64,000 bases of DNA, from positions 62,001 to 126,000 of the forward strand of contig NZ_JAALJI010000006.1 of NCBI RefSeq assembly GCF_011064595.1, given 5' to 3'. Under the pieces are notes generated by a model. It did no database searches. It saw nothing but the letters and a program-made list of their open reading frames with translations, and was not told the origin of the DNA. This document shows positions 1-64,000 of the stretch, piece after piece; within the stretch, counting starts at the first letter, position 1; the number at the start of each line of letters is the position of its first letter. The translations under genes and the position numbers were made by a program. This stretch comes from Paludisphaera soli (GTDB lineage Bacteria; Planctomycetota; Planctomycetia; Isosphaerales; Isosphaeraceae).

Positions 1-534
1 TCGTTCATGGCCCTGGGCGAGCTGGTCCGGTTCGACCGCAAGTCGCAGGACGTCACGGCCGAGTTCTACGACGTGGAGGCCCGGATCAAGAACAAGCAGG
101 TCCAGGAGCAGACGCTCCAGAAGATCCTGGAGGAGCGATCCGGGCAGCTTGAGGAGGTGTTGAAGGTCGAGGTCGAGCTGTCGCGCGTCCGGGGCGAGAT
201 CGAGCAGATGCAAGGTCGCATCCGGGTGCTCCGGAACCTCTCGTCGCTCGCCACCCTCACGTTGACGATCACCGAGCGCGACCGCTTCCAGCCCCCCGCG
301 CCGGTCGTGGCCGACTTCCCCACGCAGGTCGCGCGGACCTGGCAGGCGTCGCTGACGAGGCTGACCGACCTGGGCAAGGCCGCGATCCTGTTCGTCGTCG
401 GCCAGGCGGTCTGGACGCCGTTCTGGGCGGTCGGCCTCCTGCTCGGCTGGCTCGGCCTGCGTCGGCTGATCGCGGCGACGAGGTCGCCCGCCCCGGCGGC
501 ACCGCCGGCGAGCCCGACCCCCTCCGGCGGCTGA
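1..534 (+). CDS. DUF4349 domain protein, 5' end outside window
   Basis: The frame is open from the first base, so the start lies upstream of the window; the first ATG inside it (position 7) is internal. The visible 177 residues carry the DUF4349 pattern: a V.A.Y.D.EAR.K.. segment, a long charged coiled coil (about residues 20-75) with ELSRVRGEIEQMQGRI, then a short beta-strand ending in LTLTITER. A hydrophobic segment around residues 125-155 is a probable membrane anchor, followed by an Ala/Pro-rich tail. Proteins of this family are usually membrane-anchored lipoproteins or signal-peptide proteins of unknown function. Family assignment is from pattern memory; the signal peptide that would normally be present is not in the window. 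Confidence 0.72.
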   Translation, partial: SFMALGELVRFDRKSQDVTAEFYDVEARIKNKQVQEQTLQKILEERSGQLEEVLKVEVELSRVRGEIEQMQGRIRVLRNLSSLATLTLTITERDRFQPPAPVVADFPTQVARTWQASLTRLTDLGKAAILFVVGQAVWTPFWAVGLLLGWLGLRRLIAATRSPAPAAPPASPTPSGG

Positions 535-540
535 AGGGGC

Positions 541-630
541 TCAGAAGTAGACCTGGAACTGCATCCAGAAGAGGTCGGACGTGGACTGGTGGAGCCCCTC
601 GTGGGTGCTATAGAGCGCGGGCCGGGAGGG
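541..630 (-). pseudogene. C-terminal remnant of a probable outer-membrane beta-barrel protein
   Basis: On the minus strand the last codons before a TGA at 541-543 read LYSTHEGLHQSTSDLFW, then alternating polar and aromatic residues ending in a terminal Phe. A C-terminal beta-strand with final Phe is the classical outer-membrane barrel signature. The same frame meets a stop at 652-654 and no start or SD is visible, so this is a leftover 3' end and not a gene. What barrel protein it came from cannot be told. Confidence 0.35.
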
Positions 631-904
631 ATCTGCTGCGTCGGGCGAGCATCAGGCCGGATCGCCGGCCCGACGAGCAGGTCCGGGAGTCGCTCCGCCG
701 TCCCGAAGTCGCCCCGATCGTCGAAGCCGAGTTCCGGCGGCGGCCGTCCTGGCCGGTGACGAACGACGGCTTCCGCCGGATCGAGGCCGCACGAAAGGCG
801 TCCGAGGCGCAGGAGAAGGCCCGCAAGCATGCCAGGCGGCCCCATTCCAGGGACCGGGCGTGTGGGTTCGCGTCGGCAAGCCGCCGCGCTTCCGCCCTCG
901 TTGG
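631..904. other. non-coding stretch, no confident gene
   Basis: Overlapping frames are open on both strands. A plus-strand reading around 630-830 (PEVAPIVEAEFRRRPSW and following) has some protein-like character but no start codon, SD or recognisable domain, so it is left unannotated. It may be decayed coding DNA like the barrel remnant next to it. Confidence 0.3.
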
Positions 905-1837
905 TCAGACCGATTCGGCACCATCGGGGCCCGCGCGACGAGCCCGGCCGCGGCCGAGCATGGCGACCCCGCCGATCGCCAGCATGACGACGGCCGAAGG
1001 CTCCGGAACGGCCGCGACCCTGAACCCGGAGTCGAAGGTGACCGCGTTTGCAACCGAACTGCCGTCGGCGAGGGTCACGTCGGTCAGGCGAAACGTGCTC
1101 CCGAAATCGGCGATCGCGTCCGCGTCGAAGGAGGCCCGAGTGAAAGTGGAGAAGAGCAAGTTCATGGAGTAACCGCCCAGCAGCGGCGCGTATGGCAGCT
1201 GGAAGTCGGCCATGAAGCTGACCGCCCCGCCTCCAGGGTCGTACGAGAAGCCGCGGGCGTTGATGACATTGAATGCGCTGTTGCCGGGCCCCTTGGCGTA
1301 GTAGTAGGTCGTAAACCCATGCATGCCCGGCGTCGAGGCGATGAGCTCGGGCGTCAGGCTCGTCGACGAGACCAAGCCTTCCTGGAAGCCGCCGAAGGAC
1401 GAGACGAAGACGTCCGCTTCAAACTTCGAGAAATCGGACCGGAGATCGTATCAATAAATCCCCGTCACCTCGAGGGTCACGTATATCGAGTCGGGAATCG
1501 GGTGGCCGTCATTCAGCCTGATGACGTCTCGCCATTGGGCGACGGCGGCCTGGGCGGTGCTCAACGCGAGGTCCGTCCGCCCCGATACCGACAGCCGGAC
1601 GCCGGGGTCGGCGAGCAGCGAAATGGACGCCGATGCTGCCGACCCCGCCGCCGAACCTGCGGCGGCGCTTTCGTTCCAGTAATCCCCGTAGCGGTCGACT
1701 TCGTCGGCTCCCTGAACGCCGGAAAGCCCCTGCACACCGACCACCGTATAGACTTCGGCGGCCATCGCACCCGTGAGCGAGGCGATCGTCAAACTCATGA
1801 CCAACGAGCATGTCGAGGCGAGATAACTCATTCGCAT
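905..1837 (-). pseudogene. PEP-CTERM exosorted protein interrupted by an in-frame TGA
   Basis: Starting at the ATG at 1837 (AAGGAA about 10 bases upstream) the product has a signal peptide ending in TGAMAAEV and runs to a TGA at 1453-1451. The very same frame then continues without another stop for about 180 codons to position 905. The downstream part ends in VPEPSAVVMLAIGGVAML followed by an Arg-rich tail: the PEP motif, hydrophobic helix and basic tail of an exosortase substrate. The signal peptide and sorting signal are thus on the two sides of one stop codon, so this is one gene with a nonsense codon (or a base error), about 310 codons in all. The mature part has no recognised domain. If translated only to the stop, the product would be secreted but could not be sorted. 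Confidence 0.72.
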
Positions 1838-1907
1838 GTTCAGTATTTCCTTGCAAAATGGCGAGATCGTATCGAACGCCCGTCGCGAATCGACCTCAGG
1901 GGCCGAT

Positions 1908-1968
1908 CTTACCTGGTGTTTTCTTTTGATTTAATATCTATATAGTTTTTTTCGTTCCAAAACAGTAT
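1908..1968 (-). promoter_or_regulatory. AT-rich promoter island upstream of the PEP-CTERM gene
   Basis: About 60 bases of very AT-rich DNA stand out in the GC-rich background, 70-130 bases upstream of the minus-strand start at 1837. Reading the minus strand, TTGGAA is followed 16 bases later by GATATT, a possible -35/-10 pair. The exact promoter is inference; the base-composition change is directly visible. Confidence 0.35.
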
Positions 1969-2352
1969 GCGTTCGACGGGCTCGGTGTAGCCGATCGGGC
2001 CGATTCGAAGCCACGTCCTCGGGCTGCGGATCGAAGCGTCCGTCCCTCTCCACCCAGTTTGAGGCGAACGAGGCCAATCGGACCCCCAACTCACCGTCCG
2101 GCCAAGTCCCGGGTCCCAGGGCCCGGCCTTCCAGGCGGACGAGATCCGACCCATCGGACCGAATCCCCGGATGCCGTGGGGCGAACGAGATGGTCCAAAG
2201 ACCGGGGTCGGCCGGTCCCGACGTGGAGACTCGACCGCCCGGTTCCGGCGGCGAGCGAGCCGATTCTCCGAAGGGCTTGGGCGTCGGGCTGAAGCCTGGC
2301 CATAATCGATCCCGGACGATTCGCCCAGCCCCGGCATCCCGAGAGGCCCCCC
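1969..2352. other. intergenic region, nothing recognised
   Basis: This GC-rich stretch lies between the divergent PEP-CTERM pseudogene and the PLP enzyme. Long frames open here on the minus strand are shadows of the codon bias of the plus-strand gene downstream. No RNA gene, repeat or clear promoter was recognised. Confidence 0.4.
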
Positions 2353-3315
2353 GTGAACACCGTCGCCCGGCTCCCCGACTGCAACCATTACCTCGACCGA
2401 GGGACGGCCACGCCGCTGATCCCCGTCCGGCTCGACGCGGACGGGCCGACGATCTGGTGCAAGCTGGAGTTCCTCAACCCCAGCGGCTCGACCAAGGACC
2501 GGATCGCCGGCTACATCCTGCACAAGGCCGTGCGGACCGGGAGGGTCGCGCCCGGGGGGCTGGTGGTCGAGGCGTCGAGCGGGTCGACGAGCATCGCCAT
2601 GGCCCTGGCCTCGGCGCAGCTGGGGCTGAAGTTCCTCGCGGTGATGCCCGAGGGGGTCAGCAGCGAGCGGCGGATGATGATCGAGGCCTACGGCGGCGAG
2701 GTCCGGTTCTCGCCCCGGGCCGAGGGGATCCTGGGCGCCCTGGCGGGGGCGGCGGCCGTCGCGGCCGAGCGCGGGGCGTTCCTGCCGCTCCAGTTCGAGA
2801 ACCCGGACAACCCGGCGGCGCACCGAGGCCGGACGGCCCAGGAGGTCCTGGCGCAGATCCCCGGCGGCTGCGTCGACGCCGTGGTCAGCGGGGTCGGCAC
2901 CGGGGGGACGCTCGTCGGCCTGTTCGAGGGCCTGTGCGACCACGGCTGCTCGCCGACCGCGTTCGCCGCCAGGCCCGTGACCGGCGCGGCGGTGGGGGGC
3001 GCGGGGGCGGAGTGCTGCTCGTTCAGCGGCCGGATCCCCGGCGTGGTGGACGGGCCCTCCACCATCTACACGAGGTTCCGCGCCGAGCGGGGGGCGTCGC
3101 TCGTCGAGATCGACGTGCGCGACGACGAGGCCGTGGACCTCGCCCGCCGGCTGATCCGCAAGGGCTTCCCGGTCGGCCCCAGCTCGGGCCTGAACTTCCG
3201 GGCCGCGATGGCGGCCGCGGAGCGCCTCGGCCCCGAGGCCCGGATCGTCACGGTCTTCCCCGACCGGATGGAACGCTACTTCTCGACCGAGCTGTTCGCC
3301 CGCGCGATCGGCTGA
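2353..3315 (+). CDS. PLP-dependent cysteine synthase family protein
   Basis: A 320-residue fold-type II PLP enzyme, the usual length for CysK/CysM/SbnA-like proteins. The PLP lysine motif NPSGSTKDRIA is near residue 43, an SSGSTSIA substrate loop near residue 75 (CysK has SGNTGIA), and the phosphate-binding GVGTGGT loop near 180. PSSGLNF near 277 is the pyridine-nitrogen region. The family replaces the beta substituent of O-acetyl- or O-phosphoserine, usually with sulfide, in the cytoplasm. The altered substrate loop means the true acceptor could be other than sulfide. It starts at the ATG at 2353 and stands alone, with a stem-loop just after the stop. Confidence 0.85.
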   Translation: MNTVARLPDCNHYLDRGTATPLIPVRLDADGPTIWCKLEFLNPSGSTKDRIAGYILHKAVRTGRVAPGGLVVEASSGSTSIAMALASAQLGLKFLAVMPEGVSSERRMMIEAYGGEVRFSPRAEGILGALAGAAAVAAERGAFLPLQFENPDNPAAHRGRTAQEVLAQIPGGCVDAVVSGVGTGGTLVGLFEGLCDHGCSPTAFAARPVTGAAVGGAGAECCSFSGRIPGVVDGPSTIYTRFRAERGASLVEIDVRDDEAVDLARRLIRKGFPVGPSSGLNFRAAMAAAERLGPEARIVTVFPDRMERYFSTELFARAIG

Positions 3316-3338
3316 GCCGGCATCGGCGCGGGGAGAGG

Positions 3339-3359
3339 CTTCCCTCCTTGTGAGGGAAG
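3339..3359 (+). terminator. stem-loop after the PLP enzyme gene
   Basis: CTTCCCTC and GAGGGAAG pair perfectly (8 bp) around a CTTGT loop, 23 bases after the stop of the cysteine-synthase-like gene. There is no T-run, so this is either a weak terminator or a minor relative of the CCTTCCC-type repeats seen elsewhere in the window. Confidence 0.4.
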
Positions 3360-3453
3360 ACGACCGAGGCTTCGACGCGGGTAAGGTGCCAACCTGTTGA
3401 GAACCCCCGTCTCGTCCCCGAACCGCTTCCCCCACAAGGAAGGAAACGAAGAA

Positions 3454-3500
3454 AGGGCCGGGGACGCGCCGCGAATCTCGTCGGCGCACCCTCCGGCCCT
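3454..3500. terminator. imperfect stem-loop between convergent genes
   Basis: AGGGCCGG (3454-3461) pairs with CCGGCCCT (3493-3500), with an inner GCGCCG/CGGCGC pairing. It lies between the converging PLP-enzyme and DUF1328 genes and could terminate both directions. Confidence 0.4.
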
Positions 3501-3528
3501 TGTCGTCTCGGGCTCCTGAGGAGCGAGG

Positions 3529-3699
3529 TCAGACCGCGGGTGGACCGGAGCGGCCCATCACCAGCGAGACCACGAACAGGACGAGGAAGACGAAGACCAG
3601 GATCTTGGCGATGCCCGCGAGATCGCCCGACATCCCGCCGAAACCCAGGAAACCCGCGATCAGCGCGAGCACGAAGAAGACGATCGCCCAGCGCAACAT
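3529..3699 (-). CDS. DUF1328 small membrane protein
   Basis: A 56-residue protein beginning [17 protein letters not shown]. It has two hydrophobic helices separated by a short glycine-rich turn ([14 protein letters not shown]), which is the DUF1328/YtjA layout. The frame is open further upstream, but the ATG at 3699 gives the family N-terminus (MLRWA) and is preceded by AAGGATC, so it is the chosen start. Function is unknown; members are inner-membrane proteins often linked to stress conditions. Confidence 0.85.
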
Positions 3700-4367
3700 G
3701 ATCTTGATCCTTTCGGCCGGAGGGCCGTTTGGGAGTTCGGCGGATGAAGGAACCCGGGCCACTCCAGAGGGGTCGGGCCTCATCGACGCCGTCGGCTGGG
3801 TAGTAACGCAAACGTGATGCCATAGTCATGTCGCCGTGGCGAGAGTTCGTCGCGGACCCATCCGGGGGCCCGCCGAGCCGGCCGACGGCGGTCCGGGAGG
3901 GCGACGCGTCGAAATCGCGCAACTCCTTGCGCGGCGATGGGCCTCCGCGGTCCTCCGCCCCCCGGCCGGGGGAGAATCCCTGGATCGGCGCCCCGCGGGA
4001 GGCCGATATCAGGCCCTGACGTAGAGGCCGGCGACGCGTCGCCCGCCCGGCCCGGTTTGCGAAGCGATTCAGGGGCGCGGACCCGGCGTCGTCCGGCCCG
4101 GGTCGATCCGGAGGTTACGTCGCATTCGCCCTTCGAGGCCCCGTCCGCACCCGGCGAGCCAGTCGCCGCCGGGTGAGGAGGCGAGGCCGGCGGGGGCGGG
4201 ATAAGGACGGTCCTGTGCACCTGGGAACCGAGCGAACGGGTATCCCCCGATCCTTGCGGATATGGTATGGTCCGTCGAAATCCACCTCGACCTCGACGGG
4301 ACCTCTCCCCGGCGCGCGAACGCCGGGCTCGGGGGCGTCCACCATCACGATCCGGACGGATGAGACG
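3700..4367. other. intergenic region, nothing recognised
   Basis: About 670 bases between the divergently transcribed DUF1328 gene and the membrane glycosyltransferase. All open frames here have low-complexity Arg/Pro/Gly translations typical of non-coding GC-rich DNA. No RNA gene or repeat was recognised. The glycosyltransferase promoter must lie here but no convincing -35/-10 pair stands out. Confidence 0.4.
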
Positions 4368-6275
4368 ATGGGAACGCGCGTGCTGCGACCAGTGCGGAGG
4401 TCGGCCTCGCCGAGCGCCCGGTATGAGCCGATCGTCCCGCGCGCGCCCCGGCCGCTGATCCGCCCGGCCCCGCGCTCGGCGATGTTCTTCCCGCTGGTGG
4501 TGCTGGCGGCGATCCTCCCCGGCCTGGCCGCCCTGCGGTCGTGGGACCTGACCCTCCCCGGGCCGCTCTGGGGCCTGCGGGCGATGGCGGTCGCGGTCGA
4601 CGGCATGGTGGTGGACCAGACGGCGGCCTGCGACGCGATCAAGCCCGAGCGGGAATCGGCCGGCTATCGCAGCGTGGCGTTCCAGCCCCCGCTGTACCCC
4701 TGGCTGGCGGCGATCGGCCTGACCGTCAGCGGCGATTGCGACCCGCTGGCCTGCGTGCTGCCCAGCTACGCGGCCGGCGCGGCGATCGTGATGCTGGTGT
4801 ACCTCCACGGCCGGCTCTGGCGCGGCGGGGGCATGGGCTTCGCGGCGGCCCTGCTCATGGCGTTCAGCCCGAGCCTGCTGCTGCGCGAGCAGGAGATGAC
4901 GCCCCACCTGCTGGGGGCCGCCGGGGCGCTCGCGGCGCTCTACGCCTACGCGGCGCGCACGCGGCTCGCGGCCGAGTCGGCCGACCCTCGCAAGCGTTCG
5001 CTCCTCTGGTCGGCGGCCGGCGGGGCGGCCCTGGGGGCCTCGCTCCTGACGGTCGAGGCGTTCGGCCTGATCGTGGTGGCGGTGATCGCGCTCCATCAGG
5101 TCTACCTACGGGTGAGCGCCTCGGCCGACCCCAACTTCCGCGCGGCGGCGACGACGGCCCGCCTCGCCTGGCTCCGCGACGGCGGCCTCCTCGACTCGGC
5201 GCTGGCGTTGGGGATCGCGACCCTCCTCGCCGCGCCGTGGCACCTGATGATGTTCCGCACCCACGGCTGGAGCCTGTTCGCCCCGCTCACGATCCCCGCC
5301 TCGGGCTGGACGGATTCCTACGACCTGCTCACCAAGACCATCGAGCTGGCCCCGGTGGCGGCCCCGCTGGCCCTCTACGGGGCGTTCCGGGCCATCCGCC
5401 TGGCTCTGGCCGCCGAGAGCGACGACCGCGAGACGATCGGCGGGGCGTTCTGGGTCGTGTGGGCGGGCGTCGTCGCGCTGGCGTTGGCCCTCTGGACGAA
5501 CGGGCCCCGGCAGTCGCTGGAGGTCTTCCTGCTGGTCCCGCTCAACCTGCTGGCGGCCTCGACCGTCGCGGACCTGGTCAATCGCCGGGCCTCGGTCCGG
5601 GCGCTGATCGGCCTGGCGCCGGCCGCGGCGCTCGGCCTCGCCTGGTGGTCCAGCAAGGACCTCCGCGGTGCCCTCGACGAGCTGATGGCCGGCCGCGCCA
5701 GCTCGGCGACGACCCTGAGCCTCCACCTGGCGCTCGACCTCATCATCGTCTCGATCCTGCTGGGCCGCGCCGTCGAGCGCTGGGCCCGCGAGCGCGACGA
5801 CCGCCAGCGCCAGGTGCTGGCGACCTTCCTTCTCACCACGCTGGTGGCCACCGTGGGCCTGGGGGTCCGCGAGATGGTCTTCCGCCACGGCGAGACCAGC
5901 GACCTCTTGATGCTCCGCACGATGATCCTGAGGCGCAACCGCGAGCGGCCGTTCCAGCACATCGCGGTGGTCAGCCCGCCGTCCTCGCGGTTCGAGTCCG
6001 ACGGCGAGCCCGGCTCGCTCGACGCTCCCTATCCCGGCGGCCGGCTCCGCTTCATCCTCCGCTCGGCGCTGCCGGAACTCCCCCAGATCGACCTCGTGCA
6101 CGTCGACGAGCTGCTCACTCTGCCGGACGAGCAGCGGCTGGTGATCCTGTACGGGGCCGGCAGTCGGCTGTCGTACAGCCTGCAGTCCCGGCTCGGGCTG
6201 GAGGCGATCCACCCGGGCCGGACCGGCATCCTCGACGCCTACGCCACCGCCGCCAGCCGCGTCTCCCTGCGCTGA
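4368..6275 (+). CDS. GT39-like polytopic membrane glycosyltransferase
   Basis: A 635-residue integral membrane protein. After a basic N-terminus there are about 10-12 hydrophobic helices, an early FQPPLYPWLAAIGL segment typical of dolichyl-phosphate-mannose/ArnT-type (GT39/GT83) transferases, and a soluble C-terminal region of roughly 150 residues. Such enzymes take a polyprenyl-phosphate sugar and transfer it to protein or lipid outside the cytoplasmic membrane. The frame is open upstream of 4368, but that extension translates to low-complexity sequence; the ATG at 4368 is preferred. The canonical acidic pair of GT39 was not located with confidence, so the substrate is open. Confidence 0.7.
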   Translation: MGTRVLRPVRRSASPSARYEPIVPRAPRPLIRPAPRSAMFFPLVVLAAILPGLAALRSWDLTLPGPLWGLRAMAVAVDGMVVDQTAACDAIKPERESAGYRSVAFQPPLYPWLAAIGLTVSGDCDPLACVLPSYAAGAAIVMLVYLHGRLWRGGGMGFAAALLMAFSPSLLLREQEMTPHLLGAAGALAALYAYAARTRLAAESADPRKRSLLWSAAGGAALGASLLTVEAFGLIVVAVIALHQVYLRVSASADPNFRAAATTARLAWLRDGGLLDSALALGIATLLAAPWHLMMFRTHGWSLFAPLTIPASGWTDSYDLLTKTIELAPVAAPLALYGAFRAIRLALAAESDDRETIGGAFWVVWAGVVALALALWTNGPRQSLEVFLLVPLNLLAASTVADLVNRRASVRALIGLAPAAALGLAWWSSKDLRGALDELMAGRASSATTLSLHLALDLIIVSILLGRAVERWARERDDRQRQVLATFLLTTLVATVGLGVREMVFRHGETSDLLMLRTMILRRNRERPFQHIAVVSPPSSRFESDGEPGSLDAPYPGGRLRFILRSALPELPQIDLVHVDELLTLPDEQRLVILYGAGSRLSYSLQSRLGLEAIHPGRTGILDAYATAASRVSLR

Positions 6276-6317
6276 GCGAAGCGAGGGGACGCGGCCGCGG
6301 GCGGGCCCTCGCCGGGG

Positions 6318-6812
6318 TCAGGACGCGGCGGCCTCGGCGTTGACGACGTTCTCGGCGATCTCGGTTAGGAGGCCGTCGGTCGCCTTCTCCTCGGCCAGCG
6401 ATTCGGCCAGGAGCTTCTCGACCTCGGGGATGCCCAGGGTGGCCGCCCAGGTGCTCATGGTGCCGTAGCCGGCGATCTCGTAGTGCTCGACCTTCTGCGC
6501 GGCGGCGATCAGGGCGGCGTCCCTGGTCTCGGGGGCGGCCTCCATCTCCAGGACCTCCTTCCCCTCCTCGATCAGCCCTTCCATCGCCTTGCACTTCTTC
6601 CCCCGCGCTGCCTGGCCGAGGGCCTCCAGCACCTGGACCATGCGCTCGACGTGCACCTTGGTCTCAGCCAGGTGGGTCTCGAACGCCTTGCGGAGGCTGG
6701 GGTGCGAGGCCGCCTTGGCCATCTTCGGGAGGGCCTTGGCGAGCTGCTTCTCGGCGTCGAGCATGTCGCGGGCGACGTCCACCATCAGATCGTTGAGCGT
6801 CTGCATCTTCAT
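6318..6812 (-). CDS. DUF892 (YciE/YciF) ferritin-like protein
   Basis: A 164-residue all-helical protein starting MKMQTLNDLMVDVARDMLDAEKQL. The helical pattern and the acidic/His residues (DAEKQL, HLAETKVH, EHYEIAGYG, EEKATD) match the YciF/DUF892 ferritin-like di-metal fold. The family is stress-induced in enterobacteria and its substrate is unknown. The start at 6812 has GGAG six to ten bases upstream; an upstream in-frame ATG at 6890 lacks this support. It is transcribed on the same strand after the TIGR03067-type gene but separated from it by a strong stem-loop. Confidence 0.85.
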   Translation of the reverse strand: MKMQTLNDLMVDVARDMLDAEKQLAKALPKMAKAASHPSLRKAFETHLAETKVHVERMVQVLEALGQAARGKKCKAMEGLIEEGKEVLEMEAAPETRDAALIAAAQKVEHYEIAGYGTMSTWAATLGIPEVEKLLAESLAEEKATDGLLTEIAENVVNAEAAAS

Positions 6813-6946
6813 CGCTTCATCTCCGGGATCGCGCGTTGGCTTGCGAGGGCGGCATGGGCAGGGACGGCCCTGGTCTCCTTCGCAAACCACGCGCCGGGAA
6901 GGTGCCGAGATCCCTCCTCCCGCCCGCGCCGCCCTTCGAAACGCGA

Positions 6947-6971
6947 GACGCCCCGCTCGGGGCGGGGCGTC
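6947..6971 (-). terminator. 9-bp GC stem-loop
   Basis: GACGCCCCG (6947-6955) pairs perfectly with CGGGGCGTC (6963-6971). It lies 35 bases beyond the 3' end of the TIGR03067-type gene and upstream of the DUF892 gene, so it probably separates the two transcripts. No strong T-run follows. Confidence 0.5.
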
Positions 6972-7006
6972 GAGGCCGCGGAAGCGGCGTGCGCGGGGCC
7001 GGTCGT

Positions 7007-7507
7007 TCAGTCGGCCTTCTTCTTCATGACGAACATGAGCTGCTTGTCCTTCGTCTTGAAGTCACGCGGGGCCTCGCCGCCGGGGAGGGCGTAGACGAGG
7101 CGGACGGTGTCGCCGTCCTTGTCGATGAGGCCGTAGGCGACGGCGTCCTCGACGTCGGCGAGCTTGCTCGTCATCTTGATCTTGGACGCGATCGCGCCCG
7201 AGGCGCTCGCGCCGGCCGCGGCCTCGTTCGCCTCCAGCGAGTAGGTCGCGCCGTAGATCTCCTTGCTGTCCTTGTCCATCACCACCACGCGGTCCTCGGT
7301 GAACCTCACGGTCGAGCCCTTGATCCGCTCGGGGGCGTCGGGCACGCCGAACTTCTCGCCGGCGCTGATCACGTAGCCCCCCACCAGGTCGGCCGGCTTC
7401 AGCGCGGCCACTTCCTTCTCCTTCTCGGCCGCCTCCTGGGCGAGGCAGGCGGACGAGAGGGCGACGGCCAGCGCGGGCAGGGCGAGGCGGACGATCGAGC
7501 GACGCAT
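7007..7507 (-). CDS. TIGR03067-type exported protein
   Basis: A 166-residue protein with a signal peptide (MRRSIVRLALPALAVALSSA, likely cleaved near CLA-QE). The mature part has the planctomycete TIGR03067 layout: a LVGGYVISAGEKFGVPDAPE segment equivalent to LxGxW..xxGExDGKP, then GSTVRFTEDRVVVMDKD, and a late LVYALPGGEAPRDFKT stretch resembling the usual Y.L.GD.L..C element. Function is unknown; these are numerous, lipocalin-like secreted proteins in planctomycetes. The start at 7507 gives a clean signal peptide, unlike the upstream in-frame codon. Confidence 0.75.
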   Translation of the reverse strand: MRRSIVRLALPALAVALSSACLAQEAAEKEKEVAALKPADLVGGYVISAGEKFGVPDAPERIKGSTVRFTEDRVVVMDKDSKEIYGATYSLEANEAAAGASASGAIASKIKMTSKLADVEDAVAYGLIDKDGDTVRLVYALPGGEAPRDFKTKDKQLMFVMKKKAD

Positions 7508-7618
7508 GATTTCATCTCCTGCAAGTCGGGACGGCTTCGGGTACGACGAGGGGGAACCTCGCGACATGCCTTGACCGATCCCGCAACTCCCGCGCCGTCG
7601 TCGCGACCGCGCCCCCGA

Positions 7619-7945
7619 TCAGCCGGCGATCGTGGCGTACTTGAGCCCGGCGATCCCCAGCACGATCAGCGCGATCGAGCCGATCCGGAAGGCCGTGGCC
7701 GGCTCGCCGAACAGCGCGATCCCCAGGATCGCCGTGCCGACGGCGCCGACGCCGGTCCACACCGCGTAGGCCGTCCCCATCGGCAGGTGGTTCAGCGACC
7801 ACCCCAGCAGGCCCATGCTGACGAACAGCGTGATGAAGAACGCCACCGACGGCCACAACTCCGAGAACCCCTTGGACGTCTTCAAGAAGTAGGCCCAGGC
7901 CACCTCGAACAAACCCGCCACGATCAGGATCACCCAGGCCATCAT
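7619..7945 (-). CDS. gdx: SMR family transporter, guanidinium exporter (Gdx/SugE) type
   Basis: A 108-residue, four-helix small multidrug resistance protein. The conserved glutamate of helix 1 is in AGLFEVAWAYFLK, and LPMGTAYAVWTGVGAVGTA is the helix 3 signature of the SugE/Gdx branch. Gdx proteins are dual-topology proton/guanidinium antiporters in the inner membrane; promiscuous EmrE-type members are the alternative. GAGGTGAC precedes the tandem ATGs at 7945/7942. I looked for a guanidine riboswitch in the leader and did not find one, so the guanidinium role rests on sequence only. Confidence 0.85.
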   Translation of the reverse strand: MMAWVILIVAGLFEVAWAYFLKTSKGFSELWPSVAFFITLFVSMGLLGWSLNHLPMGTAYAVWTGVGAVGTAILGIALFGEPATAFRIGSIALIVLGIAGLKYATIAG

Positions 7946-8076
7946 TCGTCACCTCGTCGTCTGCGAAAAGGGGGGAAGCCCGTCACTCGTCCCGACGCGT
8001 GCCATGCCGGCGGGACCTTCGACGTGAAGGGCGGACCCCCGATCCCATGCAATCGTCGTTCCGCCGCCCGCCCGCG

Positions 8077-9438
8077 TCAGGCCGAGGGGCCGGCCTGCGG
8101 CGCGTAGGTCAGCCCGCCGCGCGGGAAGATCCGGACGCTCGGCGCGTCGCGGCGGTCGCGCGGCAGGGCGCGGCGGACGGCCCGCCAAAGGGCGTCCTGG
8201 TCGGCGAAGACCCGGACGGGCCCCAGCCGGCCGCCGATCCGGGCGTGCAGCGGCGGGGCGTAGATCATCACCGTGCGGTCGACGACCAGCTCGCGCGCCC
8301 AGCGCAGCATGAACGCCGCCGAGGACTCCCGCGCCGAGAGCACGCGCTCGACCGCCGGCAGCAGGCGGCGGATCGCCCAGCCCCCCGGCGCGCCCGAGCC
8401 GGCGATCAATCGGAGCGCCGCGCGCGGCATCGAGCGGTCGATCTCGGCCGGGTCGGTCCAGAAGAGCCCCACGCTCACCCCGCCCGGCGAGCTGGCGGCG
8501 CGGTGGTGCAGCAGGGCCTTGAAGCTCTGCATCGGGTCGCCCGGCCAGGGGGAATTCCCCACCACCACCACGTCGGCCGGCGGCGCGGGGGGGGCCTGGA
8601 ACCGCGCCCGGGCCTCCTCGGCGAGCGCGTCCTGGACCGACTCGGGACGCCCCGCGCGGGCCCGGAAGATCATCCCCGGCGCCCCGATCAGATGGCTGAT
8701 CGAGAAGCACGGGCCCAGCAGCCCGGCCGCCTCGTTCACGGCCAGGCGCATCGGGTTCTCGGCCGACGGGCTCCCCAGCAGCCGGCCGGCGTCCGACCCG
8801 GCCGAGAGCCCCTGGCGGTGCAGCGCCCCCAGGGTCGTCCGGTGGCTCGTGCCGGGGAAGATCAGCTTGTACCCGCCGCCGAACCCCGCCTGCAGGTGCG
8901 GCAGGACCGAGCCGATCAGGACCCGCACGTCGGCCTCGGCGACCGGCCGGAAGACCCGGACCGGGACCCCGCTCGCGGTCGTTCCCAGGTCGACGTAGGC
9001 CGCAAGGTCGTCGACCGGCGGGCTGTAGCAGCGATAGGACGCCGCCGGGCCGTCCCCCAGCCGCTCGCGCATCGCCGCGTCGTCGACCGCGTGATGGCGG
9101 CCGACGCCGACGCTGATCGTCACGTCGCCCGCCGCGACCCCCGCCCCGTGGAGCCGGGCCAGGACGATCGGCAGGGCCTCGCGCACGGGCGTCCAGCGCG
9201 AGGGGTCGTCGACCACGATCGCGACCTTCGACCCGGGCCCGACGCGGTCCTCCAGCCGAGGGGCGTCCAGGGGGGCGTCGAGCGCCCCGGCCAGGGCGGC
9301 GGGGTAGTCGGCCGCCGCGTCGCTCAGGTCGGGCTCGACGACGTGCTCGCGGCCCACGTTCCAGCCCGGGGGCAGGGCCAGGGCCAGCGTCCCGTCGCCG
9401 CCCCAGGGCGCCTCGATCGTTCCCGTCGTCATCCCCAT
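8077..9438 (-). CDS. LarA-like lactate racemase domain protein (DUF2088)
   Basis: A 453-residue protein of the nickel-dependent lactate racemase (LarA) superfamily. The N-terminal half has VAIVVDDPSRWTPVREALP, then GVGRHHAVDDAAMRERLG, where LarA-like proteins carry metal/substrate histidines. LQAGFGGGYKLIFPGTSHR is the Gly-rich core, and the C-terminal domain follows. LarA racemises 2-hydroxy acids using a nickel pincer cofactor made by LarB, LarC and LarE; none of these is encoded nearby, so the cofactor genes are elsewhere or the substrate differs. The start at 9438 (or 9432) fits the family; a much longer upstream open frame is a codon-bias artefact over the divergent gene. Confidence 0.8.
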   Translation of the reverse strand: MGMTTGTIEAPWGGDGTLALALPPGWNVGREHVVEPDLSDAAADYPAALAGALDAPLDAPRLEDRVGPGSKVAIVVDDPSRWTPVREALPIVLARLHGAGVAAGDVTISVGVGRHHAVDDAAMRERLGDGPAASYRCYSPPVDDLAAYVDLGTTASGVPVRVFRPVAEADVRVLIGSVLPHLQAGFGGGYKLIFPGTSHRTTLGALHRQGLSAGSDAGRLLGSPSAENPMRLAVNEAAGLLGPCFSISHLIGAPGMIFRARAGRPESVQDALAEEARARFQAPPAPPADVVVVGNSPWPGDPMQSFKALLHHRAASSPGGVSVGLFWTDPAEIDRSMPRAALRLIAGSGAPGGWAIRRLLPAVERVLSARESSAAFMLRWARELVVDRTVMIYAPPLHARIGGRLGPVRVFADQDALWRAVRRALPRDRRDAPSVRIFPRGGLTYAPQAGPSA

Positions 9439-9768
9439 CCCGCCCCGCGTCCGCGTGCTCGCCGATCTCCCGGCCCTTCCCGGCCGGCCAGGGTACGCCA
9501 TCGCCGGCCCTCGCCGCAACGGCGCGCGACGTGTGGGCCCTTCGGGAACCGTCGGTCGGGGCGTCCTCCCGTTCAACTTCGGGGGGGCGGGGTGTATCAT
9601 GGGGGGACGGCGTTCCCGATCGCCCCGGACGATCGGCGGGCGTCTCGCCGCCCCGCGCGGAGCCCACCCCGGGCCCGCCCCGCCCGAAGCGATGAGACGG
9701 ACCTCGAACCGAGCCCCGGGCGCGCCTCGGCGGCTCCGACTCAGACTCTCTCGGAAGAGAACGGTGAC
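9439..9768. other. divergent intergenic region
   Basis: This 330-base GC-rich stretch holds the promoters of the LarA-like gene (minus) and the coiled-coil gene (plus). I see no convincing promoter pair, repeat or RNA gene in it. Confidence 0.4.
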
Positions 9769-10743
9769 ATGACTCCATCGCTGGCACAACTGGCCGAGCT
9801 GGTCCGTCAGGCCGAGGCCAAGACCCGGGCGAAGAAGATCGAGGCCGAGACCCAGCACGCCGCCGAGCAGTTCCGCGCCGCCGAGAAGCGGTCGCGCGCG
9901 GCGCTGGAGCGGATGCACGCCGCCCGCCCCGCCTGCACCCGGGCGCTGGAGCAGGCCGACTCCGACGAGCACCTGCTCAAGGACCTCGTCCGCAAGCTGG
10001 CCCAGTTCAAGTCGTCGCTCACCTCCGACGCCGAGGCCGAGCGGCTGATCGCCACGTCCCAGGCCGAGATCGACCGCACCCGGCAGGAGGCCCGGGCCGA
10101 GCTGGACGCCGCCGGCCGCGAGCTGGACGAGGCCCGCCGCGAGCTTCGCACGGCCGTCGACGCCTATCGCCAGCACCGCCGCGAGCTGGAGCGGCTCCAG
10201 CCCGAGCTGCTCGAACAGTTCGCCGACGCCGACCGCCTGCTCTGGGACGCCGAGAGCCACTTCCCCGGCGGCCAGCTCCAGCTCCTGGCCCACGAGGTCG
10301 AGGCCGGCGTCCACGCCTACGCGAACCTGGCCAAGCTGGAGCAATACGCCCGGCTCAAGGTCTGGATCGGCCGCTTCCGCTACCACCAGGCCGGCCCCGA
10401 CCGCGACGCCGGCAACGCCGAGGAGATGCAGGCCCTGGCCCACAAGGTCTTCCAGCAGCTCAAGTGGCTCTCCCGCCAGTACGAGCCCGGCTACATCGAG
10501 GCCTTCCGCCAGGACTTCACCACCGACTGGGCCGCCTACGTCGCCGAGGCCCAGGAGCAGCTCGTCCACGCCGTCGAAGCCCAACGCCGCGCCCGCGCCG
10601 AGGCCGCCGACCAGCCCCCGCACGCCCGCGCCCGCCTCGCCGCCGAGTCCAACGGCCCCCGCGCCGAGCCCGACCGCGCCGACCACGAACACGACCACCC
10701 CGACGAGGCCGACGACGACGGCCGGGGCGAATCCGGAGACTGA
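9769..10743 (+). CDS. large coiled-coil protein of unknown function
   Basis: A 324-residue protein with no signal peptide or membrane segment. Residues about 1-150 are a near-continuous coiled coil rich in Glu, Arg, Ala and Lys (for example AEQFRAAEKRSRAALERMH). Residues 160-270 form a compact, more aromatic domain (LLWDAESHFPGGQLQLLAHE, VFQQLKWLSRQYEPGYIE). The last 50 residues are disordered, switching from His/Arg/Pro to Asp/Glu. GGAAGAG precedes the ATG at 9769. I do not recognise the family. A structural or scaffold role is only a guess. The next gene starts 33 bases downstream on the same strand. Confidence 0.65.
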   Translation: MTPSLAQLAELVRQAEAKTRAKKIEAETQHAAEQFRAAEKRSRAALERMHAARPACTRALEQADSDEHLLKDLVRKLAQFKSSLTSDAEAERLIATSQAEIDRTRQEARAELDAAGRELDEARRELRTAVDAYRQHRRELERLQPELLEQFADADRLLWDAESHFPGGQLQLLAHEVEAGVHAYANLAKLEQYARLKVWIGRFRYHQAGPDRDAGNAEEMQALAHKVFQQLKWLSRQYEPGYIEAFRQDFTTDWAAYVAEAQEQLVHAVEAQRRARAEAADQPPHARARLAAESNGPRAEPDRADHEHDHPDEADDDGRGESGD

Positions 10744-10776
10744 GTCAGCTCACCTGTCGAAGTGCGGGGTACCCTC

Positions 10777-11355
10777 GTGTACAAGATCCAGATCTTCCAC
10801 CCCGGTTCCGGGTTCTACATGGGCACGGGTCACGAGTCCGCCGATCTGGATGAACTCAGGCGCCTCATCGAGAGCGAAGAGTTTGCCGGTCCCAGGTTCC
10901 AGATCGTGGACGAGGCCGGCACGGTCGTCTACGGCCCGGTCGCTCGCCCCCGGGAAGGGGATATGTCGGTGGACGAGTTGGCCGCCGTCATGGGGGCCCC
11001 GGTGTCGACGGAAGCCGACCTGGAGCAGCTTTTAGGCTTCCCGGCAGGTGCACTGGCGGAAGCGCGGGCGGTGGGCGTGCAGCATGAGATCGGCTACAGC
11101 CTGGAAGCCGTGCATTGCGATCCGCTCGAATCCATCGTGAGCCTGCACCTCACGACCGTAGAGGGCGAGGCTATCAACGAGAAGGTGTGGCCGGACGTGG
11201 ACTTCTGGTGCGCCCCGGGGGGAAGCTCGATCGCCGTCCAGTCTCGGGACGAAGCCGAGGCGATCAACGAGGTGCTCGGGACGCGATTCCTCGAGTTCAA
11301 TCCGAGCAGGCATCGCTGGGTGTTTCACGTCCACCTGATCGGCGACGATGAGTAA
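10777..11355 (+). CDS. hypothetical protein
   Basis: A 192-residue soluble protein with no signal peptide. It begins MYKIQIFHPGSGFYMGTG when translated from the GTG at 10777; an in-frame GTG at 10762 would add five residues. The first half is a small alpha/beta domain (FQIVDEAGTVVYGPVARP), followed by a DMSVDELAAVMG helix. The second half contains DVDFWCAPGGSSIAVQSRDEA. I do not recognise a family. Its stop codon abuts the left end of a MITE-like repeat at 11357, so the element may act as its terminator. It could be co-transcribed with the coiled-coil gene upstream. Confidence 0.6.
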   Translation: MYKIQIFHPGSGFYMGTGHESADLDELRRLIESEEFAGPRFQIVDEAGTVVYGPVARPREGDMSVDELAAVMGAPVSTEADLEQLLGFPAGALAEARAVGVQHEIGYSLEAVHCDPLESIVSLHLTTVEGEAINEKVWPDVDFWCAPGGSSIAVQSRDEAEAINEVLGTRFLEFNPSRHRWVFHVHLIGDDE

Positions 11356-11356
11356 T

Positions 11357-11556
11357 GACACTCCTCACTCAACACCACCGATACGGCTTCGTTTGAGACG
11401 GCCGAGTTCGGGTGCCACGGGTTCTGCGAACCCGTGGATCGGCGTCGGGCCGCTCCCGAGCCTTCGCCGAGATCCCCGGCCGGTTCACGGGTTCTCCGAA
11501 GCCGTGGCACCCGAAGATCTTCCGTCGCATGTTGGTGGAGTTGAGTGAGGAGTGTC
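11357..11556. mobile_element. MITE-like element with 23-bp terminal inverted repeats
   Basis: The ends are inverted copies: the left end 11357-11379 begins GACACTCCTCACTCAAC and the right end 11534-11556 is its reverse complement with one mismatch in 23. Inside are further nested inverted repeats built on GGGTGCCACGGG and its complement (about 11409-11420 and 11505-11516), plus GGGTTC/GAACCC hairpins. There is no coding capacity. Total length is 200 bases, inserted one base after the stop of the preceding gene. No unambiguous target duplication was seen. Related core sequence recurs at 40914-40940 and 52379-52478. Confidence 0.65.
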
Positions 11557-11707
11557 CGAGTAACCCCTTCATTGCCCCCCGTGTGCTCGTCACAAAGGCG
11601 GGCGTTTCCGTCATAAGCGTGCTAGATATTGTCCCATGGGGCGCGACGTTGCGCGCGCCGGGGCGGGATGATGGTGCGCGCCGACGAGGGCGCGGGGGGG
11701 GCGGTTC

Positions 11708-13096
11708 ATGAGCGGGAGCGGTCGCGAGATTACGCCCGACCGGCGCGCGTGGCTGGTGGGCGAGGTGCAGGCCTGGACGGCCCTGGGCCTGCTGTCCGGC
11801 GACCAGGCGAGCGGGCTGCTCGGCCTGTACGAGGACGCCCCCCGGCGCGAGGCCGCTCGGCGGGACGACCGGGCGAGCGCCGCCGTGATGGGGCTGGGCG
11901 CGCTGCTGATCGGCCTGGCCGTCTTCACGGCGGTCGCGTTCAACTGGTCGGAGCTGCCCCGGGAGGCGCGGATCGCGCTGATCTTCCTGACGCTCGGCGG
12001 CACCTACGTCGGGGCCTGGCTGCTCCGGTATCGGGCCGGGGCGAGGACCACGTCGGACGTCGTCGCCTTCCTCGGCTGCCTGTTCTACGGCGCGGCGATC
12101 GCGCTGATCGCGCAGATGTTCAATTTCAACGTGGACCGGCCGGACGGCCTCTGGTGGTGGGGCGTGGGCGTCCTGCCGTTCGCGCTGACGCTGGGGACCT
12201 GGCCGCTGCACGCGCTGACGGTCGCGACGCTCGCGTATTACGTCGGCTCGTCGACCTTCCTGGACGTGTTCGCCTCCCGGGGCTGGCTGCGGGGCTTCGC
12301 CCAGACGTCCTGGAGCATCCCGCTCGTCGTCGGCCTGGGCCTGGCGTGGGCTTACCGTGCGAAGTCGCGGAGCGTGCTGTCGCTCTACGTCGCGCTCGGG
12401 ACGTGGTGGCTGGTCCTCCAGCCGATGGGCTGGCGGCTGGACGCGGCGCCGATCTACTGGGTCGGCCTGGTGGGCTCGCTGCTGCTGTTGCTGGCCGAGT
12501 GCCACCCGCGCGAGGGGGGGATGGGCATCCCGTACCGTTTCTTCGGCGTGCTGCTGGTCGGCGGCGTGCTGCTGCCCCTGAGCACCTACGCGGCCAACTC
12601 GGCCATGAGCGGCGAGATCCTGCCGACCCCCCTGGCGATCGAGTCGGCCGCGGCGGTGGTGCTGGCGGCGGCCTTGCTGATCTTCGCGGCCGAGCGCGAC
12701 CGCCGCCGCGACGGCGGGGACGGCTCGCTGGCCTCCCGCCTGCTGGGCGCGCCGGGTCGGCTCTTCCCGACGGCCATGCTGGGCTTCTTCGCCGCGCTGG
12801 GGTTCTGGCACGCGATCTTCGCCGAGCCGATCACGACGACGATCGCGGCGAACGCGGCGATGGCCTCGCTGGCGATCTGGCTGACGATCGTCGGCGCCCG
12901 CGAGGACCGGGGCCGCCCGTTCGCGGCCGGCGTCGCGTACTTCCTGCTCTGGGCGATCGCCCGCTACATCGACCTGTTCAGCGGCTTCGGCGGCATGCCG
13001 GGCGCGGCCTTGATGTTCCTGGCCTGCGGCGGGGCCCTCGTCGCGGCCTCCCTGATCTGGCGCCGGCTGAAGGAGGTCCGCCATGTCCCTGCCTGA
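11708..13096 (+). CDS. DUF2157 polytopic membrane protein
   Basis: A 462-residue inner-membrane protein. The N-terminal 45 residues are a soluble helical segment (WLVGEVQAWTALGLLSGDQ) that is the DUF2157 signature, followed by about 12 hydrophobic helices beginning AAVMGLGALLIGLAVFTAVAF. Function of the family is unknown. It overlaps the GDYXXLXY gene by 14 bases, and this gene pair recurs in many bacteria, so the two products probably work together in the membrane. The ATG at 11708 is the chosen start. The DNA just upstream (about 11560-11707) is the only room for its promoter. Confidence 0.85.
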   Translation: MSGSGREITPDRRAWLVGEVQAWTALGLLSGDQASGLLGLYEDAPRREAARRDDRASAAVMGLGALLIGLAVFTAVAFNWSELPREARIALIFLTLGGTYVGAWLLRYRAGARTTSDVVAFLGCLFYGAAIALIAQMFNFNVDRPDGLWWWGVGVLPFALTLGTWPLHALTVATLAYYVGSSTFLDVFASRGWLRGFAQTSWSIPLVVGLGLAWAYRAKSRSVLSLYVALGTWWLVLQPMGWRLDAAPIYWVGLVGSLLLLLAECHPREGGMGIPYRFFGVLLVGGVLLPLSTYAANSAMSGEILPTPLAIESAAAVVLAAALLIFAAERDRRRDGGDGSLASRLLGAPGRLFPTAMLGFFAALGFWHAIFAEPITTTIAANAAMASLAIWLTIVGAREDRGRPFAAGVAYFLLWAIARYIDLFSGFGGMPGAALMFLACGGALVAASLIWRRLKEVRHVPA

Positions 13097-13697
13097 ATCC
13101 AAGCCCGCCGCCGTCGCCGACCCGGACTTCGCCGCCGCCCCGCTTGCAGGAAAGCCCGTCGGGCCGATCCTGACCCGCGAGTCGACCATGCTGATCCTCG
13201 CGGCCTTGTTCCAGGCGGTCGTCCTGGGCTGGATGATCGTCTCGATGACCCTGATGTTCCGCACCGCGCACACGGTGCTGGTGAAGGTCGAGCCGGTCGA
13301 CCCGCGCGACCTGCTCCGGGGCGAGTACGTGATCCTCGCGTACGAGTTCAGCCGCGTCCCCCCCGAGGGGGTCGAGGGCCTCGCCGGGCCGCTCAATTAC
13401 GACAACTACGAGACGTGGCACGGCCGCCCCGTCTACGTCCCGCTCGTCCCCATCGAGGGCGAGCCGGGCCGCTATCGGGGCGGGCGGCCGACGACCGAGC
13501 CGCCCGGCGGGGGCGGCCCGTTCCTCCAGGGGACGCTCGACGACGCGAACCGGATCGAGTTCGGCATCGAGTCGTACTACGTCCAGGAAGGCACCGGCGC
13601 GAAGTACGAGGAAGCCGCCCGCGATCGCAATCTCTGGGCCGAGGTCGCGCTGACCGGCCAGGGCTGGGGGACGCTCCGGAGCCTCAAGATCGAGTGA
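13083..13697 (+). CDS. GDYXXLXY domain protein
   Basis: A 204-residue protein with one hydrophobic helix (MLILAALFQAVVLGWMIVSMTLMF) after a short N-terminus. Soon after the membrane span comes the family signature GEYVILAY within VDPRDLLRGEYVILAYEFS. The rest is a small extracytoplasmic beta-rich domain (VYVPLVPIEGEPGRY, IEFGIESYYVQEGTG). The family is defined by its co-occurrence with DUF2157 proteins; function unknown. AAGGAGG precedes the ATG, which lies inside the end of the DUF2157 gene, suggesting translational coupling. Confidence 0.85.
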   Translation: MSLPESKPAAVADPDFAAAPLAGKPVGPILTRESTMLILAALFQAVVLGWMIVSMTLMFRTAHTVLVKVEPVDPRDLLRGEYVILAYEFSRVPPEGVEGLAGPLNYDNYETWHGRPVYVPLVPIEGEPGRYRGGRPTTEPPGGGGPFLQGTLDDANRIEFGIESYYVQEGTGAKYEEAARDRNLWAEVALTGQGWGTLRSLKIE

Positions 13698-13708
13698 GGA
13701 GGCCGACG

Positions 13709-14107
13709 ATGCGACCGGGGCGGATGCGGTTCTCGGTGCGCGGGATGATGCTGGCGGGGATCGTCGTGGCCGTGCTGCTGGGCGGGGTGGCGATCCCCGC
13801 CTGGCGGCATATCGAGTACGGCCGCAAGGCCGCGCTGCACGCCGAGGCGGCCCGGCGCTGCCGCCGCCTCGGCGGATTCATCACCCATCATCCGGTCTCG
13901 TCCGAGTACGACCTGGCCGTGGGCCCGACCGAGGCTCAGTTGAAGGCCGACGCGGAAGCCCAGGCCGAGGTCGACCGCCAGGGGGCCTGGTATTTCGGCC
14001 TCGCCGAACGCCACGAGGCGCTGGCCGCCCGCTACGCCGCGGCCTCCGCCCGCCCGTGGGAAGCCCTGCCGCCCGACCCCGGAAACGTTCCGTTCCCTGA
14101 CAGGTGA
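13709..14107 (+). CDS. small membrane-anchored protein, third gene of DUF2157 operon
   Basis: A 132-residue protein that starts MRPGRMRFSVRGMMLAGIVVAV: a basic N-terminus and a single membrane helix of the FSVRxMM type very common in planctomycete proteins. The remainder is an Ala/Glu-rich helical domain with HHPVSSEYDLAVGP and YFGLAERHEALAARYAAA. No known domain was recognised. It starts 11 bases after the GDYXXLXY gene with GAGGAGG just before the ATG, so it is very likely co-transcribed. The palindromic repeat at 14141 follows its stop. Confidence 0.7.
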   Translation: MRPGRMRFSVRGMMLAGIVVAVLLGGVAIPAWRHIEYGRKAALHAEAARRCRRLGGFITHHPVSSEYDLAVGPTEAQLKADAEAQAEVDRQGAWYFGLAERHEALAARYAAASARPWEALPPDPGNVPFPDR

Positions 14108-14140
14108 AGCGTCGAGGCATGCTGGAATTCGCATGTCTTC

Positions 14141-14330
14141 CCTTCCCCCCTGGTGGGGGAAGGTGGCCCGAAGGGCCGGATGAGGGGGGGCACGAGGGCC
14201 GGTGGTCTGAAGGGCCTTCCCGAAGCCGCCGGCCGTGCGGGCCGGGCTGCGTACTCCGCAACACGCCGCGTGCGTCCCCCCCTCATCTGACCGCTGCGCG
14301 GTCTGTCTTCCCCCGCCAGGGGGGAAGACC
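14141..14330. repeat. palindromic intergenic repeat, copy A
   Basis: Two oppositely oriented half-elements face each other. The left begins with the hairpin CCTTCCCCCC-TGGT-GGGGGAAGG and continues GGCCCGAAGGGCCGGATGAG. The right is the complement-type copy ending TCTTCCCCCGCCAGGGGGGA. About 80 unique bases separate them. The repeat fills the gap between the converging small membrane protein gene and asnB, so it may serve as a bidirectional terminator. Confidence 0.8.
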
Positions 14331-14385
14331 GTATCCGACCGAACCCCTACCGGGTCGGAACGGAAGACGCATGGATCCTCTCGTT

Positions 14386-16314
14386 TCACGAGGCGTCGAG
14401 GTACTCGCGCATCCAGAGTTCGAGCATCAGGATCGCCCAGAGGCGGTGGCCGTGTTCGCGGCGGCCGGAGGCGTGCTCGTCGATGAGGGCGCGGAGGCGA
14501 TCGGGGCGGAAGAGGCCGCGGTCGAGGGTGGTGCGGTCGAGGAGGATCTCGGTCAGCTCGGCGCGCAGCTCGTCGCGGAACCAGCGGCCGACGGGGACGC
14601 CGAAGCCCATCTTCCGGCGGGTGCGGATGGGCGCGGGGATCAGGTCGGCGAACGCCCGCTTGAGGACGACCTTGGACCGGCCCGGGCGGATCCGCAGCTT
14701 GCGGTCGAGCGGCATCGCCGCCGCCAGCTCGACGACGCGGTGGTCCAAAAACGGCCCCCGGCATTCCAGGCTGTGGGCCATGCTCGCCATGTCCACCTTG
14801 AACAGCAGGTCGCCGGGGAGGTACGTGAGGAGGTCGGCGACCATCGCCTGCGTGACGACGTCGCGGCCGCCGGCCTCGGCCAGGGCGCGGTCGAGGACCG
14901 ACGCCGGGTCGCCCGCGTCGGGGTCGTCCAGCCCCGAGGCGTACGAGGCCAGGCGGTCGAGCTGGTCGTCGGCGTAGAGCGCCAGCCGCTCGGGCTCGTC
15001 GAAGGTCGTCATCCAGCCCAGGTAGCGGGCCGAGGCCGTCTCGTCGATCCGCTCGACGACCCGCTCCAGCGCCCGGAGCCGCGACTTGGCCTTGCCCGAG
15101 CGCGGCAGGATGCGGGCCGTGGCCTTGCCCAGCCAGCGGGCCCCGGCCGGGAGGCGCTGGAACAGCTCGGTCAGGGCCAGGGCCCGGTAGCGGTCGTAGC
15201 CGCCGAACAGCTCGTCGCCGGCGTCGCCGGTGAGGGCGACGGTGACCTCGCGGCGGGTCTCGCGGGCGACGTGCCAGGTCGGCAGGGCCGAGCTGTCGGC
15301 GAACGGCTCGTCGAACTGCCGGGCCAGCGCGGGGATCGTCTCCCAGGCGCGGGGCTCGACCCGGAACGTGTGGTGCTCGGTGCCGATCGCCTTCGCGGCG
15401 GCCTCGGCGTAGTCCGTCTCGTCGTAGGCGGGGTCGGGGAAGCCGATGGCGAAGGTCTTCACCGGCCGGGCCGACGCGCGCTGCATCAGGCCGACGATGA
15501 TCGTCGAGTCGACGCCTCCGGAGAGGAACGCGCCCAGCGGCACGTCGGCGATCATCTGCTCGCGGACCGCGTCGTCGAGCGTGGCTCGCAGCTCCTCGGC
15601 GTCCTCCTCGAACGGCCGCCGGCGCTCGGCGTTCCAGTCGGGGCTCCAGTAGCGATGGATGCTCAGCCGGCCGTCGCGCCACTCGGCGAAGTGCGCCGGC
15701 GGCAGCTTGCGGACCCCTTCGAGGATCGTCCGGGGCTGGGGGACGTATCCAAATGTGAGATATTGATCGAGCGCCACCGGGTCGATCCGGCGCGGGACCT
15801 CGGACTCGGGGAGGGCCAGCAGGGCCTTCAGCTCGCTGGCGAAGGTGAGGCGGCCGGCGTGCTCGCGGTAGAGCAACGGCTTCTGGCCCATCCGGTCGCG
15901 CCCCAGCAAGAGCGTGCGTCGGGGGGCGTCCCAGATCGCCAGGGCGAACATGCCCCGGAGCAGGCCGAACATCCCGGGGCCCTCGTCCTCATACAGATGG
16001 ACGAGGGTCTCGGTGTCGCCGGTCGAGCGGAGCGTGTGGCCCTTCGCCTCCAGCCGACGCCGCAGCGCGGGGAAGTTGTAGATCTCGCCGTTGAAGACGG
16101 TCCAGATCGTACCGTCCTCGTTGGAGAGGGGCTGATGCCCCCCCGGCAGGTCGACGATCGCCAGCCTGCGGAACCCCAGCGCCGCGTGGGCGTCGCGATG
16201 GACGCCCGAGTCGTCGGGCCCGCGATGGACGATCCGGTCCATCATCGCTTCGAGCGCGCCGTCGCCCAGCGTCCGCCCCGGCTCGTTCCAGACCGCCCCG
16301 CAGATCCCGCACAT
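14386..16314 (-). CDS. asnB: asparagine synthase (glutamine-hydrolysing)
   Basis: A 642-residue AsnB. Cys2 of MCGICG is the Ntn-type glutaminase nucleophile, with HRGPDDSG and FNGEIYN in the glutaminase domain (residues 1 to about 210). The synthetase domain has the PP-loop GAFLSGGVDST near residue 260, where ATP activates aspartate; ammonia then reaches it through an internal tunnel. The length matches the 600-660 residue class B enzymes. It stands alone, converging on the gene at 13709 with repeat copy A between them. AsnB paralogues near glycan genes sometimes amidate other carboxylates, so the physiological substrate is likely but not certain to be aspartate. Confidence 0.92.
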   Translation of the reverse strand: MCGICGAVWNEPGRTLGDGALEAMMDRIVHRGPDDSGVHRDAHAALGFRRLAIVDLPGGHQPLSNEDGTIWTVFNGEIYNFPALRRRLEAKGHTLRSTGDTETLVHLYEDEGPGMFGLLRGMFALAIWDAPRRTLLLGRDRMGQKPLLYREHAGRLTFASELKALLALPESEVPRRIDPVALDQYLTFGYVPQPRTILEGVRKLPPAHFAEWRDGRLSIHRYWSPDWNAERRRPFEEDAEELRATLDDAVREQMIADVPLGAFLSGGVDSTIIVGLMQRASARPVKTFAIGFPDPAYDETDYAEAAAKAIGTEHHTFRVEPRAWETIPALARQFDEPFADSSALPTWHVARETRREVTVALTGDAGDELFGGYDRYRALALTELFQRLPAGARWLGKATARILPRSGKAKSRLRALERVVERIDETASARYLGWMTTFDEPERLALYADDQLDRLASYASGLDDPDAGDPASVLDRALAEAGGRDVVTQAMVADLLTYLPGDLLFKVDMASMAHSLECRGPFLDHRVVELAAAMPLDRKLRIRPGRSKVVLKRAFADLIPAPIRTRRKMGFGVPVGRWFRDELRAELTEILLDRTTLDRGLFRPDRLRALIDEHASGRREHGHRLWAILMLELWMREYLDAS

Positions 16315-16426
16315 GCCGCGCGCCTTTCGCCGAGTCCCGCCCCGCCGCCTCGATCGGACGGCCGGCCTCCAGGATATCAGGCGGAGGCCCGGCCGGCGAC
16401 TTTCGGGCGGCGACCGCGAGCCCGGC

Positions 16427-17653
16427 TCATCGCGTCCGAACGACGTCCGCGAGCGCCTTGAAGATCTCGACGGCCACGTGCTCCGGCTGCGTCGAGTTCA
16501 GCGCGACGGCGATCGTCGTGCGGGTGGCCGGGTCGTAGAACGTCGCGGCCTGGAAGCCGAAGCCGTCGCCCGAGTGGCCCCACCAACCCTTCAGCTCGCC
16601 GACGCCCAGGCCGTACCGCTCGTATTCCGGGCCGTTCGTCGCCGGGGTCGCGAGCCCTTCGCGGAGTTGCAGCAGACGGGGGCCGATCAGGCGGCCGGTC
16701 CCCAGCGCCCTCCCCCAGCGCAGGAGGTCGGGCAGGGTCGTGACGATGGCGCCCGACGGCCCGAGCGACGACAGGTTCGCCTGCGGCAGCTCCTCCAGGT
16801 CGCCCGTCGCGGGGTCGACCTGGTAAGGGGTCGGCGCCGGCCGCCTGGCGTCGAAGCTCGGGGGGTAGCGGGTGCTGGACAACTCCAGGGGCGCCAGGAG
16901 CCAGCCCCCGAGGGCCTGGCCGAGGGGACGCCCCGTGACCTTCTCGACGACCATGCCCAGCAGCACCGTGTTCGTGTTGCTGTAGTCGTACTGTTCTCCC
17001 GGCTCGAACACCGGCGATTCGGGCGTCGCCAGGCCGACGAGTTCGGCGTCCGTCCACTGGCGGGCGGGGTCGGCGACGAAGGCCTCGATGAAGGCGGCGA
17101 CCTGGGTGTAGTTCTTCACGCCGCTCCGCATGCCGGCCAGCTCGGCGAGGGTGATCTGGTCGCCGTTGGGGACGCCCGGCACGTACATGGCGAGGGTGTC
17201 GCCCAGCGAGAGCCGGCGCGCCCGCGCCAGCTCCAGGACGACCGTCACGGTGAACGACTTCGTGACGCTGCGGATCTGGAAATGGTCCTGCAGGGTCATC
17301 GGCCGCCCGCTGGCGACGTCGGCCAGCCCCCGGGCCGCCAGCCAGGGACGCACGCCCGGCGTCGACACGCCCGCGACGGCCCCCGGGATCCGGTATTCGT
17401 CCATCACCCGCCGCAGGGCCCGGTCGAAGGCGTCGACTCGCGTCTGTCGCGTCGATCGCTCGACCGCCGCCTGGAGATTCGGCCGCTGGGCGAAGGCGAG
17501 CGCGGTCGTCGACATCACCTCGCGGCGCTCGAGCGAATCGCAGGAGGGGAGGAAGGACCGGCGCCGACGTGAAGACTTGAGCCCTGAACGATCCAACGGC
17601 TGATTCACGGGAATCCCTCGCCCCAGGTCCGGTCGGTGATCGACGCGTGCCAT
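16427..17653 (-). CDS. serine hydrolase, class C beta-lactamase / DD-peptidase fold
   Basis: A 408-residue exported serine hydrolase. The three catalytic elements are in order: SVTK (SxxK) near residue 129, YSN (YxN) near 214, and HSGDG (in place of K/HTG) near 333. The fold covers D-Ala-D-Ala carboxypeptidases, esterases and class C beta-lactamases; which one cannot be told. The N-terminus lacks a classical signal peptide but has SLERREVMS near residue 41, resembling the planctomycete LE.R.LLS export motif. It is transcribed on the same strand as asnB but about 110 bases upstream, and is divergent from the ceramidase-like gene. Confidence 0.82.
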   Translation of the reverse strand: MARVDHRPDLGRGIPVNQPLDRSGLKSSRRRRSFLPSCDSLERREVMSTTALAFAQRPNLQAAVERSTRQTRVDAFDRALRRVMDEYRIPGAVAGVSTPGVRPWLAARGLADVASGRPMTLQDHFQIRSVTKSFTVTVVLELARARRLSLGDTLAMYVPGVPNGDQITLAELAGMRSGVKNYTQVAAFIEAFVADPARQWTDAELVGLATPESPVFEPGEQYDYSNTNTVLLGMVVEKVTGRPLGQALGGWLLAPLELSSTRYPPSFDARRPAPTPYQVDPATGDLEELPQANLSSLGPSGAIVTTLPDLLRWGRALGTGRLIGPRLLQLREGLATPATNGPEYERYGLGVGELKGWWGHSGDGFGFQAATFYDPATRTTIAVALNSTQPEHVAVEIFKALADVVRTR

Positions 17654-17842
17654 TATGACTCACGCCATCCCCGTGGCCCGTCGGCGGGACGATCGACGGA
17701 GGCGCGGATTGCAGTCGGCGAGGGTTGTGCCGAATGCGACTGGGGACTCGCGGGAGGACGCCGCACGAGAATGAGTCACGGCCGACCCGCTTGTTGCCCT
17801 GCCTCCCCGCGCGGGATAGCTTGACGGAGCCGTCGCCAATCG

Positions 17843-17951
17843 TCCCTCCCCCTGGTGGGGGAAGGGAAGACATGCCGGCCTCTTGGTACGTCCACCTTGA
17901 GGGTCCCCCTCATCGACCGCTTCGCGGTCCTTCCCCACCGGGGGGAAGGAG
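17843..17951. repeat. palindromic intergenic repeat, copy B (short form)
   Basis: CTCCCCCTGGTGGGGGAAGG on the left and CCTTCCCCACCGGGGGGAAG on the right flank a segment with CCCCTCATCGACCGCTTCG. It is the shortest of the five copies. It lies between divergent genes (serine hydrolase and ceramidase-like), which argues against a pure terminator role for the family. Confidence 0.7.
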
Positions 17952-17975
17952 AATCGACCGGCGCCTGGAGGCGTT

Positions 17976-19301
17976 ATGCGAGCTTCGTGGATTGCGACCG
18001 TCGTCCTGTTCCTGGCCTCGGCCCCCCTGCCCGCCCAGACGTTCCGCGCGGGGTTCGGGGAGGTGGACGTCACGCCGCCGGACGGCACGCCGAGGCAGGG
18101 CTGGAATTCCAAGCTCACGGGCGAAGGCGTGCTCGACCCGATCTTCGCGCGGGCCGTGGTCTTCGACCGGGGCGAGCCCTTGGCGATCGTCCAGCTCGAC
18201 GTGGCGCTCGTGAACCAGGGGGACACGAAGGCGATCCGCGCGAAGGTGGAGGCCGATCACGCGATCCCGGGCTCGCGGGTGATGGTCGCGGCGACGCACA
18301 ACCACGCCGGGCCGGCGGTGATCGACGAGGCCCTGCCCCGCGACGAGAAGTACATCGCCCGACTCGTCGCCGGCGCGGCCGAGGCCGTCGGCCGGGCGCT
18401 CGCCGACCGCGAGGAGGCCGAGGTCGCGGTCGGCAAGGCCGTCGAGTGGGACGTCGCCTACAACCGCCGCGTGATCATGCGCGACGGCTCCGCCCGCACC
18501 CACGGCTCGTTCCGCGACCCGGACGCCCTCGCCCACGAGAGCCCCATCGACCCCGAGGTCGGCGTCCTGGCCGTCCGGGCGCGCGGCGGGGCGATCAAGG
18601 GGGTGCTCGTGAATTTCGCCTGCCATCCCACCCACCACGGCGGCGAGCGGTTCTTCAGCGCGGGCTACCCCGGGGCGCTCGTCCGCGAACTGAAGACGCG
18701 AGGCTTCCCGGTCACCCTGTTCCTCCAGGGGGCCGCGGGCGACGTGGCCTACGACGACCCGCGCGGCAAGGCCGACAAGACGATGGAGGCGATCGGCCGG
18801 ATCCTCGCCGACGACGTGGCGAGGGCCCTCGAAGCGCCGAACTGGACGACCCCCGCGACGCTCGCGGCGGCGTCGACGCGGGTGGCGATCCCCTACCGGA
18901 CGGTCACGGACGACGACGTGGCGGGCAAGGCCCGGGGGACGCAGCGGTTCGGCGAGCCGGGCTACTACGAGCGGAAGATCCCCGGCCTGCTGGCGATGAT
19001 GCGCGAGAAGAAGCAGGTCGAGGCCGAGGTCCAGGTCTTCCGCGTGGGCGACCTCGCGCTGGCGGCCCAGCCGAGCGAGTCGTTCACCCGGCACGGCCTG
19101 GCGATCAAGGAGGGGGCCGCGCCGGTGCGGACCTTCGTGGTCTGCTACGCCAACGGCATGCTCGGCTACCTGCCGCACGAGGAGGCGTTCGCCCGGGGCG
19201 GGTACGAATGCTCCTTCGGCCCCCCCAGCCACATGGCCCCGGAGGCCGGCCGCCTGCTCGCCGAGGCCGCCGTCGCCCTGATCCGGGCGGCCTCGCGCTG
19301 A
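17976..19301 (+). CDS. neutral/alkaline ceramidase-type exported hydrolase
   Basis: A 441-residue protein with a signal peptide (MRASWIATVVLFLASAPLPA) and then FRAGFGEVDVTPPDG, the start of the neutral/alkaline non-lysosomal ceramidase N-terminal domain. Metal-site motifs are visible: ATHNHAGP near residue 108 and FACHPTHHGG near 210 with SAGYPGALV after it. The length corresponds to the catalytic domain only, without the C-terminal Ig-like domain of true ceramidases. Planctomycetes carry many such proteins and their real substrates are not established, so amidase action on ceramide is a family-level guess. Confidence 0.82.
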   Translation: MRASWIATVVLFLASAPLPAQTFRAGFGEVDVTPPDGTPRQGWNSKLTGEGVLDPIFARAVVFDRGEPLAIVQLDVALVNQGDTKAIRAKVEADHAIPGSRVMVAATHNHAGPAVIDEALPRDEKYIARLVAGAAEAVGRALADREEAEVAVGKAVEWDVAYNRRVIMRDGSARTHGSFRDPDALAHESPIDPEVGVLAVRARGGAIKGVLVNFACHPTHHGGERFFSAGYPGALVRELKTRGFPVTLFLQGAAGDVAYDDPRGKADKTMEAIGRILADDVARALEAPNWTTPATLAAASTRVAIPYRTVTDDDVAGKARGTQRFGEPGYYERKIPGLLAMMREKKQVEAEVQVFRVGDLALAAQPSESFTRHGLAIKEGAAPVRTFVVCYANGMLGYLPHEEAFARGGYECSFGPPSHMAPEAGRLLAEAAVALIRAASR

Positions 19302-19478
19302 CTCCGGGCGACGCGGCCCGAGAATTCTGGCGACGATCGGGGCCCGACCGCCCGGCGTGGCCTAGCCTTCCGATGTGGCTTGTGAAGAGAGTCGACGACG
19401 CCGACGCGAGGGCCGACGTGGGCCTTTCCGACCGCCTCGATCGACGACCTTTTGCCCTCGGAAGGACGGTCGGGCTTG

Positions 19479-20231
19479 ATGCGAATGGATCAGATGCGGA
19501 CTCGGCTCGGGATTGCGACGGCGATGATCCTGGGCCTCGGCATGGGCGCGCGGACGGCCTCGGCGGGACTCTCGCTCACCGTCGAGCCGCCGGGTGCCCA
19601 GCGGACCTCGGTCTCCGGCGTGACGACCGAAGACTTCGACGGCTTCACCACCGGCTGGCGGCCGTCGCTGACGACAGCCGTCGGGACCATCTCCGGCGAC
19701 AACCTGCGCATCCTGGCCGCCGACCAGTACGGCGGCGAGGGGGGCGGGGGGAACTACCTGGCGGTGGGCGGCAACGGCCCCGTGACCCTGGATTTCGGCT
19801 CGCCTCAGGCCTACTTCGGATTCTGGTGGTCGGCCGCCGACCCCAGCAACGCGTTCGAGATCTACTCGGGCTCGACGCTGCTGGGCCGGTTCGATCCGGC
19901 CACGGCTCTGGAGGCGCTTTCGTACGAGTACAAGGGGAACCCGAATGATGAGTTCCTCGGCTGGAACTACGGCGAGAAGTACGCCTACCTGAATTTCTTC
20001 GGCACCGAGGGGACGACCTTCGACCGGGTCGTCTTCATGAACCCCAACAGCGGGAGCCTGCTGGAACTCGACTCGTTCAGCATCCGGGCGACGGCCGTCC
20101 CCGAGATCCCGGGCGAGGTGATCCCGGGCGTCGGGGCGGTTCCCGAACCCTCCTCGTTCGCGATGGCCGGGGCGTCCGTCCTGGCCGCCGCGGCCCTCGC
20201 CGCCCGCCGGCGGTCTCACCGGGCCGGCTGA
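19479..20231 (+). CDS. PEP-CTERM exosortase substrate protein
   Basis: A 250-residue secreted protein. The N-terminal signal peptide ends around ARTASAG. The mature domain is beta-rich (EDFDGFTTGWRPSLTT, FGFWWSAADPSNAFEIYSG, YLNFFGTEGTTFDRVVFMN), a pattern common in PEP-CTERM proteins that also resembles lectin-like folds. The sorting signal AVPEPSSFAMAGASVLAAA followed by RRRSHR is at the C-terminus. Exosortase would cleave at the PEP motif and anchor or release it at the surface. ATGs at 19485 and 19494 are possible alternative starts. A strong terminator hairpin follows the stop. Confidence 0.85.
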   Translation: MRMDQMRTRLGIATAMILGLGMGARTASAGLSLTVEPPGAQRTSVSGVTTEDFDGFTTGWRPSLTTAVGTISGDNLRILAADQYGGEGGGGNYLAVGGNGPVTLDFGSPQAYFGFWWSAADPSNAFEIYSGSTLLGRFDPATALEALSYEYKGNPNDEFLGWNYGEKYAYLNFFGTEGTTFDRVVFMNPNSGSLLELDSFSIRATAVPEIPGEVIPGVGAVPEPSSFAMAGASVLAAAALAARRRSHRAG

Positions 20232-20259
20232 CCCGCGCCGAGACGTCCACCCTCCCAGA

Positions 20260-20295
20260 CGCCGCGACGGGGCCCTCGTAGGCCCCGTCGCGGCG
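20260..20295 (+). terminator. 15-bp perfect stem-loop after PEP-CTERM gene
   Basis: CGCCGCGACGGGGCC (20260-20274) pairs perfectly with GGCCCCGTCGCGGCG (20281-20295) around a CTCGTA loop, 29 bases past the stop codon. No T-run follows, as is common for terminators in very GC-rich genomes. Confidence 0.65.
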
Positions 20296-20329
20296 CCTCC
20301 ACGCGCCCGCCCGACCGCCGGCCGGCGGT

Positions 20330-20370
20330 TTGACACCCCCGGGGGGTGACCTAGTTTCTTCATAGAAGAA
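20330..20370 (+). promoter_or_regulatory. candidate promoter with overlapping inverted repeats
   Basis: TTGACA at 20330-20335 is followed 16 bases later by TAGTTT (20352-20357). A C-run/G-run palindrome fills the spacer, and TTCTTC-ATA-GAAGAA (20356-20370) overlaps the -10 and start region. It lies 155 bases upstream of the beta-helix gene. The -10 is weak; the repeats are exact and could be an operator. Confidence 0.4.
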
Positions 20371-20524
20371 GCAAGGGGTCTGAAGCCCGGAAAGGCACGC
20401 CCTCGGTTCGAGTCACGCCGTCTCGCCCTCCCCCTCCCATTCGAACGGTCGGCCACCCTGGCCGTCGACAGTCCGGACGGCCCCAGGCGGGCCGGCCCGT
20501 CGCCGAGGCAGGTGGAACGGTGAC

Positions 20525-23468
20525 ATGTTGAACATCACTCGCATCAGGAATCGTCGAAGCCTTGAGTCCCTGCGGCGCGGCCCTCCCGAGAGGCGGGCGG
20601 GACGCCGGACGGCGCGGACCAGGCGGCGCCGCTCCGTCGAGGGCCTGGAGGCGCGGGCCCTGCTGTCCGCCCTATTCGTCGACGACGACTGGACCGGCCG
20701 GCCGAACGGCGCCGACGTGGGCGGCGGCCGGGTCATCGGCACGAACGCCTTCGCGACGATCCCGGCCGCGATCACCAGGGCCGCCAACGGCGACGACGTT
20801 CAGATCGCCGAGGGGAACTACACCGGCGCGGTGTCGATCTCCAAGTGCCTGAGCCTCGTCGGCGCCGGTCCCGGCCTGGTCACGCTCGACGTCTCGGGCG
20901 TCGCGACCAATTACGGCGTGAGCATCGGGGCGTCGGACGTCGGCCTGAGCGGCGTGACGATCGTCGGGTCGACGACCAACGTCAAGCTGCGCTACGGGAT
21001 CTACGCCAGCGGCCGTTCCAACCTGACCCTGGAAAACCTGGTCGTTCATGGGATGCCCAGCTCGGGCGTGAACCTCAACGGCACGACCGACGTCACGATC
21101 GCGGGGGTGACCTCGCGCGACAACAACGGGGCGGGCATCTTCCTCACCGACGTCAAGCGGGCGACGCTCACGGACGTGGCGACCTCGGGGAACGTCTGGA
21201 CCGGCCTGGCTTTCTCGACGGCCGGGCGGTATCACCCGATCGGCGTCGAGGGCGTGGTGGTCGCCGGCGCCAGCACGTTCGGCGAGGTCGCCGCGGCCAA
21301 CGGCGGCGTCATGTTCGAGGAGTCGTCCTGGGACGGCACGGCCTACGACCCGACGAATCCCCACCCGATCACGTTCAGCACCGACCCGGCCGACGAGGCC
21401 GACGTGACGTTCTCCATGACCATCCCCCTGGGCTTCGTCCTCTCGGGCCCGCAGGACGAAGCCTGGTCGGTGCGCCGGCGGTTCTACGAGACGCTCGCGC
21501 AGGGGCTCGACGCGGCGGCCGGCTCGCCCGACCACTACCTGGCCCGCGATCGCACCCTGGCGACCGTGGGCGCGTTCGACGCGGCCCGGACGTTCACGGT
21601 CGGATCCTTCGGGACGATGAGCATCCAGGCGGCGATCGACGCGGCCTCGGCCGGCGACGCGGTGCAGGTTCGGGCCGGGACGTACGTCGAGAATCCGGCG
21701 ATCGACGGGGCGATCGTGCTGGAACGGGTCGGCGACGGGGACGCGACGCTCCAGCCGGCGTCGGGCGCGGCGGTGTCGATCACCGGCCTCGGCGCGGCGG
21801 TGCGAGGGTCCCACATCGCGGCCGGCGATCGGGGCGTGCAACTCCACGGCGTGGTCGGCGGCGTCGTCCTGGAAGACCTGGTGATCACCGGGACCACGGT
21901 GGGGATCGAGTCGGTCGCCGGCGCGACGCTCTCGGGCCTTTCGGTGCGGTCCGGCGTGATCGCTTCGAACGGGACGGGCCTGCTGATCGGGGAGGGTGCG
22001 GAGGGGGTGTCGATCCGCTGGAGCCGGATCGTCGGCAATACGACATCGGCGCTGACGAACCTCTCGGCCTCCCCGGTGGACGCGGCGTCCAACTGGTGGG
22101 GGTCGAACACCGGCCCCGGCGCGGCGGCCTCCGGCCTCGTGACCTCGGCCCCCTACATGGTCCTGAGGATCGCGAATCCCGGTCCGCTGCTCGTCGGCGG
22201 GTCCGCCTCGGTCGCGGTCGACCTGACGCACGATGCGGCCGGCCAGGACGTCTCGGGCCTCGGCCGCATCCCCGGCCTGCCGCCGGTGCAGCTCGGGGCC
22301 TCGCTCGGATCGTTCGCCCCGGGCTCGTTCGCGCTGGTGAACGGCGTCGGCTCCGCGCTCTTCTCGGCCGGGCTGACTCCCGGCCTGGCGAACCTGACGG
22401 CGTCGGTCGACGGCGCGACGGCCAGGGCCACGGTGGGCGTCCTGAGCCCGCCCTTGTTCCTGGGCGGCCCCGCGTTCGCCGATCGGGGCTCGGCCTACAC
22501 GCTGGTCCTCTCGGGCGCCGCCTCGCAGTGGTGGATCGACTGGGGCGACGGCGACGTCGAGGCGATCGCCGGCCCGGCGACCTCGGCGAGCCACGTCTAC
22601 CTCGGCGCTCCGGGCTCTTACGCGATCTCGGCCACGGCCCAGACGCCCCAGGGGATCTACGAGGTGCGGAACGCCGTCCCCGTGACCCTGCGGAACGTGG
22701 CGCCGACCGTCGCGATCGCCGACGCCCCCGGCTCGCTCGACCAGGGCGGCTCGCCGCCGGGCCGTCGCGAGCGGCCCCGGCGGCGATCCGCTGACCTACG
22801 CCTGGGTCGCGACCCGCGACGGCGAGATCGTCGCCACCGGCGACCGGGAGACGTTCACCTTCGCGCCGGTCGTCCCCGGATCGTACGTCCTGCGGGTCGT
22901 CGCGAGCGACCCCTACGGGGCGACGGCCGATGCCTCGCAGGGGGTGGCGGTCCGGAACGTGGGGCCGACGGTCGTCATCCCGCCGGTCCCGGCTCAGGTC
23001 GACCCGGCCTCGGCGTTGACGCTCGCCGTCCAGGCGACCGATCCGAACCCGGGGGCCGTGCTTTCTTATTCGTGGACGGTCCGGCGCAACGGCATGGTGG
23101 TCGCGATCGGCGACCGGGCCGTCCTGGAATTCACGCCGGGCTTCCCCGGGGCGTACGAGGCGGTGGTCGAGGTCTCCGATGGCGAGGGGGGTGTGGCGAG
23201 CCGATCGGTCGCCTTCGCGGCCGTCTCCGCGACGGTGCCCGCCGCCGTGGAGTCGAGCGTGGAAGCCCTGGTGACCCGGACCGACGCCGTGGTCCAGGAG
23301 CAGCAGGCCCGCCTGGCCGCGATGTCGGATCAGTACGGCCCGAACCCGCCGCCCACCATCCAGCGGGCCATGCAGCGGATTGTCCAGTCGACGGCCCGCC
23401 TCCAGGTCCTGACCGCCCGCCGCGTTTCCGCCATCCAACGCGCGTTCAGCCGGATGTCACGACGCTGA
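20525..23468 (+). pseudogene. beta-helix/PKD surface protein with a frameshift
   Basis: From the ATG at 20525 the product has a basic N-terminus with SVEGLEARALLS (planctomycete export motif), then right-handed parallel beta-helix repeats (for example SGVNLNGTTDVTIAGVTSRD; a second block after IQAAIDAASAGDAVQVRAGTY). PKD-like domains follow (WWIDWGDGDVEAIAG). At about 22750-22770, just after SLDQGGS, the frame changes by +1. Reading the other frame gives AVASGPGGDPLTYAWVATRD and two more PKD-like repeats, ending in a helical C-terminus (VVQEQQARLAAMSD) at 23468. Both sides are clearly parts of one protein of about 980 residues. It is either a real frameshift or a one-base sequence error in the GC-rich run. 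Such proteins are exported and probably cell-surface adhesins or glycan binders. Confidence 0.75.
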
Positions 23469-23493
23469 GCCGGCCCTCGTATCGAAGTCCGAA

Positions 23494-23523
23494 GGCCCGC
23501 GTCCGACCTCGTCGGCGCGGGCC
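23494..23523 (+). terminator. stem-loop after the beta-helix/PKD gene
   Basis: GGCCCGCG-T-CCGAC pairs with GTCGG-CGCGGGCC around a CTC loop with one bulged T. CCTTTCGCTTC follows, a mild pyrimidine tract. It lies 26 bases after the stop at 23468 and supports that stop as the true end of the gene. Confidence 0.55.
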
Positions 23524-23676
23524 GCGTCCTTTCGCTTCGAGGTCCGCCGGCGGCGGGGGTCGCGGCGCGTCGGCGGACCTGGTCGGATTCTCGTCGAATC
23601 CTGCCGTTCCGAACACCGTCGCTCGCGCCGCGCCCCACGCCGCCGGCGGGACGCCCGACGAGGGAGGAGGGGCAGC

Positions 23677-24429
23677 CTGGGCGTCGAGTATCGACATTTC
23701 CTGATCCCGAGAGACCCCGCGTTTCGGCCCGGGCCCGAAGTCTCGGCCCGGCTCGTCGCCGCCCTGGTGGACGCCGGGTTCGTGCCGCCCGCCGACGCGC
23801 CCGAGGGGGGCTGCGTCCTGCACGCCCCCGAGGGCGGGCGCCCGTGGCCCGGCGTCCTCCCCGCGACGCTCGACGAGGAGGATGTCCGCCTCGTCTGGAC
23901 CGTCGAGCGCCTGGGCGTCTCGGGGCTCAGGGACCCGTTCGACCGGCCCCCCGGCGGCGGCGATCCGTACTATGACTTCGAGATCCATCTCGCGGGCGAT
24001 TACGTCTATCCGCTGTCGGAGTCGATCGAGCCCTTCCCGGACGTCGCCAGCGCCTGCGGCCGCCACCTTGTATACGAGGCCGAGGACGGCTCGCCCTTCG
24101 CCTTCACCTCGCGGATCGCTCGCGTCTGCCCCGATTGCGGCTCGCGGTTTCGGCCGCTCGACCACGTCGCCCGGGTGACGGAGGTCGCGACCGGCGAGGC
24201 GGCTCACCGCCCCGGCGGCGTGGCGTATCGGTTCGCCCTGGTCGTCGATAGCGGCAAGGCGATCCCGTTCGCCCCCCCGGCCGCGCCCGGCGCGTGGCGT
24301 CGACTCGTCGGCCGGTTTCGCGGCGAGCGGGCCCCCCGCCCTCGACCCGTCCGGGTGGTCGAGGAGCTGTCGGGCCTGCTGACCGACGTGCTCGGCCGTC
24401 CGTTCGACCAGATCGGGACCTATTCTTAG
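23677..24429 (+). CDS. hypothetical protein with probable CTG start
   Basis: The coding region clearly extends upstream of the first standard start (GTG 23767): LGVEYRHFLIPRDPAFRPG is protein-like and in frame, and the CTG at 23677 is preceded by GGAGGAGGGG at good spacing. From there the product is 250 residues and soluble. It has DPYYDFEIHLAGDYVYPLSES, and a single CPDCGSRF knuckle near residue 155 beside the conserved-looking RIARVCPDC. The C-terminus is basic then PFDQIGTYS. Only one CxxC pair is present, so zinc binding would need a partner. No function is known to me. Confidence 0.65.
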   Translation: MGVEYRHFLIPRDPAFRPGPEVSARLVAALVDAGFVPPADAPEGGCVLHAPEGGRPWPGVLPATLDEEDVRLVWTVERLGVSGLRDPFDRPPGGGDPYYDFEIHLAGDYVYPLSESIEPFPDVASACGRHLVYEAEDGSPFAFTSRIARVCPDCGSRFRPLDHVARVTEVATGEAAHRPGGVAYRFALVVDSGKAIPFAPPAAPGAWRRLVGRFRGERAPRPRPVRVVEELSGLLTDVLGRPFDQIGTYS

Positions 24430-24444
24430 AGCCCGCCGCAGCGA

Positions 24445-24807
24445 TCAATGGTCGCCCCCGAGTCGGCTGAGGGCGAAACGAGCGTTCTGGCGAACCCACT
24501 CGGACTCATGGTTCATCAAGGTTTTCAACGCCGGCGCGGCCCGCCTCGTCCCCAACCGGCCGAGAGCCTGGGCGACCTCGCCGAGGATCGGACCTTTCTC
24601 GGAACCCAGAATGTCGACCAGCTTCTCCTCGGCCTTCGGCCCGCCGATGCGGCCCAACGCCCGGACGATATGACGCTTGTTCTCGTACGATTCGAGGTCG
24701 AATCGCGCCAGGAGTTGCGGCAGCATGCCGGCGTCGGCCGAGCGGGACGCGTCGATGATCTTCCAACGTCGACGATCCTCGTCTCCCTTGTGCAGGCGAC
24801 CCGTCAT
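24445..24807 (-). CDS. HEAT-repeat protein
   Basis: A 120-residue protein with about three HEAT/PBS-lyase-type helical repeats: LPQLLARFDLESYENKRHIV, ALGRIGGPKAEEKLVDILG and ALGRLGTRRAAPALKTLMN, ending VRQNARFALSRLGGDH. Such short HEAT proteins act as protein-binding scaffolds or lyases in phycobilisome systems; no catalytic residue is visible. It starts 14 bases after glgC on the same strand with GGAGGG upstream of its ATG, so it is likely co-transcribed with glgC. It converges on the gene at 23677. Confidence 0.78.
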   Translation of the reverse strand: MTGRLHKGDEDRRRWKIIDASRSADAGMLPQLLARFDLESYENKRHIVRALGRIGGPKAEEKLVDILGSEKGPILGEVAQALGRLGTRRAAPALKTLMNHESEWVRQNARFALSRLGGDH

Positions 24808-24821
24808 CGATCGACCCTCCG

Positions 24822-26054
24822 CTACACGAACCGTTCGAGGTCCTCGTCCTTGGAGACGACGGTGACCCCCTCGGGGGTGATGCTGAAGCCGTGTTCGAGG
24901 TCGAGCGCCCGGTCCCAGCCGATGGTGAAGTCGGGGGGGACGCGCACGTACTTGTCGACGATGGCGCGGCGGATCCGGGCGTGGCGGCCGACGTCGACGC
25001 CTTCGAAGAGGATCGAATCCTCCACGAGCGAGTAGCTGTGGACGCGCACCCCGGGCGAGAGGATGCTCCGGTAGACCTGCCCCCCCGAGACGATCACCCC
25101 CTGGCAGACGATCGAGCCGTAGGCCGAGCCGCTGCGGCCGGGGTCGGTGTGGACGAACTTGGGCGGGGGGGACGCGGGCTGGTAGGTGTGGATGGGCCAG
25201 TCGCGGTCGTACAGGTTGAGGATCGGGTCGACCGCGATCAGGTCCATGCTGGTTTGGAAGTAGGCGTCGACCGTGCCGACGTCGCGCCAGTAGGCGGCGG
25301 TCTTGCGGTTCTCGTCGCGGAACGGGTAGGCGAGCACGCGCATGCCGTCCTCGACCATGCGGGGGATCACGTCGCGGCCGAAGTCGTGGCCGCTGGCCTC
25401 CTTCCGCGCGGCGTCCTGGAACAGCAATTCATACATGACGTCGGTGTTGAAGACGTAGATTCCCATCGAGGCCAGCGCCTGGTCGGGGCTGCCGGGGATG
25501 GTGGGGGGGTCGCGGGGCTTCTCGACGAAGCGGGTGATCCGGCCTTCGGCGTCGGTCCCCATCACGCCGAACTCGCGCGCGGCGGCCAGCGACGAGGGCT
25601 GGCAGGCGACGGTCAGGTCGGCCTTGCGCTCGCGGTGGAAGTCGATCATGCGGGCGTAGTTCATCTTATAGATGTGGTCGCCGGCGAGGATGATGGTGTC
25701 GCGGGGCGCGGCCTTCTCGATCGTGTAGACGTTCTGATAGATGGCGTCGGCCGTCCCCTGATACCACGTCTCGGCGATCCGCTGCTGGGGAGGGATCACC
25801 TCGATGTACTCGTCCAGCTCGCGGCAGAGGAAGTTCCAGCCCTGGTCGATGTGGCGGTTGAGGCTGGTGGCCTTATACTGGGTGAGCACCAGGATGCGGC
25901 GGATGTCGGAATTGATGCAGTTCGACAGGGTGAAGTCGATGATCCGGTAGACGCCCCCGAACGGCACCGCGGGCTTGGCCCGGTCCCGCGTCAGGGGGTC
26001 CAGGCGCGACCCCCGCCCGCCCGCCAGCACGATCGCCAGGACGTCGCGATACAC
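24822..26054 (-). CDS. glgC: glucose-1-phosphate adenylyltransferase
   Basis: A 410-residue ADP-glucose pyrophosphorylase, the rate-limiting step of glycogen synthesis. The nucleotide-binding loop VLAGGRGSRLDPLTRDRAKPA is at the N-terminus, followed by GVYRIIDFTLSN. WYQGTADA and ILAGDHIYKM are in the catalytic domain, FVEKP near residue 190, and a left-handed beta-helix at the C-terminus (SIVCQGVIVSGGQVYRSILS). The GTG at 26054 is chosen: GGAGG lies seven bases upstream and the product then begins MYRDVLAIVLAGG as in homologues. The upstream open extension is low complexity. It is divergent from the alkaline phosphatase gene. Confidence 0.93.
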   Translation of the reverse strand: MYRDVLAIVLAGGRGSRLDPLTRDRAKPAVPFGGVYRIIDFTLSNCINSDIRRILVLTQYKATSLNRHIDQGWNFLCRELDEYIEVIPPQQRIAETWYQGTADAIYQNVYTIEKAAPRDTIILAGDHIYKMNYARMIDFHRERKADLTVACQPSSLAAAREFGVMGTDAEGRITRFVEKPRDPPTIPGSPDQALASMGIYVFNTDVMYELLFQDAARKEASGHDFGRDVIPRMVEDGMRVLAYPFRDENRKTAAYWRDVGTVDAYFQTSMDLIAVDPILNLYDRDWPIHTYQPASPPPKFVHTDPGRSGSAYGSIVCQGVIVSGGQVYRSILSPGVRVHSYSLVEDSILFEGVDVGRHARIRRAIVDKYVRVPPDFTIGWDRALDLEHGFSITPEGVTVVSKDEDLERFV

Positions 26055-26387
26055 CGGCCCGCCTCCGCTCGTACTCGCCCCGCCGATGAGCGGCGGGCGC
26101 CTCGCACCCCCCATTGTGACCGAGCCGGGGCCCCGATCCAACCGCCGACCGGCCGAGGTTCCCCCGCGCCGGGCGCTGCGGGACCGGCCGCCGATGCGTT
26201 AGACTGGTCGTCCGACCCTCGGGGCGGGCGGCCGCCCCTGCTCCGAAGGTTCACCGACACTCCCCCGAATCTTCTCCGGACTCCCGTATCCTGGACGGGA
26301 GGCCGGACGCCCCGCCGACGCCGGCGCGTGGCCGGCGTCCCGCGCGGGACGCCCAGGGAATCGCTGACTCGAAAGGCTCGAAGCTTG
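26055..26387. other. divergent intergenic region glgC/alkaline phosphatase
   Basis: About 330 bases that must contain both promoters. The segment is GC-rich with several short GC palindromes (around 26220-26240, GGGGCGGGCGGCCGCCCCT), but no convincing -35/-10 pair or known operator such as a Pho box was recognised. Confidence 0.4.
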
Positions 26388-28130
26388 ATGATCCGACACG
26401 CATCTCGACCCGTTCGCGCGGCCGCCGCCTCGCTCGCGGCGGCCCTCCTGGCCTGGGGGCAGCCCGGCCCGGCCCGCGCCGAGGACCGCCTGAAGGAGCT
26501 GCAGACGGAGTATTCGCTCACCGCCGGCGAGAAGCGCGATCGCGTCTACCACTTCGGCTCGCAGGGGCCCGGCGACGTCTTCTCGAACCACGGCAGCCAC
26601 TCCAACCGCCAGATCCCCGTCTACACCTGGGGCAGGAAGGCCGACCTCGGCCTCATCATGGGCGCCGCCAGCAGCTACCGCGACCCGGAGAGGCTCAAGG
26701 CCATCTACGGCTACGTCCCCGAGAACACCGTCAACCCCGAGGCCGAGTACGCCGACCAGAGCGACATCCGCAAGGTCCTCGAATCGGCCGCCGCGAAGGG
26801 CGCCAAGCATATCTTCATCGTCTGGTTCGACGGCATGGACTGGCCCACCACCCAGGCCGCCGCCATCGTCAAGTCGAACAAGGTCTACACCGAGGGCAAG
26901 GGCTCCGGCCTGATCTTCCAGGACTACGCGGCCGAGGGCTCCAACCCGCAGTACGGCTACGTCGTCACCAGCCCGACCCACGACAAGAGCACGCTCGACG
27001 TCGACGCCCAGACCGTGAAGATCCCCGAGTCCAGCATGAGGGGGGGGTACGACGTCCAGATCGCCGGCCCCAACCCCTGGACCCCCGGCCCGCTCGGGTC
27101 GCAGGCGCCCGGCTACTTCAAGGGCCAGTCGGCCAGCGACGCCGACCGCGAGGGGGTCAAGGCCGTCGGCCGGGTGCTGCACGCCTACACCGACTCCTCC
27201 CAGAGCGCCGCCGAGATCGTCAGCGGGGTCAAGTCGTACAACAGCAGCGTCAACATGACCGACGACGGCCGGCCGGCGCCGACCCTCTTCCACGACCTCC
27301 AGGCCAAGGGCTGGAAGACGGGCGTGGTCACCAGCGTCCCCTTCCCCCACGCCTCGCCCGCCGGCATGTACGCGCAGAACGTCTACCGCGACGATTATCA
27401 GGACCTCGCCCGGACCATGCTGGGCATCCCCAGCGTCGTCCAGGAGGCCCTCGGCGCGCCGCTCCATCCCGGCCTCGACGTGATCATCGGCATGGGCTAC
27501 AACGTGATGATGGAGCCCCAGCACTTCAAGCGGCAGGGCAAGAACTCGGTCGACGGCCACCTGTGCATCGCAGAGCCCGACCGCGCCGCCATCAACGTCA
27601 AGAACGGCGGCAAGTACACGGTCGTCGAGACCAAGCTGGGCACCAACGGCGGCGAGGCCCTCCGGCGCGCCGCCGAGGAGGCCGCCCGCATCGGCTCCCG
27701 CCTGTTCGGCTTCTTCGGCGAGAAGGGGCTGGACCACCTCCCCTACCGCACCGCCGACGGCAACTTCGACCCCGCGCCCGACCCGGTGAAGCTGGGCAAG
27801 GAGGCGGTCGCCGAGACCTACACCAAGGAAGAGCTGGACTCCCAGCCGACCCTCGCCCAGATGACCGACGCCGCGCTGACCGTGCTGGCCGAGCCCGACC
27901 GGAAGTTCATCCTGTTCGTCGAGTCCGGCGACGTCGACTTCGCGCTCCACGCCAACAACCTGGACAACGCCGTGGGCGCCGTCTACAGCGGCGAGGACGC
28001 GATCGCGCGGATCATCCGCTGGGTCGAGACCCGGAGCAACTGGGACGACTCCGTCCTCGTCGTCTCGTCCGACCACGGCCACTACCTCGTCCTCGACCGC
28101 CCCGAGGGCCTGCTCTCCCCCGGCCGCTGA
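26388..28130 (+). CDS. alkaline phosphatase family protein
   Basis: A 580-residue secreted phosphatase with a signal peptide (AAAASLAAALLAWGQ, cleavage near ARA-ED). Alkaline phosphatase metal and active-site elements are in order: FIVWFDGMDWPTTQAAAI near residue 148, where the nucleophile looks to be Thr instead of Ser; PTHDKSTLDVD; LFVESGDVDFALHANN near 511 (ESGNPDxAxHxNN type); and VVSSDHGHY near 563. It hydrolyses phosphomonoesters in the periplasm. The first ATG of the frame after the promoter region (26388) is used. The Thr nucleophile is seen in part of the PhoX/AP superfamily and may change kinetics or substrate. Confidence 0.85.
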   Translation: MIRHASRPVRAAAASLAAALLAWGQPGPARAEDRLKELQTEYSLTAGEKRDRVYHFGSQGPGDVFSNHGSHSNRQIPVYTWGRKADLGLIMGAASSYRDPERLKAIYGYVPENTVNPEAEYADQSDIRKVLESAAAKGAKHIFIVWFDGMDWPTTQAAAIVKSNKVYTEGKGSGLIFQDYAAEGSNPQYGYVVTSPTHDKSTLDVDAQTVKIPESSMRGGYDVQIAGPNPWTPGPLGSQAPGYFKGQSASDADREGVKAVGRVLHAYTDSSQSAAEIVSGVKSYNSSVNMTDDGRPAPTLFHDLQAKGWKTGVVTSVPFPHASPAGMYAQNVYRDDYQDLARTMLGIPSVVQEALGAPLHPGLDVIIGMGYNVMMEPQHFKRQGKNSVDGHLCIAEPDRAAINVKNGGKYTVVETKLGTNGGEALRRAAEEAARIGSRLFGFFGEKGLDHLPYRTADGNFDPAPDPVKLGKEAVAETYTKEELDSQPTLAQMTDAALTVLAEPDRKFILFVESGDVDFALHANNLDNAVGAVYSGEDAIARIIRWVETRSNWDDSVLVVSSDHGHYLVLDRPEGLLSPGR

Positions 28131-28478
28131 GCCCGGGCCCATCCTTGCAACCCATACCCACGACGGCCGTCGCGACCCCCGCGGCGGCCGTCCCCTTGCG
28201 CCGGACGCGCCGAGGGATCCCGCGCAATGCACCGGTCGAATCGTGAATTGATGCGAGATTGCCGACGATGCGAATCCGGTCGAAAGCGCGCGGAGTTTCC
28301 GGGCGGATCGGATCGATGAACGATCCGCACGCGAGCGCAATCCAACGCGTGGCGATATGTCCTGGAAGCCGCGGACGCCGTGCGACGAGGTGTGCGCCGG
28401 GAGACGGAGGGGCGAAGCGTCGCGCCCGGCCCGGAGGGGTCGTGGACCCGTCGGGCCGGGGCGGGGGCGAGGTCGGGA
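28131..28478. other. intergenic region, nothing recognised
   Basis: About 350 bases between the converging alkaline phosphatase gene and the hypothetical gene at 28479. No strong stem-loop, repeat or RNA gene was seen. Confidence 0.35.
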
Positions 28479-28871
28479 TCAGGAGAGCAGTTCGGCGAGC
28501 TTCTTGACGTTCTCGACGCCGACCTTGGCGACCAGCGGCTTCAGCGCGCGCAGCGCGTCGATCAGGTCGGCCTCGCCCGCGGGCGAGATCCGGGGGGGCG
28601 CGAGGTAGCCCTCGATGGAGCGGCGGCCCCGACGGGGGGCCTCGCCGGCCTTGCGACGGGTCTGCGACTTGTACGCCGAGATCTGCTGGCGGGGGATCTC
28701 CTTGCCGTAATGCTCGCGGACGAACCCGTCGATGGCGTCGATCTCCTCATGCCCCGCGGACAGTGCGTTGCGCACGGCCTGGGCGTTGGAGATCGTCGCG
28801 CCCTCGGCCGGGGCGGTCGATTCCTCGGGCGTCTCGGGCTCGAGGATGGGAGACTTGGACTTGCGGCTCAT
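28479..28871 (-). CDS. hypothetical basic helical protein
   Basis: A 130-residue soluble protein. The N-terminal 25 residues are disordered (PETPEESTAPAEG), followed by AVRNALSAGHEEIDAIDGFV and HYGKEIPRQQISAYKSQTRRK. This resembles a small helix-turn-helix with a basic recognition helix, so DNA binding is possible. The C-terminus LIDALRALKPLVAKVGVENVKKLAELL is amphipathic and could mediate oligomerisation. GGAG lies six bases before the ATG at 28871. The family is not known to me beyond a sense of similar planctomycete hypotheticals. Confidence 0.65.
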   Translation of the reverse strand: MSRKSKSPILEPETPEESTAPAEGATISNAQAVRNALSAGHEEIDAIDGFVREHYGKEIPRQQISAYKSQTRRKAGEAPRRGRRSIEGYLAPPRISPAGEADLIDALRALKPLVAKVGVENVKKLAELLS

Positions 28872-29964
28872 CGGCGGCTCCGTGGGGGAAGGTCGTTCGG
28901 GATCGGATCATCGTCCGAAGCTGCGCAGCCGAATCGGGCGTCGCTCCATCGAAGAACGCCCGTCCGGCCTGGCTTGTATTTCTTGATAATTCATAGGCTA
29001 TCCGGATCTCAGCCCGAATTCAATATAGGCCCTTGCGCGCGAATCCCCGATTTCGGGCCGCGCGACCGCATCGCGCGGCCTCTCCGGAGCGGTCTTCGCG
29101 CGAAGTTATTGATACGAATCCCTTCGGATTCATGGCGTCACGCTCGCGATTGCGGCTATGCAAGGCAAGGACGCCGGGGCGATGATCCGGCGACGTCGCA
29201 AGCCCGGCGGCCGCGGCGAAGGCCGTCGCCTCGCGCGGTGAGTCCGGAAAACGAATGAATTCGTGTTTAGCGACCGAAAAGGCGACGAATCCGCATCGCT
29301 CGCGGTCGGTCTTTGGCACGCGTCGAGGTGCCTGCAAAGGGCCCTCGGTGGCGGCGCGAAAAGGTGCCGCGGCCGCTGAATCCTGCGGCGAGAGCATATT
29401 GCGTGGGGAAGGCGCAGGACCGATTCGAGCCGACGAGGGAGGAGCTGGGAAACAAGGTGTTCATTTTTTAAGACGGTTTCCGTGTGTTATGACCCGGAAG
29501 ATTGACAGAGTCTTTCAGTCTAGTTAAGTTTCGGACGTCGATGCTCGCTTAGGGGCATTGAGCCGATCTTGGGAGCATCATCCCGCGACGTTCGCGGGGT
29601 GATTTCCCTTCTCCTTCTCTCTCATTGCCGGACCGACCTGCTCTTCCCAGACAGAGGCGACCCACCGCGCTCTCGATTCGTACGATGAAGCGCGATGCGG
29701 GCCGACCTGTCGACGCCCCGGCCCCGACCCCCGGTCGGCCCCGGCGTCCCCACAACTCCCGAGCCCGGCGAGCCTCCGCGCCCGCCTCGGCGGACGATCC
29801 CGGTTTCGCGGGAGTCGTCGTCGTCCCACGGACGCGAGACGCGGCCCGGCCGCCCCCTCGCGCCTGCCGGTTTACGGCCTTGCCGGGCGGCTCCCCCGCC
29901 CGGCCGGGGCTGGGAAGGGATTCCTCGACTTCCGATCCACCATCCCCACCAAGACTTCCGCAGG
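28872..29964. other. long non-coding region
   Basis: Almost 1.1 kb without a supportable gene. The first half (28900-29530) is markedly less GC-rich than the neighbours and includes inverted GCGCGCGA/TCGCGCGG-type arms around 29035-29075. A T-run (TTTTTT near 29465) and the TTGACA promoter candidate at 29502 follow. The second half (29620-29940) is GC-rich with Pro/Arg-biased shadow frames. It may hold a small RNA or a long leader for the PEP-CTERM gene at 29965, but nothing is identifiable. Confidence 0.4.
29502..29530 (+). promoter_or_regulatory. candidate sigma-70-type promoter
   Basis: A perfect -35 TTGACA (29502-29507) and TAAGTT (29525-29530) are separated by 17 bases, in a locally AT-rich segment. 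The nearest plus-strand gene starts 435 bases downstream, so it would make a long 5' leader or a separate small RNA. Confidence 0.4.
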
Positions 29965-30837
29965 ATGAATTCCATGACCCAAGCGTTCTTCGCGCCTCGA
30001 CGTTTCGGCCTGGCCGCTTCGCTCCTCGTGCTGGCCGGACTCTCGTCCGCCCCGGCGTTCGGCGGCGAGATCACGCTCAGCGACGGCAACTCCACGGCCG
30101 TCATCAACACCCAGTCCCAGGCGGGCATGCACACCTGGAACGTCGACGGCGTCGACCAGATGTATCAGCAATGGTTCTGGATCCGGGTGGGCAACCAGGC
30201 CGAGACCTCGATCGACCAGGCCTGGGTGAGCGACAACGTCAGCGACGTCAACGGCAACGGCCAGAACGACACGCTGTTCGCCACCTTCCAGAACGCGCTC
30301 TGGCGGGTCACGGTCCAGTTCGCGCTCACCGGCGGGACCCTCGGCAGCAGGATCTCCGACATGGCCGAGACGATCCGCGTCACGAACATCTCGGGCCGGG
30401 CGCTGGACTTCAGCTTCTTCCAGTACACCGACTTCGACCTGAACGGCTCGCCCGGCGGCGACGCCGGCGTCCACGTCAACGCGAACACGTTCCGCCAGAC
30501 CGACACAGCGGGCGGCACGGTGGCCCAAGAAGTCGCGCTGCCGACCCCCTCGCGTTGGGAGATGGGCCCCTTCGCCACCATCCTGGACAAGCTGAACGAC
30601 GGCGCGGCCACCAACCTGTCGAACGGCGTCAGCCCGACGTTCGGCGACGTGACCTTCGCCTTCCAGTGGGACTTCCGCCTCGCCAACGGCGGCTCGTTCA
30701 TCATCAGCAAGGACAAGCTGATCACGGCGGTCCCCGAGCCCGCGAGCGTCGTGAGCCTGGGCTTCGGCCTGTTCGCGATCGCGGCCGGCGGCCTGAAGCG
30801 GCTGGCGGCCTCGCGCGGCGCCCGTCGTCCGGCCTGA
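29965..30837 (+). CDS. PEP-CTERM exosortase substrate protein
   Basis: A 290-residue secreted protein with a signal peptide (GLAASLLVLAGLSSAPAFGG). The mature domain is beta-rich with several Asn/Asp-containing turns (SDNVSDVNGNGQNDTL) that could bind calcium. The C-terminus AVPEPASVVSLGFGLFAIA plus KRLAASRGARR is the exosortase sorting signal. It should be exported and anchored or released at the outer surface by an exosortase not encoded here. The ATG at 29965 follows GCAGG; a second ATG four codons later is possible. A strong bidirectional terminator lies after the stop. Confidence 0.82.
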   Translation: MNSMTQAFFAPRRFGLAASLLVLAGLSSAPAFGGEITLSDGNSTAVINTQSQAGMHTWNVDGVDQMYQQWFWIRVGNQAETSIDQAWVSDNVSDVNGNGQNDTLFATFQNALWRVTVQFALTGGTLGSRISDMAETIRVTNISGRALDFSFFQYTDFDLNGSPGGDAGVHVNANTFRQTDTAGGTVAQEVALPTPSRWEMGPFATILDKLNDGAATNLSNGVSPTFGDVTFAFQWDFRLANGGSFIISKDKLITAVPEPASVVSLGFGLFAIAAGGLKRLAASRGARRPA

Positions 30838-30844
30838 TCGTGCG

Positions 30845-30884
30845 GGACCTCCGCGGGCTCGGTGGCTCCAGCCCGCGGAGGTCC
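30845..30884. terminator. 15-bp perfect stem-loop between convergent genes
   Basis: GGACCTCCGCGGGCT (30845-30859) pairs perfectly with AGCCCGCGGAGGTCC (30870-30884). It lies between the stop of the plus-strand PEP-CTERM gene and the end of the minus-strand EEP nuclease gene, so it can end both transcripts. Confidence 0.7.
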
Positions 30885-30898
30885 GCCTTCGGTCCGAT

Positions 30899-31717
30899 TC
30901 AGCGCCCGGACGGCATCCGCAGGTCGACGTAGACCGGCTGGTGGTCCGAGGCGACCGTCTCCGCATCCACGCGGGCCGAGCCGGCGACGAGGCCGGCGGC
31001 CAGCGACTCGGCGACGAAGATGTAGTCGATGCGGCCCGGCCGGTCCCCATGCACTCCGATCGAATGGCCCGGCCCCTCGCCGACGACCGTCCAGGCGTCG
31101 ACCAGCCTGGGACCGGACTCGGGCGCGGTGAGGGCCTTGTAGTCGGCCGTCTCGGGGCGGAGGTTGAAGTCGCCCATGACGATCCAGGGATCGGGGCTGG
31201 CGGCGACGATCTCGCGGACCTTGGCGACCTGCAACTCCCGGTCGGCCTGGGAGTCGTGGGCCAGGTGGGTGACGTAGACCCGCAGCGGCTTGCCCGCCAC
31301 GTCGATCCGGCACTCCAGCAGCCCGCGCGGCTCGGCCTTCTCGCGGCCCGGCGACCTCGGCAGGCGGTGGTTGACGTGCGAGATGATCGGGAACCGCGTC
31401 ACCAGGGCGACGCCGTAGGCCCCCTCCCCCTCGACGATGTTGGGCGCGAACGCGAAGTTCCCGCCCAGCTCCTTGCCGAGCCACTCCGCCTGGTCCACGT
31501 CCTCGCTCCGGCCTCGGAAGCGGACGTCGATCTCCTGGAAGGCGACGACGTCGACCCCGCGCACCAGGTCGGCCACGCGTTTCAGGTCGAGCTTGCCGTC
31601 GGTCCCCTCGCCGTGGTGGATGTTGAACGTGGCGAGCTTGATCACGTCCTGCGCCTGCGCCCCGGCCGGGGCGGTCGACGCGAGGAGCCCGAGGGAGAGG
31701 AGGATGCGTCGGATCAT
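30899..31717 (-). CDS. exported endonuclease/exonuclease/phosphatase family protein
   Basis: A 272-residue protein with a signal peptide (MIRRILLSLGLLASTAPAGA). The EEP fold is clear: LATFNIHHGEG near residue 29, AFQEIDVR with the metal-binding Glu near 60, VMGDFNLRP near 180, GRIDYIFV near 228, and SDHQPVYVDL with the catalytic His near 258. Members cleave phosphodiesters or phosphomonoesters in nucleic acids, lipids or sugars; an exported version is more likely to act on environmental DNA or phospholipid-type substrates. It lies downstream of the DUF1559 gene, separated by a terminator hairpin. Confidence 0.85.
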   Translation of the reverse strand: MIRRILLSLGLLASTAPAGAQAQDVIKLATFNIHHGEGTDGKLDLKRVADLVRGVDVVAFQEIDVRFRGRSEDVDQAEWLGKELGGNFAFAPNIVEGEGAYGVALVTRFPIISHVNHRLPRSPGREKAEPRGLLECRIDVAGKPLRVYVTHLAHDSQADRELQVAKVREIVAASPDPWIVMGDFNLRPETADYKALTAPESGPRLVDAWTVVGEGPGHSIGVHGDRPGRIDYIFVAESLAAGLVAGSARVDAETVASDHQPVYVDLRMPSGR

Positions 31718-31751
31718 GGGTGATGACCTCTGGATGTCCAGGAATGAGAAA

Positions 31752-31785
31752 GGGCCTCCCCCGTCGATGATTGAGGGGGAGGCCC
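31752..31785 (-). terminator. 11-bp stem-loop after DUF1559 gene
   Basis: GGGCCTCCCCC (31752-31762) pairs with GGGGGAGGCCC (31775-31785). On the minus strand it is 32 bases past the DUF1559 stop and is followed by TTTCTCATTCC, a mild T-rich tract, so it is a credible terminator. Confidence 0.65.
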
Positions 31786-31816
31786 GGCGAAGGTCGCGGC
31801 TGCGGATTCGGTGGGA

Positions 31817-32791
31817 TCAGTAGGCGTCGGAGCTGATGATCTCGCCGCCCTGCGTGGTGCTGAGGGCGCGATAGACGGGCAGGCTGATCGAATCCTTCAC
31901 GAACCGGACGCTGCCGTCGCACATCGCGGCGTTGACACCGCCGGAATGCCGGCTGCGGGCGGCCAGGTAGTTGAGGCGGGGAGTCCCGGTGGAGTGGGCG
32001 CACGGGGTCGGCTTGGCGATGGTCGGGGTGCAGGCCCCGCCGCCATACATCATGTCGGGGAGCGGCGAGTTGGGGGCCAGCAGGGCCGTGTAGCTGGTGG
32101 CGTCGGCCCACCAGGTCATGCCGCGCAATTCCTGCGACTGCGGGATGATGAGGACCTCGGAGGCCAGCATCGTGTTCGTCGTGCCGTCCGTGATGGTGGC
32201 GATGGTGACCGTCTTGCCTTTGTTGCTGGAGGCCGGATGGTCGGCGTTGGTGTACGGGGCGATGAAGGTGAACGGCGCGCCCGCGAAGCGGGAATCCAGG
32301 GCGACGTCTTGCTGGTTGAGGTCGGTCGCGCCGAAATTCGCCACGTAATTGTGCGCCGAGATCTTCCCCGTGGCGTCGGCCCCTAGGGCGGTGCTGACCG
32401 GCTTGTGCTGGAGGCCGTTGCTCGGGCAGAGGAAAGCGCTGATGAAGCTCGACGTCACCGTGGTGTTGGCCAGGTTGACGTACCGAGGGTTCGAGAAGTT
32501 GTACGAATTGGACAGGGCGCCCTGCTCCATGTACGGCAGGATGAACGCCTGCCACGTGCCGTTGCAGCAGCCGGAGGCGCCTGGCGGCAGGGCGCCTACC
32601 ACGTCGCCGTAGTTGTGGACGGCCAGGCCGATCTGCTTCAGGTTGTTCGTGCACTGGATGCGGCGGGCGGCCTCGCGGGCCGATTGCACGGCCGGCAGCA
32701 AGAGCGCGATGAGGACGGCGATGATCGCGATGACCACCAAAAGCTCGATCAGGGTGAAGCCGCGCTCATGTTTGCATTTCGGAGAGATCAT
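31817..32791 (-). CDS. DUF1559 pseudopilin-like protein (H-x9-DG)
   Basis: A 324-residue type IV pilin-like protein. [20 protein letters not shown] at residues 10-29 is a class III signal with prepilin peptidase site [26 protein letters not shown] and the C-terminal [16 protein letters not shown] (His, nine residues, Asp-Gly) define the planctomycete DUF1559 family, found in very large numbers in these genomes. It is probably processed by a prepilin peptidase and assembled or exported by a type II/IV-like apparatus; its exact role is unknown. The lipoprotein gene upstream ends 71 bases before it and the two probably share a transcript. Confidence 0.9.
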
Positions 32792-32857
32792 CTGTCATGG
32801 ACTCCCGGTACGCTTCGGAGGAGAGGGATGGATGGTCGGCGGAGTTGTCCCTACGAT

Positions 32858-32881
32858 CGCCGTCACTTCGAAGTGACGGCG
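32858..32881. repeat. 24-base perfect palindrome over a stop codon
   Basis: The half-site CGCCGTCACTTC (32858-32869) is followed directly by its exact reverse complement. It covers the last codons and TGA of the lipoprotein gene (stop at 32863-32865) and precedes the DUF1559 gene by about 70 bases. It may be a hairpin between two co-transcribed genes or a protein-binding site. Confidence 0.6.
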
Positions 32882-33327
32882 AACGTGAAATCATTCGGGC
32901 CCGCCTCGGCGACGTCGGCGGTCAGCTCGCTCTGCGCGTTGTAGCGTTCGGGGAGGGCCTCGCCGAGGGCCGTCGTCGGGGGCGCGATCTCCTCGCCCGT
33001 GACGCTGTCGGTCTCCTTCTTGCGCGAGGCCTTCACCGGGACTTCCTTGGGGACCGAGACGGAAACCCGGTAGTTGCCGGGGATCAGGCCGTCGGCCTTG
33101 GGGATCGAGAACGAGCCCGAGGACACCTGGGCCGCCCCGGAGGTCGAGTCGCCCCCCGCGCCGGTGGGGGTGAAGGTGACCAGGGCCGATTCCAGCGGCT
33201 GGCCGTCGAGCGTGACCTTGCCCGAGATCGCCTGGCGCGGGAGCCCGTCGCCGCCGCCGCAGCCCCACGAGACGGCGAGGACGGCCGCGACGGCCGCGAG
33301 CCGCATCGGGAGTGTTCTGGAGGTCAT
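32863..33327 (-). CDS. lipoprotein with carboxypeptidase-regulatory-like domain
   Basis: A 154-residue exported protein. The signal region MRLAAVAAVLAVSWGCGGG has a Cys at a lipobox-like position. The mature part ISGKVTLDGQPLESALVTFTP through SFSIPKADGLIPGNYRVSV is a CarboxypepD_reg-like/Big beta-sandwich seen in hundreds of planctomycete lipoproteins. These commonly sit next to DUF1559 genes, as here. The ATG at 33327 is chosen because AAGGAA lies nine bases before it; an in-frame ATG ten codons upstream is possible. Function unknown; a surface or periplasmic scaffold role is inferred. Confidence 0.8.
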   Translation of the reverse strand: MTSRTLPMRLAAVAAVLAVSWGCGGGDGLPRQAISGKVTLDGQPLESALVTFTPTGAGGDSTSGAAQVSSGSFSIPKADGLIPGNYRVSVSVPKEVPVKASRKKETDSVTGEEIAPPTTALGEALPERYNAQSELTADVAEAGPNDFTFAVTSK

Positions 33328-33618
33328 CGGTCGGATTCCTTTGGGGTTCTTCATGAGCAGCGGGAGGGAGGCGATGCGGGCGGCTCGTCGCCCCGATGTC
33401 GAGACGAGGAGGCGCCGTCGCATCGTCGATCCCAATCCAGGGAGCGAAACGCAATCAGCGCGCCAACGACCTCGGCCGGCTCGGAGGGCGGCCCGTCGTG
33501 GCGGGGGCGTCAGGGGCACGATGGTGGTTTTGGTGGTTGGGAGCCGCGCGACGTGGGGTTTGGAGAACGTCCCGCAGGGCCGAGGCCCCTGGGATGTCGC
33601 GCGTTCCGCTGAAAGGCC

Positions 33619-33657
33619 GAGGGGTCCCCGACGTCGATTCTCGGTCGGGGACCCCTC
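33619..33657 (-). terminator. 14-bp perfect stem-loop after the sulfatase gene
   Basis: GAGGGGTCCCCGAC (33619-33632) pairs perfectly with GTCGGGGACCCCTC (33644-33657). On the minus strand it lies 70 bases beyond the sulfatase stop and about 290 bases upstream of the lipoprotein gene, separating the two units. The rest of 33328-33726 shows no gene. Confidence 0.65.
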
Positions 33658-33726
33658 AGCTTTCAATTTCATGATGGCATGTGCAGGGCGAGGTCGTCAA
33701 GCTCGACTCCGGAGGTCATCGCGATT

Positions 33727-35226
33727 TCAGGGACCCCCGCGCGCCGCGGCCAGGTCGGCGCGGAGGCGGTCGAGGACGTCCGGGCGCTCGCCGGCGAGGT
33801 TGCGGGCCTCGCCGGGGTCGGCGTCCAGGTCGTAGAGCTGGGGGGCGTCGTCGTTGCCGGTCTCGGTGGCGGTGGCCGGGTTGAACTTGCGGCCCCCGGA
33901 GGCGGGGATGAACTTCCAGCCCCCCCGGCGCACGGCCAGGCCGTTGGCGTGCTCGACCAGGACCTCGCGGCCCTTCGGGTCCTCCCCCAGCAGGGCCTTC
34001 AGGTGATCCTGCGCGTCGGGGGCGGTCGCGACGGGGCCCTCGCGGCCGACGAGCGCGGCGAACGTGGCGACGAAGTCGACCTGGCTCATCAGCGCGTTCG
34101 ACTCGCCCGGCTTGACCTTCGCGGGCCATCGGACGACGAACGGCACCCGCGTCCCCCCCTCGAACTTGCTGTACTTGCCCCCCCGGAACGGCCCCGCCGG
34201 CCTGTGGCCGCCGAGCTTCTCCACGGCCTCGTCGCGATAGCCGTCGTCGACCACCGGGCCGTTGTCGCTGGTGACGACGACCATCGTCTCCTCGGCCACG
34301 CCGGCCTCGTCGAGCGCCCGGAGGACCTCGCCGACGGTCCAGTCGAACTCGACGATCGCGTCCCCCCGCGGGCCCATGCCGGACTTCCCCAGGAACCGGG
34401 GGTGCGGCAGCCTCGGGACGTGGACGTCATGGGTCGACAGGTACAGGAAGAACGGCCGATCCTTGTTCCGCCCGATGAAGCCGACGGCCTCGCCCGTGAA
34501 GGTGTCGGCCATCGCCTCGTCCTTCCAGAGGGCCTTCTTGCCCCCCCTCATGTGGCCGATCCGGCTGACGCCGTCGACGATCGCCATGTCGTGGCCGTGG
34601 CTGGGATGCAGGCGAAGCAGCTCCGGGTTGGCCTTGCCGGTGGGCTCGCCGGCGATCGGCTCGCCGTAGCGGACGACGATCGGGTCGGCCGGGTCGAGGT
34701 CCACCACCGCATAGTCCCTCACGTAGACGCAGGGGACGCGGTCCCCGGTGGCGGCCATGATGAAGCACTCGTCGAACCCCACCTCCCGCGGCCCGGGTCG
34801 GATCGGCCCGTTCCAGTCCAGGTCCCCCGCCCCCAGGCCGAGGTGCCACTTGCCGACCGCCGCCGTGCGATAGCCGGCGTCCTGGAAGACGGTCGCCAGC
34901 GTCGTCCTCCCCGGCTCGACGATGAGCTTGGCGTCCCCCGGCAGGATCCCCGTCCCCTGCTTGCGCCAGGGGTACTCGCCCGTCAGGATCGCGTACCGCG
35001 AGGGCGTGCAGGTCGCCGACGAGGCGTGGGCGTCGGTGAACTTCAACCCCTCGCGCGCCAGCCGGTCGAGGTTCGGGGTCAGCCCCGCCTTCGCGCCGTA
35101 ACAGCTCACGTCGCCGTACCCGAGGTCGTCCGCATAGATCACCACCACGTTCGGCGGCGCGGCGAGGGCGAGCAAGGGGGCCGCCAGGAGGGCCAGGCAC
35201 GTCAGCGTCAGGGTTCGTCGGAGCAT
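33727..35226 (-). CDS. secreted sulfatase (alkaline phosphatase superfamily)
   Basis: A 499-residue type I sulfatase with a signal peptide (MLRRTLTLTCLALLAAPLLALA). VVVIYADDLGYGDVSCYG carries the metal-binding Asp pair, and SATCTPSRYAILTGEY contains C-T-P-S-R, whose Cys is converted to formylglycine. GKWHLG near residue 125, HDVHVP near 275 and TSDNGP near 320 complete the active site. It removes sulfate from sulfated glycans or aryl sulfates outside the cytoplasm. Planctomycetes have dozens, typically for marine or plant polysaccharides. The ATG at 35226 gives the signal peptide directly; the upstream in-frame start adds nine unlikely residues. The activating enzyme (FGE or anSME) is not in the window. 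Confidence 0.92.
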   Translation of the reverse strand: MLRRTLTLTCLALLAAPLLALAAPPNVVVIYADDLGYGDVSCYGAKAGLTPNLDRLAREGLKFTDAHASSATCTPSRYAILTGEYPWRKQGTGILPGDAKLIVEPGRTTLATVFQDAGYRTAAVGKWHLGLGAGDLDWNGPIRPGPREVGFDECFIMAATGDRVPCVYVRDYAVVDLDPADPIVVRYGEPIAGEPTGKANPELLRLHPSHGHDMAIVDGVSRIGHMRGGKKALWKDEAMADTFTGEAVGFIGRNKDRPFFLYLSTHDVHVPRLPHPRFLGKSGMGPRGDAIVEFDWTVGEVLRALDEAGVAEETMVVVTSDNGPVVDDGYRDEAVEKLGGHRPAGPFRGGKYSKFEGGTRVPFVVRWPAKVKPGESNALMSQVDFVATFAALVGREGPVATAPDAQDHLKALLGEDPKGREVLVEHANGLAVRRGGWKFIPASGGRKFNPATATETGNDDAPQLYDLDADPGEARNLAGERPDVLDRLRADLAAARGGP

Positions 35227-35449
35227 CGGGTTGCGGCCTCCTCGGTCGATCAAGTTCTCATGAACGTCCTTCCCCCGGGCGAGGGAAGTCCGACGAATCC
35301 TCGCGAGTTCGAGCGTTTCCGAGCTCAGACGCCTTGCGTCCTACCCGACCGACGAGGATTCTCATCGCGCCCTCACGCTCGGTGGCCTCGACGGCCGGTG
35401 TCGCCACGTCCGCCGGCTCGGCCCGATCAGGACGGGGTCGTCGCATTCG

Positions 35450-36028
35450 CTATTGCAAGCATTTGACAGCGTCGGCGTCAACTCGTCGGGGCTGCAGTGA
35501 CGGAGGGGTTGGAGAGGGAGGCGGTTCCAGTGGAGCCGCTTGAGGTCGAGCATCGGCCAGCCGCGCGATCACCGAGGCGATCCCCGACGCGGCGTCCGAG
35601 GCCACGAAATCCAGGCGGTCGGACGGCCCCTGCAGCCGGGCCCGGGTCGCGGCCTTGCGGTCCGTCTCGACGGCTCCCCATCTGCCAGGGGCGGGCGTTC
35701 CCAAAATAGACCTCGTCGACCGCGATCGTCCGAACCCAGGGGTCGCACGCCGCGTCGACCGGCTCCAGGACGGACCCGCCCCGGCGACCCATGGTCGAAG
35801 GGTCGGGGCCTCGCCGTCCGGGACGATGCGGAGCAGGTCCTCGACCTGGCGGGTGCTCAGGCGCATGCCGAAGGCCTCGGCCGCGAACCACCGCCGGGCC
35901 CGGCGGGCGTGGTCGTCTGCGGGCTGCGCTCGGCCCGCTCGGCCTGCCGAGGCACGGCCCCGCATTCGCGTTGCAGGCCGACGCGTGGAGCGATAGCGTG
36001 TCCATGGGGAGGCCCTCCGGGTCGTCAA
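35450..36028 (-). pseudogene. decayed transposase with two frameshifts
   Basis: Recognisable blocks alternate between two minus-strand frames. RRWFAAEAFGMRLSTRQVED-type sequence with VPDGEAPT is in one frame, then ACDPWVRTIAVDEVYFGNA in a second frame, then DFVASDAASGIASVIARLAD back in the first. The order and motifs (ordered helix-turn-helix region, DE.YFG acidic strand, DAASGIA) match a planctomycete DDE-type transposase I know only by pattern. At least two indels and no full ORF show it is dead. No terminal inverted repeats were identified. The surrounding 35227-35449 and 36029-36206 contain no gene; a CCTTCCC/GGGAAG hairpin is present near 35270. Confidence 0.55.
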
Positions 36029-36206
36029 CGATCGTGGGCTGCGTTCCGGTCGATCACGGTGCGCCCCCCACTTAACACCCTCTCAGCGTCTGTCCCGGAA
36101 GGTCGCCCGCTTTTTTCCCATCGCAAGGACCGTCTCTCACCTCCCGAGACAGACCGTCAACCCCGCCAAGCGCCTTCGCGACACCCCCCACCTGGAGCGT
36201 CACCCC

Positions 36207-37250
36207 TTGACCCCCGAAGCCTCGCGACGACTGGACCTGATCCGATTCCCGATGATCCTGGCCGTCGTCTACATCCACGCGCACGTCCACTCGCACGTCG
36301 TGAAGTCGATCCCGGGGGCGGTGGAGCCGTTCGCACCGCAGGTTTTCCTTCAGAACCTCATCTCCGAGGTGCTGGCGAGGGTGGCGGTCCCTCTGTTCTT
36401 CGCGCTCTCGGGATACCTTTTCTTCCTGGGCTTCGACGGGTCGGCGGCGTCATTCGGCCGGAAGTTTCGGTCGAGGTTCTGGAGCTTGGTCGTCCCCTAC
36501 GTCTTTTGGAACCTGGCCATTCGCGCCGTCTTCGTCGCCTCGGGAGGCCGGGAGTCGACGCAGCTCCTGGACGGCGGATACGTGCATTTCCTCGCCAGCA
36601 GCCTCGGCTCGGAGAAGTTCCCGGCCGTCTATCCGCTCTGGTTCATCCGCGACCTCATCCTCCTCGTGGCGGCCTCGCCGCTGGTGTACGCCCTGATCCG
36701 CCTCGCGGGCGGGCCCGTCGTCGCCGCGTTGGCCGCCTGCTGGGCGACCGAGGCGTGGCCGACCGACATCCCTTCGATCGAGGGGGTCTTCTTCTTCACG
36801 CTCGGCGGCTATGGGGGGCTGCAAAAAATCGACCCGTTCGCGGTCGACCGGTTCGGCCCTTGGGTTTTGGCCGCGTACGCCCCGCTGGCGATCGTCGACG
36901 CGTTCCTGGTTGGAACGCCCTCGGACCGACTGGTGCATCCGGCCGCAATCCTCGTCGGCCTGTTCGCGGCCTTGTACGCGACCAAGGCGGCGATCTGGAA
37001 CGATCGGCTCGGGCGGGCGCTGGCCTGGCTGGCGCCATCGACGTTCTTCGTCTTCGCGGCTCATGAGCCGCTCCTCGGCGTCACGATCAAAGCGATGTCG
37101 CGAAGGGCCGGCGGGGGCGACGGCCTCCGCGGCATGGCGATCTACCTCCTCGCCCCGATCCTCGTCTGCGGCATCCTGGTCCCGCTGCACCCACTGCTGG
37201 TCCGGGTCGCCCCGCGGTTCACCCGCATCGTCACAGGCGGTCGAGGATGA
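36207..37250 (+). CDS. acyltransferase 3 family membrane protein
   Basis: A 347-residue polytopic protein. RLDLIRFPMILAVVYIHAHVH near the N-terminus carries the conserved Arg and His of acyltransferase-3 (OafA/OPS-type) proteins. VPLFFALSGYLFF and SFGRKFRSRFWSLVVPYVFW are the next family segments, with about 10 helices in all. Such enzymes O-acylate (often O-acetylate) surface polysaccharides or lipids from a cytoplasmic acyl donor. The frame begins at TTG 36207 with GGAG ten bases upstream; the first ATG (36252) would cut into the conserved N-terminal helix. No glycan operon surrounds it, so the acceptor is unknown. Confidence 0.85.
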   Translation: MTPEASRRLDLIRFPMILAVVYIHAHVHSHVVKSIPGAVEPFAPQVFLQNLISEVLARVAVPLFFALSGYLFFLGFDGSAASFGRKFRSRFWSLVVPYVFWNLAIRAVFVASGGRESTQLLDGGYVHFLASSLGSEKFPAVYPLWFIRDLILLVAASPLVYALIRLAGGPVVAALAACWATEAWPTDIPSIEGVFFFTLGGYGGLQKIDPFAVDRFGPWVLAAYAPLAIVDAFLVGTPSDRLVHPAAILVGLFAALYATKAAIWNDRLGRALAWLAPSTFFVFAAHEPLLGVTIKAMSRRAGGGDGLRGMAIYLLAPILVCGILVPLHPLLVRVAPRFTRIVTGGRG

Positions 37251-37467
37251 CCTCGCCGGCCGGCGGCGATCACCTGGAGGATGTCAGGATCGGTCCACGT
37301 CGCGATGATCGGCCCCGACGATCCCCACACGGCGAGGATCACCGCGGCCCGAAGTCGCCGAGCTTCACGCCCGCGTTCGCCACGGGCCGCCCCACCCGGG
37401 CCGTCGATACCGAAGCCCGAACACCGCTTTGACGCGACTCCACGCTCGTGCCCCGGAGGCCGCGCAA

Positions 37468-38847
37468 TCAGGGAGTCAACTCGGCGTTGGAGACGCCGTG
37501 GACGCCGGGATGGAGGATGTTGCTGGAGAAGTGCAGGCCGACGGGCGTGGAGTCGCCGGGCTCGATCAGGACGGCGAAGCGGTAGCGCGGGGGGACGACC
37601 TCGGGCTTGCCGTCCTTGAGGATCGCGTCGCGGCCGGTGTCGTAGACGACGTTGCCGGTGACGACCACGTCGGCGAGCGGCGGATTTTCGGGGACCTGGG
37701 CGTGGTCGAACCGGATCGGGCAGCCGAGGTGGTCCTCGCCCCAGATCCAGTTCGTCTGGCCCATCCCGAAGTCGCTGATTACGTTGTTGGCGATGATCGA
37801 GCCGCCGTCCACGTTCGCCGCGCGGGCGGGGTCGGAACCCTCGGCGGCTCGGGCGGGGAGCGAGGCGGCCCCGGGCATCATGCCGATGCTCCAGAGCGAG
37901 TTCTTGATGAATTGATTGTTGGAGACGATGACATGCCTCGAACCGTGCATCGCCTTCATGCCGATGAGGGCGTCGTTCACGATGTTCTGCGACAGGACGA
38001 CGTGGTCGGCGTGGATGTCGAACCCCTGCCCCGCACGCTCGACGAGGTTGCCGATCACCTGCGCGCAATCCGTCGTCCGGGGCCCGCCGACGAAGATGGC
38101 GGTGCCCTGCATCCAGTTGTCGGTCTCGCCGCGCTCCCAGTCGCGGGCGCTGGCGATCCGGCCCCGGACGGCGTTCTTCTTGATGATCCGGCCGAGTTCG
38201 AACTGCTTCTTGACCTCGGGCGTGGCGACGAGCCGGTCCTCGCGGACGCGGTTGCCCCGGATGAGCGTCCCCTGGCTGTCGTCCACCAGGATGCCCGTGC
38301 CGATGATGCACTTGAAGGCGAAGCCCTGGTCGGGCGTGTCGGTCCGGTCGTCGACGTCGACGCGCTGGTAGTTCTTCACGAGACAGTCGCGCACCTGCGT
38401 CCCCCGGCAGCTCCGCACCGAGATCGCGCCCGAGCGCGTCTGGTTGTCGATCACCCGCAGGTCGGCCAGCGTCACGTCGACCGAATCCGTGATCAGCACC
38501 GCCTCGGCCGTCGTCTCGCGCGCCCCCTCGGGCCGGGTCAGCGTGAGCCCCTGGAGGACGGCGCCGTCGGCGTGGTCGATGCGGACGATCGCCTTCGCGG
38601 CGTCCATCTGCACGATCCGACCGCGTCCGACCAGCCCGCCCCCCTCGCCGCCGATGCGGAGGGTCTCGCGGATCTCATGCACGCCCGACGGCACCTCGAC
38701 CACCTTGCCCGGGTTGGCGTCGATCGCCGCCTGGATCGACGGATAATCGCGCGTGGAGACTTCGGAAGCGGCGACGCGCGAGGGCGGTGACGCCGCCCCC
38801 AAGGTCAACAGCCCGACCCACAGGACCTTGCACGGACGTTGGATCAC
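37468..38847 (-). CDS. secreted right-handed beta-helix protein
   Basis: A 459-residue exported protein. From the GTG at 38847 (GGAG nine bases upstream) it begins with a signal peptide, MIQRPCKVLWVGLLTLGAAS. Then YPSIQAAIDANPGKVVEVPSG opens a pectate-lyase-like parallel beta-helix, with repeated DxTLxDLRVIDN and QVIGNLVERAGQGFDIHADH rungs. This fold is typical of polysaccharide lyases and NosD-like proteins; no catalytic triad was identified. The open frame further upstream lacks a signal and is not used. It follows the LRR and VanX-like genes on the same strand (68-base gap). Confidence 0.78.
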   Translation of the reverse strand: MIQRPCKVLWVGLLTLGAASPPSRVAASEVSTRDYPSIQAAIDANPGKVVEVPSGVHEIRETLRIGGEGGGLVGRGRIVQMDAAKAIVRIDHADGAVLQGLTLTRPEGARETTAEAVLITDSVDVTLADLRVIDNQTRSGAISVRSCRGTQVRDCLVKNYQRVDVDDRTDTPDQGFAFKCIIGTGILVDDSQGTLIRGNRVREDRLVATPEVKKQFELGRIIKKNAVRGRIASARDWERGETDNWMQGTAIFVGGPRTTDCAQVIGNLVERAGQGFDIHADHVVLSQNIVNDALIGMKAMHGSRHVIVSNNQFIKNSLWSIGMMPGAASLPARAAEGSDPARAANVDGGSIIANNVISDFGMGQTNWIWGEDHLGCPIRFDHAQVPENPPLADVVVTGNVVYDTGRDAILKDGKPEVVPPRYRFAVLIEPGDSTPVGLHFSSNILHPGVHGVSNAELTP

Positions 38848-38915
38848 GATCGACTTCTCCGATAGGGCTGCGATGATCGCCCAGGACCCTTCCCGGGCGG
38901 CTTGCCGCGAGTCGT

Positions 38916-40025
38916 TCAAGGCTGCAAGGCGCGGCCGCTCCCGCCGCCCGTCGTGTGGAGAATCTGGAGCTTCGGGAGCGCCTCCCGCAACGCTTCGATT
39001 CCGGCCTTCGTGACCTTCGTGCCGCTCAGTTGCAACTTCTGGAGCCTTTTCAGCGGAGCGAGATGGGCCAGCCCCGCGTCGGTCACGTCGGTGTCGGAAA
39101 GGTCCATAAAGCCGAGCCCCGTCGATCCGGCCAGGTGTTTCAGCCCGGCGTCCGTGATCGACGTCGACGCGAGGGTGAGAACAGCCAGGGACGGCATCCC
39201 CGCGAGACTGGCGAGCCCTTCGTCCGTCAAGCCGGTGTCGCGGAGGTCCAGGGTCCGCAGGGCGGTCAGGTTGGTGCGCGGATCCAGGCGGGCCAGATCC
39301 GCCACTCCGGGGGCCTGCGAGATTTTCAACACTTTCAATCGGTGGAGGCCGGCGAGATGGGCGAGCCCCGCGTCCGTGACCCGATTGACTTCGATTCGTG
39401 GCCGACCCGGCGCCATCCGCCCCTCGCCGGTCACCACGAGGTACTCGAGGTCGACGAGTCGCGCGAGCCTGGCGAGGCCGTCGTCGGTGACGCTCGTGCC
39501 CCCCAGGTCCAGGTGTCTCAGGTTGGTCAGGCTCGGCAGGTGCACCAGCCAGGAATCCTGGACCCCTGGATTGAGGAGTTGGAGGGATTCGAGATTTCGC
39601 AGGTCCCGGAGCAGAGCCGAGCCGTCGCCGATCCCGGAGGTGTCGCGGATGTACAGGCTCCGCAGCCTTCCGAAGTCGTGGAGGGGGGCCAGTTCGTCTT
39701 CGGTCGCCGGGCCGACCACGGTCACGCTGTCAACTTCCTGGAAGAATTCATCGCCGAGGAGCCGCCTCAGCCAGGTCGGCGCCGGCGGGGTCGCCATCGG
39801 GTCGTAACCCTTGCCTCCCGGAGATTGATAATCGTAGGAGAAAAAGGCTCGCGGGTCGGCCTTCTTGATGGCTTCGACGGCGCGACGCTGCACGTTCGCC
39901 CGCCGGATCGGCCAACCCAACAGCACGGCGACGCCGAGGACGACCGCCATCATCGCCCGGACGCTGAGTCGCGGCCGCCAGCGCCGCGGGCTCGGGCCGG
40001 GCGGCGGGTCGGGGACGTGCGTCAT
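38916..40025 (-). CDS. membrane-anchored leucine-rich repeat protein
   Basis: A 369-residue protein. The N-terminus SPRRWRPRLSVRAMMAVVL leads into a single membrane helix of the RLSVRAMM type. After a linker come about eight or nine LRRs with consensus L..L..LDL.(G/D)T.(V/I)TD.GL..LA.L (for example LRTLDLRDTGLTDEGLASLA). The repeats form an extracytoplasmic solenoid for protein binding; no enzyme domain is attached. The ATG at 40025 is followed 30 bases later in the genome by the VanX-like stop, so the two are likely in one transcript. A longer frame upstream overlaps the VanX-like gene in another phase and is a shadow. Confidence 0.82.
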   Translation of the reverse strand: MTHVPDPPPGPSPRRWRPRLSVRAMMAVVLGVAVLLGWPIRRANVQRRAVEAIKKADPRAFFSYDYQSPGGKGYDPMATPPAPTWLRRLLGDEFFQEVDSVTVVGPATEDELAPLHDFGRLRSLYIRDTSGIGDGSALLRDLRNLESLQLLNPGVQDSWLVHLPSLTNLRHLDLGGTSVTDDGLARLARLVDLEYLVVTGEGRMAPGRPRIEVNRVTDAGLAHLAGLHRLKVLKISQAPGVADLARLDPRTNLTALRTLDLRDTGLTDEGLASLAGMPSLAVLTLASTSITDAGLKHLAGSTGLGFMDLSDTDVTDAGLAHLAPLKRLQKLQLSGTKVTKAGIEALREALPKLQILHTTGGGSGRALQP

Positions 40026-40054
40026 GGCTGCTGGTCCTCGTGATTCCACCGGCT

Positions 40055-40795
40055 TCACTTCCCGGCTTCGAGCTTCTCGAACTCGACGTTCTGGATCGGA
40101 TACCGCTTCCAGTCCTTGTAATCGTAGTGCCACCACTCCTCGGGGAGGTGGAGGAAGCCCTCGGCCTCCAGGGCTTTCCGGAGCGCGGCGCGGTGGGCGG
40201 CCTGGGCGGGGGTGGCGGGGGCGTCGGAGTAGGCGCGCTCGGTGAAGTCGTCGTAGCCGGTGGGCATGTCGACGGGCTCGCCGGTCTTGATGTCGTAGAG
40301 CGTCAGGTCGACGGCGCAGCCGCGGTTGTGGCGCGAGCCCTTGGCGGGGTCGGCGACGAAGTCGTGGTATTGCGCGGGGGTGGCCTCGCGGAAGATCTTG
40401 GTGACGTGCCAGGGGCGGTAGCCGTCGTAGATTAAAAGGCCGAAGCCCTGCGCCGCAAGCTTCGCCTGGGCTCGCTTCAGGGCCTCGGCCGCCGGCCGCT
40501 GGAGGAAGGCCCGGGGGGTCGTGTAGACGGGGACGCCCAGGAAGTTGTCCGCCGTGGCGTAGCGGATCTCCAGCTTGATCCGGGGGTCGAGGGTCGCCAG
40601 GTCGACGAGGTCGGCCGTGGCGAACTCGCCCTTCTCCTTGGGCGGCTTCGCGGCCAGGGCCTCGGCGCGGATCTCGGCGATGGGCCGCACGGGTCGGATG
40701 CGGAAGGTCTGGCGGGCCGGCTCGTCCGCCGCCGCGCCGCCCAGGCACGCGGCGACCAGAGCGACGGCCGGCCCGAAGGTTCGGTTCGTGTTCAT
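40055..40795 (-). CDS. D-alanyl-D-alanine dipeptidase (VanX/Ddp, M15D)
   Basis: A 246-residue protein with a signal peptide (AVALVAACLGGAAADE). It shows the M15D zinc peptidase layout: YDGYRPW near residue 120, SRHNRGCAVDLTL (SxHxxGxAxD) near 152, and the catalytic Glu/His pair in PEEWWHYDY near 220. VanX and Ddp cleave D-Ala-D-Ala; an exported version with no van genes nearby suggests peptidoglycan turnover or nutrient recycling, not vancomycin resistance. The ATG at 40795 gives the signal peptide directly. It heads the VanX/LRR/beta-helix run on the minus strand. Confidence 0.88.
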   Translation of the reverse strand: MNTNRTFGPAVALVAACLGGAAADEPARQTFRIRPVRPIAEIRAEALAAKPPKEKGEFATADLVDLATLDPRIKLEIRYATADNFLGVPVYTTPRAFLQRPAAEALKRAQAKLAAQGFGLLIYDGYRPWHVTKIFREATPAQYHDFVADPAKGSRHNRGCAVDLTLYDIKTGEPVDMPTGYDDFTERAYSDAPATPAQAAHRAALRKALEAEGFLHLPEEWWHYDYKDWKRYPIQNVEFEKLEAGK

Positions 40796-40913
40796 GCCGG
40801 CGACGTTAGCACACGGGCCGACGGCGGGCAATTCGCCAGGGACGGTCAGCGGCCCCGGAGTCCTTCGAGCCGCCTTCCCGAACTCCTCCGAGTCGTGAGG
40901 AAGGCCTTCCGGG

Positions 40914-40940
40914 TGCCACGGGTTCGGAGAACCCGTGGCA
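40914..40940. repeat. short palindromic repeat related to the 11.4-kb element
   Basis: TGCCACGGGTTC-GGA-GAACCCGTGGCA is a perfect 12-bp stem with a 3-base loop. The same core (GTGCCACGGGTTC and its complement) is nested inside the MITE-like element at 11357-11556 and near 52379, so this is a solo or reduced copy. It lies between the VanX-like gene and a lipoprotein gene. Confidence 0.6.
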
Positions 40941-41031
40941 GCCAACTCCAAAGTCTGCGATGGTCCCGAGCCGGTCGCGGTCCACGAGCGGGATGGCGGA
41001 GGGGTCGCGGCGAAGGAGGTCTCCGCGACCG

Positions 41032-41439
41032 TCAGCGGTGGGCCTTCCCCTTCGTCTCGACCTGTCGCGGGGCGCGGAGGGTCCGCTTGGCGACGCGGTC
41101 GAGGTCCTCGGCGGTGGGCTCCTGGCCGTCGCGGAGGGCGTAGGCGAGGTCGCGGGCGCGGTCCCAGTCGCCGGACGCGGCGGCCTCGCGGATCGCGCCG
41201 AAGGCGCGGCCCTCGCCGTCGCCCAGCTCCTTCGCGGCGGCCAGGCGGTCGATCTCGGCGGCGGCCGTCTCGAGCAGCTTCGGGTCGCGGGTGGAGGTCG
41301 CCGTGGCGAGCTGGAGGATGATCTCGCGGTGCTCGGGGGCGACCTGCTCGACGCCGCAGCCGGCGAGGCCGCACGCGAGCGCCGTCAGGAGCGTCGCGGC
41401 GACGGCCGTCCTCGCGCGGGCCTCAATACTCATCGCCAC
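41032..41439 (-). CDS. small lipoprotein next to DUF1559 gene
   Basis: A 135-residue protein with a clear lipobox: [21 protein letters not shown], modification at the Cys. The mature part is helical ([48 protein letters not shown]). The GTG at 41439 has GGAGG six bases before it; the ATG at 41433 is the alternative. It overlaps the 3' end of the DUF1559 gene by up to 17 bases, so the two are surely co-transcribed. Its product is probably exported to the periplasm or outer membrane as a partner of the pseudopilin system. Confidence 0.75.
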
Positions 41440-42412
41440 CGACGACCTCCCCCCCGCGACAGGTGCCGATCGCGGCCCACGCCCGCTGGTTGATCGATTC
41501 CTTGATGAATCGGACGCTGCCGTCGCCCAGCAGGGCGTTCGTCCCGCCGGGGTGCTCGGAGTACATCTGGCAGACGTGATTCGACCGCGCGTTGGGCGGG
41601 TGGATGATCCCCCCCTCGCCGGCCGCGGGCCCGGTGTGGGTCAGCACCAGGGTCGCGGCGTAGTCGCAGAGCGAGAGCGCGAACCGGGGGGTCGGGCAGA
41701 CCACGGCCCCGGGGACCACGCCGACCCAGGTCTTGTCGCTGAGGATCGGCGAGTGCTCCCCCATGAACAGGGTGTTGCTCAGGCCGTCGGTGATGCTGGC
41801 GATCGTGGTGAGCGAGTTGCGGAAGAAAGGGCCGTCGGCCACCGTGCGCTGGTCCGGGATCGCGTACCCCCAGGGCTCGTCGTTGCCGGCGTTGAGGACG
41901 TAGTGCGACCGCGCGAACCGGGTCAGCACCGCGCCCGGCTGGTCCTTCACGTCGAACGCCCGGCTCGGCTCGCTCACCGACGGGCAGAGGAACGCCGCCA
42001 GCGAGGTCCGGGCCCCGGTGCTGTTCTCCGCCGACCCGCACGGCAGGTTCACGTTCAGGGCCTGATACACGGGGGCCTGCTCCATGTACGCCAGGATCGC
42101 CGCGCCGTAGGCCCAGCCGGGCCCGGCGTCGAGCGTGACGGCGTCGGGCTGGCCGTGCACGCCCCCGCCCCCCGTCCTCGTCATGTAGCCGGGCGGGAAG
42201 CACGCGAAGGCGCTCTCGTAATTGTGCATCCCCAGCCCGAGCTGCTTCAGGTTGTTCGTGCATTGCGCCCGCCGCGCCGCCTCGCGCGCCGACTGCACCG
42301 CCGGCAGCAACAGCGCGATGAGCACCGCGATGATCGCGATCACCACCAAAAGCTCGATCAACGTGAACGCCGCCCTCGCCGCCCCCCGCCGCTCTCCGCA
42401 TTCCGACTCCAC
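41423..42412 (-). CDS. DUF1559 pseudopilin-like protein (H-x9-DG)
   Basis: A 329-residue member of the same family as the gene at 31817. [19 protein letters not shown] at residues 14-32 is the prepilin-type signal, unusual in having Ala before Phe instead of Gly. [20 protein letters not shown] and [16 protein letters not shown] follow. The GTG at 42412 is supported by GGAGG eight bases upstream. A candidate promoter with a palindromic spacer lies 50-77 bases upstream. The Gly-to-Ala change at the peptidase site could impair processing, since Gly at -1 is usually essential. Confidence 0.85.
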
Positions 42413-42460
42413 GCCACGATCCTCCAGGATTCGGATGATGCCCTTTTGCCGTGTCAGCCA

Positions 42461-42489
42461 ATGTAGAATGCCGTCGGCATTCTGGCAAT
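42461..42489 (-). promoter_or_regulatory. promoter with a palindromic spacer upstream of DUF1559 gene
   Basis: On the minus strand TTGCCA (42489-42484) and TACATT (42466-42461) are 17 bases apart. The 17-base spacer is itself GAATGCC-GAC-GGCATTC, a perfect inverted repeat. This is the arrangement of an operator inside a core promoter, 48 bases upstream of the GTG start. It sits in a divergent region with the alpha/beta hydrolase gene, so a regulator bound here could affect both. Confidence 0.5.
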
Positions 42490-42611
42490 TCCTTTGTTTG
42501 GGTGTCCAAAAAATCGGATTCGATGCGGCAGACCCGGGCCGTCGAAACCCGAGGACGGCGACGCGGGTAGTCTCCGCGGGGGATTTCTCCGATGCGAAGG
42601 GGGCGACGGCC

Positions 42612-43529
42612 GTGAAGATCTGGTGGAAATGGGCGGTCCTGGTGGTGTTGATGGCCCTGGGATCGGCGCTCGCCCTGGCGCGTCGCGAGCCGACTCCGCC
42701 GGACTCGATCGTGTACGAGCCGGACGTGGTCTATCGCGAGGTGGGCGAGACGCTGCGGATGGACTTCGCGCGGCCGAAGGAGGGCGACGGGCCGTTCCCG
42801 GTGGTCGTCTGCATCCACGGCGGCGGCTGGCGCGCGGGGGACCGGAAGGATTTCCGCGAGGCCCTCTTCAGCCTGGCCCAGCAGGGCTGCGCGGCGGTCT
42901 CGGTGCAGTATCGGTTCGCCCCCAAGCACCCGTTCCCGGCGCAGCTCGACGACGTGAAGGCGGCCGTGCGATACGTCCGCGAGCATGCGAAGGAGCGGAA
43001 GCTCGACCCGGACCGGGTCGCCGTGATGGGGGGCTCGGCCGGGGCCCACCTGGCCCTCTTGCTGGCGACGACCGCCGACGAGGACCCGAAGGAGGCCACG
43101 TCGAGCGCCGTGAAGGCCGCCGTCTCGATCGCCGGGCCGACCGACCTGTCGCCGCACTTCCCGGACGCCTCGCGCTACATGGTGGAGGACCTGCTCGGCC
43201 AGGACCGCAAGGCCGACCGCGACGCCCAGGATCGGGCGAGCCCCCTCTCCCACCTGAACGCCGGCGATGCGCCGGTGCTTCTGATCCACGGGACCAAGGA
43301 CGAGCTGGTCCCTTACGACCAGGCGACGAGGTTCCGGGAAGCGGCCGCGAAGGTCGGCGTCGAGGCCGAGCTGTTCACGATCGAAGGCGGGACCCACGGC
43401 GGCGGGGGCGAGCCCCAGGCCTGGGCGACCTCCGTCGTGAAGTCGGTCGCGTTCCTGCGGAAGCACCTGGGGCTCCCTCCCCTCCCGGGCTACGACGCCG
43501 AGGGGAACTCGACGGCGAAGGCGCCCTGA
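42612..43529 (+). CDS. alpha/beta hydrolase (BD-FAE/HSL-type esterase)
   Basis: A 305-residue protein with a single N-terminal hydrophobic helix ([16 protein letters not shown]), so it is exported or membrane-anchored. The oxyanion motif is [12 protein letters not shown] near residue 69. [13 protein letters not shown] near 143 holds the nucleophile Ser (GxSxG), followed by the acid region [10 protein letters not shown] near 226 and the catalytic His in EGGTHGGGG near 259. The layout is of the hormone-sensitive-lipase/BD-FAE esterases that act on short acyl esters or carbohydrate esters. The GTG at 42612 gives the shortest complete protein; AAGGGG lies about ten bases before it. Confidence 0.85.
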
Positions 43530-43641
43530 CGAGCCGAGCGGCCGGGGCGGTGGCGGCCCGGGATTCGCGGGTTATGATGGGCTCGCGGGCGTCGAGCGAC
43601 GTCCCGACGGTTCGCACAAGGCCCGAAGAGACGAGACCCTC

Positions 43642-44343
43642 ATGTCCACCCGCTTGCGCTGGCTCGGCCATTCCGCCCTGCTGTTCGAGAACGACGGCAA
43701 GCACGTCCTCATCGACCCGTTCCTGACCGGCAACCCCAAGGCCGCCATCAAGCCTGAGGACGCGCTAGCCGACCTGATCCTGATCTCGCACGGCCACGAG
43801 GACCACGTCGGCGACGCGGTGGCGATCGCCAAACGGACCGGGGCGACCGTCGCCACGAATTACGAGATCAGCGGCTGGTTGCAGAAGCCCGAGCAGGGAC
43901 TGGAGAAGGTGGAGGGCCTGCAGCACGGCGGCGGGTTCACGTTCGCCGACTGGCTCCGCGTCAAGCTGACGCTCGCCTTCCACGGCTCCGCCCTGCCCGA
44001 CGGCTCCAACGGCGGCAATCCCTGCGGCTTCGTCCTGACCTTCCCCGACGGGACGAAGGTCTACGACGCCGCCGACACCGCCCTCTTCGGCGACATGGCC
44101 CTGATCGGCGAGGAGGGCCTCGACCTGGCCCTGCTCCCCATCGGCGACTACTACACCATGGGCGTCGACGACTCCATCCGCGCCGTGAAGCTCCTCAAGC
44201 CCAGATACGTCATCCCCATCCACTACAACACCTTCCCCGCCATCGCCCAGGACGCGCAAGCCTGGGCCGAGCGCGTGAAGAAGGAGACCTCCGCGCAGCC
44301 GGTCGTCCTGGAGCCGGGGGACTGGTTCGACATCGCGAAGTGA
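43642..44343 (+). CDS. UPF0173 metal-dependent hydrolase
   Basis: A 233-residue metallo-beta-lactamase-fold protein of the UPF0173/YtkL type. The zinc motif HGHEDHVGDAV is near residue 50. GHSALLFENDGKHVLIDPF opens the protein, with TLAFHGS, YDAADTALFGDM and VIPIHYNTFP as the later metal-ligand segments. It has no signal peptide, so it acts in the cytoplasm; the substrate is unknown in most organisms. It lies 112 bases after the esterase gene on the same strand and ends in front of repeat copy C. Confidence 0.88.
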   Translation: MSTRLRWLGHSALLFENDGKHVLIDPFLTGNPKAAIKPEDALADLILISHGHEDHVGDAVAIAKRTGATVATNYEISGWLQKPEQGLEKVEGLQHGGGFTFADWLRVKLTLAFHGSALPDGSNGGNPCGFVLTFPDGTKVYDAADTALFGDMALIGEEGLDLALLPIGDYYTMGVDDSIRAVKLLKPRYVIPIHYNTFPAIAQDAQAWAERVKKETSAQPVVLEPGDWFDIAK

Positions 44344-44356
44344 TTATGATTTGACG

Positions 44357-44552
44357 CCTTCCCCCCTGGCGGGGGAAGGCAGACCCCGCAGGGGTCGGAT
44401 GAGGGGGGGACGCCCGCGGGGAGTTTCGGATTCCGCCTCCCCACCGGCGCGGCCGACGGCCTCGGAGCGACCTGTCGGAACTCCGAGAGTCGTTTCACTC
44501 GTCCCCCCCTCATCCGGCCCTACGGGCCACCTTCCCCCGCCAGGGGGGAAGG
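44357..44552. repeat. palindromic intergenic repeat, copy C
   Basis: The left half starts CCTTCCCCCCTGGCGGGGGA, and the right half (about 44504-44552) is the oppositely oriented version ending CCGCCAGGGGGGAAGG. Both face the middle, as in copy A. It fills the gap between the converging UPF0173 and GT4 genes, and its right half overlaps the last codons of the GT4 gene. Confidence 0.8.
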
Positions 44553-45692
44553 AGCTTGGGAGATCCGGACTTCGTGACGGACGGCCAGGCCCTTGGCGGC
44601 GGCGAGGCGTTCGTACAGCTCGGCGAAATGGGCGACCATGGCGTCGGCGCGGAACTCGGCCAGGGCGCGTTCGCGGCCGGCGGCGCCGAGGGCCCGGGCG
44701 CGGCGGGGGTCGCGGACCAGGTCGCGGAGGGCTCGCGCGAGGAGCGGGAGGTTCCCGATCGGGGCCAGCAGGCCGGTCACGCCGTCGACGACCACCTCGG
44801 TCGTCCCCGGCGCGGAGGTCGCGACGACGGGCTTGCCCAGCATCATCGCCTCCAGCACCACGTTGGGGAGCCCCTCGTACTCGCTCGGCAGCACCACCAC
44901 GTCGGCGGCCGCCATCAGGCGCGGGACGTCATCCCGGTGGCCGAGGAAGCGGACCCTCTCGGTCAGCTCGTACTGCACGACCTTCTTCTCCAGCTCCCGG
45001 CGCATCGGGCCGTCGCCGACGATCGCGGTGCGGAGGTCGGGCTGGACGTGCTGGAGCAGGTCCAGCACCTTCAGCAGGTCCACCACCCGCTTCTGGGGGG
45101 CGAGCCGGCCGGCGAAGAGGGCGAGCTTGGCGTCGGGCGGGAACCCGATCTCGACGCGGACGGCCGCCGGGTCGACGGCCGGCGGCGGCTCGTCGGCGAT
45201 CCCCGAGTAGATCATCTCCAGCCGATCCTCGGGCACGCCGAGGCCCCGGTAGTAGTCGACCACGGCGTTCGAGTTGCCGACGAGCTTGTCGCAGGCCGTC
45301 GCCAGCCTCCGGTCGACGGCCTTCTCGACCCGCCCCTTCCAGAGGTCGACGGCCATCTCGGCGGTGACCACCACCGGCACCCCCGCGCGACGGGCGGCGA
45401 TCCGGCCGTAGGCGTTGGCGGCGAAGATCCAGGTCTGCACCACGTCGAACTCGCCCGCCTTCATCAGCCGCGTCAGCCGCCGGAGGGCGAACGGGTCGAC
45501 CTTGAACCGCTTGGCGATCGACCGGACCGGCACGCCGGCGGCGGCCAGCTCGGCCTCCAGCGGGCCCCCGCGCGTGAGGACGGCCGCCTCGACCTGGAAG
45601 CGGTCGCGCGGGAGGCCCTTGGAGAGCATGACCATCTGCTTCTCGGCGCCCGAGCGATCGAGCGTCGGGATCAGCTGCAAGACCTTGAGCAC
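44520..45692 (-). CDS. glycosyltransferase family 4, C-terminus supplied by repeat
   Basis: A 390-residue GT-B fold enzyme. LQLIPTLDRSGAEKQMVMLSK opens the N-terminal domain. The donor-binding domain has ALFAGRLAPQKRV, RVRFLGHRDDV, and the E-x7-E motif in LPSEYEGLPNVVLEAM. It transfers a sugar from a nucleotide-sugar to a lipid or glycan acceptor at the inner face of the cytoplasmic membrane. It follows the other GT4 gene by 16 bases, so the pair is co-transcribed. The last nine residues (SPLAGEGGP) and the stop codon come from the dispersed palindromic repeat, so the original C-terminus was replaced. Confidence 0.87.
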   Translation of the reverse strand: MLKVLQLIPTLDRSGAEKQMVMLSKGLPRDRFQVEAAVLTRGGPLEAELAAAGVPVRSIAKRFKVDPFALRRLTRLMKAGEFDVVQTWIFAANAYGRIAARRAGVPVVVTAEMAVDLWKGRVEKAVDRRLATACDKLVGNSNAVVDYYRGLGVPEDRLEMIYSGIADEPPPAVDPAAVRVEIGFPPDAKLALFAGRLAPQKRVVDLLKVLDLLQHVQPDLRTAIVGDGPMRRELEKKVVQYELTERVRFLGHRDDVPRLMAAADVVVLPSEYEGLPNVVLEAMMLGKPVVATSAPGTTEVVVDGVTGLLAPIGNLPLLARALRDLVRDPRRARALGAAGRERALAEFRADAMVAHFAELYERLAAAKGLAVRHEVRISQAPSPLAGEGGP

Positions 45693-45708
45693 GTCGGGAG
45701 ACCTCGCT

Positions 45709-46881
45709 TCAACCCGATCGCTTCCGGGCGATCAGTTCCTGGAACAGTTGCCGATGCGTTCGCGCGACGGCCCGGATCGAGAACTGCTGCTCCACGCGCC
45801 CCCGCGCCGCGCGGCTCATGTGGAAGGCCCGGTCGAAGGTCGACCACTGCTCGACGATCGTCCGGGCGAGCGCGTCGGGGTCGCGCGGCGGGGCGAGCCG
45901 GCCGTGCTTGAAGTCGGCGATCAGCCGGCGGTTGCCCGGGATCGCCGAGGCGACGACCGGCAGGCCGACCGCCATGGCCTCCATCAAGGCGATGCTCATC
46001 CCCTCCTCGGTCGACGGCAGCACGAACAGGTCGGCCCCCCGCAGGGCGGCCTCCACGTCGTCGGTCGCGCCGGGGAGCGCGATCGCGGCTTGCTGGCCCA
46101 GCTCGCGGGCCAGGCGTTCGAGTCCCGGCCGCTCCGGCCCCTCGCCGGCGAGCGTCAGCCGCGCGGCCGGGAACGTCTCGCGGACGCTCGGCCAGGCCCG
46201 GATCAGCGAATCGAGCCCCTTCTCGGGCGCGAGCCGGCCGACGAACAGGGCGTGCGGGGCCTCCTGCCAGCTCCCCCGGCGCTGCCAGGGGCGGGCGGGG
46301 ATCGGCACGCCGTTGGGCAGGTCGTGGATCCGCGCCTCGTCGTAGCCGGCGGCGACCAGCTCGCCGCGGACGGCCTTCGAGATGGCGACGAAGGCGTCGG
46401 CCTGCTTGCAGCGGCGGGCGATCCGCGCGCCGAAGTTCCCCCGCGCCTGCCAGGCGAGATCGCCGGTCTCGCCGGCGCCCTCGGGGCGGAGGACGACCGG
46501 GAAGCCGCGGCGACGGCCGACGTCCACGGCGACGTGGGCGTCGTGCTTGAGCATCGAGACGTACGCCAGGTCCACCGGGTTCGCCTCCAGCCAGCGGCGG
46601 AGGTTCCGCATGTACAGCCAGGTGCCGACGAACCGCAGCCGGGAGGTCTCCAGCCGGTGGATCGTCAGCCGGCCGCCCCCCTTCGACCTCGGGTGGTCGA
46701 CCGCCTCGCGCGCCGGTAGCCCGGCGGCCTCGCCCACCGCCGAGGTCAGGACCGAGACGTCGTCCCCCTCGCGCGCCAGGGCCTCGGCCAGGTAGCCCAG
46801 CACGCGCTCGGCCCCGCCGATGAGCGGCGGGTAGCGGCGGGAGATCAGGGCCAGCTTGAGGGGGGGCGGGGTGTCGCTCAC
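45709..46881 (-). CDS. glycosyltransferase family 4
   Basis: A 390-residue GT-B glycosyltransferase distinct from its neighbour. LISRRYPPLIGGAERVLGYLAEAL is the N-terminal acceptor domain start. HALFVGRLAPEKGLDSLIRA, LTLAGEGPERP and LPSTEEGMSIALMEAMAVGLP (E-x7-E) form the donor domain. The GTG start is nine bases after hpt and the next GT4 gene begins 16 bases after its stop, so it is the middle gene of a three-gene operon. The two transferases probably add successive sugars to one glycan, but which one is unknown. Confidence 0.87.
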   Translation of the reverse strand: MSDTPPPLKLALISRRYPPLIGGAERVLGYLAEALAREGDDVSVLTSAVGEAAGLPAREAVDHPRSKGGGRLTIHRLETSRLRFVGTWLYMRNLRRWLEANPVDLAYVSMLKHDAHVAVDVGRRRGFPVVLRPEGAGETGDLAWQARGNFGARIARRCKQADAFVAISKAVRGELVAAGYDEARIHDLPNGVPIPARPWQRRGSWQEAPHALFVGRLAPEKGLDSLIRAWPSVRETFPAARLTLAGEGPERPGLERLARELGQQAAIALPGATDDVEAALRGADLFVLPSTEEGMSIALMEAMAVGLPVVASAIPGNRRLIADFKHGRLAPPRDPDALARTIVEQWSTFDRAFHMSRAARGRVEQQFSIRAVARTHRQLFQELIARKRSG

Positions 46882-46890
46882 GGTCGGCGC

Positions 46891-47406
46891 TCAGTCCTTG
46901 AGGATGCCGACGAAGGGCAGGTGGCGGTAGTCGTCGTCGTAGTCCAGCCCGTAGCCGACCACGAAGGCGTCGGGGATCGTGAACCCGCAGTAGTCCGGCT
47001 CGATCGGCGTCGTCTGGCGGCCGATCTTCCGCAGCAGGACCGCCGTCTTGACGCTCCGCGCCCCCCGGACGGCCAGGTGGTCGACCAGCGCCGCGAGGGT
47101 CTGGCCGGTGTCCAGGATGTCGTCCAGCAAAAGCACGTCGCGGTCGGCCACGTCCGGCGCCAGGGCCTCGTTGATCACCAGGGTCGACGACGTGGTGCTC
47201 GCCCCGCGATAGCTGCTGGCGTGGACCAGGCCGATGCGGTGGGGGACGTCGACGGCGCGGATCAGGTCGGCCAGGGCGATCAGGCTCCCGGTGAGGACCG
47301 CCACGATCGTCAGGGGCTTGCCCGCGTAGTCGCGCGCGACCTCGCGGCCCAGCTCGCGGACGCGGTCGTGGAGGTCGGTCTCGGGGATCAGGACGTCGAC
47401 GGGCAC
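46891..47406 (-). CDS. hpt: hypoxanthine phosphoribosyltransferase
   Basis: A 171-residue purine salvage enzyme of the normal length. LTGSLIALADLIRAV is the loop that follows beta-strand 1, and DVLLLDDILDTGQTLAALVD near residue 95 is the PRPP-binding signature. DYCGFTIPDAFVVGYGLDYDD near 145 binds the base. It converts hypoxanthine (and guanine) plus PRPP to IMP (GMP). The GTG at 47406 gives MPVDVLIPET; GAGGAG lies about 12 bases upstream. It is the first gene of an operon with two GT4 genes and is divergent from the sigma factor gene. Confidence 0.92.
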   Translation of the reverse strand: MPVDVLIPETDLHDRVRELGREVARDYAGKPLTIVAVLTGSLIALADLIRAVDVPHRIGLVHASSYRGASTTSSTLVINEALAPDVADRDVLLLDDILDTGQTLAALVDHLAVRGARSVKTAVLLRKIGRQTTPIEPDYCGFTIPDAFVVGYGLDYDDDYRHLPFVGILKD

Positions 47407-47529
47407 GGCGTCGCGACTCCTCGCGTTACAATGGGATGCGTCGGACGAAGGAGCCGCCCAGTGTAACCGATGGGCCCCGCGATCGAATAGGAGACGCGCC
47501 CGGATCGTCTCGTCGGGGTAGGAGTGCGT

Positions 47530-48108
47530 ATGCCCGAAGCCGCCGCGACCGCATCCATCACCGATGAAGCGCTGGTCCGGCGGGCTCGCGGCGGCGACCC
47601 GACGGCGCGCGAGGAGCTGTTCCTGCGGCATCGGGACGACGCGTATCGCACGGCGTATCGACTTTTGGGGGACCAGCACGACGCCCTCGACGTGGTGCAG
47701 GAATCGCTGATGAAGGCCTTCGCCCGGCTGTCGGAGTTCGACGGCCGGGGGGGCTTCCGGTTCTGGCTGCTTCGGATCGTCGTCAACACGGCCCTCGACC
47801 AGGGGAGGCGGAGGAAGCGGCGGAAGTACGTGACCCTGGAGGGCGAGCCCGCGAGCCCCTCCCCGGACGACGACCCGGCGCGGGGGCTGCATCGGCAGGA
47901 CCTCCGGCGGGCCCTCGACGTGGCGCTGGGGAACCTGTCCCCGATCTTGCGGGCCACCTTCGTCCTCTTCGCCGAGCTGGGATTGAGCTACAAGGAGATC
48001 GCCGAGGCCCAGGAAGTCCCGATCGGCACCGTGATGAGCCGGATCAGCGCCGCCCGCAAGAAGCTCCAGGCCGAGCTGGATTGGGACCGCCTGAAGGACC
48101 TCGATTGA
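47530..48108 (+). CDS. ECF-type RNA polymerase sigma factor
   Basis: A 192-residue sigma-70-family factor with only region 2 (EELFLRHRDDAYRTAYRLLG, DVVQESLMKAFARL, RFWLLRIVVNTALDQGRRRK) and region 4 (LSYKEIAEAQEVPIGTVMSR). It lacks regions 1 and 3, as extracytoplasmic-function factors do. The ATG at 47530 is preferred because AGGAG ends six bases before it; a GTG two codons earlier is possible. The next gene, a membrane protein with a cytoplasmic N-terminus, starts 34 bases later and could be its anti-sigma factor. Regulated promoters are unknown. Confidence 0.9.
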   Translation: MPEAAATASITDEALVRRARGGDPTAREELFLRHRDDAYRTAYRLLGDQHDALDVVQESLMKAFARLSEFDGRGGFRFWLLRIVVNTALDQGRRRKRRKYVTLEGEPASPSPDDDPARGLHRQDLRRALDVALGNLSPILRATFVLFAELGLSYKEIAEAQEVPIGTVMSRISAARKKLQAELDWDRLKDLD

Positions 48109-48142
48109 ATCGAATCGAGTCGAATCGAGAGGATGGCAGACG

Positions 48143-48607
48143 ATGCGAGGAGAAGCCGAGAACCGCGAGTCGACCCGACTCGAACGCCTGTGGGAGGCGA
48201 CCCGCCCCCCCGCGCCCTCGGCCGAGGCCTGGGACCGCGTCTGGGCCGCCGTGAACGCCCCCGAGGAACGGCGCGCGACCTTGACCATGCCCCCCGCCCC
48301 TTCCCGAGGCCGCCGCTGGGCCTCGATCGGCCTGGTGCTGGCCGCGCAGGCCGCCGCGATCCTGCTGGCCGTGGGCCTCGCCCTGCGGGGCGATGGCCCC
48401 GCGCCCGACGCCGGCCTCGTCTCGCGCACGGCGACCGCCGTCGTGAGGATCGAGGAAGGCCAACTCGTGCTGATCCGCTCCGACGCCGACGTCGTCCAGA
48501 CCACCGACCTGTCCGCCCAGGCGGGTGCGGCGGGCGTCGACGCCTGGTACCTCGTCTTCAACCTCCTGGAATCGATGGCCGGCCCGGTCGTCGCGATGTC
48601 CCGGTGA
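48143..48607 (+). CDS. single-span membrane protein, candidate anti-sigma factor
   Basis: A 154-residue protein. About 55 N-terminal residues are cytoplasmic and contain RLERLWEATRPPAPSAEAWDRVW. One membrane helix follows (ASIGLVLAAQAAAILLAVGLAL), then a periplasmic domain of about 80 residues (VVRIEEGQLVLIRSDADVVQ, FNLLESMAGPVV). The topology and position directly downstream of an ECF sigma gene fit an anti-sigma factor. No zinc-anti-sigma (HxxxCxxC) motif is present, so it would be a different type. GAGGATGG precedes the ATG. Repeat copy D follows the stop. Confidence 0.7.
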   Translation: MRGEAENRESTRLERLWEATRPPAPSAEAWDRVWAAVNAPEERRATLTMPPAPSRGRRWASIGLVLAAQAAAILLAVGLALRGDGPAPDAGLVSRTATAVVRIEEGQLVLIRSDADVVQTTDLSAQAGAAGVDAWYLVFNLLESMAGPVVAMSR

Positions 48608-48640
48608 GCGCGGCCGGAAGCCCGCCCGACCGGCCCCTCC

Positions 48641-48931
48641 CCCCTTCCCCCCCGGCGGGGGAAGGTGGCCCGCAGGGCCGGATGAGGGGGACCATCAAGC
48701 CGGACGAGGCGAGGATGCGACGGCTTTCGCTGATTCCCTTCCCCCCTGGCGGGGGAAGGTGGCCCGCAGGGCCGGATGAGGGGGGGACGAGCGAGACGAC
48801 TCTCGGAGCTTCAACGGGGCCTTCCGAGGGCGTGGCCGCTCGGACGGCGCGTCGAAATCCGAAGCTCCTCGCGAGCGTCCCCCCCTCATCTGACCGCTTC
48901 GCGGTCTGTCTTCCCCCGCCAGGGGGGAAGA
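48641..48931. repeat. palindromic intergenic repeat, copy D (three half-elements)
   Basis: Two direct copies (48641-48690 and 48737-48787), each CCTTCCCCC..GGGGGAAGG plus GTGGCCCGCAGGGCCGGATG, are followed by one inverted copy (48879-48931) ending CGCCAGGGGGGAAG. This is the only copy between co-directional genes. The reading frame of the lipoprotein gene downstream is open through all of it. Confidence 0.8.
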
Positions 48932-49029
48932 CCGTTCCAGCCTCGGACTCTGTCGAGGCCGGAAACTGGTGGCCTGGGCGGCCCGCCCGGGCGTCGAGCG
49001 CCGGGGGCCGCATCGCCGCCTCCCTGCTG

Positions 49030-49497
49030 GTGGCGAGCCTGACGCTCGTTTCGGGCTGTTCGCCGCGCCCGTCGTCGCCACCCCCGGCTCCCGAGGCGAA
49101 GCCCGCGCCGACGGCCTCGCCGACCGCCCCGGCTCGCCAGGTGACGGTCTTCGCGATCGAGGCGGAGCCAAACTCGTCGGCGATCGACCCGAGGCTGACG
49201 TCGGTCCGGGTGCAGCTTCGGAAGATCCTGCCCGATCACGGCTTCCGGCTGATCGAGTCGCGCAGCGAGCGGCTCGCCGCCGGCTCCACCCTGGCCTGCG
49301 ACCTGGGCGCGGGCCGGGTGGCCGAGACGACGCTGGAGAGCGACGTCGACGGCCGCGTCACGCTCCGCTGCACCTTCCAGGAAGGCGACGCACCCCCCTT
49401 TCAGACCGTCGTCGACGCCCCCGAGAATCAGTTGTTCTTCTACGAGCGCTCGCTCCGCGACGGCGCGCGAGTGCTGATCGGCGTCGGGGCGCGGTGA
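49030..49497 (+). CDS. lipoprotein of unknown function, start unresolved
   Basis: The well-supported part is LVASLTLVSGCSPRPSSPPP, a lipobox with modification Cys, followed by a proline-rich linker. A domain then begins VTVFAIEAEPNSSAIDPRLT and continues VRVQLRKILPDHGFRLIESR and FFYERSLRDGARVLIGVGAR. The frame is open far upstream, through repeat copy D to an ATG at 48715, which cannot be the original start. The GTG at 49030 leaves too short a signal peptide (10 residues before Cys), so the true start may be lost or non-standard. The repeat may have displaced the normal start and promoter. Function unknown. Confidence 0.6.
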   Translation: MASLTLVSGCSPRPSSPPPAPEAKPAPTASPTAPARQVTVFAIEAEPNSSAIDPRLTSVRVQLRKILPDHGFRLIESRSERLAAGSTLACDLGAGRVAETTLESDVDGRVTLRCTFQEGDAPPFQTVVDAPENQLFFYERSLRDGARVLIGVGAR

Positions 49498-49604
49498 GAC
49501 GCGCGGTTGGGGCTGGGTGCGTCGTTTGACCTCGCCGGACCGGGCGGCTAACCTGGCTTCCGGGAGACTCCCACGATCCGACGGAGCGAACGGGACATCG
49601 ACTC

Positions 49605-49919
49605 ATGAGCGCCGCGAGGACGATCCCCGTCATCGCCGAATACATCGCGATCCGGCCGGGCTACTGCGGCGGCAAGCCGCACATTGCAGGCCATCGGATC
49701 AAGGTGCAGCACATCGCCGTCTGGCACGAACAGATGGGGATGTCGCCCGAGGAGATCGCGGCGACCTATCCGACGCTCGAACTCCCGGCCGTCTACGCCG
49801 CCCTGGCCTACTACCATTCGCACCGGGACGAGGTCGACGCGGACATCGAGGCGGACGACCGCTTCGTCGCCGAGCAGCAGGCGAAGGCCGGCCCGTCGCT
49901 CGCCCGCGAGAAGATCTAA
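49605..49919 (+). CDS. DUF433 antitoxin-type protein
   Basis: A 104-residue protein. YIAIRPGYCGGKPHIAGHRIKV is the DUF433 N-terminal strand and helix, and HEQMGMSPEEIAATYPTLELPAVYAALAYYHSHRDE is the winged helix-turn-helix that follows. DUF433 proteins are usually the DNA-binding antitoxins of VapBC-like modules with a DUF5615 PIN-type nuclease. No such nuclease follows: the 104 bases to the next gene have no PIN-like ORF. The lysine/acidic tail (QQAKAGPSLAREKI) is normal for the family. It may be an orphan regulator or a remnant of a module. Confidence 0.8.
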   Translation: MSAARTIPVIAEYIAIRPGYCGGKPHIAGHRIKVQHIAVWHEQMGMSPEEIAATYPTLELPAVYAALAYYHSHRDEVDADIEADDRFVAEQQAKAGPSLAREKI

Positions 49920-50023
49920 AGCGAGCAGGCCAACTTCCCGTCGATGGCGACCGAGATCAGCCCGGTCGGCTCGCCTCCGGCCGCCATCCGCCGGCGGCGT
50001 ATCGCGTTCGCCTGAGGAGAGGC

Positions 50024-50368
50024 ATGAACTTCTACAGCGCCCGCCTCCTCTTGGTCATCTTGATAGACGACCGACCGCGCCGAACGAATACGTGGGATGA
50101 GATCATCGTGACCTTCCGGGCTCGGGACTTCGCCCACGCCTTCGCAAGGGCGCTGGAGGTTGGTCGATCTCACGAGACGGAGTACGAAAACCTCCGCCGT
50201 CAGAGGGTCCGTTGGGCTCTGGTCGAGGTACTGACCCTCGACTTCGTCGGCAGGCGCGTCGATGGAGCGGAGGTGGCGTCACGGATGTTCGACCGACGAT
50301 CCAAGGAGGCCATCCCGTTCGACACGCAGTTCCGGCCCGAGGAGTCGACTCCCTCGCAGAGCTTCTGA
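50024..50368 (+). CDS. DUF4288 domain protein
   Basis: A 114-residue protein: MNFYSARLLLVILIDDRPRR, then IIVTFRARDFAHAFARALEVGRSHETEYENLR and VRWALVEVLTLDFVGRRV. This alpha/beta pattern with an internal aromatic-Tyr-Asn segment fits DUF4288. Function of the family is unknown; members often sit near toxin-antitoxin or contact-dependent systems. GAGGAGAGG precedes the ATG at 50024. It lies about 100 bases after the DUF433 gene and could be in the same transcript. Confidence 0.72.
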   Translation: MNFYSARLLLVILIDDRPRRTNTWDEIIVTFRARDFAHAFARALEVGRSHETEYENLRRQRVRWALVEVLTLDFVGRRVDGAEVASRMFDRRSKEAIPFDTQFRPEESTPSQSF

Positions 50369-50519
50369 GGTGCGGCTTCGAATGGAGGTGGTCAGGTCTC
50401 GTCGACAAAGGCTGAGTTCGCCTTGCGGTGACCCTGGCCGTGCCCGTTTGGGAACGACTCAAACCAGGGAGATTCGAGACCGGGTTGAGTTCGTTTGAAG
50501 GCCACGGCCGTCCTCAACG

Positions 50520-50559
50520 CCGAACGCCCCGGCGGCCGGTGGGCCGTCGGGGCGTTCGG
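50520..50559. terminator. 18-bp stem-loop between convergent genes
   Basis: CCGAACGCCCCGGCGGCC (50520-50537) pairs with GGCCGTCGGGGCGTTCGG (50542-50559) with one mismatch. It is roughly midway between the DUF4288 gene and the end of the aldolase gene, and is the strongest hairpin in this 377-base gap. The remainder of 50369-50745 shows nothing else. Confidence 0.65.
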
Positions 50560-50745
50560 ATGAACCAGACTCATAAGGTGAGGCGGGGCCTTCCCTGGCC
50601 CGTCAGCCTTCGGGTCGCGGATCCATCCTTGGGGCGACCTTCGGGCGAGAGCCTTCTCGATCCGGTCTTCCCTGACCGGCCCGGCGTCCCTGCCGACACA
50701 CCTGTTATCGGCGTCGGCCGGGGGGCCCTGCACTTTTTCCGGCGG

Positions 50746-51810
50746 TCAGGCGATGGTGATCGAGTCGTCGAGGTAGACGTCCTGGATGGCGTTGAGGAGC
50801 TTGACGCCGTCGGCCATGGGGCGCTGGAAGGCCTTGCGGCCGGAGATCAGGCCCATGCCGCCGGCCCGCTTGTTGATGACGGAGGTCCGGATGGCCTCGG
50901 CGGAGTCGTTCTTGCCGCTGGCGCCGCCGGAGTTGATCAGCCCGGCGCGGCCCGTGTAGCAGTTGAGGATCTGGTAGCGGCAGAGGTCGATCGGGTTGTC
51001 GGTCGACAGCTCCGTGTACATCCGCTCGTCGAGCTTGCCGTAGCTGGAGCCGCCCATGTTCAGGGCCTTGAAGCCGCCGTTGTTCTCCGGGAGCTTCTGC
51101 TTGATGATGTCGGCCTCGATCGTCACGCCCAGGTGGTTGGCCTGGCCGGTGAGGTCGGCGGCGACGTGGTAGTCCTTGTCGGTCTTGAACGCGTCGTTCC
51201 GCAGGTAGCACCAGAGGACCGTCGCCATCCCCAGCTCGTGGGCCCGGTAGAAGGCCTCGGCGACCTCGATGATCTGCCGGCCGCTGTTCGGCGAGCCGAA
51301 GTAGATCGTGGCGCCGATCGCGGCGGCGCCCATGTCGTACGCCTCCTCGACCTTGCCGAACATGATCTGGTTGGCCTGGTTCGGGAACGTCAACAGCTCG
51401 TTATGGTTGATCTTCACCATGAACGGGATCTTGTGGGCGTACTTGCGCGCCACCATCCCGAGCACGCCGAACGTGCTGGCGACGGCGTTGCAGCCGCCGT
51501 CGATCGCGAGCTTGACGATGTTCTCGGGGTCGAAGTACGCCGGGTTCTTGGCGAAGCTCGCCCCGCCCGAGTGCTCGATCCCCTGGTCGACCGGCAGGAT
51601 CGACAGGTAGCCGGTGCCGGCGAGGCGGCCGGCGTTGAACAGCCAGGAGAGGTTGCCCAGTACGCGCAGGTTGCGGTCGCTGGGGACGAAGATCCGATCG
51701 ACGAAGTCGGGGCCGGGCAGGTGCAGCGACTCCTTGGGGATCGCCGTGCACTTGTAATTCAGCAGGGCGTCGGCTTCGCTGCCGAGCGCGTCGTGGATCA
51801 CGGACGCCAT
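50746..51810 (-). CDS. fbaB: class I fructose-bisphosphate aldolase (DhnA/FbaB type)
   Basis: A 354-residue DhnA-type aldolase, close in length and sequence to E. coli Fba[19 protein letters not shown] is near residue 70. [15 protein letters not shown] near 235 holds the Schiff-base lysine, and [20 protein letters not shown] near 281 and [15 protein letters not shown] near 313 bind phosphate. It interconverts fructose-1,6-bisphosphate with DHAP and glyceraldehyde-3-phosphate. The ATG at 51810 matches homologues; an upstream in-frame start adds a low-complexity arm. The region 51811-52649 upstream holds repeats only. Confidence 0.92.
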
Positions 51811-52230
51811 GTTCGTGGCACTCCTACGCGGGCGTCGCGGCGGTCCCTCTCTGGGGGCGGAGGCCGGCGTCGGGCCGCGTACACATGAATGGGATTGAGA
51901 GGCTTGGTCGATGGATTGCGTCATCCATCACGCCCCGGGCGACGGCCCCAGTCGAGCGGGCCCGGGGGCGATTCGCTGCGTCCGGCGTGGATCCGTCCGG
52001 CCGCACGGTCCCGGAACCGGGCCGCCGGGTGAAGGAGGCCCGAACACGCCCGGGACAAGGCCCCATCATACAGATCGCCCGGCCCCGGTTGCAATGAGCG
52101 ATTCCGAGGCGGGGCCGAGCCCGGGAGCGTCGGGGACGAGGGAATCCCGCCGCCATTCGACGAATCGGGCCCATGATGGATAAGAGGGGATTCCACGCGC
52201 CGAGCGTCCGCCGGGAGGACTCCGGGACGT
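51811..52230. other. intergenic region upstream of fbaB
   Basis: About 420 bases without a gene. It must contain the fbaB promoter on the minus strand; no clear -35/-10 pair was seen. The sequence is GC-rich with only shadow frames. Confidence 0.35.
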
Positions 52231-52612
52231 GGATCCCGCGCCAGAAAGACGGCGAAGCGCGTCGAACGAACCCAATCTCCGAGGCCGTGCTTGCGACGTA
52301 AAAGGATCCGTATGAGTGACTTGAGGCTGTCGACGTCGAATTGGCTTCGCGCGAACGAACCCAAATCCGGGACGCCGCGTGCCACGGGTTCGGAGGAACC
52401 GTGAATCGGCGTCGGGCCGGTCCAAGCCGTCGCCGAAGCCCCCGGCCGGTCCACGGGGCGACCGACCCCGTGACTTCCAAGGCGCGAGAAAGACGGCGAA
52501 AGCGCGCCGAACGAACCCAATTTCCGAGGCCCGGCTTGCGACGCAACGCTATGGAAGGAAAAACCTTGGGGCAATCAAAGCCGGATTGGCTTCGCTCGAA
52601 CGAACCCAATCT
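52231..52612. repeat. duplicated intergenic unit with four GAACGAACCCAA boxes
   Basis: GAACGAACCCAA occurs exactly four times, at 52264, 52353, 52509 and 52598, spaced 89, 156 and 89 bases. Two imperfect direct repeats of about 135 bases (roughly 52231-52370 and 52485-52612) each carry a GAAAGACGGCGAA segment, a box followed by TCCGAGGC.CGGCTTGCGAC or similar, and a second box preceded by ATTGGCTTCGC. Nothing coding is recognised. Confidence 0.65.
52379..52478. repeat. core relative of the MITE-like element
   Basis: GTGCCACGGGTTCGGAGGAA and then ATCGGCGTCGGGCCG, CGCCGAAGCCCCCGGCCGGT and CACGGGG follow the order of the interior of the element at 11411-11510, roughly three quarters identical. 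The terminal inverted repeats are not present. It sits between the two halves of the duplicated unit at 52231-52612. Confidence 0.55.
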
Positions 52613-52649
52613 CCGGGCGGTCGGTTCCGCCGAGGTCTCTCGCCGCGGT

Positions 52650-53099
52650 TCAGCGCGAGCCCTTCGCCTTGCCGCCGGCCGACGGGTTGAGCTTGCTCGC
52701 CGGGGGCTTGGGGAGGCCCTGGAAGGCCTCGGCCGTCACCTCGGTCGTGCTGCCGTCGCCGAGGATCACGACGCCCCCCTTCTCGGGCACGTCCTTCTCG
52801 TAGCCGATCACCGACGCGCCGCCGTACTCGTCGAGGTTCACCCCCCAGTAGATCACCACCTCGCCCGAGCGCAGGGCCTCCAGCGCCCGGGGGAGCGCCG
52901 CGCCCAGCTTCTCGGCGTCTTTGAGCGACTTCGGAGCCGGCTTGTTCTGCTCCTGGTAGGTCCGCAGGAGCTGCCCCACCTGCTCCACGGGGCTCGGCTC
53001 GGCCCCGGAGGGGGAATTCGAGGTCGGGGCGCAGGCGGGCAGGGACGCGAGCAGGACGGCGATCAGCGGGAGGGCGCGGGGCAGGCGGAGCGACATCAT
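52650..53099 (-). CDS. lipoprotein of unknown function
   Basis: A 149-residue protein with a signal and lipobox (LIAVLLASLPACAPTSNS). The mature domain has EQVGQLLRTYQEQNKPAPKSLKD, a helical segment that recurs in planctomycete proteins, then VVIYWGVNLDEYGGASVIGYEKDVPEKGGVVILGDG, resembling a fragment of a pseudopilin-type or DUF1559-associated domain. The C-terminus is Lys/Gly/Ser-rich. It starts at ATG 53099 (or 53096). The membrane protein gene at 53133 is on the same strand, 33 bases upstream, so they may form an operon. Confidence 0.72.
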   Translation of the reverse strand: MMSLRLPRALPLIAVLLASLPACAPTSNSPSGAEPSPVEQVGQLLRTYQEQNKPAPKSLKDAEKLGAALPRALEALRSGEVVIYWGVNLDEYGGASVIGYEKDVPEKGGVVILGDGSTTEVTAEAFQGLPKPPASKLNPSAGGKAKGSR

Positions 53100-53132
53100 C
53101 GTCCGGGATCCGTTCGCAAGAGGACTGGGATG

Positions 53133-53465
53133 CTAGACCAGGAGCATGAGCCAGAAGGCGTACGACGCGAAGAGGAGCGCGGGGATCGCCCAGGGGCCGG
53201 CCTCGCCCCTAAAGGAGGAGGCGGCCCAGGAACCGAGCGCGAGGGCCGCCAGGCCGAGGCCGACGCACGTCCAGACGCCGGACGCCCGCACCTCCCCCGA
53301 GGCCGTCGCCTTCGCCGCCTCCATGTCGCCCCGGCCGCCCGAAGCCCGGGCCAGCGTCATCATGCCCCGGGCGGCGTGGTTCTTGGCGACGGTCTCGGCG
53401 ACGATCGCCCCGACGATCAGGGCCAGGGTCGCGAGGTACATCCCCCGTTTCGCGAGCGACGGCAT
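53133..53465 (-). CDS. small three-helix membrane protein
   Basis: A 110-residue membrane protein. MPSLAKRGMYLATLALIVGAIVAETVAK is the first helix; a soluble linker (SGGRGDMEAAKATASGEVR) separates it from two more helices (VWTCVGLGLAALALGSWAA and IPALLFASYAFWLMLLV). No known domain. The ATG at 53465 gives a basic N-terminus suitable for membrane insertion; the longer frame upstream is low complexity. It lies 33 bases before the lipoprotein gene on the same strand. Confidence 0.7.
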   Translation of the reverse strand: MPSLAKRGMYLATLALIVGAIVAETVAKNHAARGMMTLARASGGRGDMEAAKATASGEVRASGVWTCVGLGLAALALGSWAASSFRGEAGPWAIPALLFASYAFWLMLLV

Positions 53466-53664
53466 GACGCGGCCTCGCCTGGCTGGAGTCCGGTGGCTTG
53501 GGCCGACTCGACCCGACCTGACTCCCGCCATCCTCGCATCTCCGGGCCTGCGCGTGCCAGAGATCCTCCGAGGGCGGTCGGTCGAGTAGAATGAACCCTT
53601 CGAGGGCCGCGTCGCGCGGCCTGGTTCAAGCAAGCGGCGGGTCGAATCGGGAAGAAGGCGGGCC

Positions 53665-54735
53665 ATGACGTTCGGCGACGGATCGAAGAAGCAGGGGGCG
53701 TTCGTGCTGGCGGCCAAGGGGCTGACGCCCGGCAAGCTCCGGGGGTTGCAGCGGATCAGCAACCCGAACGGCACGCTCACCATGCTGGCGCTCGACCAGA
53801 ACAACTCGGTGATCGACATGGCCGGCAAGGCCCTCCGCCGCGCCGGGGAGGACCGCGACCCGACCTATGAAGAAGTCGTCGAGGCCAAGCTCGACCTGAT
53901 GCGCGGGCTGGCGCCGGCGGCGTCGGGCGTGCTGATCGACCCGTATTACGGCGCGTGGTCGGCCGTCGCCTCGGGCGCGATCCCGCCGCACAAGGGGCTG
54001 CTGCTCCGGCTGGAGCGCACCAAGTATCAGATGTCCCCCAAGGGGGCGCCGATGGCCACCATCGAGCCCGGCTGGGGCGTCGAGAAGGCCAAGCGGATGG
54101 GGGCCGACGCGATCAAGTTCCTCGCCCAGTTCGAGCCCACCGAGCCCGAGACGGCCGACGCCAACCTGGCGATGGTCGAGCGCGTCTACGAGGAGTGCCG
54201 GAAGCACGACCTGCTGCTGCTGCTGGAGGCCGTGGCCTTCCCGTTCGGCGGCGAGACCAAGAAGGACGACTCGTTCCTCGACCGCAAGGCCGAGACGGTC
54301 ATCGAGACCGCCCGCATCCTCAGCCGATTCTGCGACGTCTACAAGGCCGAGTTCCCCGGCACGCTCGACCGCGAGAGCGACCAGCAGCTGGAGGACAACC
54401 TGACGGCCCTCGACGCCGTGTCGGAGCGCCCGTGGGTCCTGCTGTCGGCCGGGGTGGACTACGACCAGTACCGCGACCAGGTGGAGATGGCCCTCCGCGC
54501 GGGGGCCTCGGGCGTGCTGGGCGGCCGGGCCTTCTGGAAGGAGTACTTCCTCCAGGACGACGCCCCGTCCCGCGCCGCGTTCCTGGCCGACGTCGCCCTC
54601 AAGCGGATCGCCGACGTCGACGCCCAGGTCCGCGCCGAGGGCTCCCCCTGGTTCTCCCGCTACGGCTTCACCCAGGAGGACCTGGAGTCCGTCCGCGCGG
54701 TCGAGGGCTGGCACTTCCGCTACCCCGGCGCGTGA
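53665..54735 (+). CDS. class I tagatose/fructose-bisphosphate-type aldolase (LacD-like)
   Basis: A 356-residue aldolase of the LacD-like family. LTMLALDQNNSVIDM is near residue 38. DAIKFLAQFEPTEPE near 150 and CDVYKAEFPGTL near 228 contain lysines, with the Schiff-base Lys most likely in the latter (LacD has VLKVEVP). WVLLSAGVDYDQYRDQVEMAL and ASGVLGGRAFW near 285 complete the phosphate site. It cleaves a ketose bisphosphate to DHAP plus an aldehyde phosphate; whether the ketose is tagatose, fructose or a related sugar cannot be told. It has no neighbouring sugar operon. Confidence 0.8.
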   Translation: MTFGDGSKKQGAFVLAAKGLTPGKLRGLQRISNPNGTLTMLALDQNNSVIDMAGKALRRAGEDRDPTYEEVVEAKLDLMRGLAPAASGVLIDPYYGAWSAVASGAIPPHKGLLLRLERTKYQMSPKGAPMATIEPGWGVEKAKRMGADAIKFLAQFEPTEPETADANLAMVERVYEECRKHDLLLLLEAVAFPFGGETKKDDSFLDRKAETVIETARILSRFCDVYKAEFPGTLDRESDQQLEDNLTALDAVSERPWVLLSAGVDYDQYRDQVEMALRAGASGVLGGRAFWKEYFLQDDAPSRAAFLADVALKRIADVDAQVRAEGSPWFSRYGFTQEDLESVRAVEGWHFRYPGA

Positions 54736-54775
54736 CTAGGATTTTAGTTTTATGTAGATTTGTCGATCGGAAAGT

Positions 54776-55148
54776 CCTTCCCCCCTGGCGGGGGAAGGTG
54801 GCCGAAGGCCGGAAGAGGGGGAGGACGAGCACGAAGACCGTCCGGAGAATCAGGCGGGCCGGCCGTGGTGCGAGCCATGAGGCCCCGCCGCCCGACGCCC
54901 CCTCCGGCGGGCGAGGCCGCCCGCCCCACGGGCCCTGCGAGCGGGTGCCATATGCAGACAAGATGATCTCTCAACCCCTTCCCCCCCGGGCGGGGGAAGG
55001 TGGCCGAATGCCGGATGAGGGGAGGGCGATCGAGAAGGCCGCCGGAGCACCGGCCGGGCCGATTCGCCGTCGCGTCCTCGTGGAGTCCGCCTTGATGTTC
55101 CCCCTCATCCGCCCCTTCGGGGCACCTTCCCCCACCGGGGGGGAAGGG
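54776..55148. repeat. palindromic intergenic repeat, copy E (three half-elements)
   Basis: Two direct copies (54776-54822 and 54978-55025), each with CCTTCCCCC..CGGGGGAAGGTGG, and one inverted copy (about 55097-55148, CACCTTCCCCCACCGGGGGG) fill the gap between the converging LacD-like aldolase and the giant envelope gene. It begins 40 bases after one stop and ends 14 bases before the other. The DNA between the copies, 54823-54977, holds no gene. Confidence 0.8.
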
Positions 55149-55162
55149 AAGAGGTGCTCATC

Positions 55163-58100
55163 TCAGCGTCCCGTGAAGCCCTTGCGCTCGGCGGGGTTGG
55201 TCGGCGGCCGGAACGGCTTGGTCCGCTTGGGGGCCTCCTTGGGGATCATCTGCGAGGGCTTGATCACGCCGGGACGCGTGCCGGTGCGGGTGTCGATGAG
55301 CTGGAAGGAGCGCGGGTCGGTGACCTGCACGGAGCCTTCCTTGGGGTTGAACTGGACGGACGAGGCCCGGCCCGGCGAGGCCGACTGGCCGACCCCCGCC
55401 TGCTGGACGACCTGCACCGGGCGGCCTTCGAGGCCGTTGGCGTAGACCAGGTCGTTGAGCGAGTCGTAGGTGATCACGTCGGCCTGGAGCGCGGTGTCGC
55501 GGGCGCGGACGTAGGCGTTGTCCCACGCCTTGAGGAAGTTCCGCCCGCCCGAGGTCCTCGCGGCGCCCGGCGGCGGGGGCTCGTTGATCACGCGGAGCAT
55601 CTCCGAGGTCAGGAACGCGGCGTCGGCGGGGAGCCGGTCGTAGTCGAACCGGACCGCCTCGTTGGCGACGTTGCCCCGGGCCGTCTCCACGGCCCCGAAG
55701 AACTCCGCCCAACGCTGCTCGTCCACGTCGTCGCCCACGCCCGAGCCGAACCGCCCGCGCATGTCGCGGACGAACTTGATCTGCGTGAGGACGAGCGGCG
55801 GGAACGCGGGCCTGGCCCCGGGCGCGGCGCCGGCGGCCCCGGCCCGGCGGGGGGCGTCGGGGGTGGCGGCGATCTGGTCGCGGGCGTCGGGCCCGTCCTC
55901 GCCGGGGCGGAACGCGGTGGGCCGGACGGCGACGGCGGCGGCGTCGAACGCGGGGGGCGACTCCTTGGTCGGGTCGGCCTTGCGGTCGTAGAGGAAGACC
56001 TCGCCGGGGCCGGGGGCGCGGAACGTCCCGGTGCGGCGGTCGTAGAGCAGCGAGCCGGCCTCCATCCGCTGCTGGCTGATCAGCACGGGGTGGTCCGGGT
56101 GGACCTTCCGGGTGATCGCCACGGCCCGCGACTTCGGCGTGCCGACGACCTCGATCATCGCCAGGTCGGCCTTCGGCTCGGGCTCCTCGCCGGCGCCGGC
56201 CTCGGCGTCGGCCGGGGCCTTGGGCTTGGACCGGCCGCTGAGCTTGCCGGCGTCGACCAGCGGGATCGGCCGGTCGGTGTAGATGGTGATGGAGTCCTCG
56301 CCGTGGAGGAGCGAGTCCTCCATCTGGGCGTGGGCCCGGCCCAGGAACTTGATCTTGGCGGCGGGCCGCTTGAGCGGATCCTGCGAGATCCCCTCGAAGG
56401 TCATCAGCTTGGTCCAGGTCAGGACGATCGGCACCTTGGTCGACAGGACCTTGCCCCCGCGCTTGCGGACCTTCGGGGCCTCGCCGTCGGCCTTCGCCTT
56501 CGCCTCGGCCTCGGCGGCGGCCGCGTCAAGCCCCTCGGCGTTGCGGTCGGTGAACAAGGAGCGGTCGGTGAGCTGGGTGAGCTTGCCTTCGCCGTAGGCC
56601 CAGGCCTGGTCGGCCTTCTGGTCGACGCCGATGGTGTCGGCCTCGATGGTCATCTCCTCGGTGGAGACGCGGGCCTTGGGGGCCTTCTTGGGGTCGATCG
56701 CGCGGCCCCTGGCGGAGTGCTGGTCGTGGTGGTAGAGGTCGAAGACGACCTGGCCCTTGGCCTCGTTGCGGAGGACGAGGACCTCGCCCGTGGCGTCGGT
56801 GCCGACGGTCTTCCCCTCGCCGGGCTCCTGGTGGAGCTGCACGCTCCCCCGCAGCTCGACGTCGCGAAGCTCGTAGGCCGGCTCGTTCGAGGCCGCGGCC
56901 ACGGCCTGGGCGGGGGCTCCGGCGGCGGCGGGCGGCCGGGGGCCGACGATCACCACGGCCTGGGCTCGCTCGGCCCGGGCGGTCATTTTGGGGCCGTTCG
57001 GCTTCGGCCCGGCGGCGGCGCCCTGCGCGGGGACCGGCGTGAGGTCGGGCGCGTCCTCGGCGTTGACGGTCGGCGCCGGCGCGGGGGCGGCGGGCTTCGC
57101 CGCCGGGGCCGGGGTCGGCGGGGGCGAGGCGGCCACGGTCCCGGCTTCGAAGTCCACGTCGAGCCGGTCGCGGAGGCGGAGGTCCCGCGTCGCGTCGACG
57201 AGGTGGACGTCCTTCACGGCGAGCAGCCGGCGGATGCTGGGGAGGGCCTGGGCCTTCGGCGGGGCGGCCGGGTCGGGCTCGACGAACGAGGCGGGGACGA
57301 CCTCGCGGCCGTCCTGCGTGAGAGTCTTCTTCTCGTCCGGGTTGAGCCAGACGACGATGCGGTCGGCGGACTCCAGCGAGGCGTTCTGGGCGCGGTCCTC
57401 GACTTTCGGCGAGCCCTTGAGCACCAGCACCCGGCCGGGGACGCGGCCCTCCTCGACGGCCTCGTTCTGGACCCAGAGCTGCTCGCGCCAGGCGGCCGTG
57501 CGGGCCGGCGGAACGTCGCGCGGGGGGTCGTTCGCGCCCAGGGCGGGCCGGCTCTCCAGCAGGCCCGGGCCGTTGGCGACGAGCGCCGCGTGGTCGGGGT
57601 CGCCGTCGTCGGTGAGGGTGGCGTCGGAGCACCAGACGTGGGTGACCGACTGGAGCTTGCCCGGGCCGGCTCCGGGGGCGGCGGCGGCCAGGTCGCGCTT
57701 CTCCAGCCAGAGCTTCTTGGGCCCGCCGCCGTTGAACACGGTGGTGTTCTTGCCCGAGGCGGGCTCCTTGTAGTGGAGCAGCTCGACGCAGAGGATCTTG
57801 ACCCCCTGGGCCGGCATCTGGAGCCAGACGGCGTGGCCGCTGGCCTTCACCCGGCGCAGGGTCAGGCCGCCGAACGCGTCGCCCTTCTCCTTGTCGTCCT
57901 TCGCCTCGGCCTCGACGGCCGCCGGCTTCTTCTCGCCGGGGAGGAGCGTGAGGTGGAGGGTGTCGCAGGTGAGCTGGTCGGGAAGCTCGCCAAGCTTGCC
58001 GCGGCGGACGACGACGTTGTTGCGGAACTCGACGTAGGTCGGGTCGGACGGCTGGGGGGGGCCGACCGGCGGGGCCGGCGGCGTGTGCGGCAGCGCCACG

Positions 58101-58987
58101 ACGAGCGGCCCGTCGCACTGGACGTCGAGCGGGATCGGCTCGGCCGGGGCCGCGACCGGCTTGGCGGCGCCGGCGGCCCCCTTGGCCTCCAGGTCGGGGA
58201 GCATCCCGGTGCGGCCGACGTCGAGGAACGTGGTGCGGACGTGCTTGTGGAGCGTGAGCTGCTGCGCGCCGTCGAACCCGGAGGCCCGGCCGCCGGGGGC
58301 GTTGGGGTCGAGCTTGGGGCGGAGCTGGATCTCCAGGCCGGTCCCGGTGACGCGGAGGTTGCGGTCGACCACGACGACGTCGGAGTTGGTGCGGATCAGG
58401 GGGGCGATCCCGTCGTCGATGTACTCGACGTCGGTGAGCGGGCCGATGATCAGGTCGTCCTTGGGGTCGTCGGGCGTGCCCCGGTCGTCCTTGATCATGA
58501 CGTCCCGCTCCAGGCGGGCGTATCGGACGCTCGGCGAGGACTCGCCGGGCTTGAGGGTCAGGCCGAACGCCTTGTCGAAGTCGATCGTCGCCGACTCGCT
58601 GGTCAAGGTCTTGGTGCCCCCCCCCTTCTTGGGGGAGCCGAGCACGAGGGCCGCCGGCTTCACCTCGATCCGCTTGCCGTCGAACTTCACGCCGCCGCTC
58701 TCGATGGGGCGGGAGAACTCGGCCGCGAAGAGGATGATCCCCTTCTCCTGGCTGACGTAGCGGAGGAGGTCGTCGGAGTTGGTCCAGTGGTCCCGGCCGA
58801 ACACGCGCTCCGCGGTCTCCCGGACCAGCCGCTTGTTGTCGGAGTCGTGGGCGGCGAACTCCAGCGGGTCGACGTGCCGGGCCGCGCGGAGGCGGCCGAC
58901 GACGAGGTCGAACGTCCGCACGTACGCCAGGTGCGACGCCGTCAGCAGGCCCAGGACCGTCGCCAGCTTGAAGAGTTTCTTGAGCAC
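55163..58987 (-). CDS. giant LptC/LptA (OstA)-like envelope protein
   Basis: A 1,274-residue protein with one N-terminal hydrophobic helix (FKLATVLGLLTASHLAYV), an LptC-like topology with the bulk in the periplasm. LRVTGTGLEIQLRP near residue 212 resembles the LptC/OstA start, and several OstA-type strands follow: LESADRIVVWLNPDE near 545, TIEADTIGVDQKADQAWAYG near 790, LQADVITYDSLNDLVYANG near 1175. Two or more low-complexity Ala/Pro/Lys linkers interrupt it (for example AAKPAAPAPAPTVNAEDAP near 640). It follows kdsC by 113 bases in the order kdsD-kdsC-this, where Proteobacteria have kdsD-kdsC-lptC-lptA. The GTG at 58987 is preferred over TTG at 59008 because the signal helix then begins cleanly and GGAA is at usable spacing. 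A 1,283-aa frame on the opposite strand is a shadow. Confidence 0.72.
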   Translation of the reverse strand: MLKKLFKLATVLGLLTASHLAYVRTFDLVVGRLRAARHVDPLEFAAHDSDNKRLVRETAERVFGRDHWTNSDDLLRYVSQEKGIILFAAEFSRPIESGGVKFDGKRIEVKPAALVLGSPKKGGGTKTLTSESATIDFDKAFGLTLKPGESSPSVRYARLERDVMIKDDRGTPDDPKDDLIIGPLTDVEYIDDGIAPLIRTNSDVVVVDRNLRVTGTGLEIQLRPKLDPNAPGGRASGFDGAQQLTLHKHVRTTFLDVGRTGMLPDLEAKGAAGAAKPVAAPAEPIPLDVQCDGPLVVALPHTPPAPPVGPPQPSDPTYVEFRNNVVVRRGKLGELPDQLTCDTLHLTLLPGEKKPAAVEAEAKDDKEKGDAFGGLTLRRVKASGHAVWLQMPAQGVKILCVELLHYKEPASGKNTTVFNGGGPKKLWLEKRDLAAAAPGAGPGKLQSVTHVWCSDATLTDDGDPDHAALVANGPGLLESRPALGANDPPRDVPPARTAAWREQLWVQNEAVEEGRVPGRVLVLKGSPKVEDRAQNASLESADRIVVWLNPDEKKTLTQDGREVVPASFVEPDPAAPPKAQALPSIRRLLAVKDVHLVDATRDLRLRDRLDVDFEAGTVAASPPPTPAPAAKPAAPAPAPTVNAEDAPDLTPVPAQGAAAGPKPNGPKMTARAERAQAVVIVGPRPPAAAGAPAQAVAAASNEPAYELRDVELRGSVQLHQEPGEGKTVGTDATGEVLVLRNEAKGQVVFDLYHHDQHSARGRAIDPKKAPKARVSTEEMTIEADTIGVDQKADQAWAYGEGKLTQLTDRSLFTDRNAEGLDAAAAEAEAKAKADGEAPKVRKRGGKVLSTKVPIVLTWTKLMTFEGISQDPLKRPAAKIKFLGRAHAQMEDSLLHGEDSITIYTDRPIPLVDAGKLSGRSKPKAPADAEAGAGEEPEPKADLAMIEVVGTPKSRAVAITRKVHPDHPVLISQQRMEAGSLLYDRRTGTFRAPGPGEVFLYDRKADPTKESPPAFDAAAVAVRPTAFRPGEDGPDARDQIAATPDAPRRAGAAGAAPGARPAFPPLVLTQIKFVRDMRGRFGSGVGDDVDEQRWAEFFGAVETARGNVANEAVRFDYDRLPADAAFLTSEMLRVINEPPPPGAARTSGGRNFLKAWDNAYVRARDTALQADVITYDSLNDLVYANGLEGRPVQVVQQAGVGQSASPGRASSVQFNPKEGSVQVTDPRSFQLIDTRTGTRPGVIKPSQMIPKEAPKRTKPFRPPTNPAERKGFTGR

Positions 58988-59100
58988 GTGTTCGACATTC
59001 CGTAACAACGTCGGCGGTTACCCGGTTCACGCGGTGGGCCGCCTCGGACGCGTCGGGGGGACCATCCCCGGGCGGCCTGGGCGACCCCGCCCCAGCCTGC

Positions 59101-59676
59101 TCACGTCGCCGGCGCGAGGTAGCAGCCGCAAGCGCCGTGCCACAGCCCCTGGGCCTTCAAGACGACCTCGACGACTTCGCGGATCACGCCGTTCCCGCCG
59201 GCCGCGAGGGTCGTGAGGTGGGCCGCCTCGCGGACCTCCTCCACGGCGTCGGCCGGGCACGCGGCGAGCCCGACGGCCCGCAGCACCGGCAGGTCGATCA
59301 GGTCGTCGCCGACGTAGCAGACCTGCTCCGCCGTCGCCCCCGTCTCCTCCAGGAGCGCCCGGAAGGCCGCCGCCTTGTCGTCCAGGCCCTGGACCACCCG
59401 CTGGATCTTCAGCTCCGCCGCCCGCCGCTCGACGACCTTCGCGCGGCGGCCCGAGAGGATGGCCGACCCCTTGCCCACCTTGTGCCAGAGCGCGAAGCCC
59501 AGGCCGTCGCGGACGTGGAAGTTCTTCGACTCCACCCCCTCGTCGTCGACGATGATCCGGCCGTCGGTGAGGACGCCGTCGACGTCCACGGCCAGGATCC
59601 GGATCGCCGCGCATCGGGCTTCGAGGTCGGCCGCGGGGGCGGCCGTCGGGGGTCCCGGATCGGTCACGCGCGTCAC
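59101..59676 (-). CDS. kdsC: 3-deoxy-D-manno-octulosonate 8-phosphate phosphatase
   Basis: A 191-residue HAD-superfamily C0 phosphatase. LAVDVDGVLTDGRI near residue 28 is the DxDG active site with nucleophile Asp. DGLGFALWHKVG is the next segment, SGRRAKVVERRA near 70 is motif II, and YVGDDLIDLPVL near 122 is motif IV. It removes the phosphate from KDO-8-phosphate to give KDO for lipopolysaccharide. It overlaps the kdsD stop by four bases (GTGA), so it is translationally coupled. The N-terminal 24 residues are an extra disordered arm. The length without it is that of a normal KdsC. Confidence 0.92.
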   Translation of the reverse strand: MTRVTDPGPPTAAPAADLEARCAAIRILAVDVDGVLTDGRIIVDDEGVESKNFHVRDGLGFALWHKVGKGSAILSGRRAKVVERRAAELKIQRVVQGLDDKAAAFRALLEETGATAEQVCYVGDDLIDLPVLRAVGLAACPADAVEEVREAAHLTTLAAGGNGVIREVVEVVLKAQGLWHGACGCYLAPAT

Positions 59677-60695
59677 TCCTCGAAGTCCTCGGGGGGCGTC
59701 CCGATCAGGTCGGTCACGTCGATCAGGCCGGCCAGCCGGCCGCCCTCGTCGACCACGGGGAGTTCGCTGATCTTGCGGCCCTTCATCAGCTCGACCGCCT
59801 CGCCCAGCATGGCGCCGACGGTCGTGCGGAAGGGGTCGGCGGTCATCACCTCGGCGATCGGCCGGTCCAGCTCGGACTCGCGCCGCTTCTCGAAGAGGCG
59901 GGCGAGGTCGCTGTCGGTGAAGATGCCCAGCAGCTTGTTCTGGTGATCCTGGACGAGCACCGCGCCCGAGCGCCGCCGGGGGCCGGCGAGCCGCACGAAC
60001 ACCTGGCGGACCGTCTCCTCGGGGCGGGCCGTGCGGACGTCGCGGCCGGTCCGCATCACGTCCTCGACGCGCGTCAGCCTCCGCCCGAGGTTCCCCGCCG
60101 GGTGGTAGAGCGCGAAGTCCTCCGGGGTGAACTCACGCATCCGCGAGACGAGGAGCGCGAGGGCGTCGCCCACGGCCATCATCGCCGTCGTGCTGGCCGA
60201 GGGGGCCAGTCCGAGCGGACAGGCCTCGGCGATCGTCCCCATCGCGATGCAGACGTCGGCCGAACGCCCTAGCGAACTCGCCGCGCGTTCGGTGACGGCG
60301 ATCAGGCGGGCGCCGATCCGGCGGATCGACGGGAGGATCCGCAGGACCTCCTCGGTCTCGCCGCTCTGCGAGAAGGCGACCACCACGTCGCCGTCGCGGA
60401 TCCGGCCCATGTCGCCGTGGACGGCCTCGGCGGGGTGCAGCGGGTAGGCCCGCGTGCCGGTCGAGGCGAGCGTGGCGGCGGTCTTCTGCCCCACCAGGCC
60501 CGCCTTGCCCATGCCGGTGACGATCACGCCCCCCTGGCACTGGTGGACCAGCCGGGCCGCCCGGACGATGGAGCCGTCGAGCCGGTCGCGCACCGCGTTG
60601 AGGGCGGCGGCCTCGTCCCGGAGGACGCGTCGGGCGAACGCCAGGGCCTCGGCCTCCGTCTCCGGGGCCGTCGTCGCTTCCGAGATCGTCGCCAT
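59673..60695 (-). CDS. kdsD: arabinose-5-phosphate isomerase
   Basis: A 340-residue KdsD/KpsF protein. The SIS domain (about residues 45-180) has GVIVTGMGKAGLVGQKTAAT and AFSQSGETEEVLRIL with the phosphosugar-binding Ser/Thr. HPAEAVHGDMGRI holds the catalytic His. Two CBS domains follow (MRTGRDVRTARPEETV and MTADPFRTTVGAMLGEAVEL). It isomerises D-ribulose-5-phosphate to D-arabinose-5-phosphate, the first KDO precursor. The ATG at 60695 follows GGAGG-type sequence. It is the first gene of the operon with kdsC and the giant envelope gene, and is divergent from the ATP-grasp gene. Confidence 0.93.
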   Translation of the reverse strand: MATISEATTAPETEAEALAFARRVLRDEAAALNAVRDRLDGSIVRAARLVHQCQGGVIVTGMGKAGLVGQKTAATLASTGTRAYPLHPAEAVHGDMGRIRDGDVVVAFSQSGETEEVLRILPSIRRIGARLIAVTERAASSLGRSADVCIAMGTIAEACPLGLAPSASTTAMMAVGDALALLVSRMREFTPEDFALYHPAGNLGRRLTRVEDVMRTGRDVRTARPEETVRQVFVRLAGPRRRSGAVLVQDHQNKLLGIFTDSDLARLFEKRRESELDRPIAEVMTADPFRTTVGAMLGEAVELMKGRKISELPVVDEGGRLAGLIDVTDLIGTPPEDFEE

Positions 60696-61093
60696 CCTGG
60701 GCCTCCCTGCCCGGCCCGCGGACCGATGGCCGACGTCAGGTCGGACCACTCCCCCAGGCGGCGGCACCATAGCCCATCCCCCTAAGCCCGTCAACGCGGA
60801 GTCCGACGCGACCACGCGCCCGCCCTCCCCGCTTCCGCCATCGGACCTCTTTATCGTCCGCGACTAGCCTTGAACTTGGGACGATTATGAAAGCTGCGGG
60901 AAATCGGGGCGTGCGTGGAATATGCGTCGGGATTGGCGAACGGGCGGTTGTTTTGTTTTGCAGGGATTGCCCGGGGTGTGATTGCGCCCCTTCGTTGTAA
61001 GATTTGCCATCGCGAACGGATGTTTTTGCTAAAGTGCGGCGGGCCCGAACGCGGGTGCACCGTCGACCGACCCGACCCGCGGAGGCTCTCGCG
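60696..61093. other. divergent intergenic region kdsD/ATP-grasp
   Basis: About 400 bases. The part from 60860 to 61040 is less GC-rich than its surroundings, with TTGTTTTG and TTTTTGC tracts, and is the likely promoter zone for both genes. A TTGCCA at 61004 and TAAAGT at 61030 are 20 bases apart, too far for a good promoter. No RNA gene or repeat was recognised. Confidence 0.4.
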
Positions 61094-61999
61094 ATGCTCC
61101 TGGTCTTCTGCCGCGACCCCCTGGAGAGTGCACGTCCCGACCGGTCCTTCCGGGCCGAGGTCCAGGCGGCCGAGGCGCTGGACGTCGAACGGATCCTGAT
61201 CGATCACGACGCCCTGGTCCGCGGCGAGTCCCCGGGCCGAATGGTGCGGGGCGTCGCCGAGCGGCCCGAGCCGACGACGGCCGTCTATCGCGGCTGGATG
61301 ACGACGCCCGCGCACTACGCCGTCCTCCACGACGCGCTCGCCGGACGCAACATCCGCCTGGTGAACGACCCCGCGCAATACCGCCATTGTCACCACCTGC
61401 CCGATTCTTATGAGGCGATCGCCGGGCTGACGCCGCGATCGGTCTGGCTGGAAGGCGACCCGGGGCTGGACCGGATCATGGCGTCGCTGGCGACGTTCGG
61501 CGGCGGCCCGGCGATCGTCAAGGACTTCGTCAAGAGCCGGAAGCACGAGTGGTTCGAAGCCTGCTTCCTCCCCCGCTCCGACGACCGCGAGGCCGTGGCG
61601 CGGGTCGTCGGCCGCTTTCGGGAACTCCAGGGGGACGACCTGGCGGGGGGTCTCGTCTTCCGCGAGTACGTCGAGTTCCAGCCGATCGGGACCCACCCCC
61701 GCAGCGGCATGCCGATCGTCGACGAGCACCGGATCTTCTGGCTCGACGGCCAGCCGATCTTCCACACCCCCTACTGGGAAGGCTTCGAGGCCGCCGGCCA
61801 GCCGCCGCCGGTCGCGGACTTCGCCGAGGCCGCCGCCCGCGTGCCGAGCCGTTTCTTCGCGATGGACGTCGCCCGCCGCCGCGACGGCGCCTGGATGATC
61901 GTCGAACTCGGCGACGGCCAGGTCTCCGGCCTCCCCCGCGAGGCCGACGCCCCGGCCTTCCACGCCACCCTCCTCGCCCGCCTGGGACGCGCAGGTTGA
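61094..61999 (+). CDS. ATP-grasp domain protein
   Basis: A 301-residue soluble protein of the ATP-grasp superfamily (DUF4343 type). AIVKDFVKSRKHEWFEACF near residue 138 carries the ATP-binding Lys, and GLVFREYVEFQPIG near 183 the hinge residues. EHRIFWLDGQPIF near 215 and SRFFAMDVARRRDGAWMIVELGDGQVSGLP near 260 hold metal-binding acidic residues. ATP-grasp enzymes join a carboxylate to an amine or thiol through an acyl phosphate; the substrate is not predictable. The ATG at 61094 has GGAGG ten bases upstream. The open frame extends to 61004, but the ATG at 61094 is better supported. Confidence 0.82.
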   Translation: MLLVFCRDPLESARPDRSFRAEVQAAEALDVERILIDHDALVRGESPGRMVRGVAERPEPTTAVYRGWMTTPAHYAVLHDALAGRNIRLVNDPAQYRHCHHLPDSYEAIAGLTPRSVWLEGDPGLDRIMASLATFGGGPAIVKDFVKSRKHEWFEACFLPRSDDREAVARVVGRFRELQGDDLAGGLVFREYVEFQPIGTHPRSGMPIVDEHRIFWLDGQPIFHTPYWEGFEAAGQPPPVADFAEAAARVPSRFFAMDVARRRDGAWMIVELGDGQVSGLPREADAPAFHATLLARLGRAG

Positions 62000-62296
62000 C
62001 GGAGATATGGTATCACCCGACCTTGGGCTCGGCTCGCTTCGAGATGATGGACGGAAACGCTCCCATCCCCGCCGATCCGACGTGCGAAGGACGGTTAAGA
62101 ACCGTCACGATGAACATCGAGCCGAGCCCCACCGTCGTGCGACGGTCAAGCGGCCCCGCGAGGCGTACGGACCACTGGCCGGTGCGAGCGTCGGATGCGA
62201 GGACGGCATCGGAGTGTGCTCTGAAAGTCCGGTCTGGCGACTGCCATCGTTGTGGTCGACCTGGCACCCTTATACTGCGACGGCGAGGCTCTCCCC

Positions 62297-62599
62297 ATGC
62301 CCTGGTACGCTCCCAGAGATCCGACGCCTCGCGAGCAGTGCCCCTGCTGTGGCTATGTCACGCTCCCGGAGCGAGGTCGGAGCCTGATCTGCAAGGTCTG
62401 CTTTTGGGAGGACGACGCCTTCATCGGCGACCGATTGGACGAGCGTTCGCTCTGCAACAAGATGAGCCTTCGCCAGGGCCGCGCCAACTTCGTCGCATTC
62501 GGGGCGTGCGATCGGGAGATGCTCATCCACGTCGCGACGCCGGAGCAACGGTCTCAGTACGCCTGGAAGCCTCTCCCGGCGGATTCGCCCCGCGCGTAA
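62297..62599 (+). CDS. CPCC family cysteine-rich protein
   Basis: A 100-residue protein. EQCPCCGYVTLPERGRSLICK followed by VCFWEDDAF is the CPCC family signature, a two-knuckle zinc ribbon (CPCC and CKVC). The usual second knuckle is CPVC; here it is CKVC with both Cys kept. NKMSLRQGRANFVAFGACDR is the C-terminal helix region typical of the family. Its function is unknown, though members appear near polymorphic-toxin immunity genes. The ATG at 62297 is chosen; a GTG at 62252 in the same frame would add 15 residues. The 300 bases upstream (62000-62296) show no gene. Confidence 0.82.
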   Translation: MPWYAPRDPTPREQCPCCGYVTLPERGRSLICKVCFWEDDAFIGDRLDERSLCNKMSLRQGRANFVAFGACDREMLIHVATPEQRSQYAWKPLPADSPRA

Positions 62600-62682
62600 C
62601 CCGGCCGCGTCGTGAGCGTCGGCGTCCCGGACAGGCCGGTTCCCGTTCATCCACCACATGCCCGGCGGCCCCGAGGCGATCT

Positions 62683-63009
62683 ATGGAAGAGCCAGATCTC
62701 CTACAAGAGAATCTGCACGCCATCGCGGCAGACCTCCTCTCATTGAAACGGTTCCAGCCCGTCATGCGTCGCATCTTCGCGGTGCCCGCCGGCGTCTGGC
62801 AGACGGTCGCCTCCTGCTGCTCCGGGGAGTTCGATTGGCCCGAATCCGCCGCCGAGATCTTCGCCGGCCACGCGGATCAGTTCGTCGTCACCTACCTGCC
62901 TTGGCCCGGCTTAACCGAGTGTGATCCTGGCTGTATGGTCGTGTTCGTCCACGGCGCCGAGCTTTGGTCCACCGTCGCCTACTTCAATCGAGCGACCTTG
63001 TCGATGTGA
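62683..63009 (+). CDS. hypothetical protein
   Basis: A 108-residue soluble protein: [21 protein letters not shown], then [42 protein letters not shown] and [20 protein letters not shown]. It has three Cys (CC and two C in a TECDPGC segment) and aromatic-rich strands. It is not recognised as a known family; the small size and company of a CPCC gene suggest an immunity-like role, but that is a guess. The ATG at 62683 starts about 80 bases after the CPCC gene. No strong SD is visible. Confidence 0.55.
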
Positions 63010-63044
63010 CCGAGGGCGAACGAGAGGAGATCCGGAGGCCCCGC

Positions 63045-63488
63045 ATGACGCCGCCCCGAGCGATCCGCTGGCGATGGTTCGTCCTGCCCGCCCTGGCCCT
63101 GGCGTTCGTCGCCGCGATGGCCTCGAACTGGACGACGGTCGGCTTCGAGGTGCGCCCCGAGGAGGCGAACGGGACGATCCATCAGCGGTTCGCGATCCCG
63201 GCGACGGCGTTGAGGGTCTCGTTCGTCAGCACGCCGAGGGGCTCCTCCGTGTCCTTCGACGTCGATCGCGAGGGCTTCGAAGCCTGGCGTCGCGGGCACG
63301 GCTTCCGGGTCGTCCCGATCACGGCCGAGCGCCCGGGCGCGGGGTTCACCATCGACCGGGAGGGCGTCGTTCATCCGGACGTCATCCTGACCGAGGGGGT
63401 GGCTTTCCAGGGGGACGGGGAATGCTCCTACTCGGGGTGCTACGACACGCGAACGCGCCGCTGCTACGCCGGCTTCTCCTGCCGTTGA
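63045..63488 (+). CDS. membrane-anchored or secreted hypothetical protein
   Basis: A 147-residue protein with one N-terminal hydrophobic helix ([17 protein letters not shown]) after a basic start, so it is exported or tail-anchored outward. The mature part is beta-rich ([37 protein letters not shown]). The C-terminus has four Cys in [22 protein letters not shown], likely two disulfides. GGAGG precedes the ATG at 63045. The family is not known to me. It begins 35 bases after the hypothetical gene at 62683 and may share its transcript. Confidence 0.65.
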
Positions 63489-63625
63489 GGGTCGGTCGGT
63501 TCTCGCGTGCCGGATCGGGGCTGGAATCTCGCGCGAGGCACGCGACAATGGTCCTGGACGCGCATGAGGTCCCGCGCGGGATCGACTCGGCTCGGATCGG
63601 ACGTCTTCACCAGGAGCGCAGACGG

Positions 63626-64000
63626 ATGAGCATGCTTCAGCAGGCCTGGCGGCTCGGCCTCGGACTCGGGATCGCGCTCGCGGCGGGCGTCGCCTTCGCG
63701 CAGGAAGCGAAGACGACGGAGAAGGCGGCCGACGCGACGAAGGCCGAGGCCAAGGACGAAACCCCCGCGAAGAAGGACGCCGAGCCCAAGAAGCCGAAGC
63801 TGGAGCAGGCGACGTTCGGCGGCGGCTGCTTCTGGTGCACCGAGGCGGTCTTCGAGCGGATCCCGGGCGTGAAGTCGGTCGTCTCAGGCTACTCGGGGGG
63901 CAACGTCGCCAACCCGACGTACGAGATGGTCTCCACCGGCCTCACCGGCCACGCCGAGGTGATCCAGATCACCTACGACGCGAACGTCGTCCCGTTCGAC
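63626..64000 (+). CDS. msrA: peptide-methionine (S)-S-oxide reductase, 3' end outside window
   Basis: The first 125 residues of an MsrA. A signal peptide ([17 protein letters not shown]) and a Lys/Glu/Ala-rich linker (about residues 27-57) precede the catalytic domain. [20 protein letters not shown] carries the active-site Cys, followed by [12 protein letters not shown] and [18 protein letters not shown], the substrate pocket. It reduces methionine-S-sulfoxide in proteins; the signal peptide places this one outside the cytoplasm, where thiol-disulfide partners would be needed for recycling. The gene runs past the end of the window. Confidence 0.9.

Follow-up and report, generated by a model that had tools for sequence, protein, structure and literature searches.

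The window, a stretch of 64,000 nucleotides from Paludisphaera soli, encodes directly after the Kdo genes kdsD and kdsC a protein of 1,274 aa (here called the giant) that is very probably the bridge of the lipopolysaccharide transport (Lpt) machine, made as one covalent LptC-(LptA)n chain with about six segments of jellyroll fold. Their exact number is inferred, as are the LPS cargo, docking to LptF and LptD, and a continuous groove. In the proposed mechanism the giant would form the periplasmic part of the machine as one chain: like LptC, it would be held in the inner membrane next to LptB2FG by its N-terminal helix, LptF/LptG would load lipid A onto the first jellyroll, about five more jellyrolls of LptA type would relay it onward, and the C-terminal LptA-like domain would deliver the lipid to LptD at the N-terminal domain of that protein.

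The genes kdsD, kdsC, and the giant follow one another on the minus strand from window position 60695 to 55163. The kdsD product (59673..~60695, minus strand) is an arabinose-5-phosphate isomerase with SIS and CBS domains (TIGR00393, 260.6 bits; cut-off 203.7); the reading frame is open up to 60815, and a start at 60695 fits the alignments, in which many distant relatives leave the longer ORF uncovered before about residue 35-41. The kdsC product (59101..59676, minus strand) is a Kdo-8-phosphate phosphatase (TIGR01670, 148.5 bits; cut-off 106.95). An earlier note on this DNA had claimed a four-base overlap of kdsD and kdsC followed by an ORF of 1,274 aa, and both are borne out (overlap at 59673-59676, read from the sequence; giant ORF at 55163..58987, minus strand). 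The giant starts with GTG at 58987; an alternative TTG at 59008 would lengthen it by 7 aa. Its third-position GC (0.983) and its conservation at the protein level across the Isosphaeraceae establish the ORF as coding; a 1,283-aa ORF on the opposite strand (third-position GC 0.726) was dismissed as a by-product of GC-rich coding.

Of the 37 Isosphaeraceae genomes searched (that of P. soli included), 35 conserve the giant at the protein level; no homologue was found in G020 and G022. A single-sequence scan of the genome contigs with the window protein found no relative. The gene order of the window holds in other members of the family, with kdsD just upstream of the giant in all 34 loci fetched and kdsC between the two in 30. 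A profile of the family (A1) was built from 29 of the 35 giants, excluding L032 (split), L055, L060, L066, and L069 (contig ends), and L056.

In E. coli the locus order is kdsD-kdsC-lptC-lptA-lptB. The giant resembles LptC plus LptA of Proteobacteria in its place after kdsD-kdsC, its N-terminal hydrophobic helix, inferred from hydropathy and like that of LptC, and its predicted Lpt jellyroll fold. It differs from the E. coli pair, whose genes measure 576 and 558 bp, in being one chain of about six segments with long linkers, and in that lptB lies elsewhere.

The N-terminal hydrophobic stretch (residues 1-30; 58898..58987, minus strand) is conserved in the homologues, with best 18-residue Kyte-Doolittle means of about 1.2-2.1 across the family. 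It is proposed to be a helix and a membrane anchor, both inferences from hydropathy only, without data on topology or signal-peptide cleavage. In the AlphaFold model, which covers residues 41-1240, beta strand predominates. The single N-terminal helix and the strand-rich remainder described in the earlier note hold.

Six putative jellyroll segments, all on the minus strand, can be mapped on the models. Segment 1 (residues 75-254; 58226..58765), recognized by its modeled strands, is in the LptC-like position; the LptC part of a profile of 11 slot proteins (A6) aligns at residues 159-222 (probability 61.5; reversed control 0.7), and the structure search pairs residues 126-409 with the LptD N-terminal domain (Z 10.3). 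With the hydrophobic N-terminal stretch, for which the evidence is hydropathy alone, this modeled segment would give the giant an LptC-type layout. Segment 2 (residues 287-481; 57545..58129) aligns with OstA1 of A6 at residues 289-405 (probability 85.3) and falls in a match of residues 286-611 to the LptD N-terminal jellyroll 7omm (Z 12.4, rmsd 3.5, 166 aligned), at the end of which lies segment 3 (residues 496-612; 57152..57502), weakly self-similar to segment 5 (probability 29). Segment 4 (residues 668-808; 56564..56986) is placed by a match of residues 727-960 to LptA 2r1a_G (Z 10.4, 127 aligned) and by self-similarity to residues 1081-1195 (probability 67). Segment 5 (residues 851-1002; 55982..56437) is covered by matches of residues 809-1011 to LptA 8gak (Z 12.2, rmsd 4.7) and of 808-1001 to LptH 4uu4 (Z 10.9, rmsd 2.0), and OstA1-3 of A6 align within residues 852-995 (probability 54-77). 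Segment 6 (residues 1065-1222; 55322..55795) is LptA-like, matching LptH 4uu4 over residues 1064-1233 (Z 13.2, rmsd 2.3, 123 aligned) and LptA 2r1a_C (Z 13.1).

Membership of the giant in the Lpt jellyroll (OstA/LptA/LptC/LptD-N) superfamily, as judged by fold, is met on these predicted models, which match solved LptA, LptC, and LptD-N jellyrolls at Z 10-13, with unrelated rows at no more than 7.7. The earlier note had inferred an OstA relationship from strand patterns and would have withdrawn it had no segment matched a jellyroll or OstA protein; several do, in structure searches with the AlphaFold models, and the inference is supported. The giant is like LptD in its jellyrolls, with residues 126-409 and 286-611 both aligning to the LptD N-terminal domain, and unlike it in lacking the beta-barrel part, in having a predicted N-terminal hydrophobic helix, and in that the genome has a separate LptD candidate. 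Porins and BamA (Z <8) were set aside as generic beta similarity, as were the teneurins, LRP2, Rhs proteins, and DDB1 (Foldseek probability at most 0.38). Eukaryotic bridge-like lipid transfer proteins (LPD-3 complex, 9cap_A) gave a weak Foldseek match (probability 0.57 and 0.41), from which no homology is claimed. Such proteins form a very long beta groove between membranes, and their analogy to the giant is one of working.

One continuous bridge cannot be taken as demonstrated, because the models reach only moderate confidence (mean pLDDT about 70) and contain long disordered stretches. It is possible, though somewhat doubtful, that the giant is an Lpt jellyroll chain in which flexible linkers break the groove, so that its domains would serve as LPS-binding shuttles in a row or as a width-tolerant tether with no continuous slide. 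Three regions rich in Ala/Pro/Lys and modeled with low confidence (around residues 613-667, 809-850, and 1003-1064) and a pTM of only 0.46 for residues 41-1240 would suit such a chain; however, the pTM of the middle part is 0.65, the linkers may be surface loops, and the match at residues 727-960 crosses segment borders, as a continuous sheet would.

Sequence homology of the giant to known Lpt jellyroll members is shown by profile steps through intermediates. A1 matches a profile of 13 class homologues (A7) with probability 100 (E 1.1e-84, 963 columns), A7 matches A6 with probability 99.6 (E 5.8e-25), and A1 matches A6 directly with probability 95.7 (E 9.5e-9); the A6 members L167 and L178 exceed the cut-offs of Pfam LptD_N and LptC and of NCBIfam LptA and LptC. 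Searched against all PDB sequences, A1 gave two matches at E <1, both LptA (best 0.053), and A7 gave nine, all LptA/LptH (best 4.7e-5). Standard family models detect the giant poorly. The LptA equivalog TIGR03002 (cut-off 71.7 bits) scores 15.4 bits in the part that holds segment 6, and gives the giant 12.0 bits (E 0.75) in the search for a separate LptA; the giant, at 1,274 aa, also fails the size type of this model (142 positions), that of a small single-domain protein. At E <=1, TIGR03002 matches 16 of the 29 Isosphaeraceae giants (best E 2.8e-4), PF03968 matches 6 (best 1.6e-4), and the LptC models TIGR04409 and PF06835 match 11 (best 2.8e-4) and 4 (best 0.0032).

That the giant is an unrelated repetitive beta protein, its OstA likeness arising from generic strand patterns, is largely refuted and now highly improbable. 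In keeping with it, the window protein passes no curated cut-off in Pfam/NCBIfam, LptA and LptC included, phmmer with this single sequence finds no match in the PDB, and the Foldseek lists, ordered by E-value, are topped by unrelated beta proteins such as teneurins and Rhs proteins; the profile steps and fold matches argue otherwise, reversed controls reach only probability 0.7 and E 0.05, and the PDB sequence searches with A1 and A7 return LptA/LptH chains alone.

The genome encodes other parts of the machine: LptB (328.7 bits), whose gene lies away from the kdsD-kdsC-giant locus, an LptF/LptG pair, and LptD as a candidate only, without a Pfam match at E 0.1. The genomic criterion for an Lpt bridge, a gene beside the Kdo genes in a genome with LptB, LptF/LptG, and a candidate LptD, is met. 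No separate LptC was found with PF06835 at E <=10 in the whole genome, although this model omits the giant too, and no separate LptA with PF03968 or TIGR03002, models that overlook the giant or hardly register it. A small LptA or LptC that had diverged to the same degree could be missed for that reason. Should one or both exist elsewhere in the genome, the giant could be an additional Lpt-like part, such as a scaffold or regulator, and not the bridge itself. The standard models lack the power to rule this out, and Singulisphaera reuses parts of the giant in another context, but the position of the giant in the lptC-lptA place after kdsD-kdsC, where related proteins of about 640-795 aa carry LptC and LptA domains, makes it unlikely.

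With no data on cargo, an Lpt-type bridge for some other amphipathic outer-membrane lipid in place of lipid A/LPS can also be imagined. Little probability attaches to it, given that the giant adjoins kdsD and kdsC, that LpxC is present in the genome (283.6 bits), and that lipid A is reported for planctomycetes in work cited in PMC5394234.

The arrangement was followed across Planctomycetota in a KdsD-based sample: from the 112 genomes with KdsD, 60 loci were taken, between one and three for each family sampled, with preference for families and genomes not yet fetched; families f1, f5, f48, f63, f73, and f79 are among those absent. A homologue of the giant (547-1,604 aa) follows 29 of the 30 kdsD-kdsC pairs, the exception being L232, with a slot ORF of 344 aa. 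The 30 loci without an adjacent kdsC have a homologue in 5 cases and none next to kdsD in 25, the rest of the genome being outside the scope of this count. The 29 homologues were identified with a two-round profile: 17 are in the round-two alignment itself (round-one E <1e-5), and the 12 outside it have round-two E values of 4.9e-34 to 4.9e-5. Some of these 12 had been no better than reversed controls in round one (L237, E 0.52, versus a best reversed value of 0.26); round two gave no reversed control below E 0.05. A7 already included L216 of the kdsD-kdsC group and, from the group without adjacent kdsC, L214 and L215. Pfam searches of the 30 slot ORFs at E 0.001 recognized LptC in 10, LptD_N in 8, and ApbE in 1.

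With A1 alone, no more than 16 of the 199 phylum genomes give a match at E 0.001, and PF03968 finds 55 of 199 at E 0.01, matching slot proteins and LptD-like ORFs alike. Sixty further loci (L153-L212) were chosen by these two profiles, hence are biased, and served only for sizes and family labels; kdsD or kdsC adjoins the ORF in 36. The gene after the slot was inspected in 17 loci, and of the nine with a next ORF of at least 796 aa, all scanned, six pass the Pfam LptD cut-off. Thus kdsD, kdsC, a homologue of the giant, and lptD are clustered in several planctomycete families. The kdsD-kdsC-long-chain arrangement is not special to Isosphaeraceae and is found in many families of the phylum; only Planctomycetota were sampled. 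The earlier suggestion of a fused or expanded LPS bridge is supported, because several segments match Lpt jellyrolls and the profiles lead to proteins that pass LptD_N and LptC cut-offs. That such a bridge is planctomycete-specific and spans a wide periplasm, as the note also suggested, is conjecture.

Chances seem evenly balanced for a broader proposal, that in Planctomycetota one covalent chain, its number of jellyroll modules encoded by the gene, has taken over from the loose LptC-LptA oligomer and has grown within the phylum from LptC plus a few LptA (about 550-670 aa) to about six segments in Isosphaeraceae (1,180-1,540 aa). Genes would then determine how long the bridge is, and its length may follow periplasm width from lineage to lineage, a link that is inferred.

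Among known proteins, those of other planctomycetes that combine LptC with several LptA units (L167, L178, and their relatives, 641-793 aa) share the locus place and profile homology with the giant, which is about twice as long and, unlike L167 and L178, passes no curated LptC or LptA cut-off. A row of LptA folds end to end recalls the head-to-tail LptA oligomers of E. coli (PMC6164715); those consist of separate copies whose cellular number is unclear (PMC7347655), whereas in the giant the gene dictates how many there are and in what order. Diderm Firmicutes also have an Lpt gene cluster that encodes OstA domains, in their LptA- and LptC-like proteins, but as two proteins of about 200 aa rather than one long chain (PMC5007114).

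The Lpt jellyroll is thus a known kind, and the one-chain, multi-segment variant in Planctomycetota seems to be new; no description of a planctomycete single-chain Lpt protein was found in the open-access literature searched. How many LptA units are needed across the E. coli periplasm is still debated (PMC7347655). If the bridge is one chain in a whole phylum, the number of units is fixed by the gene, and a natural length series is at hand for comparing bridge length with periplasm width. A profile-based survey (PMC8871954) describes the planctomycete Lpt system as largely reduced, a verdict that may be due in part to diverged single-chain proteins, the window protein included, escaping standard models. 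The same survey reports lpt gene clustering in Proteobacteria only, among 85 genomes; in contrast, kdsD, kdsC, the giant homologue, and lptD occur together in the several families noted above. The planctomycete periplasm can be greatly enlarged (PMC5394234), and the giant makes the way in which LPS crosses it testable.

The stretch carries three consecutive minus-strand genes: kdsD (59673 to about 60695), kdsC (59101-59676) and, after a gap of 113 bases, an open reading frame (ORF) of 1,274 amino acids (55163-58987), here called the giant. The earlier note had read a four-base overlap of kdsD and kdsC followed by this large ORF, and the coordinates agree (overlap at 59673-59676). Third-position GC is 0.983 in the giant and 0.726 in a long opposite ORF, so the minus strand is taken as coding. 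That opposite ORF (1,283 amino acids; 55154-59005, plus strand), antisense to the giant, was dismissed as a gene; its third-position GC marks it as a side effect of the GC-rich coding of the giant. Standard models hardly recognize the giant: Pfam assigned no family, the NCBIfam LptA model scored 15.4 bits (cut-off 71.7), and a phmmer search of PDB sequences found no match.

AlphaFold models built with 17 sequences covered residues 41-1240 (mean pLDDT 69.8, pTM 0.46) and residues 255-1020 (mean pLDDT 70.3, pTM 0.65). The longer model has 65 strands of at least three residues; their division into six predicted jellyroll blocks was made by eye and is a reading, not a measurement. Structural comparison with the PDB (VIA-align) matched residues 1064-1233 to LptH (4uu4; Z 13.2, rmsd 2.3, 123 aligned) and LptA (2r1a_C; Z 13.1), residues 286-611 and 126-409 to the N-terminal domain of LptD (7omm; Z 12.4, rmsd 3.5, 166 aligned; and 9ia0; Z 10.3, rmsd 3.5, 161 aligned), and residues 809-1011 and 727-960 to LptA (8gak; Z 12.2, rmsd 4.7, 114 aligned; and 2r1a_G; Z 10.4, rmsd 3.1, 127 aligned). 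The best unrelated matches reached only Z 7.7 and 7.4. The OstA/jellyroll relationship, previously inferred from strand patterns, is supported, on predicted models. Foldseek rows sorted by E-value are led by a teneurin (probability 0.35) and an Rhs protein (0.13); the probability of LptD rows is up to 1.00.

Profile comparisons connect the giant to recognized Lpt proteins in steps. A profile of 29 Isosphaeraceae giants aligned by hhalign with one of 13 homologues from elsewhere in the class (probability 100, E 1.1e-84, 963 columns), and the latter with one of eleven proteins of 641-793 amino acids from the gene position after kdsD-(kdsC) (the slot; probability 99.6, E 5.8e-25); the direct comparison of first and last gave 95.7 and 9.5e-9. 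Ten slot proteins were scanned with Pfam (L153, L156, L159, L160, L167, L178, L180, L181, L184 and L196), and every one passed the LptD_N cut-off of 20.4, with 24.0 to 88.0 bits and up to four stretches each. Three (L167, L178 and L181) also have LptC over the Pfam cut-off, N-terminal to the LptD_N part, and L167 and L178 exceed the NCBIfam cut-offs for both LptA and LptC. Against all PDB sequences, the Isosphaeraceae profile gave two matches at E <1, both LptA (best 0.053), and the class profile nine, all LptA/LptH (best 4.7e-5). Individual segments of the slot profile matched the giant at residues 159-222 (LptC part, probability 61.5) and at 289-405, 879-995 and 1150-1234 (first OstA part, 85.3, 53.6 and 14.4), with reversed controls up to 0.7. 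These single-segment probabilities are modest, and the case for homology rests on the predicted fold and the whole-length comparison.

The giant was matched in 38 of 59 genomes searched, its own included: 35 of 37 from the same family (among the records are Singulisphaera acidiphila, Singulisphaera sp. GP187, Aquisphaera insulae and an Isosphaeraceae MAG) and 3 of 22 from other families of the class. Conservation of the gene order, which the earlier note had proposed checking, holds: in all 34 Isosphaeraceae loci retrieved with the giant, kdsD lies immediately upstream (in two of them truncated where the contig ends), with kdsC intervening in 30; in the other four (L045, L048, L057 and L059) the giant directly follows kdsD. 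Complete, unsplit ORFs span about 1,180-1,540 amino acids, each with an N-terminal hydrophobic stretch. In a genome of the same genus (G002; L032, 3970-7808, minus strand) the homologue is split over two frames, with matches covering residues 1-318 and 317-1274, reflecting either a frameshift or an assembly error.

Across the phylum, a search of 118 genomes of at least 90% completeness detected KdsD in 112, and 60 loci were fetched from these, one to three per family, with families not yet seen preferred. kdsC directly follows kdsD in 30; by a two-round profile, the next ORF is a giant homologue in 29 of these (547 to 1,604 amino acids), 17 inside the round-two alignment and 12 outside it (E from 4.9e-34 to 4.9e-5, against 0.05 for the best reversed control). 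Among the 30 loci without adjacent kdsC, five have a homologue and 25 have none at the locus by the same profile. The 34 homologues (447 to 1,604 amino acids) represent 28 families by the tool's labels. A fused or expanded Lpt protein is supported by fold matches and profile steps, and the arrangement is not confined to Isosphaeraceae. Seventeen loci were inspected for the post-slot gene and nine scanned with Pfam: six pass the LptD cut-off, giving the order kdsD-(kdsC)-giant-lptD, two match LptD below it and one is unrelated.

One locus (L184 of genome G076, 42-3467) has kdsD, a gap, a 301-residue ORF with two OstA stretches and lptB in a row, nearer to the E. coli arrangement within the same phylum. 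OstA (PF03968) ORFs of about 170-210 amino acids occur in other planctomycete genomes (L177, L182, L193, L210 and similar loci), with kdsD and kdsC unmatched in the fetched stretch; some members of the phylum may still have stand-alone LptA-like proteins.

In E. coli, lipid A is shielded by a jellyroll row of LptC, LptA and the LptD N-terminal domain (PMC7347655). The giant alone would form such a row, starting at its putative inner-membrane anchor and ending where LptD takes over, and it very probably is a single-chain Lpt bridge, with membrane anchoring, cargo, groove continuity and docking inferred. A review states that a single LptA in the complex is enough to bridge 100 Angstrom, a distance typical of E. 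coli (PMC6164715); four or so extra jellyrolls would imply a much longer bridge, an inference made without measured coordinates. Planctomycetes can have a much expanded periplasm (PMC5394234), which fits a long bridge and proves nothing. The Lpt bridge is known as a kind; for the single-chain fusion and its expansion across a phylum, no description was found in the open literature searched. Planctomycete Lpt, with Tol-Pal, has been described as largely reduced (PMC8871954), perhaps in part because the giant diverges from standard models.

The genome also encodes LptB (328.7 bits; cut-off 240), an LptF/LptG pair and LpxC. The LptC model PF06835 found nothing in it at E <=10, and TIGR03002 (LptA) found just two ORFs at that threshold, neither significant: one of 1,244 residues, which includes an OstA stretch, scored 15.6 bits (E 0.055), and the giant scored 12.0 bits (E 0.75). 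Models that hardly detect the giant could also miss a small, diverged LptA or LptC elsewhere, and the absence of separate ones is weak support for the giant as the bridge. The 1,244-residue protein, without a Pfam match, is a candidate LptD on sequence grounds; by tblastn it resembles ORFs in three fetched loci (L194, L207 and L225; E 1.3e-17 to 1.5e-15) that pass the Pfam LptD cut-off. A published BLAST survey reported LptD for the planctomycete genomes that it covered, S. acidiphila and Isosphaera pallida among them (PMC3422733). The lptB gene (L278:2654-3634, minus strand) has a partly proline-rich C-terminal extension of about 86 residues past the LptB model; its neighbors resemble signal peptidases by eye, and the giant is not adjacent.

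In two Singulisphaera loci the N-terminal part of the giant occurs once more, as an incomplete copy fused downstream of an ECF sigma factor: an 804-residue protein (L064:4860-7271, minus strand; tentatively Singulisphaera sp. GP187) and a 572-residue protein (L065:5339-7054, plus strand; tentatively S. acidiphila). Both have Sigma70_r2 and r4 over cut-off and, by eye, a hydrophobic stretch between the sigma and giant-like parts. Among the matches listed, 2 of the 45 family genomes have this fusion as a contiguous unit; it may be a sigma factor anchored in the membrane, with an Lpt-like domain as its periplasmic sensor.
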